Source: Deltaproteobacteria bacterium GWC2_55_46
GTDB lineage: Bacteria > Desulfobacterota > GWC2-55-46
Length of the DNA: 64,000 nt
Assembly: GCA_001595385.3 (NCBI GenBank)
Contig: LVEI03000001.1
Span: 1,517,501-1,581,500, forward strand
Direction of reading: 5' to 3'
Shown: one piece after another, positions 1-64,000 of the stretch
How the letters are laid out: each line of letters starts with the position of its first letter
Numbering within the stretch: the first letter of the stretch is position 1
The notes under the pieces: model-generated
Seen by the model: the letters and a program-made list of their open reading frames with translations, nothing else
What the model was told of the DNA's origin: nothing
The model's database searches: none
Program-made: the position numbers and the translations under genes

Positions 1-437
1 ATGACTCTCTGGATGACAGGGACGGGACCGACCCCCTCATCCCTAATTCCCAGACACGTTTCCTTTTGAGCTACCAGAGGCAGTTCATCGAGGACTTCAG
101 CGTTACCGTTCAATACTACGGAGAATACACATATGATTATTCGGAATACGAAAGCACCCATATAGCCGGTTTCCCGAAAGAGCCGAGGTTCCGTGACCTC
201 ACATCGCTAAGGATGACCTATCTTCTCATGCGTCAGAACCTCAGGCTCCAGTGGTTCTCATTCTGGTCTCCCACGGACAAGGATTATCTTTTTAACCCCG
301 AGGCCAAATACAACTTCTCCGACAGCGTCTGGGCAGCCCTTGGCGCCAATATCTTCGGAGGAAAAAAAGATACTACCCAGTTCGGGTCTCTCGACAGGAA
401 TGACAACATATATATACAGGCGAGATACGAGTTTTAA
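1..437 (+). CDS. Outer-membrane beta-barrel protein, C-terminal part (5' end outside window)
   Basis: The reading frame beginning at base 3 is open from the window edge, so this is the 3' part of a longer gene; the TTG at 66 is only an internal codon. About 144 residues are visible. They alternate polar and aromatic/hydrophobic residues in amphipathic strands (for example SVTVQYYGEYTYDY and LRLQWFSFWSP) and end in RYEF, a terminal phenylalanine of the type recognised by the BAM machinery. This is the usual look of a porin or alginate-export/DUF1302-like barrel. The exact family and substrate cannot be told from the tail. No terminator is obvious just downstream. Confidence 0.65.
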   Translation, partial: DSLDDRDGTDPLIPNSQTRFLLSYQRQFIEDFSVTVQYYGEYTYDYSEYESTHIAGFPKEPRFRDLTSLRMTYLLMRQNLRLQWFSFWSPTDKDYLFNPEAKYNFSDSVWAALGANIFGGKKDTTQFGSLDRNDNIYIQARYEF

Positions 438-471
438 GATAACCCATTAATTTCAAAGGCTAAATGCCTGC

Positions 472-672
472 TCAACGCGGTTTCACACAATTAAGGGCAC
501 AGAATAGGATCAAATCCGTACCGACAGCAAACCAACTTCTGTCCCCATGGCAAGATGGCGTTTCTAAAGCATTTTTCCTGATTTCGTCTATAGCTCTTTG
601 CCACATCCGGGCTCGACCGTTTAGAATAATTTCAGGTAAATAATATTTATCAAAAACTGTTGACAGAGTTTT
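472..672 (-). pseudogene. Possible remnant of an unidentified protein gene
   Basis: On the minus strand an open stretch of 66 codons runs from a TGA at 675-673 to a TGA at 474-472. It has no good start codon or ribosome binding site. The translation (…YYLPEIILNGRARMWQRAI…, …HGDRSWFAVGTDLIL…) has the residue balance of a folded protein rather than of random sequence. It looks like the C-terminal piece of a lost gene. I do not recognise the family. The local sequence is more AT-rich than the genes on either side, which fits foreign or decaying DNA. Confidence 0.3.
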
Positions 673-688
673 TCAAAAGGTCTATAAT
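660..688 (+). promoter_or_regulatory. Strong sigma70-type promoter candidate
   Basis: TTGACA at 660-665 and TATAAT at 683-688 are both full consensus hexamers, separated by exactly 17 bp. Transcription would start near 695, leaving a leader of about 195 nt before the CI-like repressor gene at 891. No other gene start lies in between, so this is either the repressor promoter with a long leader or the promoter of a short RNA. Confidence 0.7.
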
Positions 689-890
689 CTGTTAAATTAT
701 CAATAGCATCGCGAAGATAGCTTAACATCAGGTGAGAAAGCCCAGCGACAGTTCTATTCCGCTAATCACGGCCTCAGTTCTACAGCTCACGCGAGAAGCC
801 CTCTTACCCTCTCCCTGAGATTATTAACAGGGGACGTTATCTTCCCGATGTTCGCTTCAAGACCACACAAAGTAAAAAGGAGAACTCTAA

Positions 891-1379
891 ATGGGTGTCA
901 GCTATTCGGATATCATTGAGAGGATGAGGTGGGCCGGAAAGCTCAAGAACGATTCGGCCGTTGCGCGGGTCCTTGGCGTAACCCCTCAGGCCCTTTCAAA
1001 TTATAAGAAAAGGGGCGAGATGCCTACCGACCTGGTCTTGAGGTTCGCTAATATCTACGGCCTCTCGGTCGACTGGCTCATCTCCGGCGAAGGCGAGATG
1101 TACAGGCCCGGCAAGGGCGGCGAGTTCGAGAGAAAAGGCTACATGATAGCAGCCGAAGAGACCTCCGCGTATGGAAAGGAATTCACCCGGGCGCCGGATT
1201 TCACCGCCTTGAGCCCCGATGAGATAATCTACGTGGGCAAGCTCCTCAAGATACTCCGCAGCCAGAACAAGAGCACTGCGGCGGCCATAAAGTACAGCGT
1301 TGACGCCTTCCTCAAGGCCTCGGAGATACCGGTCGAGCAGTTCGCGCCTGAAAAGGACCCTGTTACAAAGGGACACTGA
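891..1379 (+). CDS. CI-type helix-turn-helix transcriptional regulator (paralog A)
   Basis: The 162-residue protein starts with a phage-CI-repressor-like HTH (about residues 3-70: SDIIERMRWAGKLKNDSAVA, then VTPQALSNYKKRGEMP, then VDWLISGEGEMY). The rest has no LexA/S24 autoprotease signature (no Ser/Lys peptidase motif is visible). It ends in a conserved-looking helix (IYVGKLLKILRS, AAIKYSVDAFLKA) that recurs in the paralog at 59137. The start is supported by AAAAAGGAG upstream. It probably binds DNA as a dimer. Its targets are not shown here; the nearest operon downstream is ubiCADG. It is followed by an intrinsic terminator, so it is likely monocistronic. Confidence 0.85.
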   Translation: MGVSYSDIIERMRWAGKLKNDSAVARVLGVTPQALSNYKKRGEMPTDLVLRFANIYGLSVDWLISGEGEMYRPGKGGEFERKGYMIAAEETSAYGKEFTRAPDFTALSPDEIIYVGKLLKILRSQNKSTAAAIKYSVDAFLKASEIPVEQFAPEKDPVTKGH

Positions 1380-1401
1380 GCGGAAAGGATATACCGGTTA
1401 C

Positions 1402-1437
1402 AAGGCCGCATCCGGAGAACGGGCGCGGCCTTTTGTT
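1402..1437 (+). terminator. Intrinsic terminator after CI-like regulator A
   Basis: AAGGCCGC (1402-1409) pairs with GCGGCCTT (1425-1432) around a 15-nt loop, and TTTTGTTTTT follows. It lies 22 bp past the regulator stop codon and separates it from the ubi operon. Confidence 0.8.
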
Positions 1438-1505
1438 TTTCCATTTCACTGTCAAGGTCCTCAATTGATTGAAGCCCCCGCCTTATTGACCAACTACCCT
1501 CCTAT

Positions 1506-2120
1506 GTGATAATTTTACAACTTATGGCTAAAGGCTTTTCATATACGCTACTCGGTCAATGGCTTGGCGTGGAAGAAGCGCGGCGCAAAACGATACTCGA
1601 CGGACTTCTTCCCCACCAGAAGCTCCTTCTCTTCTCTGAAGGCTCGATGACCCTTGAGCTTGAGCTCCTTACCCAGGGTAACGTCGAGGCTGAGATAAGG
1701 TTCATGGGCCTGACCTCCATTACCGCCGAAGCGGCCTCTTTTCTCGGCGCAGAGGTCGGGGCCGAGGCCATGGAAAGGGAGGTCTGGCTCACCGGTGGCG
1801 GCAGAAGGCTCCTTTACGCCCACGCGCTCATACCCGAGGGGATGATAGCCCCGGATATAAAGTCCGCGCTCGACGAGAGGCCTAAAGAGCCGCTCGGCAG
1901 GGTCCTTGCCTCAAACGGGGTCCTATTCGCCAAAGAAAGGCTTGAGATCGGGATCGTAAAAAGCCCTTGCGCCTCAAGGGACCTGGAGATCCCCGAAGAT
2001 ACGCCGCTTTTCGCGCGGAGATACATACTCTTTAATAAAGGCGCGGACCGCTGGATAATAAAGGCAGGCCTGACCGAGATATTCAGCCCCGAGCTCGTCG
2101 GCGCTGTCCTGAGGAGCTGA
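1506..2120 (+). CDS. ubiC: Chorismate pyruvate-lyase (UbiC-like)
   Basis: This should convert chorismate to 4-hydroxybenzoate and pyruvate, the entry step to the benzoquinone ring. The 204-residue protein shows the family pattern: a 'SM(T)' segment near residue 48 (LLLFSEGSMTLELE), REVWL around 98 carrying the expected active-site arginine, HALIP near 113, LGR…L around 137 and a C-terminal LTEIFSPEL segment. Identity is strengthened by ubiA, ubiD and ubiG directly downstream. The GTG at 1506 has no clear ribosome binding site; ATG at 1524 is an equally possible start, giving MAKGFSY. It is the first gene of the operon, 5 bp before ubiA. Confidence 0.8.
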   Translation: MIILQLMAKGFSYTLLGQWLGVEEARRKTILDGLLPHQKLLLFSEGSMTLELELLTQGNVEAEIRFMGLTSITAEAASFLGAEVGAEAMEREVWLTGGGRRLLYAHALIPEGMIAPDIKSALDERPKEPLGRVLASNGVLFAKERLEIGIVKSPCASRDLEIPEDTPLFARRYILFNKGADRWIIKAGLTEIFSPELVGAVLRS

Positions 2121-2125
2121 AGCCC

Positions 2126-2995
2126 GTGGGCCAGGTCGCGGCAGATAAGCTCCACGCGGTCTCAGAGCTTCTAAGGCTCCCGCGCCAGCAGGGCACTCTA
2201 CTGCTTCTGTGGCCCACGATGTGGTCGCTTTTCATGGCTTCAGGCGGGAGGCCGGAGTTAAAATACCTCTCTATATTCATCATCGGCGCCTTTCTAATGA
2301 GAAGCGCCGGGTGCGCTGTAAACGACATAGCCGACAGGGACTTCGACCCACATGTTGAAAGGACCAGGACGAGGCCCATCGCAAGCGGCAGGCTCAAGGT
2401 GAAAGAGGCGATGCTGGTCTTCGCCCTGCTCTCGGCTGTGGCCTTCGCGCTGGTATTGCAGCTCAACAGGCTGACGGTCATGCTCTCACTCGTCGCGCTC
2501 GCGCTCGCCGGGGCATATCCGTTCGTCAAGCGCTTCAGCCACTTCCCGCAGGTCGTCCTCGGCATGGCATTCGGCTGGGGAGCGGTCATGGCATGGAGCG
2601 CGGTCAGGGAAGAGGTCGGGGTAGCGGCGTTATTGATATTCACGGCGAATATATTCTGGTCGACCGCCTACGATACGATCTACGCGCTCATGGACAGGGA
2701 CGACGACATAAAGATAGGGGTAAAATCGACCGCTATCTTCTTCGGCGGCTCGGTATACAAGGCGCTCTCCGTACTTTACTTATGCTTTGCTGTCGCGCTC
2801 GGGGCCGCGGGTATGGTCGTTGGGCTCGGAGGCATTTTCATGACAGGCCTCCTCATCTGCCTTATACTCTCCCTCGCAATAGTAGAGTTTGTAAAAAAAG
2901 AGCGGACAAGGCAGGCGGCCTTCAAGGGCTTTCAGGCGAACGCGGCCATAGGGGGCGTATTGCTCCTCTTCATAATATTGGACATGAACCTTTGA
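2126..2995 (+). CDS. ubiA: 4-hydroxybenzoate polyprenyltransferase
   Basis: Integral membrane enzyme that attaches the polyprenyl tail to 4-hydroxybenzoate. The 289-residue sequence carries both Asp-rich prenyl-diphosphate/Mg motifs: NDIADRDFD at residues 66-74 and YDTIYALMDRDDD at 182-194, with about eight hydrophobic helices between and after them. The GTG start at 2126 sits 9 nt after AGGAG located at the end of ubiC. The short 5-bp gap to ubiC and 10-bp gap to ubiD indicate one transcript. Length is typical of the family. Confidence 0.92.
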   Translation: MGQVAADKLHAVSELLRLPRQQGTLLLLWPTMWSLFMASGGRPELKYLSIFIIGAFLMRSAGCAVNDIADRDFDPHVERTRTRPIASGRLKVKEAMLVFALLSAVAFALVLQLNRLTVMLSLVALALAGAYPFVKRFSHFPQVVLGMAFGWGAVMAWSAVREEVGVAALLIFTANIFWSTAYDTIYALMDRDDDIKIGVKSTAIFFGGSVYKALSVLYLCFAVALGAAGMVVGLGGIFMTGLLICLILSLAIVEFVKKERTRQAAFKGFQANAAIGGVLLLFIILDMNL

Positions 2996-3005
2996 GACGG
3001 GGAAT

Positions 3006-4457
3006 ATGCCGTATTACGACCTGAGAGAATTTATAGAAGTGCTTGAAAAAAAGGGGCTCCTTAAGCGGGTGAAGACAGAGGTAGACCCTGTGCTTGAGAT
3101 CGCCGCTATACAGGAGAGGCTTGTAAAAAGCGGCGGCCCCGCGGTCCTGTTCGAGAAGGTCAAGGGGCACAGGATGGCCGTTCTGGGCAACCTCTTCGGC
3201 ACAGCCGAAAGGGTCGCCCTCGGCCTTGGCGTAACTGAAGAAGAGCTCTCTGATATAGGGCAGTTCATCGCCACCCTCCAGAGGCCGCAGCCGCCTGAGG
3301 GGCTCTGGGACGCCGTGAAGAAGATCCCCTTCTTCGGCAAAATCCTGACCCTTGGCCCAAAGACGGTAAAGAGCGCTCCATGCCAGGATGTCGTCGAGAC
3401 AGACACCGCCGACCTCTCGAAGATACCCATAATCAAGTGCTGGCCCGGGGACGCGGCGCCGCTTATCACATGGCCGCTCGTCGTCACGCAATCTCCCCAG
3501 GGCGGGCCGTATAATGTCGGCGTCTACAGGATGCAGTACCTTGACGGCAAGCGCGCCATAATGAGGTGGCTTTCTCACAGGGGCGGGGCCACTCACCAGA
3601 GGCTTTGGGAGAAGGAAGGCAAGGCCATGCCCGTGGCAGTTGCCATCGGCTGCGACCCGGCGACCATCATCGCGGGCGTAACCCCTGTGCCGGAGGACGT
3701 TGGCGAGTTCCACTTCGCGGGCGTGCTCCGCAAAAAGGCGATAGAGCTGGTAGAGTGCAAGACCATACCGCTTAAGGTCCCGGCCACGGCAGAGATAATA
3801 ATAGAAGGCGAGATAAGGCACGGGGAGCTTGAGATGGAAGGGCCGTTCGGAGACCATACCGGCTATTACAACGCGGCGGAGCCCTTCCCCGTCTTCCACG
3901 TGAAGGCGATAACCCACAGGAAAGACGCCATATACATGACGACCATTACCGGCAGGCCTCCAAAAGAGGACGCCGTTATCGGCACCGTTTTGAACAAGCT
4001 CTACCTGCCCTCTTTAAAGCTTCAGTTCCCGGAGGTCGTCGACTTCTGCCTCCCGATGGAGGCGGTCTCTTACAGGATAGCGGTCGTATCGATAAAGAAG
4101 GAGTACCCCGGCCACGCGCGCCGCATCATGATGGGCCTCTGGGGGGTCTTGAAGCAGTTCATGTACGTGAAATACATCATCGTCGTCGACGATGATGTAG
4201 ACGTGCACAACTGGACCGATGTCATATGGGCCATCTCAACGCGCGTTGACCCGAAAAGGGATACGCTTATTATCGAGAACACCCCTATCGACTATCTGGA
4301 CTTCTCGTCCCCCATAGAGAACCTCGGAAGCAAGATGGGCATAGACGCCACCAACAAGTACCCGCCAGAGGTCTCACGCAAGTGGGGCGAGAAGATGGAG
4401 ATGGACAGCAAAGTAGAGGAACTGGTCGAGAAGAAGTGGAAGGAGTACGGGTTTTAA
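3006..4457 (+). CDS. ubiD: UbiD-family decarboxylase (polyprenyl-4-hydroxybenzoate)
   Basis: Prenylated-FMN-dependent decarboxylase acting on the prenylated hydroxybenzoate made by UbiA. The 483-residue length matches the family. Visible hallmarks are RWLSHRGGATHQRLW near residue 190, IAGVTPVPEDV near 220 and the active-site segment EGPFGDHTGYY at 278-288. The cofactor must be supplied by UbiX, whose gene lies about 28 kb away at 32588. A GGGGA sequence precedes the ATG. The stop codon overlaps the ubiG start by one base, so translation of the two is probably coupled. Confidence 0.93.
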   Translation: MPYYDLREFIEVLEKKGLLKRVKTEVDPVLEIAAIQERLVKSGGPAVLFEKVKGHRMAVLGNLFGTAERVALGLGVTEEELSDIGQFIATLQRPQPPEGLWDAVKKIPFFGKILTLGPKTVKSAPCQDVVETDTADLSKIPIIKCWPGDAAPLITWPLVVTQSPQGGPYNVGVYRMQYLDGKRAIMRWLSHRGGATHQRLWEKEGKAMPVAVAIGCDPATIIAGVTPVPEDVGEFHFAGVLRKKAIELVECKTIPLKVPATAEIIIEGEIRHGELEMEGPFGDHTGYYNAAEPFPVFHVKAITHRKDAIYMTTITGRPPKEDAVIGTVLNKLYLPSLKLQFPEVVDFCLPMEAVSYRIAVVSIKKEYPGHARRIMMGLWGVLKQFMYVKYIIVVDDDVDVHNWTDVIWAISTRVDPKRDTLIIENTPIDYLDFSSPIENLGSKMGIDATNKYPPEVSRKWGEKMEMDSKVEELVEKKWKEYGF

Positions 4458-5140
4458 TGACGACCGAATCACAAAAATTCGAGCAGTACGGCTCTGACTG
4501 GTGGAACCCGGCTGGCAGGCTCTTTTCACTTCACAGGATAAACCCGCTCCGCTTCGGCTACTTCTCTTCGCGCTCCGGAGAGCTTGCGGGCAAGACCGTG
4601 CTCGACATCGGCTGCGGGGGGGGGCTGCTTTCCGAAGAGTTCGCGAAGGCCGGGGCAACGGTCACAGGGATCGACCTCTCGCCTGTAGCGATAGACGCGG
4701 CGAAGGGCCATTGTGCCGCGTCAGGGCTTTCAATCGATTACCGCGTGGCATCGGTAGAGAAGACGGCCCGGGAGGGCAAGCAGTTCGACGTCATCGTCTG
4801 CGCAGAGGTGCTCGAGCATGTAGACGACCTCAACGGATTTCTCCGGGACTCGCTTTCAATGCTCAAGCATGGCGGCCTCTTCTTCTTCGGCACTATAAAC
4901 AAGACCTTCAAGGCGCGCTTCCTCGCCCTCTTTATGGCCGAGGATGTCCTGGGCATGGTCCCGCGCGGCACGCACGACTATAACAGGTTCGTGCGCCCCT
5001 CTACCCTCAAGGAGATACTCGCTCAGAACGGGGTTGAAATTGAGGAGCTTAAGGGGATGAGCTACGACCCTTTGAGGCTCGAGTTCAAGATATCTAATGA
5101 CACGTCGGTAAACTATCTCGGCTACGCCAGAAAGAAATAG
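4457..5140 (+). CDS. ubiG: UbiG-like O-methyltransferase (quinone biosynthesis)
   Basis: SAM-dependent methyltransferase of 227 residues. The N-terminus FEQYGSDWWNPAGRLFSLHRINPLR is the UbiG signature, followed by SAM motif I VLDIGCGGGLLSEEFAKAGA (about 50-69), motif II around DVIVCAEVLEHVDD, and a YNRFVRPS segment typical of UbiG. It would methylate ring hydroxyls of the quinone precursor. The ATG at 4457 shares its A with the ubiD stop codon. A longer open frame begins upstream inside ubiD, but homology starts here. No ring hydroxylase gene (UbiI/H/F/L/M or Coq7) and no UbiE is in the window, so the final quinone is not settled by this locus. Confidence 0.88.
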   Translation: MTTESQKFEQYGSDWWNPAGRLFSLHRINPLRFGYFSSRSGELAGKTVLDIGCGGGLLSEEFAKAGATVTGIDLSPVAIDAAKGHCAASGLSIDYRVASVEKTAREGKQFDVIVCAEVLEHVDDLNGFLRDSLSMLKHGGLFFFGTINKTFKARFLALFMAEDVLGMVPRGTHDYNRFVRPSTLKEILAQNGVEIEELKGMSYDPLRLEFKISNDTSVNYLGYARKK

Positions 5141-5154
5141 GGTTACATCAGTTG

Positions 5155-6066
5155 ATGCTCACGTCCCTTATCTTATTGGCAACTTTCATATCCATCGTCT
5201 TCCCGCTCGTGACCATCCTGTGGCTGTGGAAAGGAAAGTTCACGAGCAGGGTCGACTGGGCCTTAAAGGTGCTCGCCTCCGCTTCGGTGGTCGTCTTCTT
5301 CTCGTTCGCGGGCCCCTGGGCCTTCACAAGCATATGGCTCAAGTACATACTCAAGATACTCTTCGTCATCGCCGCGGTCATGACATTCCCCAGGCTTGAA
5401 GACAGGGCCATCTTCAGCAAAAGGAACAGTAAGGGGCGGGTGAGCTACAAGCCGCGCGCCGTCTTCCTCGCCGTCTTTCTCGTGCTTGACCTCATCACGA
5501 TAAAGGGCAGGTATTTCAAGGGAGAGCCTCTTGAGCTTTCATTCCCCATGAAAGATGGAAGGTACTATGTCATCCAGGGCGGCGCAAATCCGATATTAAA
5601 CCCGTTCCACAGGTCTACCCCGGCAGAGGCTTACGCCCTTGATATAGTGAAGCTCAACTTCCTCGGCAACAGGGCTGGCGGCCTTTTCCCTTCAGAGCTT
5701 TCGGGCCACAAGGTATTCGGAGAGATACTCTACAGCCCGTGCTCAGGCAAGGTGGCTGGCGCTGTCGATGGCCTTGCCGACACGCCACCGCGCACGCCAG
5801 ACGAGTCAAATCCAGCGGGAAATCACATCATTATCGAGTGCGGTGACGCGGAGATACTCCTTGCGCACCTCATGAACGGCAGCGTAACGGTGAAAGAAGG
5901 GCAGTACGTGAAGGAGAACCAGGTCATCGCGCGGGTAGGAAACTCCGGCAACTCATTCGAGCCGCATCTACATATAAGCGCGCACATGGCTCAAGACCCG
6001 GGAAAGGCCGTCCCCCTCACCTTCAGGGGCGAGTTCCTGGTGATGAACAAGGGGATAAGGAATTAG
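5155..6066 (+). CDS. Membrane-anchored M23-type (LytM) metallopeptidase
   Basis: About 303 residues. Four or so hydrophobic segments occupy the first 130 residues, followed by a periplasmic LytM-like domain. The end of the zinc site is clear (FEPHLHISAH near residue 275), together with the lipoyl-like fold pattern SPCSGKVAGAVDG … GNHIIIECG … LLAHLMNGSV … VKENQVIARVGNSGN. The first zinc ligands are probably in NPFHRSTPAEAYALDIV near 155-171. It probably cuts peptidoglycan cross-links or acts as an inactive regulator of an amidase. TTG at 5152 is the only alternative start. It lies 14 bp after ubiG and may be co-transcribed, with no functional link evident. Confidence 0.75.
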   Translation: MLTSLILLATFISIVFPLVTILWLWKGKFTSRVDWALKVLASASVVVFFSFAGPWAFTSIWLKYILKILFVIAAVMTFPRLEDRAIFSKRNSKGRVSYKPRAVFLAVFLVLDLITIKGRYFKGEPLELSFPMKDGRYYVIQGGANPILNPFHRSTPAEAYALDIVKLNFLGNRAGGLFPSELSGHKVFGEILYSPCSGKVAGAVDGLADTPPRTPDESNPAGNHIIIECGDAEILLAHLMNGSVTVKEGQYVKENQVIARVGNSGNSFEPHLHISAHMAQDPGKAVPLTFRGEFLVMNKGIRN

Positions 6067-6070
6067 GATT

Positions 6071-6125
6071 CCCCCCCTTTTCTAAAGGGGGGGAAGGGGG
6101 ATTATATTGGTGCGCACAGCGCACC
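6071..6125. repeat. REP-like palindromes (C7/G7 hairpin and GGTGCGC dyad)
   Basis: CCCCCCC (6071-6077) pairs with GGGGGGG (6087-6093). It is followed by GGTGCGC aca GCGCACC (6109-6125). The same two modules recur together at 58925-59089 and, in part, at 36307-36335 and 47846-47923. This is a dispersed intergenic repeat family; the copy here could also stop transcription of the upstream operon. Confidence 0.7.
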
Positions 6126-6179
6126 CTACAATACTGAATGATTCCTGCGTGTTTGGGTTCTCGGAATGACCGCTTGACC

Positions 6180-6249
6180 GTCATTGCGAGCCGAAGGCGA
6201 AGCAATCTCATCTTTAAGATTGCCGCGTCGCTACGCTCCTCGCAATGAC
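6180..6249. repeat. 70-bp element with 11-bp perfect terminal inverted repeats
   Basis: GTCATTGCGAG (6180-6190) is exactly complementary to CTCGCAATGAC (6239-6249). Inner sequence (AAGCAATCTC … AAGATTGCCGCG) continues the fold. A degenerate half occurs at about 37054-37084. It looks like a small palindromic, MITE-like repeat without coding capacity. Confidence 0.75.
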
Positions 6250-6267
6250 AACATTTTTTTGGAATTG

Positions 6268-7011
6268 CTAAAATTCGAAGCTTACCATCAGCCCTAAATC
6301 CCCGTATGGCAAAACCGCGAACGCTGAATCTTCTTTATGGACGGCGTTTACGCTCAAGTAGCCCAGGAACCACCCGAGGCTGGCCTGAGAGAGGAAGTGC
6401 TTGCCATCGTTTATCCTTGAAAGCGCTGGAAGGGCTGAGGCCGTGTAAAGAAGCGCTGTTACGCATGGGCTATCCGTCCTTTTAGCCGCTACGATAAAGG
6501 GAACCGCGCCTATGAAGGCGTGGCCGCTAAGGCCATTATCGTCCCTGAAAGGGCTCCATTCAGAACCGCCCTCTTCAGGCCTCCCCCCGCCAGTAATGTA
6601 TTGAAGCGCCAACCCCGCTGGCGCGCCAATGGCGATGGCCCTTATCGAATCATTTGCCCATCCTTTTATATCCGGGTCATTCGAAAGTAGATAGGCGCCG
6701 AAGAGCACAGGTATCGCTACGTATAATTCACCGGGAAGGCGGGTTATATCAGATGCGCTATCGGTAGACCCGCTCTTGAGATGGCCGACATAGTACCTCT
6801 GAAAATTTTCATCTACCGGGGAATTGGCCATGAGGCCCGCGCCAGCGACCGCTGCCCCGAGCTTTATCGCGTTTGACCTGTCTGTGTATGCCACGCTAAA
6901 ATCGCCCTTTATGTCATGTAGAAGCGCCTGAAGGTCGGCCCAGGGGTCCTTGGCGAAAGCGGGCTGGCTTAAAAAGACCAGCGTGATAATCAGAAAGAGT
7001 ATCTTTTTCAT
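6268..7011 (-). CDS. Secreted PAP2-family phosphatase
   Basis: PAP2 enzymes dephosphorylate lipid phosphates or diphosphates. Starting at ATG 7011 the 247-residue product has a classic signal peptide (MKKILFLIITLVFLSQPAFA); the open frame extends 24 codons further upstream but without supporting signal. The three PAP2 motifs can be followed: GGGRPEEGG near residue 150, LSGHAF near 167 and SRINDGKHFLSQASLGW near 207. The second and third histidines are present. The last residues (YGDLGLMVSFEF) end in phenylalanine in a beta-strand-like pattern, so an outer-membrane location is possible. Direct upstream partners are pyrF and pyrE, with an inverted repeat in between; no functional relation is implied. 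Confidence 0.75.
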   Translation of the reverse strand: MKKILFLIITLVFLSQPAFAKDPWADLQALLHDIKGDFSVAYTDRSNAIKLGAAVAGAGLMANSPVDENFQRYYVGHLKSGSTDSASDITRLPGELYVAIPVLFGAYLLSNDPDIKGWANDSIRAIAIGAPAGLALQYITGGGRPEEGGSEWSPFRDDNGLSGHAFIGAVPFIVAAKRTDSPCVTALLYTASALPALSRINDGKHFLSQASLGWFLGYLSVNAVHKEDSAFAVLPYGDLGLMVSFEF

Positions 7012-7071
7012 AGAAAGGTACACGCAGTGAAAACGGCGAAGGCAGATAATAGAGTGAATTTCGATTTTAAT

Positions 7072-7123
7072 CAGGCTGCTCAAAAAGGTCCAGAAAAGCA
7101 GATAGGCCTTTTTCAGCAGCCTG
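7072..7123. terminator. Long inverted repeat at the 3' end of pyrF
   Basis: CAGGCTGCTCAAAAAGG (7072-7088) pairs with CCTTTTTCAGCAGCCTG (7107-7123), with one mismatch around an 18-nt loop. It overlaps the pyrF stop codon. The fold is flanked by A/T runs inside its arms and could end transcription from either side. The arm sequence is shared with the repeats at 37231 and 41237. Confidence 0.55.
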
Positions 7124-7829
7124 CCAGCGCCCTCTCTATCTCCCCCGCAATCCTCTTCGCAGCCTCCACCGGGTCAGGCGCGTTTCTTATGGGCCTGCCG
7201 ACGACGATATAATCCGCGCCGTTCGAGATAGCGTCAAATGGTGTTACGACCCTTTTCTGGTCGCCGACAGCGTCCTCTGCTGTCCTTACGCCCGGTGTAA
7301 TGATGAGAAAACCCGGCCCCAGGGCCTCTCGCACCGCCTTCGCCTCAAGGCCTGAGCAGACAATGCCAGCGCAGCCAGCGGCCTTCGCCGCCTTTGCCCT
7401 GTGCACGACAAGGCTTTCAGGGGTGAACAACGGGTCTATCCCGGCCTCAGGGAACGCCTCCTTCGATAAACTTGTAAGGACCGTTACGCCAAGCACCTTT
7501 GTAGAGCCTGCCGCCTCTACAGCGGCCTTGAGGACCGACCCGCCGTCAGAGGTATGGACCGTAACGAAGTCCGCGCCGAGAGAGGCCGCCGACCTCATCG
7601 CCCCCTTTACGGTCTCGGGTATGTCGTGGAACTTAAGGTCGAGGAAGATCCCCCGGCCGCCTACAACCCGCACGGTCTTTACTATCTCCGGGCCGCACGC
7701 GACAAAGAGCTCGAGCCCTATCTTAAAGAAGCCGACATGGTCTTTGAGCAGCCCTGCGTATTTGCGCGCCCCATCAATATCAGGCACATCGAGAGCGAAC
7801 ATTATCCGGTCTTTCGGAGAGAGCGCCAT
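7113..7829 (-). CDS. pyrF: Orotidine 5'-phosphate decarboxylase
   Basis: Catalyses the last step of UMP synthesis, OMP to UMP. The product is about 238 residues (TIM barrel). It shows the family active-site segment LDLKFHDIPETV, an N-terminal FALDVPD strand, TVHTSDGGS and the phosphate-binding end DYIVVGRPIRNAPDP. Two starts are possible, ATG 7844 and ATG 7829. I chose 7829 because AAAGGA lies about 8 nt upstream of it. It is on the same strand as pyrE, but a terminator separates the two. Confidence 0.93.
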   Translation of the reverse strand: MALSPKDRIMFALDVPDIDGARKYAGLLKDHVGFFKIGLELFVACGPEIVKTVRVVGGRGIFLDLKFHDIPETVKGAMRSAASLGADFVTVHTSDGGSVLKAAVEAAGSTKVLGVTVLTSLSKEAFPEAGIDPLFTPESLVVHRAKAAKAAGCAGIVCSGLEAKAVREALGPGFLIITPGVRTAEDAVGDQKRVVTPFDAISNGADYIVVGRPIRNAPDPVEAAKRIAGEIERALAGC

Positions 7830-7911
7830 ATGGGTTCCTTTCATCGTCTCACTGATTCGCGACTGTATTTCCCCCTCACCCGCCCTCTCCCCAGGGGAGA
7901 GAGGTTTTATT

Positions 7912-7946
7912 AAAAAAAAGAGGCCGAGCCTTTCAGGCTCAGCCCC
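7912..7946 (-). terminator. Intrinsic terminator of pyrE
   Basis: Read on the minus strand, GGCTGAGCC (7944-7936) folds with GGCTCGGCC (7930-7922) and is followed by an eight-base T run (7919-7912). It lies 25 bp past the pyrE stop. Confidence 0.8.
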
Positions 7947-7970
7947 AACAGGTCTTTATAAAGACAGGTA

Positions 7971-8624
7971 TCAGAATACCGGCCTCTCCTGCTCTCTTTC
8001 TTTCTTCTTCTTTTCCTTCTCGTCTTCCTCGGTCCTCTTCTTGTGGACCTCGAGGAGGTCTGCCATGGTTAATATCGAATCGACCTTTACCCCGGTCTCC
8101 TTCTCGATATTCCCGGCCCCGCCCTCTTCCCTGTCAAGAAGGGCTACGACGCGGAGCACATTGAAGCCGGCCTCCTTTGCCCTTTGAACGGCCTTTATCG
8201 TCGACCCGCCTGTGGTGATGACGTCCTCTACCACGACCACGTTCGCGCCCGGCTTAACGTCCCCCTCTATGCAGGCCTGCGTGCCGTGCCCCTTCGCCTC
8301 TTTCCTTATGATGAAGACATCAAGGAACTTGCCCCTTATGGTGCACATGAGGGCGGCGGCATAGGCGATAGGGTCTGCGCCGAGTGTCAGGCCGCCAATG
8401 GCGTCTATCGGGGCGAGCTTGAGCTTCTGGAAGTAGGCGTAGCCTATAAGCTCCATCGCTATCGAGCTCAAGGCGGTCTTCTTTACGTCTATGTAGTAGT
8501 TGCTCTTCTTGCCGCTGGTGAGCGTGAAGCCCGCCTCGTCATACTTGAATGATTTTGTATAGAGGATGTCAAGGAGCTCCTTTTTATAGTCCTCTTCCAT
8601 TATCTGGTGTGAAAAGTCCTGCAT
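7971..8624 (-). CDS. pyrE: Orotate phosphoribosyltransferase
   Basis: Joins orotate to PRPP to give OMP, feeding PyrF. The PRPP-binding motif is clear: VVVVEDVITTGGS. The usual early segment SGKKSNYYID and IRKEAKGHGTQ are present. The start is set at ATG 8624, preceded by AAAGGAG; the open frame continues 51 codons upstream into repeat sequence and should be ignored. The 217-residue protein ends in an unusual highly charged tail of about 25 residues (KKRTEEDEKEKKKK…) not needed for catalysis in the family. This tail is a lineage-specific extension whose role is unknown. Confidence 0.93.
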   Translation of the reverse strand: MQDFSHQIMEEDYKKELLDILYTKSFKYDEAGFTLTSGKKSNYYIDVKKTALSSIAMELIGYAYFQKLKLAPIDAIGGLTLGADPIAYAAALMCTIRGKFLDVFIIRKEAKGHGTQACIEGDVKPGANVVVVEDVITTGGSTIKAVQRAKEAGFNVLRVVALLDREEGGAGNIEKETGVKVDSILTMADLLEVHKKRTEEDEKEKKKKEREQERPVF

Positions 8625-8747
8625 GCCTTGCTCCTTTACCGTTGTTTGGGGTTCCCCAATAATATAGTACCAACGGGCGCGAAAATCAAGGCGAGGATTT
8701 AGCGAAGGAGCCGGAAGGCGACTGAACTTTAACAGGTTGCTGACACA

Positions 8748-8838
8748 GATTTTTTCAGACTGCTCAAAAAGCTCCATATGCGAGGCGTGGAGGAGGCGAG
8801 GAATGAGGCGTACTTCCTTAGATGGACTTATTTCATGC
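8748..8838. repeat. Dispersed repeat, copy 1
   Basis: The sequence around GCTCAAAAAGCTCCATATG … GAGGCGTACTTCC … GATGGACTTATTTCATGCC recurs at 32417-32560 (same orientation) and at 59565-59700 (opposite orientation). The last 23 nt or so match exactly between this copy and the 59.6-kb copy. No coding potential is seen. Confidence 0.7.
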
Positions 8839-8844
8839 CTGTTG

Positions 8845-9081
8845 TCATTTGCGGCTTTTCTTGAAGGGAATAACGTTGGCGCTCCTCTCTTTCAGGAGGG
8901 CTGAGAGGACCGTATCGAACCTTTTTTGAGGGTCAAGCTCCATGCTCGCAAGGGCCCTCATCTGGGCCGGTTTCGCAGAAAGCCAACTCAGGAGATAGTC
9001 CTGCTTGTCTTTCGGCTCTAACCTGAGCGCAGTGCAGGGCTCTTCGTCCGGGGCCTTCCCAGGAAGGTTATCTGTCTTCAT
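8845..9081 (-). CDS. Small uncharacterised protein behind kamA
   Basis: A 78-residue charged protein, mostly helical in appearance (DPQKRFDTVLSALLKERSA…IPFKKSRK). It has no signal peptide, membrane segment or recognised motif. It starts 7 bp after the kamA stop codon on the same strand, so it is almost certainly translated from the kamA transcript. I do not recognise the family. Its role may be linked to the aminomutase or may be incidental. Confidence 0.6.
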   Translation of the reverse strand: MKTDNLPGKAPDEEPCTALRLEPKDKQDYLLSWLSAKPAQMRALASMELDPQKRFDTVLSALLKERSANVIPFKKSRK

Positions 9082-9088
9082 TTAACCC

Positions 9089-10255
9089 CTACTCAGGCTC
9101 GGAGTAGGTGAATATCTTGTTCTCATAGTTCCTGAGGGTGATCTTGCCCTTTGCCTGCGATATAAGGTAGGTCGGCGCAACCGGGATCTTCCCGCCCCCG
9201 CCTGGCGCGTCGACGACGAATGTCGGAACGGCATAGCCGGTGGTATGGCCCCGCAGCTCCTCCATTATGTTCATGCCAACGGACACGGGGGTCCTGAAGT
9301 GCCCCATCCCCATGGCCATGTCGCACTGGTAGATGTAGTAGGGCCTGACCCTTGTCTTAAGGAGGTCCTGCATGAGCTTTTTCATCACGGACGGCTTGTC
9401 GTTTACGCCCTTCAGGAGGACGGTCTGGCTGCCAAGAGGGATGCCGGCGTCGGCCAGCATGGAGCAGGCCTTCTCGACCTCCGGGGTGATCTCCTTCGGG
9501 TGTGAGAAGTGTATGCTGATATAAAGCGGGTGGTACTTCTTGAGCATGTTCACAAGCTCATTGGTCACCCTCATCGGGAGGGTCACGGGGACCCTGGTGC
9601 CTATCCTTATGATCTCCAGATGTGGTATCTCGCGGAGTCCCTTTATGTAGCGCTCAAGGAGCTCTGTCTTCATCATGAGCGGGTCTCCGCCCGAGATGAG
9701 GATGTCCCTTATCGCCTTTTTCGACCTGATATATTTGAGGGCGTCATCAAAGCGCTGTATAGCCATGGGCGGGTGCTCTTCCCCGACCATCCTGTTCCTC
9801 GTGCAGTACCTGCAGTACATGGCGCATGAGTCAGAGACTATGAGAAGCGCCCTGTCCGGGTACCTGTGGACAAGGCCCGGCACAGGCGAATGCGAGTCCT
9901 CTCCGCAGGGGTCGACAAGCTCGCCTGAGGAGACGCTGAATTCCTCGATCCTGGGAATGCACTGCTTCCTGATTGGGCATTTCGGGTCGTTGCGGTCGAT
10001 GAGCGAGAAAAAATAAGGGGTTATGGCCATAGCCAGACGGCCTGTGGCGCGCTTTATTCCTTCCTCTTCCCTCCTTGTAAGGGTGATGATGTCCTTTATC
10101 CCCTCAAGGGTGGTTATGCGGTTCTTGAGCTGCCATTTCCAGTCATACCAGCTATCAGGCCGCGAGGCAGGATACTCTATGTATTCAGCCAGTTCAGTCT
10201 TCGCGGCAGCTAACTTACTACTGGGCGGTTCAGAGCTTATCGAAAGCCCCTCCAT
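9089..10255 (-). CDS. kamA: Lysine 2,3-aminomutase family radical SAM/PLP enzyme
   Basis: Family members turn L-lysine into beta-lysine using a [4Fe-4S] cluster, SAM and PLP. In this 388-residue protein the cluster cysteines are C144, C148 and C151 (CAMYCRYC). SGGDPL lies at 188-193, and PGGGGKIP contains the PLP lysine K356. It could serve beta-lysine osmolyte synthesis or lysine degradation, or be an EpmB-like enzyme; the length, with a C-terminal extension, favours the aminomutase. No beta-lysine acetyltransferase (AblB) or EF-P gene is adjacent. It lies between a MerR-type regulator gene (17 bp upstream) and a small protein (7 bp downstream). Confidence 0.88.
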   Translation of the reverse strand: MEGLSISSEPPSSKLAAAKTELAEYIEYPASRPDSWYDWKWQLKNRITTLEGIKDIITLTRREEEGIKRATGRLAMAITPYFFSLIDRNDPKCPIRKQCIPRIEEFSVSSGELVDPCGEDSHSPVPGLVHRYPDRALLIVSDSCAMYCRYCTRNRMVGEEHPPMAIQRFDDALKYIRSKKAIRDILISGGDPLMMKTELLERYIKGLREIPHLEIIRIGTRVPVTLPMRVTNELVNMLKKYHPLYISIHFSHPKEITPEVEKACSMLADAGIPLGSQTVLLKGVNDKPSVMKKLMQDLLKTRVRPYYIYQCDMAMGMGHFRTPVSVGMNIMEELRGHTTGYAVPTFVVDAPGGGGKIPVAPTYLISQAKGKITLRNYENKIFTYSEPE

Positions 10256-10272
10256 TCGGCTCCTCCTACCGG

Positions 10273-10542
10273 CTAAGCGGGTTTCTCGGTTTTGGTCAGG
10301 TTCAGCTGCGGGTGCTCTATCTCTTCCATAGCCTTCTCAAAGGCTATCTTGTATTTGAAGCCCTTTTTCAGGTACTTCCAGATGAACTCGACCTTTTTCA
10401 CGTCCTCGTCAGAATATTCCCTGAACTCTTTATCCCCGATCAGGATCTTCTGGGGCTTGATAAACCCCTTCTGCTCAAGGTAATAGAGCTTTTGCCTGGG
10501 TATGTCTATTTTTGAAAGTAGGTCTGGAGTCCTTATGCCCAC
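10273..10542 (-). CDS. MerR-type DNA-binding protein
   Basis: An 89-residue protein dominated by a MerR-like winged HTH: LLSKIDIPRQKLYYLEQKGFIKP is the recognition region, followed by REYSDEDVKKVEFIWKYLKKGF. It has no effector domain, so it is a minimal regulator. The start is GTG at 10542. A sigma70-type promoter on the same strand (10619-10647) gives a leader of about 70 nt. It is the first gene of the kamA operon and probably controls it. Dyads at 10721-10751 are candidate operators. Confidence 0.75.
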   Translation of the reverse strand: MGIRTPDLLSKIDIPRQKLYYLEQKGFIKPQKILIGDKEFREYSDEDVKKVEFIWKYLKKGFKYKIAFEKAMEEIEHPQLNLTKTEKPA

Positions 10543-10618
10543 CCCTGTAATTGCTCCTGTATACGGCAGACTGATACATTATTAAGTTGAAAGTTATTCT
10601 CAAAATGAATTTAAACTT

Positions 10619-10647
10619 ATTTTACAAAACAAACTCAAACTTGTCAA
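10619..10647 (-). promoter_or_regulatory. Promoter of the MerR-type/kamA operon
   Basis: On the minus strand TTGACA (10647-10642) and TAAAAT (10624-10619) are separated by 17 bp. The expected start point is about 70 nt upstream of the GTG at 10542. The whole gap 10543-10980 is strikingly AT-rich for this genome. Confidence 0.65.
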
Positions 10648-10720
10648 GCGAAAAATGAGATTTTATAAAGGCTTGCGGATACAGGGTGCTATCAGGTTAG
10701 AGTTTGACTCAAGTTTATTT

Positions 10721-10751
10721 TTAGATTTGTCTAAAGGACTAAATCTTTAGA
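10721..10751. promoter_or_regulatory. Overlapping dyads, candidate operator
   Basis: TCTAAAG (10730-10736) and CTTTAGA (10745-10751) form a 7-8-7 dyad. TTAGA…TCTAA (10721-10734) overlaps it. The element lies between the divergent kamA operon and the FmdE-like gene, as expected for a regulator-binding site. The rest of the gap (about 10543-10984) shows only AT-rich sequence, a GGGCTTTAAGCCC palindrome at 10951-10963 and the ribosome binding site of the next gene. Confidence 0.4.
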
Positions 10752-10984
10752 TAATGGAAAAAGGAGATAAATATCAGTTACTTTGGCGAAAATCAAGATA
10801 AGATAGGGGTTATGTTCAAAAATAGCGAGTAGAATAAAAAGCACGTTTCAAATTAAATAAAAAAATCCTTAAGAGGGGGGGGCGCAAAGAAAAAAAGCTG
10901 CAAAACCGGCGGGGCTTGAACTTTTCGATTCGATTTGTTACACTTTTTTTGGGCTTTAAGCCCGTTATCCTAAGGAGTACTATG

Positions 10985-11656
10985 ATGCATACTACTACCG
11001 TCTGGCGTCAGGCGTTCTTCGCGGAGGTCGAGCCGATAAGGCTCAGGGAGCCGCTCGCGTATATCCTGGGTGCGCAGGAAGAGACAGAGCTTTTCGTCAT
11101 CAACTATACGGATGCCGTGCTCGTAGCCGGCCATTCATGCCCGGCTGTATCAGGGGCCTACAAGGTCACACAGAAGGCCCTTAAGGCGCTTTACAAAGAT
11201 GAGGTGCCTGTACGAGGGCAGATAAAGGTCCTGATAAAAGGCGGCCCGGGCGACCTCGCCTACGGCCCGCAATCTCACGTCATCTCGCTCATTACCGGCG
11301 CCGCCGGGGCGACCGGCTTCAAGGGGCTCGGCGGCAGGTTCGGCAGGAATAACCGCCTCTTCTTCGACCCGGAAGACGCCCAGTTCAACACCTTCATATT
11401 CCAAAGGGAAGATACCGGAGAGGCTGTCCAGGTCGCCTACAACCCGCAGGCGCTGCCCGGAGACCCGCGGATGAACGATCTCGCCCCGATGGTCATGAGG
11501 GGTGGGGCCTCGAAGGAGCAGAAGGAGCTTTTTTACGCGCTCTGGCAGGGTAACGTTAGAAGGATCCTGCTTGAAGACGAACTATATCCCGGCCTCTTTG
11601 AAGTGACAGAGCTCAAGGGCTTCACCTTCCCTGACCTCAAGGCAGGCTCGTACTGA
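10985..11656 (+). CDS. FmdE-like domain protein
   Basis: A 223-residue protein with a segment resembling the FmdE/formylmethanofuran-dehydrogenase-E-like family: VLVAGHSCPAVSGAYKVTQKALKAL, where H50 and C52 would be metal ligands. The remainder (GDLAYGPQSHVISLITGAAG…GLGGRFGRNNRLFF) is glycine-rich and soluble. Function in such stand-alone proteins is not established. The start at 10985 is supported by AAGGAG 7 nt upstream; ATG 10982 is adjacent. It lies about 100 bp upstream of the fructose bisphosphatase gene on the same strand, perhaps on one transcript. Confidence 0.55.
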   Translation: MHTTTVWRQAFFAEVEPIRLREPLAYILGAQEETELFVINYTDAVLVAGHSCPAVSGAYKVTQKALKALYKDEVPVRGQIKVLIKGGPGDLAYGPQSHVISLITGAAGATGFKGLGGRFGRNNRLFFDPEDAQFNTFIFQREDTGEAVQVAYNPQALPGDPRMNDLAPMVMRGGASKEQKELFYALWQGNVRRILLEDELYPGLFEVTELKGFTFPDLKAGSY

Positions 11657-11757
11657 CGTAGCGTAAAGCCGCTTCACATTATCTGATTTCCGTATATAAT
11701 CATCAGGGTCCGCTCGTTCTACTTTGATTCCAGTTCATCTGTCCGTCAGGAGGCTCA

Positions 11758-12753
11758 ATGTCCATGTCCATCGGGATGACCCTTACCAAGTTCCTGCTCG
11801 AAGAGCAGAGGAAGTACCCCGGCTCTTCAGGCAACTTCACCGCGCTCTTCTCCGACCTTGGCACCGCGGCAAAGCTCGTCTCTCACGAGGTGCGCAGAGC
11901 AGGTCTTGTCGATATACTGGGCGCCTCTGGTAACAGGAACATACATGGTGAAGAGGTCCAGAAGCTCGACGAGCTTGCCAATGAGACCTTCATAAGGGCG
12001 ATGGAGCATGGCGGCCATCTCTCCGCGATGGCATCGGAAGAGATGGATGAGATCATCCACGTGGACGGCAAGTATCCCAAGGGCAACTACCTGCTTCTTT
12101 TTGACCCGCTTGACGGCTCGTCCAACATCGACGTCAACATAAGCGTCGGCACGATCTTCTCCATCCTCCGCTGCAAGGATGGCTCCAACGTGACGACAGC
12201 CGATTTCCTCCAGCCCGGCACGCAGCAGGTCTCCGCCGGTTACATACTCTACGGGTCGAGCACCATGCTCGTATACACGACCGGCCACGGCGTACACGGC
12301 TTTACCCTTGACCAGAGCGTTGGCGAGTTCCTCCTTTCGCACGAGAACATAACCATCCCCGGCAAGGGGAAGATCTACAGCATAAACGAAGGCAACAGCA
12401 AGTACTGGCTCCCGGGCACAAGCGCTTATATAGAAACGCTCAAGGCCAACGGCAGGGACTACAGCGCAAGGTACGTGGGCTCGCTTGTCGCGGACTTCCA
12501 CAGGAACCTCCTGAAGGGCGGCGTATTCCTCTACCCATCCGACAGGAAGTCGCAGAAAGGGAAGTTAAGGCTCCTGTACGAGGCCAACCCGCTCTCGTTC
12601 ATAGTCGAGCAGGCGGGCGGCAGGTCGTCAAGCGGCCTTGAAAGGACGATGGAGATAAAGCCCGAGGAGCTCCACCAGAGGACCCCCCTCATAATCGGGA
12701 GCAAGGCGGATGTTGAAGAGGCAGAGCAGTTCTGGAAGGCGCATCTGGTTTGA
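11758..12753 (+). CDS. fbp: Fructose-1,6-bisphosphatase, class 1
   Basis: Hydrolyses fructose 1,6-bisphosphate in gluconeogenesis or carbon fixation. The 331-residue length is normal. Signature residues include FDPLDGSSNIDVNISVGTIF (about 117-136, metal-binding DPLDGSSN), MASEEMDE upstream as the metal-binding Glu region, and the substrate segment RYVGSLVADFHRNLLKGGVFLYP near 240. AGGAGG lies 5 nt before the ATG. It converges with the metal-binding protein gene at 12803-13168; no strong terminator is visible between them. Confidence 0.95.
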   Translation: MSMSIGMTLTKFLLEEQRKYPGSSGNFTALFSDLGTAAKLVSHEVRRAGLVDILGASGNRNIHGEEVQKLDELANETFIRAMEHGGHLSAMASEEMDEIIHVDGKYPKGNYLLLFDPLDGSSNIDVNISVGTIFSILRCKDGSNVTTADFLQPGTQQVSAGYILYGSSTMLVYTTGHGVHGFTLDQSVGEFLLSHENITIPGKGKIYSINEGNSKYWLPGTSAYIETLKANGRDYSARYVGSLVADFHRNLLKGGVFLYPSDRKSQKGKLRLLYEANPLSFIVEQAGGRSSSGLERTMEIKPEELHQRTPLIIGSKADVEEAEQFWKAHLV

Positions 12754-12802
12754 ATCCGTTGAGACGGACCTTAACGGGGGCAGAGACCTGACCTGTCTGT
12801 CT

Positions 12803-13168
12803 TTAGCGTTTTTGGCGGGAAAGGTATTTGCGAAAAGTCTTCCCTGATTCAAAGTATATTACCGTACCGTCCTCACCGGCAACGATATACGCCTTTGCCT
12901 TATCCACCTCTTTACCAGTGTCAGGGTCTTTTGAGAAGCGCGTCGCTGTCTTGCTCTTGAGCTTTCCCACACATACAGGGCAACAGCCGTAGTAGGTCTT
13001 TCCCCCGACTTCGATGGGGATATTCTCCCTGCCCGAGACCCTGTCCTCCACCATGCATACCTTTGAGTTCTCGACGCACTGGACCGCTACGACTGTAGAA
13101 AAACCCGCGGCCGGGAAAGACCAGGCTGCCAGGAGCGCGAGGCAGACCCAGAGGGCCTTTGAGAGCAT
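12803..13168 (-). CDS. Secreted small cysteine-rich, YHS/TRASH-like protein
   Basis: A 121-residue protein with a signal peptide (MLSKALWVCLALLAAWSFPAAG) starting at ATG 13168, which is preceded by CAGGAG. The mature part contains VQCVENSKVCMVED and then GKTYYGCCPVCVGKL…DPDTGKEVDKAKAYI. The latter pattern resembles YHS/TRASH-type metal-binding modules, with a CCPVC cluster as probable ligands. It is probably periplasmic, perhaps in metal handling. It follows mnmE on the same strand with a 62-bp gap. Confidence 0.6.
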   Translation of the reverse strand: MLSKALWVCLALLAAWSFPAAGFSTVVAVQCVENSKVCMVEDRVSGRENIPIEVGGKTYYGCCPVCVGKLKSKTATRFSKDPDTGKEVDKAKAYIVAGEDGTVIYFESGKTFRKYLSRQKR

Positions 13169-13230
13169 CGGTTTTCTCCTGATGTTTAGTAAAAACACGT
13201 GGATTATATCATTCCAGATCACTTAAAGCA

Positions 13231-14607
13231 TCACTTCCCGATACAGAACGAGCTGAAGATAATGTCGAGTATATCTTCTGTCGTGGTCTCGCCGGTTATC
13301 TCTCCGAGAGAATCGACCGCGCCCCTGATATCAGAGGCGATGAGCTCTCTTGGAAGCCCGGCGGCAATGGCATCTGTTGCCCTTCCGAGCGCGTCAAGGA
13401 ATCTGGCGAGACAGTCCCTGTGGCGGACAGAGGCCACCAGCTCCCCCGGAGGCGCGGAATATACCTTTTTTTCATGGCCCGCGGCCTCTGTAAAGATAAG
13501 GTCCTTTAGCCCCTCGATGCCTTCTTCCTTAAGGGCAGAGATGGCGATAAAAGGCCTGCCTGGAAAGGCGCTCTCAGCATCGGGGTAGACGTAGGGCAAA
13601 TCTTTCTTGTTGGCGACGACGATCGTCTTTTTGTCCGCAAGGCCGTTCAATATCTCGACGTCCTCGCCAAAATCCGAGGTGAGGTCGACCATGTAAAGTA
13701 TAAGGTCGGCGGAGGCGGCGCGCTCTCTCGCTATCCGCACCCCGATGGCCTCGACCTCGTCTTTAGCCTCCCTTAGCCCAGCTGTATCCATGAGCCTTAC
13801 GGGGATGCCGCGGATATTCACGCACTCTTCTATCACGTCCCTGGTCGTGCCCGGGACCTCGGTCACTATAGCCCTCTGCTCTTCGAGCAGAACATTAAGG
13901 AGGCTCGATTTCCCGGCGTTCGGCCTGCCAAGTATAAGTACCTTTACCCCCTCCCTTATAGCCCTGCCTTCCTCAAAGGTCTTAATAAGGGCGTCTGCGG
14001 CGATAGAGGCCTCCTTCACGGCCTTATCTATCGCATCTTCCGGGAGGGCGTCGATCTCCTCTTCGCTGAAATCAAGCTCGGCCTCAAGGTGGGCAAGAAG
14101 CGCTACAAGCGGCTCCTTGATCGAAGCGACCTTCCTGGAAAGCCCGCCATCGAGCCTGCCGCTTGCGGCGGAAAGCGATAAAGAGGTCTGGGCCTTGATG
14201 AGGTCTGAGACGGCCTCTGCCTGCGCGAGGTCGATTTTTCCATTGAGAAAGGCCCTCTTGGTAAACTCGCCGGCACCGGCCGCCCTTGCCCCGGCTGAGA
14301 GGGCTTCCGCGAGGACCTTCTTAAGGAGGAGAGGGCCACCGTGGCAGTGGAGCTCTACCACGTCCTCGCCGGTATAGGACCTTGGCCCCTTCATGAAGAC
14401 CAGGAAGCCACGGTCAATGGTCCCTTCGTCCGCGCCGCAAATACTCCCGAGGTGAAAGTACCTCTCCCTTATATCTTCCGGGCGGGCCCTGAAGAGCCTG
14501 AGGGCAATCGCGAGGGCCCGGGGTCCGCTTATCCTTACAATGCCTACGCCCCCTTCACCCTGGGCTGTCGCTATGGCGGCTATGCTGTCGGTCAATGGTT
14601 CTTTCAT
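13231..14607 (-). CDS. mnmE: tRNA modification GTPase MnmE
   Basis: Works with MnmG to install carboxymethylaminomethyl groups on wobble uridine of certain tRNAs. It has an N-terminal folate-binding domain (IAAIATAQGEGGVGIVRISG), a helical domain and an inserted G domain: GRPNAGKSSLLN, DTAGLRE, ANKKD. It ends in the obligatory CIGK. The start is placed at ATG 14607 (MKEPLTDSIAAIAT, 458 residues), where the family begins; the frame is open 34 codons upstream. mnmG is not adjacent. It is the last of the rpmH-rnpA-yidD-yidC-mnmE series. Confidence 0.95.
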   Translation of the reverse strand: MKEPLTDSIAAIATAQGEGGVGIVRISGPRALAIALRLFRARPEDIRERYFHLGSICGADEGTIDRGFLVFMKGPRSYTGEDVVELHCHGGPLLLKKVLAEALSAGARAAGAGEFTKRAFLNGKIDLAQAEAVSDLIKAQTSLSLSAASGRLDGGLSRKVASIKEPLVALLAHLEAELDFSEEEIDALPEDAIDKAVKEASIAADALIKTFEEGRAIREGVKVLILGRPNAGKSSLLNVLLEEQRAIVTEVPGTTRDVIEECVNIRGIPVRLMDTAGLREAKDEVEAIGVRIARERAASADLILYMVDLTSDFGEDVEILNGLADKKTIVVANKKDLPYVYPDAESAFPGRPFIAISALKEEGIEGLKDLIFTEAAGHEKKVYSAPPGELVASVRHRDCLARFLDALGRATDAIAAGLPRELIASDIRGAVDSLGEITGETTTEDILDIIFSSFCIGK

Positions 14608-14674
14608 GGCTGGTTGTCGTTTTTGGGTACCGGCGGTAAAGTCGATTAAAGCCCGCCCACTTAACAAACAAATT

Positions 14675-14705
14675 AAAAACCCCCGGCCTCGATCGAAGCC
14701 AGGGG
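14675..14705 (-). terminator. Intrinsic terminator of yidC
   Basis: Read on the minus strand, CCCCTGGC (14705-14698) pairs with GCCGGGGG (14687-14680), followed by a T run (14679-14675). It lies 32 bp past yidC and so separates mnmE from the block upstream. Confidence 0.75.
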
Positions 14706-14737
14706 TCATTTTAATCCCGTTCTATCTTCCTTTCAAG

Positions 14738-16300
14738 TCAAGCCCTGGCAGGGGTCTTGTAGATGAAGTACTGCTGCCCGATGGAAAGGACGTTGTTCAC
14801 GAGCCAGTAGAGGACGAGCCCCGAGGGGAAGTTAAGGAACATGAAGGTAAAGATGACCGGCATGAACATCATTATCTTCTGCTGGGCCGGGTCGACCGTA
14901 GAAGGCGTCATCTTCTGCTGGATAAACATCGTCGCACCCATTAGAAGCGGCGTTATGTAGTACGGGTCCTTGGCAGAAAGGTCATGTATCCACAGGTAGA
15001 AAGGGGCATGCCGGAGCTCTATCGCCACGTAAAGGACCTCGTAGAGGGCGATGAAGACCGGTATCTGCAGGAGCATTGGGAGACACCCGCCGAGCGGGTT
15101 TATCTTGTAGCGCTTGTAAAGCTCCATTAGCTCCTTGTTCATCTTATCCTTGTCGTTCTTGTACTTCTCTTTCAAAGCGGCGAGCTGGGGCTGCATCTTC
15201 TGCATCTCGCGCATGGAATTGAGGCTCTTTTTTGTAAGCGGATAGAAGAGCACCTTTACGATGACCGTGAGTATGATTATCGCTATCCCGTAGTTGCCGA
15301 GGTACCTCTCGAAAAAGTTCAATACAACGAGGAAAGGCTTTGCTATCCAGTCGAACCAGCCGAACTCTATGGCCTCCTCAAGGCCGTTCTTCTGCTTGAC
15401 AAGCCTGTCATACTCCTTGGGGCCGATAAACGAGTTATAGTTCAATGTCGCGGATGCCCCGGGGGCGAGCGTTACCGGGAACTGCAGGGTCGCTCTCGAC
15501 TGCCCGGCAACAGGAACCTCGGTTATCCAGGAGAGCTGGCCTTCGTCAGCGGGTATGAGCGCGGAGAGAAAGTACTTGTTCTCCAGGCCCAGCCATTTGG
15601 GCTTGGCTGCCCCGGTGAGCCTTGCCTCGTCCTCATCCTGCCTGAGGAGCTTGTCGTTTGTCTTGACAATTGGCCCCTGGTGATAGCCTGTTTCGTCTGT
15701 GCCTGAGACCTTGGAGGAAAGGACGGTGTCTGCCCGAAGTGAAATGGCGCTGGCCGTAGGGTTGGATGCCTTCAAAACAGTGCTGATCGCGTATGTATCG
15801 CCGGAGAAGAGATATTTTTTCTCGATGGTCGCCCCGGTCGAGGACCTGCCTATATAGGTAAGCTCCCCTTTGCCGGCTTCTTCAATAGAGATCGATGCCT
15901 TTGACGGGGTAAAGAGGATATTCTCGGCCACCCCGTTGATATCGAGCTGAGTCTTGAAGGAATTTTCTGTGGCGACCAGGTCGGTCACGTTTACGGCCTT
16001 TCCGCCATCTATCCCATCTGTATGTCTTTTAAGCTCAAAGTTTCTGATGCTGCCGCCGGCGCTTGAGAAGACCGCCTTGAAAAGCGGGGTTTCGACCGCG
16101 GTAAGCTCTTCTTTTACAGGCTCTGCAACGGGCAGGGCGGGTGAAGCCGCCACGGCGCCGGTGGCTGGCTGTTGCGCCTGCTGGGTCTCCTGTGCCTTTT
16201 CCTGGGGCTGAATCTGAGGATAGAACTGCTGAATGAAATAGGGGTATAAGAAGAGCACCGCCATTGAGAGAATCAAGGCGATCCAGACTTTTTTATCCAT
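14738..16300 (-). CDS. yidC: Membrane protein insertase YidC
   Basis: Inserts and folds inner-membrane proteins, alone or with Sec. The 520-residue protein has an N-terminal membrane anchor ([17 protein letters not shown]), a Pro/Gln-rich linker, a large periplasmic beta domain (P1, about 60-330) and the conserved five-helix core ([19 protein letters not shown]…[19 protein letters not shown]…[13 protein letters not shown]). This is the Gram-negative architecture. It overlaps the end of yidD by 8 bp. The jag/khpB gene commonly found next is absent. Confidence 0.96.
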
Positions 16301-16547
16301 GCGAAGGAGTCCTCTTCATCGTTTTTTCGGTTACCGGGGGCACGGGGTCAAACCCGCCTTCGTGGTAAGGATGGCACCTTAAGAGCCTCCTTAAAAAAAG
16401 GTATATGCCTTTGGGCGTTCCGTGTATTTCTATGGATTGGCGCGCATAATCCGAACAACTCGGGTAGAACCTGCAAGAAGGCGGCAAGACCGGAGAGATA
16501 AAGGCCTTGTAAAATGAAATAAGGGCTACCAGGAGCTTCTTGAACAT
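16293..16547 (-). CDS. yidD: Membrane protein insertion efficiency factor YidD
   Basis: An 84-residue small protein with the family signature [22 protein letters not shown] and [24 protein letters not shown]. It aids YidC-dependent insertion. It is tightly packed between rnpA (3 bp) and yidC (8-bp overlap), the classical order. Confidence 0.95.
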
Positions 16548-16550
16548 CTT

Positions 16551-16916
16551 CTAACCGGACCCCGGGGCCTTAAGGCCAAGCGCCTTTTTGAGTTCAGCCT
16601 CTACATCCGCGAGCCCCTTTATCTGCTCGAGGGTTTTGACGGTTACGAGTATGTCCGTGGACTCCGGGAACAGGGCCTTGTTGAGCCTGAAAAACTCCCT
16701 CAATAGCCTCTTGACCCTGTTCCTCTTTACTGCGCCGCCTACCCTGGAACTGACGGCGAGCCCGAGCCTTTTTATGGCCAAGTCGTTCGGTAGAAGGTAA
16801 AAAGTAAAACTTTTTGTCGAAAGCCTCTTTCCAGTTTTCCTGACCCTTGCGAACTCCTCTGGCTTAAGGAGCCGTTCCTCCTTCGTAAAGGAGAACTTTT
16901 TTTTCTCAGCGCTCAT
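16551..16916 (-). CDS. rnpA: Ribonuclease P protein component
   Basis: Protein partner of RNase P RNA in tRNA 5' maturation. About 121 residues with the diagnostic RNR motif region VKRNRVKRLLREFFRLNK and an N-terminal FTKEERLLKPEEFARVRKTGKR. The start is placed at ATG 16916 (MSAEKKK). An ATG at 16937 would add seven residues that homologs lack. It starts 37 bp after rpmH. Confidence 0.93.
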   Translation of the reverse strand: MSAEKKKFSFTKEERLLKPEEFARVRKTGKRLSTKSFTFYLLPNDLAIKRLGLAVSSRVGGAVKRNRVKRLLREFFRLNKALFPESTDILVTVKTLEQIKGLADVEAELKKALGLKAPGSG

Positions 16917-16953
16917 TATAAGCCCTGCCCATGCCAATGGGCTTACCCCGCGC

Positions 16954-17109
16954 TTATTTACTGGTGCTGATGGTCACGGAAAGATGCTTTCTTCCTTTAG
17001 CCCTTCTCCTGTTTATTACGGCCCTTCCGCTCTTGGTGGCCATCCTTACGAGGAACCCGTGGGTGCGGAGTCTTCTTTTATTGCTCGGCTGAAATGTTCT
17101 TTTCGGCAT
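16954..17109 (-). CDS. rpmH: 50S ribosomal protein L34
   Basis: Only 51 codons. On the minus strand the product begins [20 protein letters not shown] and continues with the L34 core [21 protein letters not shown], ending [19 protein letters not shown] precedes the ATG at 17109. It stands at the head of the rpmH-rnpA-yidD-yidC series. The short C-terminal SVTISTSK replaces the usual L(S/T)x ending and is slightly longer than in E. coli. Confidence 0.97.
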
Positions 17110-17160
17110 GACTTGTCCCTTTTCTTAATTTTTACGTTCTGGTGTCGTTGGTATCCGGGT

Positions 17161-17210
17161 TAAAGAAACAGAAGCCCCTGGTCAAACCGTTATTTAGACA
17201 CAGGGGCTCC
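17161..17210 (-). terminator. Probable terminator after dnaN
   Basis: On the minus strand AGCCCCTG (17208-17201) pairs with CAGGGGCT (17180-17173) around a 20-nt loop. A T-rich but interrupted tail (CTTCTGTTTCTTT) follows. It lies about 75 bp past the dnaN stop. Confidence 0.55.
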
Positions 17211-17282
17211 TTAAATGTCAAGGATTTTCTATGATTTAACGTGTATATTGCCGTTTTAGACCCATTCTTTATCCAGTATCTA

Positions 17283-18386
17283 TCAGAGCCTCATCGGCAT
17301 TATTATGTAAGTATAATCCTCGCCGCCTTCAGGCCTTATTATCCCAGGGCTTAAAGAATCTTTAAGGACTATACTGACCTTCTCATTGCTTATAGCCTCG
17401 AGCACGTCAATGAAATATCTCGCGTTGAAGGCTATCTCTATATCGGATTCCGGGAAGTCGATATCGACATCTTCGGTCGCTTCCCCTATATCAGGGCTGG
17501 AAGATGAGAGTACGAGCTTATCTTTGTTAAAGCTGAATTTTACCCCTTTTATCTTATCCGTTGAAAGGATCGATACCCTTTTAAGAGAGGCCAGGAGATC
17601 ACCCCTCATAGCCTTTGCTTCCTTATCGTTATCCTTGGGTATTACCCTCCTATAGTCAGGGAACTCCCCTTCAAGGAGACGGACGGTGACGACGGTAGAA
17701 TCCCTTTTCATGACGGCGTTCTTTTGCGTTATCCCGAGAAAGAAGCTGCCCTCCTTTTCATCCAGGACCTTTTTCATCTCCATCACACCTTTTCTAGGCA
17801 GCAAGACCCCTTCCTTTTGCCCTTTGGCGATATTGTCCCCTTCCCTTATGATGAGGGCAAGCCTGTGTCCATCTGTTGCTACCATCTTTATCTTGCCCTC
17901 CTCCCTTTCAAGGAGGAAACCGTTTATATTGTACCGGGTCTCGTCTGTTGAGACCGCAAACGAGGTCTTGTCTATCATCTCCCGCAGTGCTTCGCCGTCT
18001 ATGGCCTGTAAAGACCCTTCATCGACGACAGGGAATACCGGAAAATCCTTTGCTGGCAACCCCATGACGTTAAACCTGGCCTTCCCGGCCTTGAGGGTAA
18101 GCTTATCGTCCTTTCCAGCGGTGACATCAACCGTTTCTCCGGGAAGTTCCTTCACTATTTCAAAAACCTTCCTCGCGTTCACGGTAATGGAGCCTTCTTC
18201 AGAGACCCCGGCCTGGACCGAGTCTTTTATGAAGACCTCAAGGTCGGTCGCCATTATAGTTATCTTGCCCTTGGATGCGTCCAGGAGCACATTGGCGAGA
18301 ATCGGCATGGTATTTCTCTTTTCTACAATGCCCTGCATCCTCTGGAGGACCTTTATGAAGTCAGGCTTTCCAATAGTGAACTTCAT
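17283..18386 (-). CDS. dnaN: DNA polymerase III beta subunit (sliding clamp)
   Basis: Ring-shaped clamp that tethers the replicative polymerase. The 367-residue product has three similar domains; recognisable segments are KRNTMPILANVLLDA, FPDYRRVIPKDNDK and the C-terminal YTYIIMPMRL typical of DnaN. The start is taken at ATG 18386 because GGAG lies 7-8 nt upstream; the ATG at 18392 abuts the GGAG. It follows dnaA on the same strand across an origin-like spacer. Confidence 0.95.
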   Translation of the reverse strand: MKFTIGKPDFIKVLQRMQGIVEKRNTMPILANVLLDASKGKITIMATDLEVFIKDSVQAGVSEEGSITVNARKVFEIVKELPGETVDVTAGKDDKLTLKAGKARFNVMGLPAKDFPVFPVVDEGSLQAIDGEALREMIDKTSFAVSTDETRYNINGFLLEREEGKIKMVATDGHRLALIIREGDNIAKGQKEGVLLPRKGVMEMKKVLDEKEGSFFLGITQKNAVMKRDSTVVTVRLLEGEFPDYRRVIPKDNDKEAKAMRGDLLASLKRVSILSTDKIKGVKFSFNKDKLVLSSSSPDIGEATEDVDIDFPESDIEIAFNARYFIDVLEAISNEKVSIVLKDSLSPGIIRPEGGEDYTYIIMPMRL

Positions 18387-18660
18387 CCTCATCTCCTATT
18401 ATTGATATATTTTTAAAATATAGTAGTAGATAGCAGTAGGCCATGTTGGTATGTTGATAACGGCCCAAGTGGTTGATAACGGTACCTAACAGTGCCACGG
18501 CGCGTGTTGATAAAAACGCGCGTCCGTCAACCTTTTACCGCCCTGCTATTTTTTTTCCACAGCCCCGACCAGGTTACCAACAAAAAGGGCAAGCTAACCA
18601 ACATCTTTATCTTCTTCTGTTGATAAGCCTGTGGGGAACGGCTCAACATACTGAAGTTGC
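18387..18660. other. oriC: Probable replication origin (oriC) between dnaA and dnaN
   Basis: The gap holds four copies of a DnaA-box-like nonamer in one orientation: TGTTGATAA at 18452-18460, 18505-18513 and 18618-18626, and GGTTGATAA at 18471-18479. Next to them is an AT-rich block (18396-18420, ATTATTGATATATTTTTAAA…) and a TAG repeat (TAGTAGTAG at 18421-18429, then ATAGCAGTAG), which resembles the DnaA-trio element of other origins. A box cluster, trio-like repeat and AT-rich unwinding region together make a credible oriC. GC skew would be decisive and was not computed. Confidence 0.65.
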
Positions 18661-20007
18661 CTACCTTATCCCGATATTCTGCTTCAACGACTTGACCGCC
18701 TGCCTTATATCCTGGTTCTCCTTCAGCTCGTTTGCGATCTTTTTGCAGGCGTGTATGGCGGTCGAATGGTCCTTGCCGCCAAAGGACGAGCCTATCTCAG
18801 GGAAAGAAAAACCGCCGTACTCTCTTGCGATAAACATCGCTATCTGCCTGGGGAGGGCGATGTTCTTATGTCTTCTCTTGCTCTTGAGGTCAGAGTATTT
18901 GATGTCGTAGAACGAGGCTACAGCCTTTTGTATCTCGTCTATGGTAACGACCTTCTCTTCTTTTACTTTTACGAGGTGCTTTAGCGCCTCTTTGGCCATC
19001 GAGAGGTCGATTTCCTTATTAGTGAGGCTTGATACGGCTATTATCCTGTTGAGAAAGCCTTCGAGTTCTCTTACGTTCGAGCCGTTCACTTCGGCTAAAA
19101 ACCCGGCGACATCGTCCGGGAGCCTTACCCCTTCGACTTTGGACTTTTTCCGCAATATCGCCATTTTCGTCTCTATGTCAGGCGGCTGGATATCGGCCAC
19201 CAGCCCCCACTCGAAACGCGATCTCAGCCTCTCTTCGAGCCTGTCGAGGTCCTTGGGGAACTTATCACTTGTTACCACTATCTGCTTGTGGTTCTCGTAG
19301 AGGGTGTTGAAGGTATGGAAGAACTCTTCCTGGGTGCCTTCCTTGCCAGCCCAGAACTGTATGTCGTCTATGAGGAGCACGTCAACGTTTCTGAACCTGC
19401 TCCTGAACTCGCTCATTTTCTGGCGGCTTACGTAATTTATGAAGTCGTTCACGAAGCGTTCGGAGGTGTAATAACAGACCTTTGAACCGGGGTTTGCCTG
19501 CAGGACCTTATGGCCTATGGCCTGTAGGAGGTGGGTCTTGCCGAGCCCTACGCATCCGTATATGAAAAGCGGGTTGTACTTGCTCCCCAGATGGTTCGCC
19601 ACGGCAGAGCAGGCGGCATGGGCAAATTCGTTTGCCTTTCCCACGACGAAGTTCTCGAAGATGTACTTGGGGTTTAAGTTAAGCCCGGCCTGCTTGGGAG
19701 CCTTGACGGTATCCTTCTCCTTCTCCTTTTTTTTCGGCGCGGCCGCCTTGGTTGCAGGCTCATCGCCTACTTTCCAGAGGATGGCCACCTCTTTTTTGGA
19801 GACCTGCCGGAGCGCTTCCTCGACAAGCGGAAGATAGTGCTCCTTTATCCATTCAAGGAAGAAGCGGTTGGGGACCTCAAGCTCTATGTGGGTAGCGTTC
19901 GCGCCCGCGGGCTTTATGGGCCTGAACCAGGTCGCTATATGCTGGGGGCTTACATGGGCAGATATTACATTGAGGCAGTTTTTCCAGATCGCTTCGGAAT
20001 CCATCAT
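18661..20007 (-). CDS. dnaA: Chromosomal replication initiator DnaA
   Basis: AAA+ initiator, 448 residues. Domain I is about 1-80; a short Lys/Ala-rich linker covers about 85-110. The AAA+ domain has Walker A GCVGLGKT at 151-158 (the second residue is Cys where Gly is usual) and Walker B LLIDDIQF. The C-terminal DNA-binding domain carries SFPEIGSSFGGKDHSTAIHACKKI. ATG 20004 is an alternative start. DnaA-box-like sites lie both upstream (20075-20106) and downstream (18452-18626), so autoregulation is likely. Confidence 0.97.
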   Translation of the reverse strand: MMDSEAIWKNCLNVISAHVSPQHIATWFRPIKPAGANATHIELEVPNRFFLEWIKEHYLPLVEEALRQVSKKEVAILWKVGDEPATKAAAPKKKEKEKDTVKAPKQAGLNLNPKYIFENFVVGKANEFAHAACSAVANHLGSKYNPLFIYGCVGLGKTHLLQAIGHKVLQANPGSKVCYYTSERFVNDFINYVSRQKMSEFRSRFRNVDVLLIDDIQFWAGKEGTQEEFFHTFNTLYENHKQIVVTSDKFPKDLDRLEERLRSRFEWGLVADIQPPDIETKMAILRKKSKVEGVRLPDDVAGFLAEVNGSNVRELEGFLNRIIAVSSLTNKEIDLSMAKEALKHLVKVKEEKVVTIDEIQKAVASFYDIKYSDLKSKRRHKNIALPRQIAMFIAREYGGFSFPEIGSSFGGKDHSTAIHACKKIANELKENQDIRQAVKSLKQNIGIR

Positions 20008-20257
20008 CCACCAACGGTTCCGGCGGCTCTGGGAAAAACAGCGGGGACCAGAACGGTTTTATTGCAGCCGGAAGATATTCACAGGGTTATTCACAGATGT
20101 TGATAACCGGGGCCTTTTAGTAGGGAGCCAATTTATCAGAGTGGTATCAGGATTTCAAGGGTTTTGATGGGCTGGAGACCAAGATTTTTGCGGGTAGAAT
20201 AAAGGATAGATAAATCAACTACATGTAGGCTCAGCCGGGGATGCGAGTTGGCGCGCC
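20008..20257. promoter_or_regulatory. DnaA-box cluster upstream of dnaA
   Basis: TTATTCACA (20087-20095), a close relative GATATTCACA (20074-20083) and TGTTGATAA (20098-20106, reverse orientation) lie within 35 bp upstream of the dnaA start. They may form a second origin module (bipartite oriC) or control dnaA transcription. The remaining sequence to glutamate dehydrogenase shows no gene. Confidence 0.5.
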
Positions 20258-21505
20258 TCAGGGATAAAGGCCCCTGATCTCCACCGCCTCGGCCACCCTT
20301 TTTACCCCGAGTACCATCGCCGCGGTCCTCATATCTATCTTCTTGCCTGTGGACAGGGCCAGCACCTCTTTGAAGGCCTTTTTCATGATGGTAGTAAGGC
20401 GTGAAGTGACCTCGGCCTCGTCCCAGAAAAATCTCTGCAGGTCCTGGACCCACTCGAAGTACGAGACGACGACGCCCCCGGCGTTCGCGAGTATGTCCGG
20501 CACTATGAAGACCCCGTTCGAGTGGAGAAGCTCGTCAGCTTCAGGCGTAAGGGGGCTGTTGGCCCCCTCGGCTATCAGCTTTGCCTTGATCGACCCGGCG
20601 TTCGATGAGTTTATCTGTCCTTCAAGGGCCGCCGGTATGAGGACGTCGGTCTCAATAGAGATGAGCTCTTCTATCGTAAGGTCCTCCGCGTCTTTAAAGC
20701 CCTGCACCGTGTCTGATCCATGCTTGTGTCTGGCGACCGCTTCTATATTGAGCCCTTGCGGGTTGTAGATGGCGCCTTTTGAGTCGGCGATCCCGATGAC
20801 CTTCGCCCCTGCGTCTTCCAATATCTTCGCGGCGTTATAGCCGACCTTCCCGAAGCCGAGTACGGTGACCGTGAGCCCCTTGACAGCCATGTTGAGGTGC
20901 TTTAAGGATTCGAGGATGGTGGTGACAAGGCCGGATGAGGTCGCTTTGCCCCTGCCCAAAGACCCTCCCAGGCACACGGGCTTGCCGGTAACGACACCCG
21001 GCACAGAGTACCCCTTTATCATCGAGTAGGTATCCATCATCCAGGCCATCACCTGCTCGTCGGTATATACGTCGGGCGCAGGTATGTCCGATTCGGGGCC
21101 TATGAGGATCGCTATCTCGTAGGTATATCTCCTGGTAAGCCTTTTGATCTCTTCCCTGCTCATAATGGTCGGGTCACAGGTCACTCCGCCCTTGGCGCCG
21201 CCAAATGGTAGGTCCACCAGGGCGCACTTCCAGGTCATGAGGGATGCGAGCGCGGTAATCTCATCGAGGTTTACCTTCGGATGATATCGGACGCCGCCCT
21301 TTGCGGGCCCCCTCGCAAAGTCGTATTGTACCCGGTAGCCGGTAAAGAAGCTCACGTTCCCGTCGTCCATCTGCACCGGTACGGATACGATAAGCGAACG
21401 CCTCGGCGTCCGGAGCCTTTCGTAGATGGCTGGCGGGAGCTTGAGATGCCTGTTCGCCTTCTCGAGGTTTAAAAGCACCTCTTCAAAAACGCTTTTTTCT
21501 GGCAT
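20258..21505 (-). CDS. gdhA: Glutamate dehydrogenase (Glu/Leu/Phe/Val family)
   Basis: Interconverts glutamate with 2-oxoglutarate and ammonia. The 415-residue length fits the hexameric NAD(P) type. Substrate domain: GYRVQYDFARGPAKGGVRYHP and the catalytic-lysine segment DLPFGGAKGGVTCDP (K105). Rossmann domain: VTVLGFGKVGYNAAKIL near 215. C-terminal segment: ANAGGVVVSYFEWVQDLQ. The family could also use other amino acids, but residues around the PAKGG motif look like GDH. It is single, separated from dnaA by the box region. Confidence 0.92.
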   Translation of the reverse strand: MPEKSVFEEVLLNLEKANRHLKLPPAIYERLRTPRRSLIVSVPVQMDDGNVSFFTGYRVQYDFARGPAKGGVRYHPKVNLDEITALASLMTWKCALVDLPFGGAKGGVTCDPTIMSREEIKRLTRRYTYEIAILIGPESDIPAPDVYTDEQVMAWMMDTYSMIKGYSVPGVVTGKPVCLGGSLGRGKATSSGLVTTILESLKHLNMAVKGLTVTVLGFGKVGYNAAKILEDAGAKVIGIADSKGAIYNPQGLNIEAVARHKHGSDTVQGFKDAEDLTIEELISIETDVLIPAALEGQINSSNAGSIKAKLIAEGANSPLTPEADELLHSNGVFIVPDILANAGGVVVSYFEWVQDLQRFFWDEAEVTSRLTTIMKKAFKEVLALSTGKKIDMRTAAMVLGVKRVAEAVEIRGLYP

Positions 21506-21573
21506 AAGACCCCTTAAGAAGTTTATGGCGGCGAAACCCGTCCCCTGGCGTGTAGGAAAGAGACCACTATAAA

Positions 21574-24033
21574 CTATTTACCATCAACAGCCCCTCTGTC
21601 AAGGGAAGGGGTGGAAGGGGGCTCGGGAGGCAAAGGCTCCTGCGGGGCCTCAGGTGCTGGAGGCGGTGGTTCATGTGACGGCGCCCGCGGCGGCACGACC
21701 TGTTCTATGGCCGGTTCTTCTGTATGGTCAAACCAGTAGGTGCCTATCAATGACCCGGCGGCAAGCCCTGCCGCGAGCATGACAATGACCCAGAGGATGA
21801 GCTTTAGAAGGCCCCTTCTGCGTCTCGTAACGGCGACTTCCGGCGCGGCCTCCTCTTTTGGCTCTGGCGCCGTCCTGGGGGCTTCCCGTGGCGGCAGAGG
21901 CCTTTGAGCCGGAGGCGAGGGCGCTTTTTGAACAGAGGGCACAGGCGTGGCTTCTCTCTTTTTTTCCTCTACAGGGAGCTCCACATGGGGCTCTTCCCAT
22001 GTAGTCAACTCTATCCGGTCAGGAGTCTCTTCTTTAACTTCTTCCGCTTTGATCTCTTCTGCTTTAATTTCTTCTGTTGGCTGAGGGGGCTCGAAAGAAA
22101 ACCCTTCCTCCCCTATCTCGATCACGTCGCGCGCTGACCCGCTCTCTTCTAAAGGCTTTTCTTCGGCCCATTCCTCTTTTTCAAGATGGCTGGCCTCTGC
22201 CCCGGCCCTCTCGACAATGGCCTTGGCCTCATTGAGAACGGCCGCGGGGTTGCCGCCCGTCTTTGCGAATATCCCTTCCATCTCCGGGATCGAAAAGCAG
22301 CCGGAGTGGCCAAAGGCCTTAAGCCGTTCTTCCAGAAATGAGGCGGTCTCTTCCCCGGTCATATTGCCGACCGTTATCCTGCATGCGAGCCTTTCGTCAA
22401 GCTCCTTGTACTCAAGTTCCTTGAGCTTCCTTGAAAGCCCGGGTCTGCTGAAAAGGATTATCTGCAGGGTCTTGAGCCTCGTCAGGTACTGGATGAGCTT
22501 AAGGCAGCCGGTGGAGAGCTCGTCCGCCCGGTCTATCAGGATTATGTTTTGACCCCCCTGTATCTTGTTCTGGGATACCCTCATGCCAAGGCTAAGGAGC
22601 TGCTCTTTGACGGTTGTAGCCTCGCTCTGGCTGCCCACTTCCAGGTTTATCTCTTTTATAAGGTCGATCTCTTTTTGATGTGGCTTGAGAAGAACGGCCG
22701 CGAGGACCTTGTCCTGGGATAATTTGTTGAGGAGCTCAAGGAGCACCGTCGTTTTTCCGGAGCCCTCCTCTCCTTCGATGAGTGCCGGCCCGGAGCGCTT
22801 CCTTACCGCCTTCGCCAAAAGCTCAAGGGCCGCGGCCTGGCCGCCGGTAAGAGAGGTCTCTAATGGTCCTGCCGGAGGCGAGATCCCGAGCTCGAGCTTT
22901 TTGATCTCGGAGAGGGCCTCTGTATTCCAGGGGTTTTTGGAAAGGGCGGTCGAGAAGGCCTTCCTGGCCCAGTCTGCCTTGCCCTGGACCGCAGACAGCC
23001 TGCCCAGATACAGCCACGCGCTGTCAAGGTCGTTGTTGAGGTCTATCGAGTCCTTTATAAGTCTTTCGGCTTCGTCGACCCTGCCCGGGTCGTCATTGTA
23101 TATCGCCCAACCGAGAGCGGCCCAGTACTCGCCCTCGCCAGGGCTCAAGTTGGTTATCTCTTTCAAGATCTCTATCGCCGAGCGGTAGTCCTTGTGCTGC
23201 AAGGCTGTTTTTGCCCGCATGAAAAGGAGCTCTGAGTTGAGCTTTGAGTCTACCTGCGCCTCCGGGGCCTGTGCCTCTTTTGATTCCTCGATCTCATAGG
23301 CGGGCTCGCTTTCGGCGCCGTCCCTGTCCTTCAAAACACCTGTAAGTATCAGGCTCATCGCGATGGAGATGGCGCGGTGGCGCAAAAGGTCCGAGGAGGC
23401 GAGGGCCTCTTCGAGCGAGCCCTCTCCCTTGAGGGCCTCGACAAACCTCTTCTCCTGGAGGTTTAGGCGGAAGTCGTCGAGCTTGTAGCTGGCAATCGCG
23501 GAGGGGGCGAGTTTTTTGTCCATGTAGGGCTTAAGGCCGGTCTTTATCTTCGATACCGGATAGAAGCCCAGGCTTATGCCTTCGAGTATCAGCTCTGCCG
23601 GGTGCAAGGGGTTGTGCGGGAGGTTCTGGGGCAACGTGGTCTTCATATACCGGTATGAGCCATCGTTCCAGTCGAATATCTTGAGGAGCCTTCTTTTGAG
23701 CTGGAGGCGGAGGAACTCTTCGAGCTGCTGATGGGTAATTAACCCCATTGAGATAAGCACCTCGCCGTGCCTCTTTTTTTCCTTCAGGACCACCTCGAGC
23801 GAGCTCTCGTATTCCTTCTGCGAGATGATGCCCTCCTGCATAAGCAGCCTGCCGAGCACCTCGCCCAGGATGTTGGAGCTTGCCGCCACCGGCAGCCCTC
23901 TCCTGAAGAAGAACCGTTTCTTTATAGGCTCTTTTATAATATCGAGGACAGCCGCGTCGTCTTTTTTGAGATAAATAAGGTGGAGGAGCCTCGGCAGACC
24001 GATCTCGCTCAGTTCCCCGTGCCCGTCCTTCAT
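21574..24033 (-). CDS. DUF4388-like / TPR / ExeA-type ATPase membrane protein
   Basis: An 819-residue multidomain protein. Residues 1-130 resemble DUF4388 (GELSEIGLPRLLHLIYLKKDDAAVLDI; FFFRRGLPVAA), a domain common in deltaproteobacterial signalling proteins. Residues 267-380 are TPR-like helices. Residues 390-610 form an ExeA/MshM-like AAA ATPase with Walker A GEEGSGKT (421-428) and Walker B NIILIDRADEL (496-506). An acidic/Pro-rich linker with a short EEIKA repeat follows. One membrane helix lies at 742-768 after an RRRR stop, and a 50-residue proline-rich tail would face the periplasm. The layout suggests an envelope-linked ATPase in secretion, pilus or polar assembly. The role is not known. 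Confidence 0.7.
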   Translation of the reverse strand: MKDGHGELSEIGLPRLLHLIYLKKDDAAVLDIIKEPIKKRFFFRRGLPVAASSNILGEVLGRLLMQEGIISQKEYESSLEVVLKEKKRHGEVLISMGLITHQQLEEFLRLQLKRRLLKIFDWNDGSYRYMKTTLPQNLPHNPLHPAELILEGISLGFYPVSKIKTGLKPYMDKKLAPSAIASYKLDDFRLNLQEKRFVEALKGEGSLEEALASSDLLRHRAISIAMSLILTGVLKDRDGAESEPAYEIEESKEAQAPEAQVDSKLNSELLFMRAKTALQHKDYRSAIEILKEITNLSPGEGEYWAALGWAIYNDDPGRVDEAERLIKDSIDLNNDLDSAWLYLGRLSAVQGKADWARKAFSTALSKNPWNTEALSEIKKLELGISPPAGPLETSLTGGQAAALELLAKAVRKRSGPALIEGEEGSGKTTVLLELLNKLSQDKVLAAVLLKPHQKEIDLIKEINLEVGSQSEATTVKEQLLSLGMRVSQNKIQGGQNIILIDRADELSTGCLKLIQYLTRLKTLQIILFSRPGLSRKLKELEYKELDERLACRITVGNMTGEETASFLEERLKAFGHSGCFSIPEMEGIFAKTGGNPAAVLNEAKAIVERAGAEASHLEKEEWAEEKPLEESGSARDVIEIGEEGFSFEPPQPTEEIKAEEIKAEEVKEETPDRIELTTWEEPHVELPVEEKKREATPVPSVQKAPSPPAQRPLPPREAPRTAPEPKEEAAPEVAVTRRRRGLLKLILWVIVMLAAGLAAGSLIGTYWFDHTEEPAIEQVVPPRAPSHEPPPPAPEAPQEPLPPEPPSTPSLDRGAVDGK

Positions 24034-24069
24034 CTTAAGTCCTCCATCTTCTTGTTTTTAAGGCTACCT

Positions 24070-27000
24070 CTAACTTTTTAGGGCCTCAAGCGTCGTTACG
24101 TAGGTCCCCCTGACCCTTTCGGCTATCTCCGTGTAATCCTTTAATAGCTTATCGGCCGCTTCAATCCCTGTGTAGCCGGTACTGCGGGCAAGGGTGGCGA
24201 GTTCTTCCGAGCCTTTGTAGAGATAGCCTTCAGGCCGGTCGTGGACTATCCTCTGCCTGGTCTCGATAAGGCGCATGAAGGAATAGGCCCTTAAAAGGAA
24301 GTCCAGGTCGTCTTTTGGTATTACGCCGTAGCGTCCGAGCCTTGCAAGGGCCTTGTGCGTAAACGGGCTTCTGAGCCCGGCTTTGGCGGCGCCGTATTTA
24401 AGCTGCAGGGCCTGGGAGAGAAACTCGATATCCACTATCCCGCCGCGCCCGGTCTTGACATTATACCGATTCGCGTTTTCCTTGGCAATTTCAACTTCCA
24501 TGCGTTTGCGTATCCGGAGCATCTCGTCCACGTCGGCCGTGGTCAAAGGCTTGGAGTAGAGTATCTCCCGGAGTCTTTCTACCACCGGGCAGCCGAACGC
24601 CATGTCGCCGGCAACGCATCTCGCCCTCGTGAGCGCCTGTCTTTCCCATACCTGTGTAGCCCCGGAATGGTATTTCAAGAGCGCCTCTTCCGAAACCACA
24701 AGCGCCCCCGCGCTCCCAGAGGGGCGAAGCCTCGCGTCCACATTGAAGATAAAGCCCTCTTTCGTCCTCAGGGTTGCAACGCTTATTATCCGCTGGCCGA
24801 GCCTCACGTAGTATTCGTGCGAGGATATCTCCTTCGCTCCGTCCGTTGTCCCGTCCGTCGGCGCGGAGTATACGAATATTATGTCCAGGTCAGAGCCGTA
24901 GATGAGCTCTCTGCCGCCGAGCTTGCCCATGCCGATGACGGCGAAGCTGCCTCCCGCAGGCTCTCCGTAGCGCTCTTTAAGAGCGTCCCTGGCGATCTTG
25001 ATGGAGGCATCGAGGGCGGCCTCGGCTAAAAAAGTCATCTGGCCGGAGACCTGCCGCGGCGTGAGGGCGCCCGCTATGTCGTTGAGCCCGATTCTAAAAA
25101 GCTCTTGCGCCTTAAGCCTTCTTATGGCGTCGAGGACCTCTTCGTATCCCTTGCCCGAGGAGGCCTCGCCCATAAAGGACTCGATTATATTCTCACGGCT
25201 TTTGTACGGGACAGAAAGCTCGTTTGAAAGGAGTATGTCGAGGCTTTCCGGGCGCTCGATCAGGTCTCTCGAAAGGAATACGCTGGTGCCGAAAAGTTTT
25301 ACAAGTTCATTCGTGACGCCGGGGTTTTCAAGCATTAGCGAGTAGAAGGCCGTGCGCGCCCCGACAGATGAGATGAACCGCTCAAGGTGTGCGAGGCTCC
25401 TGCCGGGGTCGGGCGAAGAGGCGGCCTTTGAAAGGAATATCGGCGCAAGCCTCTGGAGGGTCACTCTGGCCTTTGCGCTCAAGCGCGCGAAGGGAGGGCC
25501 GTCCCTCAACAGGAGCATGTTCTTATATGCTGCTTCAGTGTCTTTGAAGCCTGCCTCGGCGAGCTTCCCGCGCGCGTCATCCTCCGGCAGGTCAGGCGAC
25601 AGGATGAGTTGAAACTCCAGCGGGACCTCCTGAGCCTCCTCGGACTTATAAAATAAAGACCTGAAGAGCTCGTGTATGCCGCCGGTAATCCTCCTGTACT
25701 CATCCCAGAAGAATTCGGCCGCCTTCCTGTCAATGGTATCCCGGAAGCCCATCATCCTCGCCAGCCGCTCGAGGGGCTCGTTTTTAGCGGGTATGGCCTG
25801 GCTCTGCCTTCCTTCCACTATCTGTATCCTGTGCTCAAGGTCGCGCAGGAAGACGTATCCCCCGGCAAGCCGCCCGGCCTCCTCCTCGCTTATATATTGT
25901 TTCTTTTTGAGGAGCTCTATCGCGGCAAGTGTGTTCCTCTCGCCCAGTTCGATATCACGTCCGGCGTGTACGAGTTGCAGGGCCTGGCAGAAGAACTCTA
26001 TCTCCCTTATGCCGCCTGAGCCGAGCTTTACGTCCACCGTGTCGGGATCCCTTCGAAGGAGGCTCAGGTCTATCTTCTCCTTCATCGTTTTTATCTCGTC
26101 TATCGCGGTAAAGTCGAGGTACTTCCTGAAAACGAACGGCCTCACCATCCTGAGGAACTCTTCGCCAAGAGGAAGCGACCCGGCAACCGGCCACGCCTTT
26201 ATGAGCGCGGCCCTCTCCCAGGGCTGCCCCCACGACTCGTAATATATTTCCGCGCTCCGGAGCGAATTGGCCACGTCCCCGCTCCTGCCCTCGGGCCTTA
26301 AGTCGAGGTCCACCCTGAAGGCAAAGCCCTCGTCCGTGACGTTCGAGATGAGCCTGGTCACGAGCATCGATACCTTTACGAAAAAGGCGTGGAGGCTTAT
26401 TGCGGAGCCCTCGACCCCGGTCGTCTCGCCCTTGTCTGATGAGTACAGATATAGAATATCTATGTCTGAGGAGAAGTTGAGCTCTCTGCCGCCGAGTTTC
26501 CCGAGGCCTATTACAACGAACCCGGCCTCTTTTGTCTCCCCTTCCTCGTTCGTGTATAAAGGAGCGCCGCAGGAGGCCTTAATGTGCTTGAGCGAGAAGG
26601 TAACGGCCGCCTCAAGGCACGCGGAGGCGAGGTCGGATAGCTCACGCGTAGTCTCTTCGACAGAAGCGATGCGCAGGAGGTCCCTTGAGCCTATCCTCAG
26701 ATATTCCTTCTGTTTCAAGAGCCTTATCTCCCTTGAGACCTCTTCAGGCGTTGAAAGAGGGGCGGTCCTTTCGAGTATCTCTCTTTTGAGCGATCTCTCG
26801 TCCCTGTACTGGCCGAGCGCGCCGGCAAAAAGCCAGCCCAGGTATTGGGGGTTCTTTATGATGATAGATGAAAGGAACGGGGAGGAGCCGCAGATGGTCG
26901 TAAGGGCCGAAAGCTCGTCATTATTCAGGCGGCCAATATAGGGGCCTGCCTCTGCCATTATCCTTTCGAGGTTATTGAGCGCCGCTTGAGGGGAGGGGGA

Positions 27001-27159
27001 GGAAAGCGAGAGGCTCAAGACCTCTTCCAAACAGCCGGAGAGCGCTCCGAGCGAAAGGAGCTTCAGGTCCCTTAACGCGCCCATGCCGTCGGTAAATCCG
27101 AGAGAGGCGAGTTTGACAGATGCCTCGGTTTCGTCCTTACTTAGTATGTCATCGACCAT
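24070..27159 (-). CDS. glnE: Bifunctional glutamine synthetase adenylyltransferase/deadenylase
   Basis: Adenylylates and deadenylylates glutamine synthetase in response to nitrogen status. The duplicated architecture is clear over about 1029 residues: two nucleotidyltransferase centres, GLGKLGGRELNFSSDIDILY in the N half and GMGKLGGRELIYGSDLDIIF in the C half, each followed by a helical GlnD-UR domain (DVKLGSGGIREIEFFCQ; NVKTGRGGIVDIEFLSQ). The start is uncertain: GTG 27183 and ATG 27159 are both open and neither has a good ribosome binding site. glnA is not in the window. Confidence 0.94.
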   Translation of the reverse strand: MVDDILSKDETEASVKLASLGFTDGMGALRDLKLLSLGALSGCLEEVLSLSLSSPSPQAALNNLERIMAEAGPYIGRLNNDELSALTTICGSSPFLSSIIIKNPQYLGWLFAGALGQYRDERSLKREILERTAPLSTPEEVSREIRLLKQKEYLRIGSRDLLRIASVEETTRELSDLASACLEAAVTFSLKHIKASCGAPLYTNEEGETKEAGFVVIGLGKLGGRELNFSSDIDILYLYSSDKGETTGVEGSAISLHAFFVKVSMLVTRLISNVTDEGFAFRVDLDLRPEGRSGDVANSLRSAEIYYESWGQPWERAALIKAWPVAGSLPLGEEFLRMVRPFVFRKYLDFTAIDEIKTMKEKIDLSLLRRDPDTVDVKLGSGGIREIEFFCQALQLVHAGRDIELGERNTLAAIELLKKKQYISEEEAGRLAGGYVFLRDLEHRIQIVEGRQSQAIPAKNEPLERLARMMGFRDTIDRKAAEFFWDEYRRITGGIHELFRSLFYKSEEAQEVPLEFQLILSPDLPEDDARGKLAEAGFKDTEAAYKNMLLLRDGPPFARLSAKARVTLQRLAPIFLSKAASSPDPGRSLAHLERFISSVGARTAFYSLMLENPGVTNELVKLFGTSVFLSRDLIERPESLDILLSNELSVPYKSRENIIESFMGEASSGKGYEEVLDAIRRLKAQELFRIGLNDIAGALTPRQVSGQMTFLAEAALDASIKIARDALKERYGEPAGGSFAVIGMGKLGGRELIYGSDLDIIFVYSAPTDGTTDGAKEISSHEYYVRLGQRIISVATLRTKEGFIFNVDARLRPSGSAGALVVSEEALLKYHSGATQVWERQALTRARCVAGDMAFGCPVVERLREILYSKPLTTADVDEMLRIRKRMEVEIAKENANRYNVKTGRGGIVDIEFLSQALQLKYGAAKAGLRSPFTHKALARLGRYGVIPKDDLDFLLRAYSFMRLIETRQRIVHDRPEGYLYKGSEELATLARSTGYTGIEAADKLLKDYTEIAERVRGTYVTTLEALKS

Positions 27160-27226
27160 GAGCCAGCATGATAAGCCAAACACAGGAAAAAGGCAATAGC
27201 CCCACGCCCCTAACCCCGCCTCTTTC

Positions 27227-27255
27227 TTGACAAAACCACGGGGCGAGCCTACATT
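27227..27255 (+). promoter_or_regulatory. Candidate promoter of clpB
   Basis: TTGACA (27227-27232) with TACATT (27250-27255) at 17-bp spacing; a TATAAT at 27255-27260 overlaps but would be 22 bp away. No sigma32-like CTTGAAA/CCCCAT pair is evident. The start of transcription would be about 45 nt before the clpB ATG. Confidence 0.45.
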
Positions 27256-27308
27256 ATAATAAACGTCCCGCCCTGGACGGCCTTTTACGCAGGAAAAGGA
27301 GAGTACGC

Positions 27309-29939
27309 ATGAGGCTTGACAAGTTCACCATAAAGGCCCAGGAGGCCCTTCAGGATGCCCAGCAAAGGGCAGAGTCCATGGAGCAGCAGGAGGTAATCCC
27401 TGAGCACCTGCTGCTTTCGCTCCTTGCCCAGGAGGGGGGCATAGTCCAGCCCGTGCTCCAGAGGATCGGGGTCAACAGGAACCTTTTGAAGGGGCAGGTC
27501 GAGGAGGCGCTCAAAAGGCTTCCCAGGGTCTACGGGGGCGGCATGGAGGCTTACATATCCCAGAGGCTCAAGGGCGTGCTCGACGGCGCCATGAGGGAGG
27601 CCAGGGAGATGAAAGACGAGTTCGTCTCGGCCGAGCACCTCCTTCTTGCCGTAGCTTCCGAGAGGGGCGGCGAGGCGGCAAGGGTCCTTGCCGCTAACGG
27701 CGTCACAAGAGATATGGTACTTAAGGCCCTTGTCTCCATAAGGGGCTCGCAGAAGGTGACCGATCAGATGCCCGAGGAGAAGTACCAGGCCCTTTTAAAA
27801 TATACCCGCGACCTCGTGGAGCTTGCCCGTTCAAACAAGCTCGACCCCGTAATAGGCAGGGACGAGGAGATACGCAGGGTCATACAGGTCCTTTCCAGGA
27901 GGACCAAGAACAATCCGGTGCTGATCGGAGAGGCGGGTGTCGGAAAGACCGCGATAGTCGAGGGGCTGGCGCAAAGGATCGTGGCGGGTGACGTACCCGA
28001 CACATTGAGGAACAAGAGGCTTCTGGCCCTCGACCTGGGCTCCCTCATAGCGGGGACAAAGTACAGGGGCGAGTTCGAGGACAGGCTCAAGGCCCTTTTG
28101 CGCGAGGTAACGGAGGCGCAGGGGGAGGTAGTGATCTTTATAGATGAGCTTCACACCCTGGTCGGCGCCGGCGCGGCGGAAGGCGCCATGGACGCCTCAA
28201 ACATGTTAAAGCCTGCGCTCGCCAGGGGAGAGCTCAGGTGCGTGGGCGCCACTACCGTTGACGAGTACAGGAAGCACATCGAGAAGGACGCGGCCTTCGA
28301 AAGGCGGTTCCAGCCCGTGCACGTCGGCGAGCCCACGGTCGAGGACACCATCGCGATCCTCCGGGGCTTGAAGGAGCGCTACGAGGTGCACCACGGCGTG
28401 AGGATAGCCGACCCTGCGATCATAGCCGCCGCCACCCTCTCCAACAGGTATATAGCGGACAGGTTCCTGCCGGATAAGGCCATAGACCTCGTTGACGAGG
28501 CGGCCTCGCGGTTGAGGATAGAGATAGACTCCATGCCCACGGAGATAGACGCTATCGAGCGCAAGGCGGTCCAGCTCGAGATAGAGAGGCACGCCCTTTC
28601 CAAGGAAACCGACAGGAGCTCGCTTGAGAGGCTTGAGAAGATAGAAAAGGAGCTTTCGGAGCTTAAGGATTCCGGCGCGGCTTTAAAGGCGCACTGGCAG
28701 GGGGAGAAAGAGGTCATAAACCGCATACGCGGGACAAAGAAGAGGATAGAGGAAGTGAAGATACAGGCGGCGCAGGCCGAGAGGGCCGGTGAGCTTGGAA
28801 AGGCGGCGGAGCTCAAATACGGCAGGCTCTCGGAGCTTCAAAAGGAGCTTGAGGCCGACCAGACGGGCCTCTCTGACCTCCAGTACGGCCGCAAGATGCT
28901 CAAGGAAGAGGTCGACGCCGAGGACATAGCCGAGGTCGTCTCCAGGTGGACGGGCGTGCCGGTTGCGAGGATGATGGAGGCTGAAAAAGAGAAGCTCCTC
29001 AAGATGGAGGACGGCCTTAAAAAGAGGGTCGTCGGCCAGGACGAGGCCCTGCAGGCCGTCTCCAACGCCGTCCGCAGGGCCAGGGCGGGCCTGCAGGACG
29101 CGACGAGGCCCATAGGCTCGTTCATCTTCCTGGGCCCTACCGGCGTGGGAAAGACCGAGACGGCGAGGGCGCTCGCCGAGTTCCTCTTCGACGACGAGAA
29201 GGCGATGGTAAGGATAGACATGAGCGAATTCATGGAGAAGCACTCCATCGCGAGGCTCATAGGAGCGCCCCCCGGCTACGTCGGCTACGAGGAAGGGGGC
29301 TTTCTCACGGAGGCTGTAAGGAGGAGGCCGTACGCGGTGATCCTTTTTGACGAGATAGAGAAGGCGCACCCTGAGGTCTTCAACCTCCTCCTCCAGATAC
29401 TCGACGACGGCAGGCTTACCGATGGCCACGGCAGGACGGTGGATTTCAAGAACACGGTAATAATAATGACCTCCAACACCGGCAGCCAGTACATAACCGA
29501 GCTTGGCGAGACAGAGTACGAGGAGATAAGGGCGAGGGTCACGGAGGTGCTGCGCGCCACCTTTAAGCCCGAGTTCCTCAACAGGATAGATGACATCATC
29601 ATATTCCATCCTCTCACAAGGGAGGAGATGAAGGCCATAGTCGATATACAGATCACGAGGCTGGAGAAGCTCCTGAAGGACAAAAAAGTCGATATAGAGC
29701 TTACCCCGGCCGCAAGGGAGTACCTCGCTGACAAGGGCTATGACCCGGTCTACGGGGCGAGGTCGCTTAAGAGGCTCGTGCAAAAACAGATACAGGATTC
29801 CCTGGCGCTTAAGTTCCTCGAAGGGGAGTTTGGCGAGGATGACAGGATCGCGATAGACCTGCAAGGGGACAAGCTCGTCTTCAGCAAGGACGTCTCGCAG
29901 GCAGACCAGGCCGGGAGTGGCAAAACACTGGCCAGGTAA
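27309..29939 (+). CDS. clpB: ATP-dependent disaggregase ClpB
   Basis: Hsp100 chaperone that extracts proteins from aggregates together with DnaK and small Hsps. The 876-residue protein shows the N domain (1-150), NBD1 (GEAGVGKT, 207-214), the coiled-coil M domain (about 410-530), NBD2 (GPTGVGKT, 609-616; [12 protein letters not shown]) and the small C-terminal domain. The M domain and length separate it from ClpA/ClpC. AAAGGAGA precedes the ATG. The small heat-shock gene follows behind its own promoter. Confidence 0.97.
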
Positions 29940-29962
29940 GGGTGGCGCGCCACTTAGCCTTC

Positions 29963-29991
29963 TTGACAAACGCTTGATTATAAAATAAATT
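29963..29991 (+). promoter_or_regulatory. Candidate promoter of the hsp20 gene
   Basis: TTGACA (29963-29968) and TAAATT (29986-29991) with a 17-bp spacer. The leader contains the hairpin GGGCGG-CCTTTC-CGCCCC (about 30019-30036) just before the GGAGG ribosome binding site. Confidence 0.5.
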
Positions 29992-30055
29992 AGAATTTGC
30001 GTCAAAAGAGGCTTTAAAGGGCGGCCTTTCCGCCCCTGGGAGGAGGTGTTTTACA

Positions 30056-30493
30056 CTGGCCCTTAAAAGAAGAGACCCCTTCAAAGACCTTCTCTTCCTC
30101 CAGGAGAGGATGAGCCGCATATTCGACGAGGCCCTCGTCAAGTACAGGGCTTCAGGGGGGAACGACTGGTACCCGCCTGTCGATATCTACGAGACAGAAG
30201 AAAATATCGTCCTTAAGGCCGAGCTGCCGGGCGTTAGCCCGGAGAGCGTTACGGTAGAGGTGAACGACAACACACTGTCGCTTAAGGGCGAACGGAAGTT
30301 CGAGAAGAACCTGAAGGAAGAGAACTATTACAGGATGGAGAGGTTCTGCGGCTCCTTCCAGAGGGCCTTCAGCCTCCCCTACCCGGTCGACAGGAATAAC
30401 ATAAAGGCCAGGTTTGAGGACGGCGTCCTGAAGATCACCATCCCCAAGGCAAGGGCGGGCGGGGAAAAAGGCGTAAAGGTCAAGGTGCAGTAA
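30056..30493 (+). CDS. Small heat-shock protein, Hsp20 family (probable CTG start)
   Basis: ATP-independent holdase. The alpha-crystallin domain is obvious: DIYETEENIVLKAELPGVSPESV, LSLKGERKFE, FQRAFSLPYPVD, ARFEDGVLKITIPKA. The first ATG (30110) would remove the usual N-terminal segment. In frame upstream lies ALKRRDPFKDLLFLQERMSRIFDE, the standard Hsp20 N-terminus, with no ATG, GTG or TTG. A GGAGG at 30042-30046 stands 9 nt before the CTG at 30056. I therefore place the start at CTG, giving 145 residues. An ATG start at 30110 (127 residues) is the conservative alternative. Confidence 0.85.
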   Translation: MALKRRDPFKDLLFLQERMSRIFDEALVKYRASGGNDWYPPVDIYETEENIVLKAELPGVSPESVTVEVNDNTLSLKGERKFEKNLKEENYYRMERFCGSFQRAFSLPYPVDRNNIKARFEDGVLKITIPKARAGGEKGVKVKVQ

Positions 30494-30514
30494 AAAAAGG
30501 GAGAGCTTGAGCGG

Positions 30515-30832
30515 ATGGAAGATAACGTAAACAAAGATACTATAGAAGAAAAAAAGGAAGGCGGCGAGGCGGGGGCGCAAGCCGACCTGCCGGCCCTTGA
30601 TTTCACCACCTTCATCCTTTCGCTTTCCACCTCGGTCCTCATGAACCTTGGGCTGGTCGAGAACCCGGTATCGAAGAAGACGGAAAAAGAGCCCGATGTA
30701 GCCAAACAGACTATAGACCTTATAGCCCTTCTCAAGGAAAAGACTAAAGGCAATCTTACCCAGGAGGAATCAAGGCTCGTTGAAGACGTCCTCCATGAGC
30801 TCCGGCTCTGTTACGTGAAAGCGGTATCATAA
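30515..30832 (+). CDS. DUF1844 family protein
   Basis: A 105-residue protein whose core is the DUF1844 signature: LPALDFTTFILSLSTSVLMNLGLVENP, then AKQTIDLIALLKEKTKGNLTQEE and LHELRLCYVKA. It has a charged N-terminal extension. It is found in deltaproteobacteria and relatives; biochemical function is unknown. It sits 21 bp after hsp20 and 49 bp before the HtrA gene on the same strand, hinting at shared expression with proteostasis genes. Confidence 0.88.
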   Translation: MEDNVNKDTIEEKKEGGEAGAQADLPALDFTTFILSLSTSVLMNLGLVENPVSKKTEKEPDVAKQTIDLIALLKEKTKGNLTQEESRLVEDVLHELRLCYVKAVS

Positions 30833-30881
30833 GCCGGGCCCTCTAACCGCGATATTTCATCCCCCGGGAGCATAAATCAAA

Positions 30882-32378
30882 ATGAAAGAAAGCAAAAAAA
30901 GATTCGGTCTCAAGACAATAGTCCTTGTGGCCGCGGTCTCCGTCATCGCAGGCATAATGCTTACGGCCAGGTTCGACATGACCAACCCCACCGTGGCCCA
31001 GAACTTCTGGCGTGAGGCGGACTCAAGCCCACAGGTGAGCGGGGCGGCGCCAAATAACTTTGTCGAGCTCGCGAAGAAACTCTCGCCGGTGGTCGTGAAC
31101 ATATCTACGACGCAGGTGATGAAGGAAAGGCCGACGATGCCCTTCCCGGAGTTCAGGGGGCCCTTCGAGGAGTTCTTCGGTGACGACCTCAACAAGTTCT
31201 TTAACGAGCCAAAGAAAGAGTTCAAGCGCCAGAGCCTGGGCTCCGGCTTTATCATCAACAAGGAAGGCTACATACTTACCAATTATCATGTGATAGAGAA
31301 CGCGACCGAGATCATAGTGACCCTTTCAGAGAACAAGGTTGACTACAAGGCAAAGGTCGTGGGGCAGGACCAGAAGCTCGATATAGCGCTCATCAGGATA
31401 AAGCCGGACGGCGACCTGCCGGTAGCGACCGTCGGCGATTCCGACAGGCTCGAGATAGGCGAATGGGTCCTCGCCATTGGCAACCCCTTCGGCCTCGGCG
31501 GCACCGTTACATCCGGGATACTCAGCCAGAAGGGCAGGGTGATAGGCGCGGGCCCGTATGACAACTTCCTGCAGACCGACGCTTCTATCAACCCCGGCAA
31601 CTCCGGCGGGCCGCTATTTAACATGAAGGGCGAGGTGGTCGGCATAAATACCGCCATCATCGCGGGCGGGCAGGGCATAGGCTTTGCCACCCCGATAAAC
31701 ATGGTGAAAGAGATATTGCTTCAGCTCAAGGAGACCGGCAAGATCACAAGGGGCTGGATAGGCGTGAGCATACAGGAGCTTACCCCGGAGCTCGCGAGGT
31801 CTTTCGGGCTTAAAGAGGCCAGGGGCGTGCTCATATCATCGGTCAACCCCGGAGAGCCGGCCGACCAGGCGGGGCTCAAGGCAGGCGACATAATAGTATC
31901 TTTTGACGGCAAGCCGGTTAACGAGCTAAGCGACCTGCCAAGGATAGTGGCCACTACAACCCCGGGCAAGAGCGCCGAGATAAAGGTATTGAGGGACGGC
32001 AAGAAAAAGACCTACTTCGTGAAGGTCGGCATAAAGGTCGACGAGGATGCGGCCGAGGCTGTCCCTGACCAGGAGACCGAAGGCACGCCTGATAAGAGGA
32101 TGGGCCTTTCCATACAGCCCATAACCCCCGAGATAGCAAAGCGGCTCGGCAAGAAGGAGACCGACGGGGTCATCGTAAGCTCTGTGAGGCCCGACAGCCC
32201 CGCCGCCGAGGCAGGCTTGAGGAGGGGCGACATCATTAAAGAGATAGACCGCAAGCCCATAAGGGGCGCGGCTGATTACAACAAGGCCCTCGCCGAGGCT
32301 GAAAAGAGCGAGGTAGTGCTCTTCCTTGTCGAGCGCGGCGGGAATACGATATACGTGGTCGTGAAGCCGAGGAAGTAG
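30882..32378 (+). CDS. Periplasmic serine protease of the Do/HtrA (DegP/DegQ) family
   Basis: Envelope quality-control protease and chaperone. The 498-residue protein has an N-terminal membrane/signal segment (KTIVLVAAVSVIAGIML), then a trypsin-like domain with the triad H136 (NYHVIE), D167 (KLDIAL) and S241 (GNSGGPLF). Two PDZ domains follow (about 285-375 with GWIGVSIQELTPELA, and about 405-495 with MGLSIQPITPEIA). Two PDZ domains make it DegP/DegQ-like rather than DegS-like. The acidic/Phe-rich insert FEEFFGDDLNKFFNEP corresponds to the LA loop. Confidence 0.95.
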   Translation: MKESKKRFGLKTIVLVAAVSVIAGIMLTARFDMTNPTVAQNFWREADSSPQVSGAAPNNFVELAKKLSPVVVNISTTQVMKERPTMPFPEFRGPFEEFFGDDLNKFFNEPKKEFKRQSLGSGFIINKEGYILTNYHVIENATEIIVTLSENKVDYKAKVVGQDQKLDIALIRIKPDGDLPVATVGDSDRLEIGEWVLAIGNPFGLGGTVTSGILSQKGRVIGAGPYDNFLQTDASINPGNSGGPLFNMKGEVVGINTAIIAGGQGIGFATPINMVKEILLQLKETGKITRGWIGVSIQELTPELARSFGLKEARGVLISSVNPGEPADQAGLKAGDIIVSFDGKPVNELSDLPRIVATTTPGKSAEIKVLRDGKKKTYFVKVGIKVDEDAAEAVPDQETEGTPDKRMGLSIQPITPEIAKRLGKKETDGVIVSSVRPDSPAAEAGLRRGDIIKEIDRKPIRGAADYNKALAEAEKSEVVLFLVERGGNTIYVVVKPRK

Positions 32379-32416
32379 CAGTTCGGGTCAGGGATGAGAA
32401 CAGTTTTGTGAAAGAT

Positions 32417-32560
32417 ACAGATTTTGTTCAGGCTCTCAAAAAGCTCCATATGCGAGGCCCCCGTTAAATCAGGGAGTGAGGAGCGAGGCGTACTCCTGTT
32501 GTACGCCGCTACTACGAGCTTCTGAAGCCAACGAAGCAGATGGACTTTTTGAGCGGCCCT
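32417..32560. repeat. Dispersed repeat, copy 2
   Basis: Shares GCTCTCAAAAAGCTCCATATG … GAGCGAGGCGTACTCC … GATGGACTTTTTGAG with the copies at 8748 and 59565. It fills the gap between the HtrA gene and ubiX. An inner dyad (GGCGTAC … GTACGCC) makes it foldable. Confidence 0.65.
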
Positions 32561-32587
32561 TAGACTAAAGGCAACAGGCGGAAAAAA

Positions 32588-33199
32588 GTGGCTTATCTGA
32601 TCGCCCTAACGGGGGCAAGCGGCGCAATATACGGTTTGAGGCTCGCTGGCGAGCTTCTTTCAAGGGGGGATGATGTGGAAGTCATCATCTCCCCTTCTGG
32701 TTTTCTTATACTTAAAGAGGAGCTTGGCCTTGAATGCGCGCCAAAGGACGCCGCAAGCAAGATAAGGGCTTACCTTGAAGGGCAGGGCAGGGCCCTTAAA
32801 GGGCGCTTGGGCATTACCGCCCACGACGATATGTCCGCCTCAGTCGCCAGCGGATCATCACTTCTTAAGGCAATGATAATCTGCCCCTGCTCTATGGGAA
32901 CCCTGGCGAGGGTGGCCTCCGGGGTCTCCGGCAACCTGATAGAGCGCGCCGCAGATTGCATGCTTAAGGAGAAAAGGCCCCTGTTGCTCGTGCCGAGGGA
33001 GACCCCGTTAAGCTCCATCCACCTTCAGAACATGCTCCGCCTCTCAAGGGCCGGGGCGGTAATCCTTCCCGCCATGCCCGCCTTCTATCACAAGCCCTCT
33101 ACGATCGACGATATGGTCGATTTCATGGCTGGAAAGATATTGGATATGCTCGGCGTGGAAAACTCCCTTTACAAAAGGTGGAAAAAAGAAGCGGAGTGA
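32588..33199 (+). CDS. ubiX: Flavin prenyltransferase UbiX
   Basis: Prenylates FMN to make the cofactor of UbiD decarboxylases. The 203-residue length is typical. Family features are LIALTGASGAIYGLRLAGEL at the N-terminus, the FMN-site segment ASGSSLLKAMIICPCSMGTLARVASG, LIERAADCMLKEKRPLLLVPRETPLSSIHLQNM and the C-terminal PAMPAFYHKPSTIDDMVDFM. The start is GTG 32588. Its likely client is UbiD at 3006-4457, so the quinone pathway is split between two loci in this window. Confidence 0.94.
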   Translation: MAYLIALTGASGAIYGLRLAGELLSRGDDVEVIISPSGFLILKEELGLECAPKDAASKIRAYLEGQGRALKGRLGITAHDDMSASVASGSSLLKAMIICPCSMGTLARVASGVSGNLIERAADCMLKEKRPLLLVPRETPLSSIHLQNMLRLSRAGAVILPAMPAFYHKPSTIDDMVDFMAGKILDMLGVENSLYKRWKKEAE

Positions 33200-33225
33200 T
33201 TTATAATCCGGCGTCTTGACATCAA

Positions 33226-34664
<1,439 letters not shown>

Positions 34665-34708
34665 TTTATCCGAAGGTTTCCCCTCATCATCTCCAGCCGC
34701 TAATCCAC

Positions 34709-34793
34709 GGAGGGTTAGGCTAATGGTAAGTCACCGGTCTTGAAAACCGGCGGGCTAACGCCCTTGGGGGTTCGAGTCCCTCACCCTCCGCCA
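34709..34793 (+). tRNA. tRNA-Ser (anticodon UGA)
   Basis: The acceptor stem GGAGGGT (34709-34715) pairs with ACCCTCC (34783-34789). The anticodon stem-loop CCGGT-CTTGAAA-ACCGG gives TGA, a long class II variable arm follows, the T-loop is TTCGAGT and CCA is encoded. It lies just downstream of serS. Accessory DNA begins immediately after its 3' end. Confidence 0.97.
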
Positions 34794-34804
34794 GTTTTTT
34801 GTAA

Positions 34805-35127
34805 ACTTCTTCAACAAAATCATTGTTGTTGCGCAGCCAGAAGGAAGCGGCGGGAACCTACGGCAGAGCCGCCAAGCAACTTGAACGAGACCTCGACCGC
34901 CAGGAACAGTTCATATCGGAACTTCACGACTTCAAGGATAAGCTCCGCCGCACGGCAGACTTACATTGATGCCGGACCTGAACGACGGCGCAGTCCTCAA
35001 TATCGCCCCGTTGTGGGAAATGGTTCCGTGGAAAGAGGCCAAGAAGTACTGGGAGGAACTCTCGGAGGACAAATACGAATGGTCCTCGGTCGGAAAGCAA
35101 CTCCAGGAGAAGGGGCTGGTCAGATGA
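34805..35127 (+). pseudogene. Decayed 3' end of an adenine-specific DNA methyltransferase-like gene
   Basis: Two frames join across a one-base deletion near 34967. The first (open from 34805 to the TGA at 34967-34969) encodes LLRSQKEAAGTYGRAAKQLE … ISELHDFKDKLRRTADLH. The second (34969-35127) encodes MPDLNDGAVLNIAPLWEMVP … WKEAKKYWEELSEDKYEWSS … LQEKGLVR. Rejoined, this reads like the extreme C-terminus of large PglX/Eco57I-type N6-adenine methyltransferases of defence loci, by my recollection of such sequences. Everything upstream of these 107 residues is missing: the gene is cut off 11 bp after the tRNA-Ser CCA. Its stop overlaps the SIR2 gene start as ATGA, so the two once formed an operon. 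Confidence 0.55.
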
Positions 35128-36254
35128 GCAACCACCATACTCAGAAGCCGAAAACTGTTGTGTTCCTTGGCGCTGGTGCATCATGCGCTGAAGGGGCACC
35201 TTTACAGGGCAAGCTCTTTCGGAAATACTTCACCTATTACAATAGTCCTATGAATCAACAATGTCTCCGTCATCGGTGGGATGAGGAACTGGCTATGTTT
35301 TTCAAAACGTTCTTTGGAATTGACATTAATGATAAAGAAGGTATTAAGACTGCGAGTTTTCCTACATTCGAGGAAGTTCTCGGAATCATCGAGATTGCCG
35401 ACTCTCAAAATGAGAGTTTTAAGGGTTGGGACACATCAGAGCATGTCCACAGGCTTATCAGTGATCAAAAGCCGCTTCTTAAACATATGCACGATATCTT
35501 GATACTGCTAATAGCCGAAATCCTCGATTACACGCTTAAAGATAAGGCCCAATATCATCCTCAATTGATACGGTCACTTCATGATGCTGATTGGCTACGT
35601 ACCACATCATTTATCAGCCTCAATTACGATATTCTTATAGATAATGCTTTGCTAAAGGCTGACGAGGAATATGGCCTCGACTTGGATTATGCCATTGATT
35701 TTGTGAATTTCGGTGATGAATGGCGGCCGCCTAATAAGGAGAATAATCTAAAGCTGTTTAAACTACATGGAAGCTTGAACTGGTTGTATTGCCCGACGTG
35801 CAGAACAATCAGGATTACGCCGAAGGAAAAGGGTGTTTGTCATCTCAAATGGAAGCGTGAAGATTGTGTTTGCAAGAAGTGCGATACCCTTGCGGTTCCC
35901 ATAGTCATACCTCCCACATATTTCAAAGCGCTATCGAATCTATATCTTCGGCACATTTGGCACGCTGCTGAGCAAGCGCTCATGGAATGTGACCGCCTCA
36001 TTTTCTGTGGGTACTCCTTTCCTGATGCTGACGTTCATATTCGTTACCTGCTAAAGCGAATAGAAATGAGTCGGCAAAGTTCTCCAGAAGTATATATCGT
36101 CAATGAACATAAGGGGAAAAAGAATGACTCACGACTGACGGAAAAAAGCCGATATATGAGGTTTTTCCTCGACAAGACAAAAGTGTACTGGACGAAGCTC
36201 TCGTTTGAAAAATTCTGCGAGAACCCGACATCCATTGAGGGTTCATCCAGATGA
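35124..36254 (+). CDS. SIR2-like domain protein (putative defence NADase)
   Basis: A 376-residue protein starting at ATG 35124 (MSNHHTQKPK), overlapping the methyltransferase remnant by 4 bp. The N-terminal VVFLGAGASCAEGAPL (GAGAS 16-20) is the SIR2 nucleotide-binding loop. SLNYDILID supplies the catalytic-type Asn (N167) and LHGSLNWLYC the His (H215). A four-Cys module follows (CPTCR … C…CVCKKC, about 223-253) and IFCGYSFPDADVHIRYLLKR closes the fold. SIR2-like proteins of this kind deplete NAD+ in several anti-phage systems. Codon use and base content are clearly more AT-rich than in neighbouring genes, a sign of transfer. The frame is open upstream to 34740 through the tRNA, but that part is noise. 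Confidence 0.8.
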   Translation: MSNHHTQKPKTVVFLGAGASCAEGAPLQGKLFRKYFTYYNSPMNQQCLRHRWDEELAMFFKTFFGIDINDKEGIKTASFPTFEEVLGIIEIADSQNESFKGWDTSEHVHRLISDQKPLLKHMHDILILLIAEILDYTLKDKAQYHPQLIRSLHDADWLRTTSFISLNYDILIDNALLKADEEYGLDLDYAIDFVNFGDEWRPPNKENNLKLFKLHGSLNWLYCPTCRTIRITPKEKGVCHLKWKREDCVCKKCDTLAVPIVIPPTYFKALSNLYLRHIWHAAEQALMECDRLIFCGYSFPDADVHIRYLLKRIEMSRQSSPEVYIVNEHKGKKNDSRLTEKSRYMRFFLDKTKVYWTKLSFEKFCENPTSIEGSSR

Positions 36255-36306
36255 GAAAAGCTGGTATGGCAAGAAGGAGGGGCTAAGCTTATGGCATTCC
36301 AGCCGT

Positions 36307-36335
36307 GTAGGGTGTGCTCTGCGCACCGTTGATTT
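36307..36335. repeat. Degenerate GGTGCGC-type palindrome copy
   Basis: GTGTAGGGTGTGCTCTGCGC and following bases match the GTAGGGTGCGC-xx-GCGCACC modules at 6109 and 58965/59032. It lies just behind the SIR2 gene and marks the return to ordinary intergenic sequence. Confidence 0.5.
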
Positions 36336-36476
36336 TCGTCTCAACTCGGCCCTTTATTTTCTCCGCCCTCCTCCCAAGGATATATCCCCGCCAATCCGTG
36401 ACGTCTTTGAAAAAAGGCCAAAAGTGGACGCGTACGGCTTGCATTCCGCGTCGAAGAATAATAAAGTTTAACGATT

Positions 36477-36860
36477 ATGGCTTACAGGGTAAAAGAGGCG
36501 GAGTTCAGGGCGTTTGCCGCAAGGGCGCTGGACAACCTTCCCGATGAGTTCAGGGAACGGATGGAGAACGTCGTAGTGGTCGTGGAGGATTACCCCTCTG
36601 TCGAGGACGCCGCAGGCGCGGGTATCCCGCGTGAAGAGCTTCTCGGGCTATTTCACGGCGTATCACGGCTTGAGCGTGAATGGTCCAACAGCGCGCCTGA
36701 CCATCTTCCCGAAAGGATCGTGCTTTACAAGCGCAACATCGAGGCGGTCTCTTCCACGGAAGAGGAGCTTGTCGAAGAGATACGCCTGACCGTCCTCCAC
36801 GAGATAGGCCATTACTTCGGCCTGAGCGAGGAAGATCTCGAGAAGTACGAGAACGAATAA
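36477..36860 (+). CDS. Zincin-like metallopeptidase family protein
   Basis: A 127-residue protein with HEIGHYFGLSEED near the C-terminus: HExxH plus a downstream Gly and Asp, the signature of the small 'possibl_zn-dependent protease' (Zincin_1, DUF1025-like) family. The rest is acidic. Substrates are unknown; such proteins are widespread in bacteria and sometimes sit in toxin-antitoxin-like settings. The start is ATG at 36477, and it stands alone. Confidence 0.8.
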   Translation: MAYRVKEAEFRAFAARALDNLPDEFRERMENVVVVVEDYPSVEDAAGAGIPREELLGLFHGVSRLEREWSNSAPDHLPERIVLYKRNIEAVSSTEEELVEEIRLTVLHEIGHYFGLSEEDLEKYENE

Positions 36861-37230
36861 TTAATCACGGGTAAATCCCCGGCTAAGCCGGGGGACTCGC
36901 AAAGCTTGACAGTTCCGGGAATAGCCTCTGTTGTCGTATTGCAAAATCACCAGGCCTGGCGTGGAGAAGGAACGAATCTTTCACCCGCCCCTTTATCCCC
37001 TCGGAGGTGAGGGGGACAGTAAGCCTCAAAGGGACGGAGGCTGATAACCCCGGAGATTGCCGCGTCCTCCGCTCCTCCCAATGACGACAAGCTTTCACTT
37101 ACCCCTTGGAGTTTGGCAGTGATGGCCGGGTTAGAGATTATTCAGGACTTGGGTTTGTTGCAGTCTTTTGTGTTGGATAGCAGGGCGTTAGCATATTGAC
37201 ATCCCGCCGTTTTTAAACTACTCTAACCGG
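36861..37230. other. Intergenic stretch with repeat fragments, no gene seen
   Basis: About 370 bp without a convincing reading frame. It holds a short hairpin (CCCCGGCTAAGCCGGGG, about 36877-36893), a run AGTAAGCCTCAAAGG (about 37018-37032) that recurs near 50518, and a degenerate half (GAGATTGCCGCGTCC…CCCAATGAC, about 37054-37084) of the 70-bp element at 6180. Confidence 0.6.
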
Positions 37231-37378
37231 GTGTTAAAAAAGCCCATCCAGGACTTTTTTAACTACGATTTGGTCTGAGTGAATCAGCCCAATCTTACAA
37301 ATTGCTCGACTTTTAAAGTCTCGCAATTTAGCAATCCGTCCTTGGATTGCTTGGCAGGCTGTTTTTTAACAGCCTGCT
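37231..37378. repeat. 150-bp foldback repeat, copy 1
   Basis: It begins GTTAAAAAAGCCCATCCAGG with its own foldback (CTTTTTTAAC) and ends with GGCTGTTTTTTAACAGCC. Across its whole length it matches 41237-41392, including an inner TACGATTTGG…GAATCAG segment and CAATCCGTCC.TGGATTGC. The two copies bracket 37.4-41.2 kb. Confidence 0.85.
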
Positions 37379-37401
37379 AAACAAAAATCTCTGGCTAAAT
37401 C

Positions 37402-38832
37402 ATGCAGCTTCTTTTTGTGATCCTGACCCTTATACTCTTCGCCGCCGCAGGCGCCTCCGTCATCCGACTAATAGATAGATCTGGAGAGACGGGGCTACAC
37501 GGCGCGCCTCTTATAGGCATCGCCTTCATCACTGGTCTTGGCGTGGTCAGCCTCCAGATGTTCATCTTATCGCTTTTCTCTATTCCGGTTACTCTTGCCA
37601 CCGTCTCCATCCCATGGCTTGTCTTTATCGCAGCCGTGTTCTTGAAGATAAAAGGCGCCCCCGCAAGGCGCGAGCGGGAGAGGTGGGACCTGGCAAGCGT
37701 TCTTCTCCTCGCTATAATCATCGTCCAGTCGGCCTATTCGTTCGTCTACGCACTTTCAGTCCCGCTCTCCGGCTGGGACGCCTGGTTCATCTGGTTTATG
37801 AAGGCACGGGTCTTCTACCTCGACCAGGGCGTCACGGGGCAGTTCCTGGTCGACCCGAATTATCAGCAGCACCAGGACTACCCCGTCATGCTGCCGCTCG
37901 CGATAAGCCTCGTCTACAGCGCCGCCGGCTCTGTCAAGGAGGTCTTCGGCAAGCTCTTGTACCCCCTGCAGTTCCTCTCCCTCATTTCGGTCATATATTA
38001 CGCTACCGCGAAAGAAGCAGGCAGGAGGACGGGGCTTCTCTTCGCGGCGCTCCTGTCAATTGTGCCGGTAATAATGATACATGCCGGGGGTATACCGCTT
38101 AAGATAGGGCAATTGTACGCGGGTGATTTCGTCGGGTACTCGGACTTCGCCCTCTCGATTGTTTTTTTGGCGGCCTCGGTCTTTTTTTATCTGTACGCTC
38201 AAGAGGGCGGAAAGGCAACTCTTGCCCTCTCGGCCCTTTTCCTTGGCATCGGCGCATGGACAAAGAACGAGGGGCTGACCTTCGCTATTTTTTCCACCCT
38301 TCTGTTTTTCGTCTACAGGTTCAAGAAGGGGGGTATGGGCTTTGTCCGTGAATCGCTCGTTTTTGTCCCTGTTATCGCATTATTCGTCCTTCCGTGGCTC
38401 TTTTACAGGGTGAGCCTTGGCGTCGGGAGCGAGTACGTGGGAAACCTGAGCTTTTCTACCGTGATTGATAACCTGTGGAAGCTTGGGGTGATTTTCAAGA
38501 CGCTGGGCAGGATGCTCTTTTTGAATGTCGAGCTCTACAATTTCTGCTGGTGGGCGTACGTCTTGTCTGTTGCCGCCAACTGGCGCTGGGTCTTCTCAAG
38601 GGGCCTTGTGGCGCTAAATCTGCTCCTGGCGCTGCAGCTCTCTACCTATATATTTATCTATATAATAAGCCCGGCCCCGATAGACTGGCACCTCGCCACC
38701 TCTGCCGACCGGCTTCTTCTGCACCTTCTTCCGCTTGCCATGCTGATAACGGCATTTAATCTCGTCTCGCTTGCGGGCTTGAAAAGCTTCCGCAATCTAT
38801 CAGAGGCGCGCTCAAGCGCGAAGGCCTTTTGA
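37402..38832 (+). CDS. Multi-spanning GT-C-like glycosyltransferase membrane protein
   Basis: A 476-residue protein with about eleven hydrophobic segments. The loop after the third membrane segment contains SVPLSGWDAWFIWFMKARVFY, an acidic WDAW motif of the kind used by GT-C enzymes (GT39/ArnT-like) for polyprenyl-phosphate sugar donors. AWTKNEG and DWHLATSADRLLLHLLP are further conserved-looking loops. It probably transfers a sugar on the periplasmic face. The start is ATG 37402, 21 bp after the foldback repeat. It converges with the TPR protein gene at 38847, a 14-bp gap. Confidence 0.65.
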   Translation: MQLLFVILTLILFAAAGASVIRLIDRSGETGLHGAPLIGIAFITGLGVVSLQMFILSLFSIPVTLATVSIPWLVFIAAVFLKIKGAPARRERERWDLASVLLLAIIIVQSAYSFVYALSVPLSGWDAWFIWFMKARVFYLDQGVTGQFLVDPNYQQHQDYPVMLPLAISLVYSAAGSVKEVFGKLLYPLQFLSLISVIYYATAKEAGRRTGLLFAALLSIVPVIMIHAGGIPLKIGQLYAGDFVGYSDFALSIVFLAASVFFYLYAQEGGKATLALSALFLGIGAWTKNEGLTFAIFSTLLFFVYRFKKGGMGFVRESLVFVPVIALFVLPWLFYRVSLGVGSEYVGNLSFSTVIDNLWKLGVIFKTLGRMLFLNVELYNFCWWAYVLSVAANWRWVFSRGLVALNLLLALQLSTYIFIYIISPAPIDWHLATSADRLLLHLLPLAMLITAFNLVSLAGLKSFRNLSEARSSAKAF

Positions 38833-38846
38833 CCGGACCCCTACCG

Positions 38847-40229
38847 TTACTCTCCCCCCGCCGACCTTTTCATGAACTCCTTTTTCTGGATGAGCATCTC
38901 AAGGTTACTTATGGCCTTAGGGTTGGGATAGATCCTTATGCATTCCCTGTATTCGCGTTCAGCCTCGTCATATCTGCCCCGCATCTCATAGGCATATCCC
39001 AGGTTCAGGCGCACCCTCTCCTGCATGGGAGATTTCCTTGCCGCGTCCTCCCAGAAGGCCACTTCGTTCCTCCAAACGTTCTGCCTTGAAAAGGCGAGGA
39101 GAGCGAGCGCGAGGACGATGAGCACTGCCGCGATCGTAGCGGCCTTCTCCAGACGGAAGTTCGTTGCCGCCTTTCTCATCCCCAAGCCGAACAGGATGAA
39201 CAGGCCGATCGCCGACAGGTACATGTACCTGTCGGCGTAATAGACGGGTAGCGGTATGATGTTTGAGGTCGGCAGGAGCCAGAGCCAGAACCACGCGTAA
39301 AAGAAGCGCACAAGGGGGCTCCCCTTCCAGAACGCCAATACCGACACCGCCGCCAAGCCCAGGGTAGAGACGAGGACGACCGGGTTAAGGAAAGAATCGT
39401 ATAATGCCGTATCGTAGAACCCGCTCAGGTTAATGGGCAGGGCGGTCATCAATATGTACTTCCAGAAGACGGGCATCATAGTCGGATAGACGGAGTGGAG
39501 GAGAAACTCCATCGTGAAAAGGTTATTGCCATCGGAAGCGGCCTCCGGGTGGGTGTATATGGCGATAAGGGAGAAAAGCCCGGAAAGGAGCAAGGCCGGT
39601 ACGAGGTGCCGGAACTTCCTGTCAGGACTAAGAAATAGCTCGTAGGCGAGGAAGACCGCTGGGAGCATCACAGCCGTGGACTTTGAAAGGAGGGCTGCCG
39701 TAAAAAGCGCGAGTGAGAGCGCGTAGAGCCCAAGCCTCTTCTTTTCCCGGTAATCGAAGTAGAAGATCATCGAGGAGAAGGTGAAAAGGGCCGCCAGCAG
39801 CGTCTTTCTTTCGGCGACCCAGGCGACGTTCTCAACGTTCAAAGGATGTAAGGCGAATAAGGCCGCCCCGAGAAGGGCGAGGCTGGAGCTTCGCGTCAGG
39901 CGAAGGAGAACGAAGAAGAGCAGAACCCCGTTGGTGGCGTGAATTATGACGTTGGCAAGGTGATAGCCTTTTGGGTCAAGCCCCCAGATAGCGAAGTCCA
40001 GCGAATAGCTCAGCAGGTGCAACGGCGCGTAGTTTGAAAAGAAGGGCTTAAGGAAGATAACGCCCAGGTTCTCCGCGCTGAAGCCCCGGATATAGATATT
40101 GTCCACCACGTATTCGGAGTCGTCCCATGAGGGGATGAAATCGAAGCCCACGGATTTGAAGTAGACCGCGACCGGGGCGATGAAGAGAAGGATAAGTAAC
40201 AGGGGGCGATTTTTCAAAAGTTTATCCAT
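38847..40229 (-). CDS. GT-C-like membrane protein with C-terminal TPR (paralog 1)
   Basis: 460 residues. The N-terminal 375 residues are multi-spanning and begin with the family pattern PSWDDSEYVVDN (acidic DD loop), APLHLLSYSLDFAIWGLDPKGYHLAN and ALHPLNVENVAWVAERKTLLAALF. The C-terminus holds one or two TPR motifs (LNLGYAYEMRGRYDEAEREYRECI). This is the DUF1736/TMTC-like 'tetratricopeptide glycosyltransferase' architecture. Two close paralogs lie at 45279-46871 and 53523-55079, on the same strand. The acceptor is unknown; the TPR tail would probably bind a protein partner. Confidence 0.75.
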   Translation of the reverse strand: MDKLLKNRPLLLILLFIAPVAVYFKSVGFDFIPSWDDSEYVVDNIYIRGFSAENLGVIFLKPFFSNYAPLHLLSYSLDFAIWGLDPKGYHLANVIIHATNGVLLFFVLLRLTRSSSLALLGAALFALHPLNVENVAWVAERKTLLAALFTFSSMIFYFDYREKKRLGLYALSLALFTAALLSKSTAVMLPAVFLAYELFLSPDRKFRHLVPALLLSGLFSLIAIYTHPEAASDGNNLFTMEFLLHSVYPTMMPVFWKYILMTALPINLSGFYDTALYDSFLNPVVLVSTLGLAAVSVLAFWKGSPLVRFFYAWFWLWLLPTSNIIPLPVYYADRYMYLSAIGLFILFGLGMRKAATNFRLEKAATIAAVLIVLALALLAFSRQNVWRNEVAFWEDAARKSPMQERVRLNLGYAYEMRGRYDEAEREYRECIRIYPNPKAISNLEMLIQKKEFMKRSAGGE

Positions 40230-40328
40230 GGCATGGGCGTTAAAAATCTTACCTCGATTCTGGAATGTGTGTCAATACCGCCAGTGGAGCATGGAAGGCT
40301 CAAGGGCCTTAAAAGGATTGAAATGGTC

Positions 40329-40357
40329 TTGAATTTTTTAAATATTAGGTTTATAGT
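40329..40357 (+). promoter_or_regulatory. Promoter of the ferritin-like/receiver gene
   Basis: TTGAAT (40329-40334) and TATAGT (40352-40357) have a 17-bp spacer, each hexamer one base off consensus. Transcription would start about 23 nt before the ATG at 40387; GGGGAGGG supplies the ribosome binding site. Confidence 0.65.
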
Positions 40358-40386
40358 GCTTTAGTCATCCGGGGAGGGTTTTTCTG

Positions 40387-41238
40387 ATGCGCGAGATAAT
40401 AGCCTGGTTACAGCGGGTTGAGGGAGCGGCAGCCGAGGTCTACAATCTCGCGGCCGGCAGGTTCTCTGATGACGTGGAGTTCTCCACGTTCTTAAGGCGG
40501 CTCAGGGACGATGAGTGCGAGCACCTTAATATCGCCAGGATAGCCGGGGGGGTCATGGAAAAAGGTGTTGCCCTTCCCTGCATCATTTCAATCGACGGCC
40601 CGGAGATGTCTTATATAGAGGACTTTCTCATCTTCCTTCGGAACAGGGTCAAGACAGGCAAGGTCACGAAAGAGGGCATGCTCCATTACATGATCACCAT
40701 TGAGTCGAAGGAATGCAACGACTTCCTGGCATATATAGTAAACTGGCTGTATAGAAACGGCTATGTGCAAACGACCGCGGCCGGCCAGATCGGCTCTCAT
40801 AAAAAGGCCATGGAGGAATACCTCGAAACCATCAGGTGGAACGGGACGCTGATACACAGGTTGGACGCCGTCTCGCCTTTGCGGGGCAAGAAGCTCCTGG
40901 TAGTCTCGGATGACAATCTGATAGAGGATGGCCTTAAGGCCATCTACGAGGGTGAGGATGTCACCCTTGAGAGCGCCGTGGCAAAAAAAGACCTCCTCGG
41001 CATGATAGGCAAGGGAGAATACTCGGCTATTGTGGCCGATGCCGACGGCCCCGGGCTCGACCTCAAGGATTTTTACACCGAAGCGGTCGGCCTTCGCCCC
41101 GAGATGAGACAGAGGCTCGTCCTTTTCACCAAAAAGCCGGAGGCGCACCAGTTCTTTTTCTCAAACGGGCTTAGGTTCCTCGGCAAGCCGACCAGCATAC
41201 AGGCGATCAAAAAGGCGCTGCAAGAGGTCGCGCTATAG
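40387..41238 (+). CDS. Ferritin-like (rubrerythrin-type) domain fused to a receiver domain
   Basis: A 283-residue protein. Residues 1-155 form a four-helix, ferritin-like pattern with candidate diiron ligands E12/E17 (VEGAAAEVY), an E43-x-x-H46 pair (DDECEH), E106/E109 (ITIESKECND) and H138 with E143/E144 (HKKAMEEYLE). Residues 166-283 form a response-regulator receiver fold: KKLLVVSDDN (acidic pair D175/D176), phospho-acceptor region IVADADGPG (D218/D220) and the conserved lysine in FLGKPTS (K267). No output domain follows. An iron- or oxygen-sensing input joined to a receiver is a rare arrangement. It stands alone behind its own promoter and is followed by a foldback repeat. Confidence 0.7.
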   Translation: MREIIAWLQRVEGAAAEVYNLAAGRFSDDVEFSTFLRRLRDDECEHLNIARIAGGVMEKGVALPCIISIDGPEMSYIEDFLIFLRNRVKTGKVTKEGMLHYMITIESKECNDFLAYIVNWLYRNGYVQTTAAGQIGSHKKAMEEYLETIRWNGTLIHRLDAVSPLRGKKLLVVSDDNLIEDGLKAIYEGEDVTLESAVAKKDLLGMIGKGEYSAIVADADGPGLDLKDFYTEAVGLRPEMRQRLVLFTKKPEAHQFFFSNGLRFLGKPTSIQAIKKALQEVAL

Positions 41239-41392
41239 CAGGATGTTGAAAAAGTCCATCCAGGACTTTTTCAACTACGATTTGGCCTGAGTGAATCAGT
41301 CCAAATCTTACAAATTGCCCGGCTTTTCAAGTCTCGCAATTTGGCAATCCGTCCATGGATTGCTTTAGCAGGCTGTTTTTCAACATCCCGCT
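41237..41392. repeat. 150-bp foldback repeat, copy 2
   Basis: Terminal arms AGCAGGATGTTGAAAAAG (from 41237) and CTGTTTTTCAACATCCCGCT (ending 41392) are complementary apart from single mismatches. The interior matches copy 1 at 37231. It starts at the stop codon of the ferritin-like/receiver gene and could end its transcript. The rest of the gap to 41560 shows a TTGACA (41483-41488) without a well-spaced -10. Confidence 0.85.
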
Positions 41393-41560
41393 GGTCCGCT
41401 CCTGCGATAAATCCCCCTCACAATCTCCATCGCTGACCTCTTCTGCTACTGAAGCTTATCCCCCTCAAATGCGTTCGATCCATTGACAATCCGCTTATTT
41501 AGGACAGACTTAAAATCAGGGGCTTTTTGCCGTGAAACAGGCAAAGGAGCATAGAGGGAA

Positions 41561-42619
41561 ATGAGGATAGCACAGGTATCGCCGCTTTTTGAGAGCGTGC
41601 CGCCGGCGCTGTACGGGGGCACCGAAAGGGTAGTCTCCTATCTCACAGAGGAGCTTGTGCGGCAGGGGCACGAGGTGGCGCTCTTCGCTTCAGGGGATTC
41701 GCGCACCACGGCAGAGCTTGTGCCGTGCTCTGAGCTGGCGTTAAGGCTCGATGAAAGGCAGCTCGACCCGGTCTCCCTTCACCTTATCATGATGGAGGAG
41801 GTCCTCAAGAGGGCAGGCGAGTTCGATATCATACATTCTCATGTCGACTGCATAGGGTTTGTGCTGGGCAGGAGAACAGCTGTGCCGGTCATAAACACGC
41901 TTCACGGCAGGCTGGACATGTGCGAGCACGCCCTCATCTTCGAAGAGTATAAAGAGTCTCCGCTCGTATCCATCTCTTTGTCACAAAGGTCGGCGAGGCC
42001 GGAGGCCAACTGGGTAGCGAACATCCAGCACGGCCTGCCCAGAGAGCTATACGCGTTCAGCCCGAAAAGGGGCGGCTACCTTCTATATGTCGGCAGGGTA
42101 TCTCCTGAGAAGAGAGTAGACTCGGCGATAAACATAGCCGAGAAGGCCGGGATACGCCTCAAGATAGCGGCGAAGGTCGATCACGCCGACCAGGACTACT
42201 TTAACTCGGAGATAAAGCCGCTCCTCAAAAGCAGGTACGTGGAATTCCTCGGAGAGGTTAATGACACGGAGAAGAACGCGCTCCTCGGCGGGGCCCTCGC
42301 TTTTCTGCACCCGGTTGACTGGCCGGAGCCTTTCGGCCTTTCCATGCTGGAGGCGATGGCCTGCGGCACTCCGGTCGTGGCAAGGAGGCGCGGATCGATA
42401 CCTGAGGTCGTCGAACAAGGCGTAACAGGTTTTATTTTTGAAGACGACGGCGAGGCAGTCGATTATGTAAGCGGGCTCTGTCCGGACTTCTCCAGATCAA
42501 GGTGCAGGCAGAGGTTCGAGGAAAGGTTCCTCGCGTCGAGAATGGCCGCCGACTACGTAAAGGCCTATGAGCTTTTGAAAGACGGGGGAAGTGGCGCATG
42601 GCTGCGGTCAGCAGGATAA
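41561..42619 (+). CDS. Glycosyltransferase family 4
   Basis: A 352-residue GT-B enzyme. N-terminal RIAQVSPLFESVPPALYGGTERVVSYLTEELVRQGHEV is typical, and the C-terminal nucleotide-sugar site reads HPVDWPEPFGLSMLEAMACGTPVVARRRGSIPEVVEQGVTGF. It overlaps the debranching-enzyme gene by 22 bp, so the two are translationally linked. It probably acts in glucan (glycogen-like) or trehalose-type metabolism, but the donor and acceptor cannot be read from sequence. Confidence 0.85.
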   Translation: MRIAQVSPLFESVPPALYGGTERVVSYLTEELVRQGHEVALFASGDSRTTAELVPCSELALRLDERQLDPVSLHLIMMEEVLKRAGEFDIIHSHVDCIGFVLGRRTAVPVINTLHGRLDMCEHALIFEEYKESPLVSISLSQRSARPEANWVANIQHGLPRELYAFSPKRGGYLLYVGRVSPEKRVDSAINIAEKAGIRLKIAAKVDHADQDYFNSEIKPLLKSRYVEFLGEVNDTEKNALLGGALAFLHPVDWPEPFGLSMLEAMACGTPVVARRRGSIPEVVEQGVTGFIFEDDGEAVDYVSGLCPDFSRSRCRQRFEERFLASRMAADYVKAYELLKDGGSGAWLRSAG

Positions 42620-44766
42620 AGGACTCGTTCTTTATTGTAGCCACTTCGACTGTAATAGACCCGCTGAGGCTCATACAGAAAGACGGCGACATATTCGGCA
42701 TCTACGACAGGTTCGGCGACATACTGCCGCTCGGCAAAGGGGAGCAGGGGCTCTACTACAAGGGGACGAGGTTCCTCTCCCATTATGAGCTGAGGGTAAA
42801 CGGACAGCGCCCGCTTTTTTTAAGCTCGAACACAGACGATGAAAACCTCCTCATGACGGTAGACCTCACCAACCCGGATATCTATTCCGGAACAGAACTC
42901 CTCCTTCGCAGGGATTCCATTCACATCATGCGCTCAAGGTTTCTTTCCTGCGGAAGGCTCATGGAGCATATCAGGGTGAAGAACTTCGGCGGAGAGCAGG
43001 CAAGCTTCACCCTTGAGATAGGCGCCGATTCTGACTTCGAGGATATCTTCGAGGTGAGGGGGCTCAAGAGGATCAGGCGGGGCGCGCTCCAGGAGCCGGA
43101 GTACGGCGAACGGGGGCTCAGGCTCTCTTACGACGGGCTCGACGGCGTGAGGAGGACTACCGCCTTTACCTTGACGCGCGCCCCGGACAGGATGGGCGAC
43201 AACACCTTCGATTTCAGAGTGGACTTGAAGCCCGAGGCGGTGGAGGATATCTTCATCACCGCCGAGTGCGTGGAAGGGTTATCGCGCCATGAAAGCGGGG
43301 CCGACTTCGCGGGTGCTTTCGAAGAGGCGAAGAGGGCCTCGTCAGCCAGGAAGAGATCGAACGCCGGAATACAGACCTCGAACGAGCACTTCAACATCTC
43401 GATAAAAAGGTCGCTCGCCGACATCAACATGATGCTGACGGAGACCCCCCATGGCGTCTATCCCTATGGCGGCATCCCGTGGTACTGCACCCCGTTCGGG
43501 AGGGACGGGATAATAACGGCCATCGAGTGCCTCTGGATAAAGCCGGAGCTTGCCAGGGGCGTGCTCAAATACCTGGCGTCGATGCAGGCCACAGTGCTCG
43601 ATAAGAAAAAGGCCGCAGAACCGGGCAAGATCATGCACGAGACCAGGCAGGGCGAGATGGCCGCGCTCGACGAGATACCGTTCAGCCTCTATTACGGCAG
43701 CGTTGACGCCACACCTCTCTTTGTCGTGCTTGCGGGAGTATACTGGAGGAGGACAGGTGACACCGCCCTTATAAAAAAGATATGGAAGAACATAGAGGCC
43801 GCGCTCGTCTGGATGGACAGATACGGAGACGTGGACGGCGATGGCTTTTTGGAATATGTCCCGCACGCGAAGGGCTTGAGGAACCAGGGCTGGAAAGACT
43901 CTCAGGACTCTGTCTTCCACAAGGACGGCGCGTTGGCCGAAGGGCCTATCGCCCTTTGCGAGGTCCAGGCCTATTTATACGCGGCCAAGAGGGAGGCCTC
44001 CGCCCTCGCGAGGCTCGTCGGCAAAGACGCGCTCTCTGAGAGGCTCAAGCGAGAGGCTGACGAGGTACGGCGCAGGTTCAACGAGTTATTCTGGGACGAG
44101 GAGCTTTCTACGTTTGTCCTTGCCCTCGACGGCGATAAAAAGCCATGCCGGGTGGTCGCCTCAAACGCCGGGCACGCGTTATTCGCCGGCATAGCCGATA
44201 TCGACAAGGCCCATAGGGTAGCTGAGACACTTCTTTCAGATCCCCTTTTTTCAGGCTGGGGCATTCGGACCATCGGGGCGAAGGAGAAACGCTACAACCC
44301 CATGTCCTATCACAACGGGTCGGTCTGGCCGCATGACAACGCGCTTGTAGCCTTTGGGCTGGCGACTTACGGCTTTACAGGGCATTTCAACAAGGTCTTC
44401 TCCGGTATCTTCGACGCGGCGCTCTCTACAGAGCTTCAGAGGCTGCCGGAGCTATTCTGCGGCTTTCACAGAAGAGATGGCGTTGCCCCCACGCAGTACC
44501 CTGTCGCCTGCTCGCCGCAGACATGGGCTTCAGGCGCGCTCCTTCTCATGCTCCAGGCCTCTCTGGGAATATACTTCGAGGCCGACAAGAAGATGGTGAT
44601 ATTCAAGGAACCGGTGCTGCCGCAGTTCCTCACGTCTGTTTATCTTAAAAACCTCATGGTCGCCGGCCGCAAGGGGGTGGATATCCTCATATCAAGGTAC
44701 GGGGAGGACGTTACGGTGGAGGCGCTCAAAAAACCCGATGACGTGCACATATTAATCATAAAGTAG
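42598..44766 (+). CDS. Amylo-alpha-1,6-glucosidase / glycogen debranching enzyme-like
   Basis: A 722-residue protein. The N-terminal beta domain (about 1-250; FGIYDRFGDILPLGKGEQGLYYKGTRFLSHYEL) matches the bacterial debranching-enzyme N-domain. The C-terminal (alpha/alpha)6 barrel contains PWYCTPFGRDGIITA, YGSVDATPLFVVL, NQGWKDSQDSVFH and SYHNGSVWPHDNALVAFGL, as in GH133-type glucosidases. It should cleave alpha-1,6 branches in glycogen or a related glucan. The start overlaps the GT4 gene; GGGGGA precedes the ATG. It pairs naturally with a glucan-making GT4. Confidence 0.88.
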   Translation: MAAVSRIKDSFFIVATSTVIDPLRLIQKDGDIFGIYDRFGDILPLGKGEQGLYYKGTRFLSHYELRVNGQRPLFLSSNTDDENLLMTVDLTNPDIYSGTELLLRRDSIHIMRSRFLSCGRLMEHIRVKNFGGEQASFTLEIGADSDFEDIFEVRGLKRIRRGALQEPEYGERGLRLSYDGLDGVRRTTAFTLTRAPDRMGDNTFDFRVDLKPEAVEDIFITAECVEGLSRHESGADFAGAFEEAKRASSARKRSNAGIQTSNEHFNISIKRSLADINMMLTETPHGVYPYGGIPWYCTPFGRDGIITAIECLWIKPELARGVLKYLASMQATVLDKKKAAEPGKIMHETRQGEMAALDEIPFSLYYGSVDATPLFVVLAGVYWRRTGDTALIKKIWKNIEAALVWMDRYGDVDGDGFLEYVPHAKGLRNQGWKDSQDSVFHKDGALAEGPIALCEVQAYLYAAKREASALARLVGKDALSERLKREADEVRRRFNELFWDEELSTFVLALDGDKKPCRVVASNAGHALFAGIADIDKAHRVAETLLSDPLFSGWGIRTIGAKEKRYNPMSYHNGSVWPHDNALVAFGLATYGFTGHFNKVFSGIFDAALSTELQRLPELFCGFHRRDGVAPTQYPVACSPQTWASGALLLMLQASLGIYFEADKKMVIFKEPVLPQFLTSVYLKNLMVAGRKGVDILISRYGEDVTVEALKKPDDVHILIIK

Positions 44767-44879
44767 CAAACGGTGAGGGCAGGGGAGAGGGGGAAAAGTC
44801 TGTCAAAAATGAGCAAGGCGAAGCAATCCCGGTTTCTTCGCCCCTTGACTTCGACCGAAAAAAGGCCAAAATAGATAAT

Positions 44880-45272
44880 ATGGAAAAGGTAAAGAAGACA
44901 GAGCAGGAATGGAAAAAGGTCCTTACGCCAGAGCAGTATAATGTGACGCGGAAGCAGGGCACCGAGAGGCCTTTTTCAGGCGAGTACGTCCACACGAAAG
45001 ACAAAGGGGTCTACGCCTGCGTCAACTGCGGGCAGGAGCTCTTCAGCTCTGATGCGAAATACGAGTCGGGCACAGGCTGGCCGAGCTTCCGGGAGCCAGC
45101 CGGCCCTGAAAAGGTAAGCGCCAAAGAGGACAGGAGCCTCTTTACGGAGAGGACAGAGGTCCTGTGCTCACGGTGCGAGGCGCACCTCGGTCACGTCTTC
45201 GACGACGGCTCGCCACCGACCGGAAAAAGGTACTGCATCAACTCTGTCGCGTTGAAGCTTGTAAAGAAATGA
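44880..45272 (+). CDS. msrB: Peptide-methionine (R)-S-oxide reductase
   Basis: Repairs methionine-R-sulfoxide. The 130-residue length is standard. The zinc ligands are C47, C50, C96 and C99 (CVNC, CSRC) and the catalytic cysteine is C119 in RYCINSVAL; GTGWPSF and HLGHVFDDG are also family hallmarks. msrA lies 3.6 kb downstream, separate but on the same strand. It converges with the TPR paralog 2 gene with a 6-bp gap. Confidence 0.96.
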   Translation: MEKVKKTEQEWKKVLTPEQYNVTRKQGTERPFSGEYVHTKDKGVYACVNCGQELFSSDAKYESGTGWPSFREPAGPEKVSAKEDRSLFTERTEVLCSRCEAHLGHVFDDGSPPTGKRYCINSVALKLVKK

Positions 45273-45278
45273 CACCCA

Positions 45279-46871
45279 TTACCTGGGCAGGGGTCTCCAG
45301 CCGAGGGCCTCTGCTCTCTGTCTGGCCTCGAAGGCGAGGTCATCCTTTCCGATATTCGAGTAGGCCGCTGCAAGGTTGACCCATGGCTCCGGCTTGCCGG
45401 GCAGCAGGGGGATGGCCCTCATGAGGTCGTCGATAGCCTTGTCGAATTCACCGAGCGCGCCGTACGCGCCAGCTCTGTTGTTTAAAGCATAGGCGTCCTT
45501 CGGGTTAATGGATATGACCACGTTGAAGTCATCAATAGCCTCCCTGTGCCTTCCGGCTTCGTCAAGCGCAAGTCCCCTCATGTTGTAGGAGTGCACGACC
45601 TTTCCGGGATAGAGCTCTATCTGCCTGTTCCATAGCGCGATAGAGTCCTTCCAGAAGCCGGTCTGCCTTACTGTTACAGCGGAGAGCGCTACCAGTATAG
45701 CGAGCATCACCGCCAGGGCCGCGTAGAACGCCGCCCTGGTCTTATGAAGTTTGTGGAGGATGGTCCCGGCCCCCGCGCCCGCCAGAAGATACAGGCCGAG
45801 CATGGGCAGATAGGTATACCTGTCTGCCGCTGCCTGGCTTCCCACCTGCACAAGGCCTATTACCGGGAGAAGCGTTACGAGGTAATAGAGCCAGCCCGTT
45901 GCCGGGGCTTTTGTCCTTCTCAAGGCCAGCACGGAGACGATGGACACTGTCATGATAAGGGCCGCGGAGGCGTAAAAAGAGATGTCGAAAGGCTCGGCAG
46001 CCATCGGGTAGTACGGCGCGAGGCCCGCCGGGTAGATGGTCTTGAAGATGTAGAAGCCCACCCCGCGCACCGCGGTCACGCCCCTTTGCCATACGGAGGA
46101 GCTATCCAATGAGACGACCGCCGCCGCGGACTTCTGGACCAGGATGGTCGTTATCGCGGAGGCCGCGCTGAGCGCGATGAAAGGCGCTTTTTCGATGACG
46201 GCTTTGATGAGGCGGCCCCTGAGCCTGTCGAGCGGAAAGAGGTCGATAATAAGGAGGACCGCCGGGATGGTGACCGCCATGGGCTTGCTCATAAGCGCCA
46301 GGGCGAACAATACCAGGGCCGAGATATACCAGACGCCCCTTTGGGTGGCGGCGTACCTCAGGTAGGCCGATATAGTCAGGAGGAAGAAGAAGGCGCAAAG
46401 GAGGTCTTTCCTTTCAGATATCCAGGCCACCGACTCGACATGGGTCGGGTGTACCCCGAAGAGCAGGGCCGCGGCAAGGGCCGTGGTCCATATAATAACG
46501 CCCGGCAGCCCCTTACGTGCGGATGCGAGCCGGAAGGAGACTAAAAAGACCAGGGCTGTGTTGAGGGCGTGGAGGATGCTGTTGGTGAGGTGAAAACCGA
46601 ACGGCTTGTTCCCCCATATCGCGAAGTCAAGGGTGTATGAAAGCAGCGTGAGGGGGAGCCAGTTGCCGACGGTTATCGATGTGAACGCTGCCTTGAGGTC
46701 GAGGGCGCGTATATAGGGGTTTTCGTATACATGCTCTGGGTCGTCCCAGTTCACGAACCCGTTGCCGAGGGATGGCGCGTAGACGGCAAAGGCTATGATG
46801 GCTGAAAGTAAAGCCGCGGCCAGGGCCGATGTTCTGATCTTTTTTTCGAGTGGCATAATAATAGGGCCCAT
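45279..46871 (-). CDS. GT-C-like membrane protein with C-terminal TPR (paralog 2)
   Basis: 530 residues. It has the same pattern as the other two copies: FVNWDDPEHVYENPYIRAL, PLTLLSYTLDFAIWGNKPFGFHLTNSILHALN and HPTHVESVAWISERKDLLCAFF, about twelve membrane spans. At the end there are three TPR units (NMRGLALDEAGRHREAIDDF, NNRAGAYGALGEFDKAIDDL, NLAAAYSNIGKDDLAFEA). It is closer to paralog 3 (53523) than to paralog 1. The start could be ATG 46871 or ATG 46856. It is divergent from the GT2 gene. Confidence 0.78.
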   Translation of the reverse strand: MGPIIMPLEKKIRTSALAAALLSAIIAFAVYAPSLGNGFVNWDDPEHVYENPYIRALDLKAAFTSITVGNWLPLTLLSYTLDFAIWGNKPFGFHLTNSILHALNTALVFLVSFRLASARKGLPGVIIWTTALAAALLFGVHPTHVESVAWISERKDLLCAFFFLLTISAYLRYAATQRGVWYISALVLFALALMSKPMAVTIPAVLLIIDLFPLDRLRGRLIKAVIEKAPFIALSAASAITTILVQKSAAAVVSLDSSSVWQRGVTAVRGVGFYIFKTIYPAGLAPYYPMAAEPFDISFYASAALIMTVSIVSVLALRRTKAPATGWLYYLVTLLPVIGLVQVGSQAAADRYTYLPMLGLYLLAGAGAGTILHKLHKTRAAFYAALAVMLAILVALSAVTVRQTGFWKDSIALWNRQIELYPGKVVHSYNMRGLALDEAGRHREAIDDFNVVISINPKDAYALNNRAGAYGALGEFDKAIDDLMRAIPLLPGKPEPWVNLAAAYSNIGKDDLAFEARQRAEALGWRPLPR

Positions 46872-46932
46872 TGCGCATATTATCCGGAAATGGAGGGTGA
46901 AATCAATCTTTTCAGGCGCCGCTCCTTTTCAA

Positions 46933-46962
46933 TTGACAGCCCGAGAGCTGTTTTGCCATAAT
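46933..46962 (+). promoter_or_regulatory. Candidate promoter of the GT2 gene
   Basis: TTGACA (46933-46938) and CATAAT (46957-46962), spacer 18 bp. The start point would be about 33 nt upstream of the ATG at 47002. Confidence 0.5.
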
Positions 46963-47001
46963 TGAAGGGACGAAAACAATCTACCGCAGCCGGACCTCTT
47001 T

Positions 47002-47784
47002 ATGTTACATGGAAAAAAAGTAGTAGTCGTCCTTCCAGCGTATCACGCCGAGAAGACGCTTGTAATGACCTACAAGGATATCCCTATGGACGTCGTTGAC
47101 GACGTCGTGCTCGTGGACGACTGCAGCGCCGACAACACCGTTGCCGAAGCCAGGAAGCTCGGCATCAGGAACGTGGTCGTGCATGAGAAGAACAAGGGGT
47201 ACGGCGGGAACCAGAAGACCTGCTACACAAAGGCCCTTGCGCTCGGGGCGGATATCGTTGTAATGGTCCACCCCGACTACCAGTACGCCCCGAAGCTCAT
47301 TACTGCCATGGCCTCGATGATAGCCTCTGGCGAGTATGACGTGGTTTTGGGCTCAAGGGTGCTTGGCACCGGGGCGCTGAAGGGCGGGATGCCGGTCTAC
47401 AAGTACATCTCCAACAGGTTCCTGACGCTTGCCGAGAACCTCCTTCTCGGAGAGAAGATATCCGAGTACCACACAGGCTACAGGGCTTTCTCAAGGCAGG
47501 TCCTGGAGACATTGCCGCTCAACGAGAACTCGGATGATTTCGTCTTCGACAACCAGATGCTCGCCCAGTCAGTATGGTTCGGCTTCAGGATCGGGGAGAT
47601 AAGCTGCCCGACAAAGTACTTCGAGGACGCCTCGTCGATAAACTTCAGGAGAAGCGTCATATACGGCTTCGGTGTCCTTGGCACAGCCCTGAAATACAAG
47701 CTCCAGAAAATGGGGCTAAAAAACTATCCTATCTTCGCGCGCGCCGGCAAAAAGCTATCCTCCGTCACAGGGCGCGCCGTTTAA
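47002..47784 (+). CDS. Glycosyltransferase family 2 (polyprenyl-phosphate sugar synthase type)
   Basis: A 260-residue soluble or peripheral GT-A enzyme. [15 protein letters not shown] opens the fold, [11 protein letters not shown] and VMVHPDYQY supply the acidic donor/metal sites, and [28 protein letters not shown] is typical of DPM1/dolichyl-phosphate-sugar synthases. It lacks the C-terminal membrane helices some members have. It could make the polyprenyl-phosphate sugar used by the GT-C enzymes encoded around it, which is inferred from context. Confidence 0.82.
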
Positions 47785-47845
47785 AGTCTCATAATCTGGT
47801 CTAACCCCGTGCCTTTCGTTAAATGAAGAGATGGGAGATTTGGGT

Positions 47846-47923
47846 TCCCCTCTTTTATAAAGAGGGGTCTGGGGAGATTATTTCTGAAGGATTATAATCC
47901 CCCCTTTTTGAAGGGGGGATTAT
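47846..47923. repeat. REP-type hairpins downstream of GT2
   Basis: CCCCTCTTT (from 47848) pairs with AAAGAGGGG. AATCCCCCC (from about 47898) pairs with GGGGGGATT around TTTTTGAA. These are the same family as 6071 and 58925. They may stop transcripts from both flanking, convergent genes. Confidence 0.65.
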
Positions 47924-47942
47924 TCAGTTGTAATATTGTCAG

Positions 47943-48446
47943 TCAATGGCCGCAGCTTCCGCAGCTCCCGTCTCCGCTGCAGTCGTCATCGGCCACCCCT
48001 ACGAAAAGGCCGCAGTCCGGGCATTCTTCCGATGAGCCCATGAGCGCGGCGCCGCAGGCGGGGCAGAGCCCTTTTTTAAGCCGTTCCTCGGCATCGGCTA
48101 TCTCCGGGTTGGACCTCTTCCATAGCTCGTCGACCCTGGCGGCCGCGTCAACCGCTACTTCCCTGTCGACAAATACCCCGAAGCCGCCCTTGCAGGAGCT
48201 GGCAGGAGCGCGGAGCACCGTGACCTCAAAGCCGTCGCTCCGGAGGGCCCAGGCGAGTTCATTAGCCCTATCGTAAGTGCCTTCCTCCAGGCATACAAGG
48301 CCCTCGTTGCCCGGGGTTGCGGGGCGAGGCGAGGGGCCGCGCATCTCTTCCGGACTTACCAGCTCGGTATCGCACCTGTTGCAGACATTTACGTGCGCGA
48401 AGAACTCTGCCCCGCATTCAGGGCAAACCTTGGTCTCGTCATCCAT
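47943..48446 (-). CDS. Zinc-ribbon protein with DUF2007-like core
   Basis: 167 residues. An N-terminal zinc ribbon (CPECG…CNRC, residues 8-25) is followed by a ferredoxin-like DUF2007-type segment (about 48-108: LVCLEEGTYDRANELAWALR, VFVDREVAVDAAARVDEL). A second zinc ribbon follows (CPACG…CPDCG), then a Cys-rich tail (CSGDGSCGSCGH). DUF2007 proteins are thought to be signal or regulatory factors; no target is known. It is probably cytosolic. Two ribbons around a DUF2007 domain is a neat but known type of arrangement. Confidence 0.7.
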   Translation of the reverse strand: MDDETKVCPECGAEFFAHVNVCNRCDTELVSPEEMRGPSPRPATPGNEGLVCLEEGTYDRANELAWALRSDGFEVTVLRAPASSCKGGFGVFVDREVAVDAAARVDELWKRSNPEIADAEERLKKGLCPACGAALMGSSEECPDCGLFVGVADDDCSGDGSCGSCGH

Positions 48447-48554
48447 AATAGATTTCCTTTATAATGTTGTTTTGGTGGCCTGAACGGTCAAAAGCGGCCT
48501 TGATTATACCATGAACTCGTGATACAAATAAACCTTGTCTTTTTTCCATTCGCC

Positions 48555-48646
<92 letters not shown>

Positions 48647-48656
48647 GTTTTAACTC

Positions 48657-48752
48657 ATGTCCCAATACCTATCGAAGGCCAGACCCCATCTCCCGTTTTT
48701 AGCGCTCCTGATCGCACTATCCGTATACCTGGGATTAAAGACCCTGCCTTAG
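48657..48752 (+). CDS. Possible 31-residue membrane peptide
   Basis: ATG at 48657 opens a 31-codon frame whose middle (HLPFLALLIALSVYLGL) is a single hydrophobic helix. No ribosome binding site is seen, since it begins only 10 bp after the tRNA-Ser CCA. It may be real or chance. The rest of the gap to msrA shows a TATAAT (48886-48891) without a matched -35. Confidence 0.2.
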   Translation: MSQYLSKARPHLPFLALLIALSVYLGLKTLP

Positions 48753-48916
48753 GAAGGGTGAGACGGCTGGAAAGAAGGCTCGGCGCAGACGTTGTTGACC
48801 CTTGAGCTTTCCCACTTGAGGATCCTTCATCGGGTCCGTTCCCCGTTCAAGAGTTTTGTCACAAACCCTCCGGGCCGGTTTGCGTTATAATATGGTTGTA
48901 AAGGGGGGAGAAGTCC

Positions 48917-49399
48917 ATGAATGAGAAGAAAACCGAGAAGGCCGTCTTCGCCGCCGGCTGTTTCTGGGGGGTGGAGGAGACGTTCAGGAATGTAAAAGGC
49001 GTTATCTCGACAAGGGTCGGTTATACCGGCGGCTCGACAGAGGACCCTTCATATGAAGAGGTATGTACCGAATCAACAGGCCACGCTGAGGCGGTGGAGG
49101 TAACGTTCGACCCCGGGACCGTAAGCTACGGAGAGTTTCTTAATATTTTCTGGGACATACACGACCCTACGACGCTCGACAGGCAGGGGCCGGATATCGG
49201 AAGCCAGTACAGGTCGGCGATATTCTATATGAGCACAGAGCAGGAGAGGCTCGCCATGGGATCAAAGGAGAGGCTCGAGCAAAGCGGGATATACAGTGGG
49301 CCGATCGTGACGGAGATAGCCCCTGCAGGGGTCTTTTACCCGGCTGAGGAATACCATCAGAAGTATCTTAAGAAGAGGGGGCTTAAGTACTGCGGCTGA
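48917..49399 (+). CDS. msrA: Peptide-methionine (S)-S-oxide reductase
   Basis: Repairs methionine-S-sulfoxide, complementing MsrB. 160 residues with the catalytic GCFWG (C15), [30 protein letters not shown] and a resolving-type C159 at the C-terminus. GGGGGGAGAAG precedes the ATG. A strong terminator follows. Confidence 0.96.
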
Positions 49400-49414
49400 T
49401 CGCGATAGAAGTCT

Positions 49415-49448
49415 AACAAAGGGCGGCGGATGCCGCCCTTTGTTTTTT
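49415..49448 (+). terminator. Intrinsic terminator of msrA
   Basis: AACAAAGGGCGGC folds with GCCGCCCTTTGTT and ends in a six-T run. The AACAAA arm makes it usable in both directions, also closing the convergent SemiSWEET gene. Confidence 0.9.
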
Positions 49449-49466
49449 AAACCCAGCTTCGATCTT

Positions 49467-49721
49467 CTACTTATATATGAGCTTTAGCGTAAGGATTATG
49501 AGCGAGAATACCAGCGAAATTGAGTTGGCTACGACGACCGGCAGCGAACCTATCTTTATGCCGTAGACTATCCAGATAAAGATGCCGACGGATAACAGCA
49601 GGAACATGACGAGTGAAACGTCCTTTGTCGAGCGTGTCTTCCAGGTCTTCACTACCTGTGGGAAAAAAGAAGCCGTGGTCAACGTGCCGCCCAGCAGCCC
49701 GAGCAGGGTAATCGAGTCCAT
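49467..49721 (-). CDS. SemiSWEET-type sugar transporter
   Basis: An 84-residue, three-helix protein. GTLTTASFFPQVVKTWKTRSTKDVS contains the PQ-loop motif of SemiSWEETs, and the last helix holds NSISLVFSLIILTLKLIY. Two copies form a pore for passive transport of sugars or related small molecules. GGAGG stands before the ATG. The length is exactly that of bacterial SemiSWEETs. Confidence 0.9.
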   Translation of the reverse strand: MDSITLLGLLGGTLTTASFFPQVVKTWKTRSTKDVSLVMFLLLSVGIFIWIVYGIKIGSLPVVVANSISLVFSLIILTLKLIYK

Positions 49722-49820
49722 TCAATCCTCCAATAAGGTTCCTGATATTCATTCTATTTGATTACCGGGATTTTTCAAAGCCTTTTCGGGGCCGGTTGGC
49801 CAACTGTCCCTGGGTACAGG

Positions 49821-49848
49821 TTCATCTGGCTTCTGAAATAAGTATAAT
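49821..49848 (+). promoter_or_regulatory. Promoter-like site of the candidate RNA
   Basis: A perfect TATAAT at 49843-49848, with a weak -35 (TTCATC, 49821-49826) at 16 bp. No gene start follows, but a strong terminator lies 145 bp downstream. Confidence 0.4.
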
Positions 49849-49854
49849 ACCCGA

Positions 49855-50027
49855 AAATAGGCGATCTGTGAGCTGTCGTTCTGGCCGTGGTCGGCTTGAA
49901 ATGGCGGCTTTTCGCGAGAATACGTCTTTGGGGGCGGTGGGCCAGACGGGGCTGAGGCTGGGTCTGGCCTGTACTACCGTACCCGGGAAGAAGGGGCAGG
50001 AGAGCGGGGACTCCCTGCCCTCTTTTT
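49855..50027 (+). ncRNA. Candidate structured small RNA of unknown family
   Basis: Between a TATAAT (49843-49848) and an intrinsic terminator (49993-50027) lie about 170 nt. The ORF across it (49796-50080) looks non-coding. The stretch contains an 8-bp stem GGCCAGAC/GTCTGGCC (49940-49947 with 49962-49969) and other GC-rich foldable pieces. Size and layout would fit 6S RNA or a regulatory RNA. I could not match it to the 6S, SRP, tmRNA or RNase P signatures by eye. Confidence 0.35.
49993..50027 (+). terminator. Intrinsic terminator without an upstream protein gene
   Basis: GGGGCAGG (49993-50000) pairs with CCTGCCC (50014-50020), followed by TCTTTTT. It is correctly oriented for a plus-strand transcript, yet the only gene upstream (SemiSWEET) is on the other strand. 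Confidence 0.7.
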
Positions 50028-50138
50028 CATTTCGGCGCTTGTCTTTTGTATATTATAATCTCTTGACTCAAACCGCATAGATGTTAAAATCCTTAAATCA
50101 TTCGCCCCTGCCGGGCAAGCAAAAAATATCAAGACAAA

Positions 50139-50215
50139 GCGCCCGTGGCTCAGCTGGACAGAGCATCTGACTACGAATCAGAGGGTCGGGGGTTCGAATC
50201 CCTCCGGGCGCGCCA
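50139..50215 (+). tRNA. tRNA-Arg (anticodon ACG)
   Basis: GCGCCCG (50139-50145) pairs with CGGGCGC (50205-50211). The anticodon loop CTACGAA gives ACG (A34 expected to be deaminated to inosine by TadA, whose gene is at 56929), the T-loop is TTCGAAT and CCA is encoded. Confidence 0.97.
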
Positions 50216-50225
50216 AGAATATCAG

Positions 50226-50253
50226 GGGGTTACGGCTATCGTAGCCCCTTTTT
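50226..50253 (+). terminator. Terminator after tRNA-Arg
   Basis: GGGGTTACG (50226-50234) pairs with CGTAGCCCC (50240-50248), one G-T pair, followed by five T. The remaining gap to 50632 holds no gene; it includes a short GA-rich stretch and AGTAAGCCTCAAAG (near 50518), which is shared with 37018. Confidence 0.8.
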
Positions 50254-50632
50254 CATTGACTGTGCCAAATCTTTGCTGATCCTGTCCACGATCTTCCCGG
50301 CTACAATCCCGCCATCCAGACAAAACCGGTTTTCTCGTGTATATTTCATCTTTAAAATCAAAATGGGGCCTTGAGCCGTCAAAAGTCACGGAGAAGCGGC
50401 TATACCCATGTTAGGGTGGCAAGCATTTTGAGGACCGGGCTAATTCTTAATGTCTCACCCTCCTCTTTTATCCACCTCCCATCGAGGGAGGGGGGCGAAG
50501 CGCGGGGTGAGAGGGCAGTAAGCCTCAAAGCTGAATAAATATACTCTCGGTCGGTCTTTCAGCCCGGCCAAAACCTTGAACTACGCCTTTCAGGCGATAG
50601 TGGTTCAGTTATTCCACGTAAGAAAGTATAAT

Positions 50633-51067
50633 ATGACGATGCGCTCAAAAATATTTCCAGCGATCATAATACTTCTGCTGATGGCTGTCGCTGGCTGCGA
50701 CAGGCCGATGATACTCAAGACCGACAGCATCACAAAACAGGAAGGCGTGATGATCGCCGGGACATATCATGGCCATTGGAAGCCCCGCTTTACCTCCGGT
50801 ATATCTGTCAAGATAGACGAGAATGATGTCGTCGAGATACCGTGGGCCGAGGGGCGTTTTTTGGAGCTAAACCCCGGAAGCCACTCCTTCGAGATATGGT
50901 ACGGTTGGTTTGCGCGGCGCGCCTCCGTGGCAAAGGGTTGTTTCAAGCTTAACCAGGGGCAGGTGTTGTATCTGGAATATAACCCGCAGGGGACGTCAGA
51001 GGGCAAGGTCGATCTGCTCGATCTGAATAGCAGGAGCCAGATAAATTATAATAAAAAATGTTTATAG
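50633..51067 (+). CDS. Small lipoprotein of unknown function
   Basis: A 144-residue product starting at ATG 50633 (or 50639). A signal peptide with lipobox (ILLLMAVAGC) would place it as a lipoprotein. The mature part forms a short beta-rich domain (VMIAGTYHGHWKPRF, LNPGSHSFEIWYGWFARR, LNQGQVLYLEYNPQG) recalling PEGA-like or carboxypeptidase-regulatory-like folds. TATAAT directly abuts the start codon, which is probably coincidence. I do not recognise a specific family. Confidence 0.65.
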   Translation: MTMRSKIFPAIIILLLMAVAGCDRPMILKTDSITKQEGVMIAGTYHGHWKPRFTSGISVKIDENDVVEIPWAEGRFLELNPGSHSFEIWYGWFARRASVAKGCFKLNQGQVLYLEYNPQGTSEGKVDLLDLNSRSQINYNKKCL

Positions 51068-51309
51068 TGCGTCTTTCGTCAGTAGCATGGGACTGAGAAA
51101 GCACGGCAGGGCATGAAAAGGCAAATCTGGGCTGCTTACATAATGATCGGCGCGGTGGTCCTGCTCCAACCCAGCCATGACCCCGACATGGCGCTCTGAG
51201 CATATGGCGCCGTGTACTGTATTTTGCCGCTCTCCCCTCGCGCTCCATCAGAATTGCGGAAAAATGAAGCCGTTTGTCATAGTAAAAACAAAAAAATGAG
51301 TCTCACGCC

Positions 51310-52122
51310 ATGAATATGTTCATCCTTGATAGCGAGATCTACATAAGGCTCGGATTTTTCCTGTCTATCTTCGCGTTTATGGCTGTGTGGGAGATCGCGG
51401 CGCCTCGCAGGGCCTTCACCACTTCAAAGCTCTCCCGCTGGTACAGAAATATTTCCATAACCTTTCTCAACGCCGTTGTTGTACGCATTCTTTTTCCTGT
51501 GACAGCCTTGGGTGTCGCCCTTATCGCCAGGGAGCGAGGATGGGGGGTCTTCAATATATTTTCGGCAGGTGATTTGATAGCGGGGGTCATAGCTATCATG
51601 GCCCTTGATCTGATCATTTATCTTCAGCACCGCTGGTTTCATTCCGCTCAGACCTTCTGGCGCATTCACATGGTCCACCATACGGACCTTGATGTCGATG
51701 TAACGACCGGGGCCAGATTCCATCCTTTTGAGATCATCCTCTCGATGATGATAAAGATGCTCGCGATCATCATAATCGGCGCTCCGGCCTGGTCCGTTCT
51801 GGCGTTTGAGGTCTTGCTCAACGGGACTTCGATGTTCAATCACTCCAACGCCTATATAGGCCTTCGAACCGACGGTATCCTGAGAAAATTTATCGTGACG
51901 CCTGATATGCACCGGGTCCATCATTCCGTATTGACCGATGAGACCAACAGCAACTTCGGCTTTAACCTGCCGTGGTGGGACCATTTGTTCGGCACCTACC
52001 GGCGTCTGCCTGCAGACGGGCATCAAGGCATGACGATCGGCCTCCCCGATTTCAGAGACCCGGACCGTCTAACGCTGTCATCAATCCTGGCCATGCCTGT
52101 TACCATGGGAAAACGGAGTTAG
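51310..52122 (+). CDS. Sterol desaturase / fatty acid hydroxylase superfamily protein
   Basis: A 270-residue integral membrane, non-haem diiron enzyme type. The three histidine boxes are HRWFH (near 106), HMVHH (near 119) and HRVHH (near 201), separated by membrane spans as in the superfamily. It uses oxygen to hydroxylate or desaturate a lipid; the substrate is unknown. The ATG at 51310 has no strong ribosome binding site. A 28-codon frame at 51114-51200 just upstream is too weak to call. Confidence 0.88.
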   Translation: MNMFILDSEIYIRLGFFLSIFAFMAVWEIAAPRRAFTTSKLSRWYRNISITFLNAVVVRILFPVTALGVALIARERGWGVFNIFSAGDLIAGVIAIMALDLIIYLQHRWFHSAQTFWRIHMVHHTDLDVDVTTGARFHPFEIILSMMIKMLAIIIIGAPAWSVLAFEVLLNGTSMFNHSNAYIGLRTDGILRKFIVTPDMHRVHHSVLTDETNSNFGFNLPWWDHLFGTYRRLPADGHQGMTIGLPDFRDPDRLTLSSILAMPVTMGKRS

Positions 52123-52126
52123 GCGT

Positions 52127-52162
52127 GGTGGGCTGTGCCCACCATCTTTTATCTGAGACCCC
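52127..52162. repeat. Imperfect repeat, left side of the toxin-antitoxin region
   Basis: GGTGGGCTGTGCCCACCATC…TCTGAGACCCC matches 53104-53141 with few differences. GTGGGC and GCCCAC inside it make a short dyad. A separate perfect dyad TTGGGTAA/TTACCCAA follows at 52191-52214. Confidence 0.7.
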
Positions 52163-52343
52163 GAAAAATCAACTCTTTCGGCCCTTCAGGTTGGGTAAGT
52201 GAAGCGTTACCCAACAAAAGCACTGAATCAAAGGGCTACGGCAGATTGCCGTAGCTTAGAGCCGGGTATAAAGCGGAGCTTAAAATATAATGGCGAAAAG
52301 AGTTGATTTCAAGTAGCTTATAAGCTACAATTGATAAAAATCA

Positions 52344-52676
52344 ATGGAAACGTACCCATACTCTATCGAGTATTACCTGACAGCTGCCAATAAAAAGCCA
52401 TTTAAAGAATGGCTGGGCGGCTTAGATATTGGGGCAAGGGCAAAGATTCGCGTCAGGCTGGATAGGGTTAGGCTGGGTAATCTGGGTAAAAACCGTTCTG
52501 TTGGTGAAGGGGTTTACGAATTAAAAATCGATTATGGCCCAGGGTACAGGGTTTACTATGCGCTGAATGGAAAAACAGTTGTGTTGTTACTGATTGGCGG
52601 CGATAAATCGACCCAGAAAAAAGATATCTTACTGGCAAAAGCCTATTGGCAAGATCACAAAGAGAGGAAACAATGA
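52344..52676 (+). CDS. HigB/Gp49-type toxin (RelE superfamily)
   Basis: A 110-residue protein: YSIEYYLTAANKKPFKEWLGGLD … VYELKIDYGPGYRVYYALNGKTVVLLLIGGDKSTQKKDI. The ELKIDYGPGYRVYY and LLLIGGDKSTQKKDI motifs are typical of COG3657 addiction-module killer proteins, probable mRNA-cleaving toxins. It overlaps the antitoxin gene by ATGA. The toxin-first order matches Hig-type modules. The DNA is visibly more AT-rich than its surroundings and sits between imperfect repeats, so it was probably acquired. Confidence 0.9.
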   Translation: METYPYSIEYYLTAANKKPFKEWLGGLDIGARAKIRVRLDRVRLGNLGKNRSVGEGVYELKIDYGPGYRVYYALNGKTVVLLLIGGDKSTQKKDILLAKAYWQDHKERKQ

Positions 52677-53005
52677 CTAAAAAAATCACCAGTTATCAGG
52701 AAGACCTGATCGAGTCCTTAAAAGACCCGCGTGAAGCCGCCGAATATCTAAATGCGGCAATTGAAGATGGGGATAAAGAAGTTTTTCTTTTAGCAATGCG
52801 GAATGTGATTCTTGCTCATGGTGGAATGGCGGTAGTCGCAAAAAAGGCGCGTATGAATCGAGAAAGCCTTTATCGTATGCTTTCAAAGAAGGGCAATCCA
52901 GAACTTAAAAGCATTTTAAATCTGCTTCAAATTGTTGGGCTGAAGATCAGTATTGAATCGGGGAAAAACAGCCGTACTAAAACAGTTAAGCGTAAGGCTG
53001 CATAG
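52673..53005 (+). CDS. HigA-like HTH antitoxin
   Basis: A 110-residue partner of the preceding toxin (COG3636-type antidote). It starts at ATG 52673, whose ATGA overlaps the toxin stop. The HTH is GGMAVVAKKARMNRESLYRMLSKKGNPELKSILNLLQIVGL, followed by a basic tail (SRTKTVKRKAA). It would neutralise the toxin and repress the operon. GAGAGGAAACA serves as ribosome binding site. Confidence 0.9.
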   Translation: MTKKITSYQEDLIESLKDPREAAEYLNAAIEDGDKEVFLLAMRNVILAHGGMAVVAKKARMNRESLYRMLSKKGNPELKSILNLLQIVGLKISIESGKNSRTKTVKRKAA

Positions 53006-53103
53006 GGCTATTGCGCTAGCTATGTTTTTACCAGCCGGGTGGGCTCCGCCAACCATTAAAAAGAGGCCATTAATGACATTGCATGTCGAATTATAGCTTC
53101 GTA

Positions 53104-53141
53104 GCTTGGGCTCGGCCCACCATTCTTTGTCTGAGACCCCT
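53104..53141. repeat. Imperfect repeat, right side of the toxin-antitoxin region
   Basis: GCTTGGGCTCGGCCCACCAT…GTCTGAGACCCC, the counterpart of 52127-52162 in direct orientation. Confidence 0.7.
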
Positions 53142-53245
53142 GCAATCCTCTTCTCCCCTGAAATTCCCGGTTGCGTACACCGTCAATAGATTGTATGTTA
53201 TTTGAAAGCAGACCAACTCAATTTTTATATCATGAAAGGTGGATC

Positions 53246-53455
53246 ATGGACGTAAAGGACAGCAACGGAAACGCCCTTAGCGATGGGGATTCTGTGCAGG
53301 TCATCAAAGACCTTAAGGTAAAGGGCTCTTCCATCACCCTTAAAAGGGGGAAGGTCTTTAAAAGCATCCGCCTCACCTCTAAAAACGATGAGGTCGAGTG
53401 CCGTGAGGGTAAGACCACGATTGTTCTAAGGACGGAATTTTTGAAAAAGGCCTGA
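53246..53455 (+). CDS. PhnA/YjdM-like protein lacking the zinc ribbon
   Basis: 69 residues: MDVKDSNGNALSDGDSVQVI, DLKVKGSSITLKRGKVFKSIRLT, VLRTEFLKKA. This is the C-terminal domain of the YjdM/PhnA family (alkylphosphonate-operon protein, true function uncertain). The usual N-terminal zinc ribbon is absent. The start is chosen at ATG 53246, preceded by GAAAGGTGG; the frame is open 25 codons further upstream but does not encode a ribbon. Confidence 0.8.
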   Translation: MDVKDSNGNALSDGDSVQVIKDLKVKGSSITLKRGKVFKSIRLTSKNDEVECREGKTTIVLRTEFLKKA

Positions 53456-53522
53456 TCCTGTAATCCGGCGGACCGGGTTTCGCTCTCGCGAGACCCGGTA
53501 ATCTGATCTCCCGCCTGGCTCA

Positions 53523-55079
53523 TCAAAGCCCGCCCATGGGCTCCGCCCCTTTAAGCACCTCCAGCGCCATCGCCCTGTTCTTGCGGGCCGCAACGTCAGT
53601 CGGGTCTATCGCAAGGGCCTTGTTAAAGTCGTTCAGGGCCAGCCCGTATCTGCCAAGTATCCCGTACGCGCTCCCCCTGTTCACGTAGGCGTCCTTGTAG
53701 CCAGGGTTCAGGAAGAGCACCTTCGTGAAGTCCTCGATGCTCTTTTCGTAATCCCCCGCGTCGAAATACGCGGAACCCCGGTTGTAATAGGGGAGCAGGT
53801 TTATGGGATTATCGGCAGCGGCCCCCTTCTCCTCAATGATCGATATCTGATAGGACCAGAGCGAGAGCGAGTCCTTCCATACGGGCAGTTGTCTCCACGT
53901 AAGCGCGGCCAATATCGAAGACGAGATCAAAATGGCCGCCGCAACTGGAAAGATCGAACGCCCGTTCAATCTGCCGGCGAAATGGACGGCAGCGAATGAG
54001 ATGAGTATCGTGGGGGCGACGCTGGGAAGGTATGCGTACCTGTCGGCGGCTGCCTGCGCGCCTGCCTGCACCAGCCCTGAAACCGGCGTAAGCGTTACCA
54101 CATAGTATAGCCAGACGGCTGTAAAGGCCTTGTTCTTTTTAAAGGTGTACGCGCATAGAAGGCTGATCGCCAGAAAAACGATAGCCGTAAAAACGTATTC
54201 TGCCGAGAGGACTGTTACATTTCCGGGGTGGGGGTAGAAGGGGGCGAGCCCTGCCGGCACCAGAAGTTTTCCTATATAGAAGATGAAGGCCTTCAAGGCG
54301 ATCATCACACGCCCCTGCAGGCTTACATCAGCGGTTGTAGAGATTGCGGCCTGCTGGGTCGAGAGGGTTATGGCCGCTGAAAGGATGCTCAGGGCGAAAA
54401 ATGGGATCTTTTCGATTATGGCGCGTTTCAAGCCCTTCCCAAGGCGCTCAAGCGGATAGAGGTCAAGTAGCAGGAGGACGATGGGCAAAGAGACGACCAT
54501 CGGCTTGCTCATGAGGCCGAGGGCGAATAAGAGAAGGGCCGCGGCGTACAAGCCCCTGGATGGGGCCAGCGCGTATCTCATGTAGGCGAGCAGGCTCAGA
54601 AGGAAGAAGAAGGCGCTCAAGACGTCCTTCCTTTCCGATATCCACGCGACCGACTCAACGTGAACAGGGTGCAGCCCGAAGATGAGCCCCGCGAGAAGAG
54701 CGCCAGCGAGCGCGGTCCGTTCCGGCAGTTTTATCGCCTGGGCGATACGGACGGCGATGAGCGCGACAAGGGCGCTATTCACGGAATGGAAGAGCGAATT
54801 GGTAAGGTGATAGCCTGCCGGGGCAAGTCCCCATACCAGGTAGTCAAGTGCATAGGAGAAGATAACGAGGGGCTGCCAGTTGGCGACAAAAGAATTTGTG
54901 AAAGCGCCCTTTACAAGCTCCATCCCGCCTGTTCGCAGAAGCGTATTATCCGTTACGTAGATCGGGTCGTCCCAGTTGACGAAGCCGAACCAAAGGGACG
55001 GCAGATAGAGCGCAAAGGTGACAGCCGCCACGATGGCTGCGACGACGTTTTCCTTATAGACGTATCCCTTACCGACCAT
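53523..55079 (-). CDS. GT-C-like membrane protein with C-terminal TPR (paralog 3)
   Basis: 518 residues. It shares with paralog 2 the opening FVNWDDPIYVTDN, PLVIFSYALDYLVWGLAPAGYHLTNSLFHSVN, HPVHVESVAWISERKDVLSAFFFLLSLLAYMRYA and a C-terminal TPR array (NRGSAYFDAGDYEKSIEDF, NRGSAYGILGRYGLALNDF). It is probably a periplasm-facing glycosyltransferase using a lipid-linked sugar. It is single, with 64 bp to the PhnA-like gene at its 3' side. Confidence 0.78.
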   Translation of the reverse strand: MVGKGYVYKENVVAAIVAAVTFALYLPSLWFGFVNWDDPIYVTDNTLLRTGGMELVKGAFTNSFVANWQPLVIFSYALDYLVWGLAPAGYHLTNSLFHSVNSALVALIAVRIAQAIKLPERTALAGALLAGLIFGLHPVHVESVAWISERKDVLSAFFFLLSLLAYMRYALAPSRGLYAAALLLFALGLMSKPMVVSLPIVLLLLDLYPLERLGKGLKRAIIEKIPFFALSILSAAITLSTQQAAISTTADVSLQGRVMIALKAFIFYIGKLLVPAGLAPFYPHPGNVTVLSAEYVFTAIVFLAISLLCAYTFKKNKAFTAVWLYYVVTLTPVSGLVQAGAQAAADRYAYLPSVAPTILISFAAVHFAGRLNGRSIFPVAAAILISSSILAALTWRQLPVWKDSLSLWSYQISIIEEKGAAADNPINLLPYYNRGSAYFDAGDYEKSIEDFTKVLFLNPGYKDAYVNRGSAYGILGRYGLALNDFNKALAIDPTDVAARKNRAMALEVLKGAEPMGGL

Positions 55080-55269
55080 GAGAAGGGCCTTTCCCTTGCT
55101 ATCTCAAATAGACAAGGATTATAAATCAATATGCCCCCCTCCTTCCAGATTGTTTTTTTTCCTTTCAATCAAAAGAATAGTCCCGGGGGCGTAGAAATAG
55201 TATTATCTCCCCTTCGGGAAGCGGGGGCGGGGCTCATCGCCATTCAATTATCGAAGGAGGAGCCGGAAG

Positions 55270-55959
55270 TTGAAGCACGGCGGCCATGGCCTTAAGGCCC
55301 TCATTTTATCTTCATCCATCGTTCTCTTTTTTTGTCAGAGCGCAGTCGCGGAAGTCATTACCTCGCTGCCCGACCCAGGCAAAAACGCTGTTGCCCTGAC
55401 CTTTGACGCGTGCGAGACAAAGACCCCGTCGCACTTCGACAAAAAGGTCCTCGATTACCTCGTTAAAGAAAAGATACCATTTACGGTCTTCATAACGGGC
55501 AGGTTCGCTGAAAGGAACAAAGAAGACATATTAAGGCTTGCCGAGCTTGGCTTTGTCGAGTTGGAGAACCATTCGAGGAACCATGTCATGCACATGGAGG
55601 CGTTGAGCGAAAAAGAGGTGCTCGAAGAGATATCCGATAACGTGCTCAAGGGGATAACCGGCAAAAAGACGAAGTTTTTCAGGTTTCCGGCAGGTAACTA
55701 TGACCAGAAGACGCTCGAGCTGGTCGAGCGGAAATACAAGGTGGTACATTGGACCTTCCCAAGCGGCGACCCTGATAAGAATATAACCGCGGAGATGCTT
55801 GTAAAGTCAGTCACCTCAAATACCAGGCCAGGCGACATATTGATCTTTCATATAAACGGGAGGGGGTACGGCACGGCAGAGGCGTTGCCGGAGATAGTCG
55901 AGCGGCTTAGGAAAAGGGGGCTCCATTTTGTAAAACTGGAGGAGATTATCCAGCCCTGA
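55270..55959 (+). CDS. Secreted polysaccharide deacetylase (NodB domain)
   Basis: A 229-residue protein with a signal peptide (LKALILSSSIVLFFCQSAVA) and a NodB homology domain. Motif 1 reads ALTFDACE: the catalytic Asp is present, but the second Asp of the usual TFDDG is Ala. Motif 2 is ENHSRNH with the His pair, motif 3 is RFPAGNY and motif 5 is GDILIFHING. It removes acetyl groups from a surface polysaccharide or peptidoglycan. The start is TTG 55270 with GAAGGAGGAG upstream. Confidence 0.85.
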   Translation: MKHGGHGLKALILSSSIVLFFCQSAVAEVITSLPDPGKNAVALTFDACETKTPSHFDKKVLDYLVKEKIPFTVFITGRFAERNKEDILRLAELGFVELENHSRNHVMHMEALSEKEVLEEISDNVLKGITGKKTKFFRFPAGNYDQKTLELVERKYKVVHWTFPSGDPDKNITAEMLVKSVTSNTRPGDILIFHINGRGYGTAEALPEIVERLRKRGLHFVKLEEIIQP

Positions 55960-56030
55960 ACCCTTTAGGTGAAGGAAAGGTTACTCGACAGGGTGGCCGC
56001 AAGCGGCTTTAGCGAAACGCACACCCCGTT

Positions 56031-56156
56031 TCAGCGCCCCCTGAAGAACCTCTTGACGATAGCGATGAGGATGCTCGTGGCCACAAACCCGGCAAGGAGC
56101 GCCGCAACAGGGTCTGTTGTTATCCTCTCCCAGAACGTGTTTATGATATACTCCAA
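56031..56156 (-). CDS. 41-residue single-span membrane protein
   Basis: On the minus strand a TTG at 56156 follows AAAGGAGG at 5-nt spacing. The product reads MEYIINTFWERITTDPVAAL, then LAGFVATSILIAIVKRFFRGR: one membrane helix with a basic end. The strong ribosome binding site and amphiphilic layout support a real gene. It lies 63 bp downstream of the methyltransferase gene on the same strand. Function unknown. Confidence 0.6.
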   Translation of the reverse strand: MEYIINTFWERITTDPVAALLAGFVATSILIAIVKRFFRGR

Positions 56157-56219
56157 ACCGTCCTCCTTTCAGGTACTTATACCACTTTCAAGTACGCATT
56201 TGCAATCGGTAGTGGCCTT

Positions 56220-56856
56220 TCACCGGAGCGCCTTCTTTTGAGCCCTTATAACTATAAATGAGCCCTCACCATGCCCTTCCTTCGGCTCCTCAGGCTTACC
56301 AGTTGGCCTCGTGAAAAGCGACTGGGAGAATGCGAGGTCCGCAAAGCCGGACGTCCGCAGTAGCTCGATAGCCTCGGAGGTGGAAAAGAGTTTCGCGTCC
56401 CGGTAGAACTCATCATCGCCTTTTCTTGAGGAATACTCCTTGCCCAGCTCGCTTTCCCTGTCTATCATCGCAAGTAGAAGGCAGCCGCCGGGCCTTATTA
56501 TCCTTCGTGCCTCCTTCAGGGCGGTCTCCGCGTCGTCAACGAAGCAAAGCACATCTACCATGAGGGCGAAGTCGAAGCTGTCATTCAAAAAAGGCAGCCT
56601 TTCGGCAACTCCCGCGACGGCGTCGATGCCCCGTCTTCTCGCCAGCCCCCTCATAGCCCCAGAGGGCTCAACGCCTGTGCGGATGCCAAGGGCTTTTGCG
56701 AACCTCCAGGTCCCCGTCCCTATCTCTATCCCATCGCCGCCCTGGGGGCAGGAGCATCCTTATGGCCTTGAGTTCGGAAGCGAAGAGAGCCATGTTCCTG
56801 TCGAACCAGCCATCATATCTTTCGGCGAACCTGTCGAACTGATCGGTCTTTGCCAT
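56220..56856 (-). pseudogene. SAM-dependent methyltransferase, frameshifted
   Basis: The N-terminal piece (from ATG 56856: MAKTDQFDRFAERYDGWFDR … RMLLPPG) and the C-terminal piece (to 56220: GVAERLPFLNDSFDFALMVDVL … RPGGCLLLAMIDRESELG) are in different frames. Removing one C from a five-C run (minus strand, near 56750) rejoins them as LLPQGGDGIEIGTGTWRFA, restoring SAM motif I. The gene is therefore a UbiE/Coq5-like class I methyltransferase of about 210 residues broken by a single homopolymer indel. It is either a recent pseudogene or a sequencing error. Confidence 0.8.
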
Positions 56857-56928
56857 CGCGGATTTGACAACTCCTGTTAATTCATTTAATGTACCCTCTA
56901 ATATTTTCGAAAGTCAAAGGGAAAAGGC

Positions 56929-57420
56929 TTGAGCGCGAGGCAGGATGAGATCTTCATGGCCGAGGCCATGAAAGAGGCCCGAAAGGCCGCCGCAAAGGGC
57001 GAGGTGCCTGTAGGCGCGGTGATAGTCCTCGACGGCAAGGTAATAGCCAGGGGCCATAACAGGCGTGAGACAGCGAACGACCCTTGCGCCCACGCGGAGC
57101 TTCTCGCCATCAGGTCAGCCTCAAGAAAGCTCGGCAGCTGGAGGCTTTCAGGGACGACGCTTTACGTAACGCTCGAGCCGTGCCTCATGTGCATGGGGGC
57201 GATAGTCCTGGCGCGCATCCCAAGGATGGTCTTCGGCCCCATGGACCCGAAGGCGGGCGCGGCTGGCTCTCTTTACGACATACCGGCCGACAGCAGGCTT
57301 AACCACAGGGTCCATACAAGGGCAGGGGTCCTCGCGTCAGTATCGGAAGAGCTCCTTAAATCATTTTTCAGGAAGCTAAGGGCGGAAAAAAGGGAAAAAA
57401 GAGGGGAAAAGCCCTCGTAA
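56929..57420 (+). CDS. tadA: tRNA-specific adenosine deaminase
   Basis: Deaminates A34 of tRNA-Arg(ACG) to inosine; that tRNA is encoded at 50139. The 163-residue protein has the zinc/catalytic set H55-x-E57 (CAHAELLAIRSA) and C85/C88 (LEPCLMCMGAI). The start is TTG 56929 behind AAAGGGAAAAGG. A basic tail (RAEKREKRGEKPS) extends the usual length slightly. It is 47 bp upstream of the phosphomannomutase gene. Confidence 0.94.
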   Translation: MSARQDEIFMAEAMKEARKAAAKGEVPVGAVIVLDGKVIARGHNRRETANDPCAHAELLAIRSASRKLGSWRLSGTTLYVTLEPCLMCMGAIVLARIPRMVFGPMDPKAGAAGSLYDIPADSRLNHRVHTRAGVLASVSEELLKSFFRKLRAEKREKRGEKPS

Positions 57421-57467
57421 TCCCTGTTTTCATATATAATGGTATAAATCACTTTTGGGAGAAATCG

Positions 57468-58913
57468 ATGAGCCTTTCCGACGCGATATTCAGGGAGTAC
57501 GACATAAGGGGGCTGTGGGGCAAGGACCTTACGGTAGAGGTCGCCGAGCTTATCGGCAGGGCCTACGCGATATTTGCTGAAAGGCACGGCGCCAAGATCG
57601 GTCCCGGCTTCAAGATAACGGTGGGCAGGGACGTGAGGATGAGCTCAAAGCCCCTCTATGACGCGCTCGTCCTTGGCTTGACCGAGAGCGGGGTAAACGT
57701 AATCGATATAGGCGAGTGCCCGACCCCCTTGCAGTATTTCTCGATGCACACACTTAAGGTGGGCGGCGGCGTCATGATAACCGGAAGCCATAACCCCTCC
57801 GAGTACAACGGCTTCAAGGTGAGCGTCGGCAAAGAGACGATCCACGGCCATGGGATACAGGAGCTGAAAAAAGTCATAAAGGAAGAGGTTCTGGGTAAAC
57901 CCGCCCGCAAGGCGGCAACTCCCGGTACGGTAGAGACCTTCGACGTAATAAAAAGCTACGTGGAGTATGTGGGTAACTCTGTAAGGCTGCCGGCGACGGA
58001 AAAACCCATCAAGATCGTGCTCGACTCCGGCAACGGTACCGCCGGGGCGGTCGCACCGCAGCTTCTGAGAAAGCTCGGGTGCGATATAATAGAGCTCTAC
58101 AGCGAGCCGGACGGCTCTTTCCCCAACCACCACCCGGACCCGACCGTCCAGGAGAACCTGCTCGACCTTATCCAGACGATAAGGCGGGTGGGGGCTGACT
58201 TCGGGGTCGCCTATGACGGGGATGCCGACAGAATAGGCATCGTCGATGAAAGGGGGGGTATCATCTGGGGGGACAAGCTCATGGTCATATTCTCCAGGTC
58301 TATATTAAAGGAGAGGCCCGGCGCGACCATAGTCGGCGAGGTCAAATGCTCGCAGGTCATGTACGACGAGATAGCGAGGATGGGCGGAAAGCCCCTCATG
58401 TGGAAGACGGGCCACTCCCTTATAAAGGCCAAGATGAAGGAGGTAGGCGCCTCGATGGCTGGCGAGATGAGCGGACATATATTCTTCGCGGACAAATGGT
58501 TCGGCTTTGACGACGCCGTCTACTCTTCTTGCAGGGTGGCTGAGATAGCCGCCATGGAAAGGGCGGCAAACCCGGCCTTCCGCTTCTCTTCCATGCTCGC
58601 CGGGCTGCCCGAGACCGTAGTTACGCCTGAGATAAGGATAGACTGCCCGGATGAGCTTAAGTTCTCCGTGATAGGGATGCTCGAAGAGGCGATAGGCTCT
58701 GGTTCTGAGGATTTCAAGATCAGGGACATCATAAAGATAGACGGCCTGAGGGTGAACTTCGAAGGGGGCTGGGCCCTTGTGCGGGCATCGAACACCCAGC
58801 CGGTGCTGGTGCTGCGTTTCGAGGCTACGGACAGGGCGCTCCTTGAGAAGGCGAAGGCCTTTATAAAAGAGAAGCTCGAAGCTGTTCGCCCCGGAGAGAG
58901 CATAGAGATCTGA
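57468..58913 (+). CDS. Phosphomannomutase/phosphoglucomutase (AlgC-type)
   Basis: Interconverts hexose 6- and 1-phosphates for nucleotide-sugar synthesis. The 481-residue protein has the phosphoserine loop TGSHNPSEYNGFK (S107), metal loop DGDADRIG (about 249-256), sugar-binding loop GEMSGHIFF and phosphate-binding RASNTQPVLVLRFEA. It provides precursors for the O-antigen/polysaccharide genes downstream. Confidence 0.95.
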   Translation: MSLSDAIFREYDIRGLWGKDLTVEVAELIGRAYAIFAERHGAKIGPGFKITVGRDVRMSSKPLYDALVLGLTESGVNVIDIGECPTPLQYFSMHTLKVGGGVMITGSHNPSEYNGFKVSVGKETIHGHGIQELKKVIKEEVLGKPARKAATPGTVETFDVIKSYVEYVGNSVRLPATEKPIKIVLDSGNGTAGAVAPQLLRKLGCDIIELYSEPDGSFPNHHPDPTVQENLLDLIQTIRRVGADFGVAYDGDADRIGIVDERGGIIWGDKLMVIFSRSILKERPGATIVGEVKCSQVMYDEIARMGGKPLMWKTGHSLIKAKMKEVGASMAGEMSGHIFFADKWFGFDDAVYSSCRVAEIAAMERAANPAFRFSSMLAGLPETVVTPEIRIDCPDELKFSVIGMLEEAIGSGSEDFKIRDIIKIDGLRVNFEGGWALVRASNTQPVLVLRFEATDRALLEKAKAFIKEKLEAVRPGESIEI

Positions 58914-58924
58914 TCTCTACTCCC

Positions 58925-59089
58925 GGTCCCCCTCTTTCCTAAAGAGGGGTCAGGGGAGATTATACGTAGGGTGCGCCGTGCGCACCAAAAATAGTCCCCC
59001 TTTGGAAAAGGGGGAGATTTCAGAGATTATACGTAGGGTGCGCCGTGCGCACCAAAAATAGTCCCCCTTTAGGAAATGGGGAGATTTCA
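58925..59089. repeat. Tandem REP repeat (67-bp unit) between phosphomannomutase and regulator B
   Basis: Two near-identical units start with GAGATTATACG at 58956 and 59023. Each contains GTAGGGTGCGC-cg-TGCGCACC and a C5/G5 hairpin. Related single copies are at 6071-6125 and 47846-47923. They fill the gap up to the leader of the second CI-like gene. Confidence 0.85.
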
Positions 59090-59136
59090 ACGGAGTTTTT
59101 TTTCAGCTGGTCGTTAAACCCAAAAGGAGCCATTGG

Positions 59137-59556
59137 ATGGGCGTTAACTATGCTGATGTGATAGAAAGGATGAAATGGGCGGGCCATCTCAAGAACGACT
59201 CGGCTGTGGCGAGAGCGCTTGGGGTGACCCCGCAGGCCCTTTCCAACTATAAAAAAAGGGGCGAGATGCCATCAGACCTGGCTCTCGCCTTCTCCGAGAA
59301 GTTCGGTGTCGCGCTTGACTGGCTGCTGGGCGGCTCCGGCGAGGTCTATAAACCGGGCAGGGCGCCGGCGGCTGGCGAGGGGACAAGTCTATATCCGGGG
59401 AAAGGCCCCTCCGGGAATGGGGGGATCTCTGCTGAAGAATCGGTCTATATAATGAAGCTCCTCAAGATACTGAGGGGCCCGGAAGCGTCGCATTCTGCCG
59501 CGATAAAATCGACTATCGACTCTGTTGTCAAGGCACAGGAGAAGGAATTCGACTGA
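59137..59556 (+). CDS. CI-type helix-turn-helix transcriptional regulator (paralog B)
   Basis: 139 residues, strongly similar to the protein at 891-1379: YADVIERMKWAGHLKNDSAVARALGVTPQALSNYKKRGEMP, then LDWLLGGSGEVYKPG, a shorter linker and the shared C-terminal helix (SVYIMKLLKILRGP, SAAIKSTIDSVVKA). There is no peptidase domain. AAAGGAG precedes the ATG. Palindromes that could be operators lie 420-490 bp downstream, ahead of the wzm gene. Confidence 0.87.
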   Translation: MGVNYADVIERMKWAGHLKNDSAVARALGVTPQALSNYKKRGEMPSDLALAFSEKFGVALDWLLGGSGEVYKPGRAPAAGEGTSLYPGKGPSGNGGISAEESVYIMKLLKILRGPEASHSAAIKSTIDSVVKAQEKEFD

Positions 59557-59564
59557 ACTGTCTT

Positions 59565-59700
59565 CCTTTAACAGGCATGAAATAAGTCCATCTGCTTTGT
59601 TATCATCGTCGCTCGCGCTTCGTACCAAAGAAGTACGCCTCATTCGTCAAACGGCGAGAATCGCCGTTTTTAAATCAGCCTGAACAAAATCCTCTGAAAT
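59565..59700. repeat. Dispersed repeat, copy 3 (inverted), with terminator-like hairpin
   Basis: AACAGGCATGAAATAAGTCC and downstream AAGTACGCCTCATTC are the reverse complement of sequence at 8748-8838. Within it ACGGCGA-gaa-TCGCCGT plus five T (59651-59671) can terminate the regulator B transcript. Confidence 0.7.
59651..59671 (+). terminator. Intrinsic terminator after regulator B
   Basis: ACGGCGA/TCGCCGT stem with GAA loop and a T5 tail, 95 bp past the stop codon. Confidence 0.7.
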
Positions 59701-59977
59701 CCCCTCCTTCAGGACGATTATCCGGTCCAAAATACCTTCATGATTAGGTAGCCTTAGCATTTAATCTCTACGGGTTGAATTCCCGGCAACTTGCTGCGTG
59801 ATTTTATATCCTCTCCCCGGTGGGGGAGAGGGAGCAGAAGCGTCATAGAAGGGCTTCAGATACTCCGCTGTTTTGCGGCGGGTTCATTCCGGCGAGCCGG
59901 GGGATTTTCGGCATTCAGGGCGGTGTCGATTTCAATGGGAGCATAGGCTATTTACCTAATGATTAAAGTATTTTAAT

Positions 59978-60046
59978 CTTTGTTCATAAAATGAACAAAG
60001 CCATTGACGAGAGTTCCTTGCCTATGCTATCGTTCATTTAATGAAC
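59978..60046. promoter_or_regulatory. Twin palindromes of GTTCAT type, candidate operators
   Basis: CTTTGTTCAT-aaa-ATGAACAAAG (59978-60000) has 10-bp perfect arms. GTTCAT-tta-ATGAAC (60032-60046) repeats the core with the same 3-bp spacer, centre to centre 50 bp (about five helical turns). They lie in the leader of the polysaccharide export genes and just after CI-like regulator B. The rest of the 59.7-60.25 kb gap shows no convincing gene. Confidence 0.6.
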
Positions 60047-60191
60047 ATGGTCGCGAGCGCAGGCTCCGCGGTTTCATGCGGGGCCGAGTGAGCGGAATGC
60101 AATTGAATTCTTTTTCTTCTCATGTCGAAGATTCCATGCGGTTTTTCCGCAGGGAGCTTCAACATGGTCGCGAGCGCAGGCTCCGCGGTTT
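60044..60191. repeat. 31-bp direct repeat pair
   Basis: AACATGGTCGCGAGCGCAGG and eleven further bases occur identically at 60044-60074 and 60161-60191, 117 bp apart. The first copy overlaps the end of the second palindrome (GAAC). No gene is evident in between. Confidence 0.85.
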
Positions 60192-60250
60192 GCAGCAAGG
60201 TAGCTCATTATGTCGCAATCATCTAATCCTGTCCGGGAAAAAGCTCTGAG

Positions 60251-61072
60251 ATGAGACAGAACCTGCTGATACTGATAGATTTCACGAAGAAGCTCTTCAA
60301 GAGCCGGCAGATGCTATGGGCAATGGCCCTGCGCGACATGAAATCCAAGTATATCGGCAGCGTCTTCGGCTTTGCATGGTCTATCTTGAACCCCCTCTCT
60401 CAGGTGCTGGTCTTCGGGGTCGTCTTCGGCCTCATTTTCCAGACAAGGCCAGACCCAATCTACGGCACAGACAGCTTTGTCCTCTATCTCCTTTCCGGCC
60501 TCCTTCCCTGGCAGTTCTTCTCACAGGGGGTCACATCGGCCATGGTCTCTGTCACCACGAACTCTAACCTCGTCAAAAAGGCGGTCGGATTTCCATCCGA
60601 GCTTCTGCCCGTTGTTACCACCATAAGCAGCCTCATAAGCCACGCCATAGGCATGGCCCTTTTTCTTGTCATACTCGTCGCCTTCGAATGGCGCTTGCCC
60701 TTTTACGCGCCTTATCTCCTCGTCTACCTTTTTCTCCTTACGCTCTTTACCATCGGCCTCGGCTGGGTGCTCTCAAGCGTCAGTGTATATCTGAGGGACG
60801 TCCGCCAGGTGATAGACATGGTGATGATGGCATGGTTTTTTTTCACGCCCGTATTCTTTTCGACCGCGAACATACAGAACGGGCTGCTCCTTACGATACT
60901 CAAGCTGAACCCGATGTACTACGTGATAGAAGGGTACAGGCTTACCCTTCTTGCGGGAAGGCCGCCGGAGGCAACGGGGCTCGCCTATGTCGCCGTTGTT
61001 TCTTTCGTCATGTTCGGCGTTGGCGGCATATTTTTCAGAAGGCTAAAGCCCGGCTTTGCCGAGGCCTTATAG
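60251..61072 (+). CDS. wzm: ABC-2 type polysaccharide exporter permease (Wzm-like)
   Basis: 273 residues with six membrane spans; LWAMALRDMKSKYIGSVFGFAWSILNPL at the N-terminus is typical of O-antigen/teichoic-acid exporter permeases, as is LFTIGLGWVLSSVSVYLRDVRQVI. It partners the ATPase gene 9 bp downstream to flip a lipid-linked glycan across the inner membrane. It is the first gene of the cluster, behind the palindromes and direct repeats. Confidence 0.92.
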   Translation: MRQNLLILIDFTKKLFKSRQMLWAMALRDMKSKYIGSVFGFAWSILNPLSQVLVFGVVFGLIFQTRPDPIYGTDSFVLYLLSGLLPWQFFSQGVTSAMVSVTTNSNLVKKAVGFPSELLPVVTTISSLISHAIGMALFLVILVAFEWRLPFYAPYLLVYLFLLTLFTIGLGWVLSSVSVYLRDVRQVIDMVMMAWFFFTPVFFSTANIQNGLLLTILKLNPMYYVIEGYRLTLLAGRPPEATGLAYVAVVSFVMFGVGGIFFRRLKPGFAEAL

Positions 61073-61081
61073 GGCGCGCGA

Positions 61082-62242
61082 ATGGATATTGCCATCAGTT
61101 TAAAGAACGTGAGCAAGAGCTACCGGATGTACGCCACTCCTGCGGAGAGGCTAAAGGAGCTATTGCATCCCTTTGGCAGGAAATACCACCAGGAGTTCTG
61201 GGCGCTCCGGGATGTGTCGCTTGAAGTCAAAAAAGGGGAGTGCGTCGGAATAATCGGGAAGAACGGGAGCGGAAAATCGACCCTCCTGCAGGTGCTCTGC
61301 GGCATACTCCAGCCCACGAACGGAGAGGTAAAGGTACAGGGCAGGATATCGGCCCTGCTTGAGCTTGGCGCCGGCTTCAATCCGGAGTTTACCGGCAGGG
61401 AGAACGTATACCTGAACGGCGCGCTCATGGGCGTGCAGAGAGAGGAGATGGACGAGCGGTTCGAGCGCATAACCGAGTTCGCCGAGATAGGCCATTTCAT
61501 AGACCAGCCGGTCAAGACTTATTCGAGCGGGATGTATGTAAGGCTGGCCTTCGCCTGCGCGGTGAACGTGGACCCGGATATATTGATAGTAGATGAGGCG
61601 CTGGCCGTGGGCGACATCGGGTTCAGGTCAAAATGCTATCTCAAGTTCAACGAGATCGCGAAAAAATGCGCTGTGGTCATCGTAACCCATGACCTGCCAC
61701 AAGTGAGCAAACTTTGCGACAACGTGCTCGTGCTCAATGGCGGGAATACATATTTTTATGGTGATCCGATTCAGGGTGTCGAGAAATATAATAGCCTGTT
61801 TGGTGAGAAGCAAACTATATTGGCGGGTTCCGGAGAGGCCAAGGTAAGCGATTTGAAATTGCTGGATGAAACGGATAAAGAGGCGAATGTATTTGAATAT
61901 AATGCGCCGCTTCGAATCCAGTTTGATGTGGAGGTCGATGATAAATACGATGAATATATCGTATCCATTACCATTATGGACCAGGGTGGCGCATTGATCG
62001 CGCAATGCCATTCAGAATACAATAAAGTAATTTTGAAGAACGAAGGCGGCAGATGCACATTTAGAGTAGATATCGATAGGTTGCCGCTTAACCCGGCAAA
62101 CTACTTTTTGTCTATCATAATTTTTGACAGTTCGAACAGCAGACACCTTGCGTGGCTTTATGCTGCCAGAGAATTCACGGTAGTGGGAGATTTTCATGGA
62201 GGTGCCGCGATCCAGCTGAGGGGCTCTTGGGAAAAAATGTAG
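61082..62242 (+). CDS. wzt: ABC transporter ATPase with C-terminal glycan-binding domain (Wzt-like)
   Basis: 386 residues. The ATPase domain (1-240) has Walker A GKNGSGKST (59-67), signature YSSGMYVRLAFA and Walker B DILIVDEALAVGD. Residues about 245-386 form a beta-sandwich of the Wzt C-terminal type (NAPLRIQFDVEVDDKYDEY, INxxDSSNSRHLAWLYAAREF-like end) that reads the O-antigen terminus. The DNA of the ATPase half is GC-rich like the genome, while from about 61745 it turns AT-rich and stays so through the next gene. So the specificity domain has a different history. Confidence 0.93.
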   Translation: MDIAISLKNVSKSYRMYATPAERLKELLHPFGRKYHQEFWALRDVSLEVKKGECVGIIGKNGSGKSTLLQVLCGILQPTNGEVKVQGRISALLELGAGFNPEFTGRENVYLNGALMGVQREEMDERFERITEFAEIGHFIDQPVKTYSSGMYVRLAFACAVNVDPDILIVDEALAVGDIGFRSKCYLKFNEIAKKCAVVIVTHDLPQVSKLCDNVLVLNGGNTYFYGDPIQGVEKYNSLFGEKQTILAGSGEAKVSDLKLLDETDKEANVFEYNAPLRIQFDVEVDDKYDEYIVSITIMDQGGALIAQCHSEYNKVILKNEGGRCTFRVDIDRLPLNPANYFLSIIIFDSSNSRHLAWLYAAREFTVVGDFHGGAAIQLRGSWEKM

Positions 62243-62271
62243 TCGCAAGGCTTGCGTGAAAAAAATACGGT

Positions 62272-63207
62272 ATGAGAGATAACGGCGGCAGCCCCGCTAG
62301 CGAAGGTCGAATACTGAGTTGTCCGTTTTGCGGCGGAAAACCCGTATTCGCTTATAATATGGGCGCTTATTGCATCGAAAAATGTTGCGTCTGCAATACG
62401 GGTTTTGCGAACCCGATGCCTGAGAGAGGAATACTGGCCATGTTTTACGATGGGTTCCTTTTCGAGGCAGATATCAGGAATATGCCAGATATTGCCAAAA
62501 ACTCGAGGGAACTATTTTCAGAGCTGAAGCTTGAGAATGGACGTAATCTGGAAATGTTGGATGTCGGAGGAGGCGGCGGGTTTTTCTCTAAATCATTTGA
62601 GAACCTTGGCTACGGGAAAAGCACTTATGTGGACCTCGACGCAAAGGCTTGTGATTTTGCAAGAAACAAATTAGGAGTAAGCAATGTGATCAATGCAGAT
62701 GCTACTCAAGCCGCATTTGATAAAAAATTTGATTTTATAATGTGCCGTCATATTATAGAGCACCTTCTGAATCCGTCAGAATTTGTTTTGAAAATGACAG
62801 GCCTGCTTTCCGAAAAAGGGCTTTTGCTCGTCATGTGCCCTAATGGAGCATCCATTGAGTATTTGGCGTATCCAAGGCTGGGTCTGCTTAACAGAGCGAG
62901 GATAATTAAAGGGTCAAATCCGATCCGTTCAATTGCCCTGCTTAGAAAATTTTTGTTCGGGGACATTCTTCACGGAATCGACCCGCCCAGGCATCTTTGG
63001 GCAATAACTGGCAAAGGCATGGAAATTTTTCTAAAAAGGAATTCCCTGAATTTCAAGATATACACGAAAAAACTTACGGACAAATGTTATTCGCCATATT
63101 ACAAGCCGCGCACCTTTTTCGATAAAAAAATAGCTCCATTTCTGGTCGACAAATTTCTTTCCAGGATTCACGGTGGTACGCATCTTATTTTAGAGATAAG
63201 AAAGTAG
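62272..63207 (+). CDS. Class I SAM methyltransferase with N-terminal zinc-ribbon-like segment
   Basis: 311 residues. N-terminal cysteines CPFCGG … CIEKCCVCNTGF (about 17-45) resemble the zinc-binding start of methyltransferases from polysaccharide clusters. SAM motif I is LEMLDVGGGGGFFSKSF, then YVDLDAKACDFAR, DFIMCRHIIEHLLNP and LLVMCPNG. It may cap or modify the exported glycan; such capping is read by Wzt C-terminal domains. AT-rich, like the end of wzt. A weak ribosome binding site precedes ATG 62272. Confidence 0.82.
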   Translation: MRDNGGSPASEGRILSCPFCGGKPVFAYNMGAYCIEKCCVCNTGFANPMPERGILAMFYDGFLFEADIRNMPDIAKNSRELFSELKLENGRNLEMLDVGGGGGFFSKSFENLGYGKSTYVDLDAKACDFARNKLGVSNVINADATQAAFDKKFDFIMCRHIIEHLLNPSEFVLKMTGLLSEKGLLLVMCPNGASIEYLAYPRLGLLNRARIIKGSNPIRSIALLRKFLFGDILHGIDPPRHLWAITGKGMEIFLKRNSLNFKIYTKKLTDKCYSPYYKPRTFFDKKIAPFLVDKFLSRIHGGTHLILEIRK

Positions 63208-63210
63208 ACC

Positions 63211-64000
63211 GTGGGTAGACCATCACAGACGATCGACATTGTTTTACAGAACAACCTGTGCATAGGCTGCGGCTTATGCGCAGCAGCCTGCCCACATAAT
63301 ACAATCAAAATGGGCTGGCACTCAAAAAGAACCTGGCAGCCGGCTCTTGACAAATCGAAATGTACAAAATGCGGACTTTGCTACGAAGTGTGCCCTCATT
63401 CGCCTGAATGCATAATAGAATATTCGCAAGCCGCGGCAGAAAGCGGGCGCAAATTCGGGCTGCCGCATGGTGCCGACTATTTCATAAGCTACGATATGGA
63501 TGAAAGCAAAAGGATTCTAAGCGCTTCCGGCGGAGCCCTTAGCGTCCTCCTGGGACATCTGCTTGAATCGGGCGTCATCGACGGTGTAGTCGCTTCCGTT
63601 CCGCTGTTCACCGAAATCGGGAAACCGCATTACCAGGTGCAGATCTTTCATTCAAAACAGGAGCTGGAAACCGGAAGAAGTTCTCATTATCACCCCCTGA
63701 ACTATGATGCGGCGATACGGGAGCTTTCCGGGATGAAAGGAAGTTTCGCCATACTCGGCGTGCCATGCATTGTGAGGGGGCTCAAGCGCCTGCCCCAGAA
63801 GATCAGGCAAAAAATCAGGTTTACCATTGCTTTGTGCTGCAGCCATAATGTCACGGGAGCGTTCATCGATTGCCTCGCAGCAAAAGAGGGTATCGGAAAG
63901 AATGAACCCTTTCAGGCCAACTTAAGAGAAAAAAAGGGGATTCCCGACGCAAACAATTTCAACACCTACTTTTGCCTCGAGCAAAGGGAAATTCGCAGAA
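63211..64000 (+). CDS. FrhB-type (F420 hydrogenase/dehydrogenase beta) iron-sulfur protein, 3' truncated by window
   Basis: A frame from GTG 63211 stays open to the window end (263 codons). The N-terminus holds two [4Fe-4S] motifs, CIGCGLCAAACP (with CPHNTIKM) and CTKCGLCYEVCP. It continues SASGGALSVLLGHLLESGVI and FAILGVPCIVRGLKRLP, the hallmarks of the FrhB_FdhB N and C domains. In polysaccharide clusters such proteins are usually neighbours of pyruvyltransferase genes and are thought to be oxidoreductases. It starts 3 bp after the methyltransferase stop. Confidence 0.85.
   Translation, partial: MGRPSQTIDIVLQNNLCIGCGLCAAACPHNTIKMGWHSKRTWQPALDKSKCTKCGLCYEVCPHSPECIIEYSQAAAESGRKFGLPHGADYFISYDMDESKRILSASGGALSVLLGHLLESGVIDGVVASVPLFTEIGKPHYQVQIFHSKQELETGRSSHYHPLNYDAAIRELSGMKGSFAILGVPCIVRGLKRLPQKIRQKIRFTIALCCSHNVTGAFIDCLAAKEGIGKNEPFQANLREKKGIPDANNFNTYFCLEQREIRR

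Follow-up and report, generated by a model that had tools for sequence, protein, structure and literature searches.

An intact SIR2_2 gene behind a pglX remnant in a variable tRNA-Ser/zincin gap: a probable slice of a BREX operon

The window, a stretch of 64,000 nucleotides from Deltaproteobacteria bacterium GWC2_55_46 (contig LVEI03000001.1), contains about 1.47 kb of foreign DNA, flanked by tRNA-Ser(TGA) on the left and by a zincin gene on the right. We consider this segment, with a probability of roughly 0.75, to be a slice from the interior of a type-1-like BREX operon, lying in a defence-gene hotspot, of which the 3'-terminal part of pglX and the SIR2 gene from the slot have been kept. 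A BREX origin of the segment can be asserted with high confidence.

The foreign segment and its site

The features of the site are listed in Table 1. An AT-rich spacer of ~35 bases separates the end of the tRNA (34793) from the start of the PglX homology (~34829), which extends to 35127 as LRSQKEAAGTYGRAAKQLERDLDRQEQFISELHDFKDKLRRTADLH, a TGA/ATG overlap and then PDLNDGAVLNIAPLWEMVPWKEAKKYWEELSEDKYEWSSVGKQLQEKGLVR. The TGA stop (34967-34969) overlaps an ATG at 34969 (TGATG, 34967-34971) and, because the two parts occupy different frames, the fragment is frameshifted. The first-pass annotation had recognized a frameshifted methyltransferase remnant directly after the tRNA but credited it with 107 codons; we find 46 plus 52 codons and a stop, or ~99 codons of the C-terminus. 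That the remnant is PglX-like was borne out by a match to the PADLOC PglX model (E 1.9e-7) and by a scan of species-representative genomes, in which the PglX tails of 18 loci share 68-82 % identity with the 52 aa tail. A match to NCBIfam BREX_6_MTaseX (2.5e-4) is below the cut-off. At the 21 positions that are invariant in other PglX tails the fragment departs once, no more than intact genes do, and the truncation of pglX is, on these comparisons, probably recent.

Table 1. Features of the tRNA-Ser/zincin site (positions are those of the window)
Feature	Position	Strand	Evidence	Remark
serS, seryl-tRNA synthetase	33387..34664	+	Pfam tRNA-synt_2b, Seryl_tRNA_N	left flank of the site, conserved in the family
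tRNA-Ser(TGA)	34709..34793	+	ARAGORN; 3' end CCA	left edge of the hotspot
pglX (BREX adenine methyltransferase) C-terminal fragment, part 1	34829..34969	+	46 codons align with PglX tails of L115-L131	ends at frameshift/TGA
pglX C-terminal fragment, part 2 (PDLNDGAVLNIAPLW...GLVR*)	34969..35127	+	52 codons and stop, shifted frame	TGATG restart
SIR2_2 family gene, 376 aa, intact	35124..36254	+	Pfam SIR2_2 2.2e-11; PADLOC SIR2 models; alignment A3	
Post-SIR2 remainder up to right junction	36255..36300	+	sequence; comparison with empty site L054	
REP-like native repeat, terminator-like	36308..36327	+	repeat count, terminator scan	outside foreign segment
Zincin-like metallopeptidase gene	36477..36860	+	Pfam Zincin_1 9.6e-27	right flank, conserved

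The stop of the pglX tail and the start of the intact SIR2 gene share an ATGA (35124-35127), as was already noticed on first reading. As the tail is well conserved, opens with the ATG of the TGATG overlap and is closed by this ATGA, it might be supposed that its 52 aa have been retained as a small coupled gene, either a leader or a partner of SIR2. This is highly improbable, given that operon ancestry accounts for the ATGA, the corresponding genes of locus L131 (see below) overlapping at the same place, and that no second genome with a free-standing pair of tail and SIR2 was found.

At the other end, a further ATGA overlap at 36251, comparable to that between SIR2 and pglZ in L131, opens the post-SIR2 remainder. 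The right junction would lie near 36295-36305, judging from comparison with the empty site L054 and from the repeat at 36308-36327, which is native to the chromosome. This REP-like palindrome, TAGGGTGNGC..GCNCACC, is present in four copies in the window (6109-6128, 36308-36327, 58967-58986 and 59034-59053) where 0 are expected, and a similar repeat is found in L054 and at the tRNA-Ser/zincin site in related genomes. A mini-ORF after SIR2, "MAFQPCRVCSAHR", was dismissed because it runs into the native repeat. The foreign segment yielded no convincing promoter, and transcription by read-through from serS and the tRNA is possible.

The segment as a whole had been described as richer in AT than its flanks. 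This holds for the SIR2 gene, with a GC content of 43.1 % that is lower than that of every other sampled 1131 bp stretch of the window (mean 54.2 %), but not for the pglX tail (55 %). The unlike composition of the two fits a separate entry of the SIR2 module into its BREX operon.

The related genomes share the order serS, tRNA-Ser(TGA), gap, zincin. serS is present in 24 of 30 family genomes, the tRNA stands beside it at the same position in relatives, and orthologues of the zincin gene (74-85 % identity) are found in 11 family genomes. In the window, a tandem repeat with a 69 bp unit (33226-33385; 2.3 copies, 94 % matches) lies just 5' of serS. The gap is directly measurable in seven relatives (G005, G002, G010, G001, G004, G021 and G026), as they have serS, the tRNA and the zincin gene on one contig; in the remaining related genomes the contig is broken or a single flank was found. 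In G005, which belongs to the same genus, the gap is empty (L054; 197 bp). The foreign segment is absent from all five genomes of the genus apart from that of the window. Elsewhere the gap carries other cargo. That of G010 (L055) is PDC-S59, a defence candidate of PADLOC; along its length it shares 25 % identity with the gene immediately preceding pglX in L118, a BREX locus. G026 (L059) has an HNH-like fragment, and the genes in the gaps of G002, G001 and G004 are without assignment. Two further genomes have one flank of the gap on the contig: G019 (L063), with LmuA and LmuB of Lamassu 3' of the tRNA, and G003 (L060), with the C-terminus of a UvrD/GajB-like helicase beside the zincin gene. One gene at this site in G002, of 326 aa and on the minus strand (L053, 720-1700), has no Pfam or PADLOC match and is a possible defence gene.

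As the gap is empty or differently loaded in relatives, Lamassu included, it is a defence-gene hotspot. An insertion at the tRNA had been proposed at first; in its classical form this found no support, as there is no integrase in the foreign segment and no same-strand direct repeat of the tRNA of at least 12 bases in 34001-64000, and integration at an att site was therefore rejected. The simplest reading would be that cargo is exchanged by recombination between the conserved flanks, serS-tRNA and zincin. Origin from a phage or virus was likewise rejected, as the SIR2 gene has no match in phage records or IMG/VR and the pglX tail has none in IMG/VR.

The parent BREX operon and its accessory slot

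An intact pglX-SIR2-pglZ locus was found once, in a Rhodopirellula MAG (L131; JAAYEH010000543.1), and it provides the intact methyltransferase-SIR2 pair that the first-pass annotation had suggested looking for in relatives. In L131, which is a 6.9 kb contig with pglX cut by the contig end, the end of pglX, SIR2 and pglZ follow each other and overlap, the ATG of SIR2 (1814) preceding the stop of pglX (1827) and the stop of SIR2 overlapping the start of pglZ as ATGA. The two SIR2 proteins share 63 % identity over 371 aa with their ends aligned, and the pglX ends share 76.6 % identity over 256 bp (blastn). The pglX and pglZ genes of L131 match the PADLOC PglX and PglZ models, with matches to the NCBIfam BREX-1 and BREX-6 models below their cut-offs. 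Seventeen further loci contain PglX tails like that of the window and most are BREX operons; in one (L117), PglX is above the BREX-1 cut-off and BrxL is above the BrxL cut-off. As L131 and the PglX-tail loci show BREX, we rejected the alternative that methyltransferase and SIR2 form a two-gene system of their own. The view that the segment is a surviving part of an anti-phage operon can thus be kept, the operon being BREX, but it is not the distal part as first thought; it is an internal slice, since pglZ lies 3' of SIR2 in L131 and brxL lies 3' of pglZ in other PglX-tail loci.

The tail in the window is closer to those of the short-tailed PglX of L115-L129 (up to 82 %) than to that of L131 (75 %) and, though this alignment is short, SIR2 may have passed between BREX lineages. 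In a partial sampling that took in ~390 genomes from the phylum of the Rhodopirellula MAG, ~390 from that of Nostoc and 400 from that of a Chloroflexi MAG, no pglX-SIR2-pglZ locus beyond L131 was found. Plasmids yielded no SIR2 relatives closer to that of the window, and loci L147-L155 have other neighbours. The coupling of SIR2 to BREX may be incidental, because the other homologues examined stand alone or beside non-BREX genes.

In related loci with enough sequence, the interval between pglX and pglZ holds variable accessory genes. PtuA and PtuB of Septu occupy it in L116, the order of genes being the same in L120, and a protein that appears to resemble AlbA_2 transcription regulators is found in L115, L124, L125 and L128. 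Nothing lies between pglX and pglZ in L117 and L132. Among plasmid BREX loci, that of Hymenobacter has a SEC-C protein in the slot, that of Thioflavicoccus a toxin-antitoxin-like pair and others, and that of Natronosalvus two unknown opposite-strand genes. The ATPase and DUF4435 genes in the slot of Salmonella LT2 are, we take it, AriA and AriB of PARIS. SIR2 is thus an addition to the genes of a place that is known for nuclease and other back-up effectors. The two Salmonella genes have been described (PMC9009780), and PARIS has been mentioned together with Salmonella BREX (PMC11341690). SIR2, sirtuin and NADase all go unmentioned in a 2026 catalogue of BREX back-up nucleases (PMC12839542).

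The genome containing the window (2.79 Mb in 3 contigs, estimated to be 100 % complete) includes no PF08665 match for PglZ and no full-length BrxL, the only matches being sub-cut-off ones to the Lon-like C-terminal part. For pglX, type 1 BREX is represented only by the frameshifted C-terminal codons, and the genes adjoining the segment, serS and zincin, do not include core BREX genes.

The SIR2 protein and its persistence

The assignment of the 376 aa protein to SIR2, made initially from the sequence, was upheld, as it scores 44.5 bits against Pfam SIR2_2 (PF13289; gathering cut-off 24.5) and several PADLOC SIR2 models match it, with Pfam SIR2 at 15.3 bits falling below its cut-off of 24. The motifs are GAGAS (16-20), N167/D169, H215 and GYSFPDAD (296-303). 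In an alignment of 20 sequences the GAG loop, Asn167, Asp169, Lys213, Gly216 and Ser217 are invariant and His215 is present in 19 of the 20. N167 and H215 align with the catalytic Asn and His of SIR2 NADases, which in DSR2 are N133 and H171 (PMC11087589). A PDB profile search with the SIR2 alignment placed antiphage SIR2 proteins first (8w9l at the top, E 3.7e-14, with 8yhx and 8j4u), DSR2 and ThsA lower, and canonical sirtuins behind the antiphage proteins. An AlphaFold2 model built from two sequences had a pLDDT of 46, too low for use. With its NAD site and catalytic Asn and His retained, the SIR2 protein of the window is likely to be an abortive-infection effector of the NADase type.

Two CxxC motifs (223-226 and 250-253) form a putative zinc module at the canonical sirtuin zinc position; C223, C226 and C250 are present in at least 18 of the 20 sequences and the second Cys pair in most of them. 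The first-pass annotation had considered the CxxC module to be C-terminal, but it lies within the SIR2 domain and is of the sirtuin type. SIR2_2 proteins are reported to be without a zinc module, which has been tied to deacetylation in published work (PMC12700824), and the clade to which the protein belongs seems, from the conservation of these Cys residues, to be an exception to that statement. A zinc-bearing SIR2 might therefore be a protein deacylase or ADP-ribosyltransferase rather than a NADase, a reading consistent with the first Cys being located at H+8 (H215/C223), as in E. coli CobB (H147/C155), and with matches to Pfam SIR2 and to the deacylase model PRK00481 that span residues 210-298 and include the module. 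We regard it as unlikely, because the best family match is SIR2_2, the best PDB matches, ahead of the canonical sirtuins, are antiphage SIR2 proteins, and the genomic company consists of BREX and other defence genes.

Most relatives of this SIR2 have no BREX alongside. Those on Rhizobium plasmids are single genes, one on a Vibrio plasmid (L009) lies among cassette-like genes, and in four species of another genus (L098-L101) a homologue is found at a single conserved chromosomal site, flanked by a two-component/GAF gene and by a gene for a tungstate-type binding protein. The member of this set that was aligned (L099) is 42 % identical to the SIR2 of the window, and the homologues in L096 and L097 reach 43 % identity. 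The short contig of L097, assigned to a genome of the phylum of the window, also encodes a ribosomal L5-like protein (65-616) that looks archaeal, and the contig may be misbinned. Comparison of the window and L131 SIR2 genes (pN 0.22, with a pS of 0.84 that is saturated) points clearly to purifying selection at the level of the family. As stand-alone homologues are kept elsewhere, the protein family can persist alone.

It is nevertheless quite possible that the SIR2 gene is a dead relic, a passenger of a recent deletion that is unexpressed or useless and will decay as pglX has. The truncated and frameshifted pglX, the lack of PglZ and full-length BrxL in the genome, the lack of a clear promoter in the segment, its absence from all five congeneric genomes and the decayed cargo at the hotspot elsewhere (the HNH fragment in G026 and the UvrD C-terminus in G003) all agree with this. 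Against it are the SIR2 frame, intact over all 376 codons with every catalytic and Cys residue present, and the stand-alone homologues, both those kept at one place in four species and that on the Vibrio plasmid. However, the pglX tail has hardly decayed beyond its frameshift, so the intact SIR2 frame is no proof of selective retention.

If the segment is, as we favour, an internal slice of BREX with a SIR2 effector, everything 5' and 3' of the pglX end and SIR2 has been lost. The SIR2 protein would bind NAD via the GAGAS Rossmann loop, phage infection would trigger it, and cleavage of NAD by Asn167/His215 would stop the cell before phage release. In the complete operon, the overlaps of SIR2 with pglX on one side and pglZ on the other would tie its dose to BREX, and it would serve as a back-up when BREX fails, as PARIS does in the same slot. 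The gene in the window would have to act on its own, as many of its homologues seem to do. The broader proposal that the zinc-bearing SIR2_2 clade is an exchangeable BREX back-up in the pglX-pglZ slot, which depletes NAD when BREX is inhibited and survives the loss of BREX, is rather doubtful. If true, BREX would gain its first NADase effector, and SIR2_2 a group with the canonical sirtuin zinc module. On the favoured reading of an internal slice, the locus is a relic in which the slot gene alone has stayed intact after loss of the core BREX operon. The clade seems to run contrary to the statement that SIR2_2 proteins lack the module. As the protein is small and has a single domain, the points concerning the slot and the zinc module are directly testable.

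Comparison with known systems

The nearest parallel is PARIS in the BREX operon of Salmonella LT2, which holds the same position as SIR2, 3' of pglX and 5' of pglZ (PMC9009780), and is alike in probably acting as an abortive-infection effector within a defence operon based on modification. As for a back-up effector of the PARIS kind, which answers to anti-restriction or anti-BREX proteins, the slot position alone is common to the two. The effector in the window and in L131 is a SIR2 protein rather than a nuclease/ATPase pair or a HEPN protein; compare also BxaP, an abortive-infection protein found inserted in BREX of type 3 and able to work by itself (PMC10799925). Unlike in Salmonella LT2, the core BREX genes are gone from the window.

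ThsA, DSR1/DSR2 and SIR2-HerA have the Rossmann GAG motif and the catalytic Asn and His in common with the window SIR2, but at only ~376 aa the latter is without SLOG, sensor or HerA partner. Thoeris, DSR2 and SIR2-HerA were each rejected as the system represented here, as neither SLOG with ThsB, nor a DSR2 of ~1000 aa, nor HerA is present and the protein aligns end to end with the SIR2 of L131. SIR2_2 proteins are said to lack the zinc module (PMC12700824), whereas the window SIR2 has CxxC...CxxC at the sirtuin zinc position. Canonical sirtuins such as E. coli CobB likewise have the first zinc Cys eight residues past the catalytic His, but their similarity to the window SIR2 is weak and the protein falls in SIR2_2.
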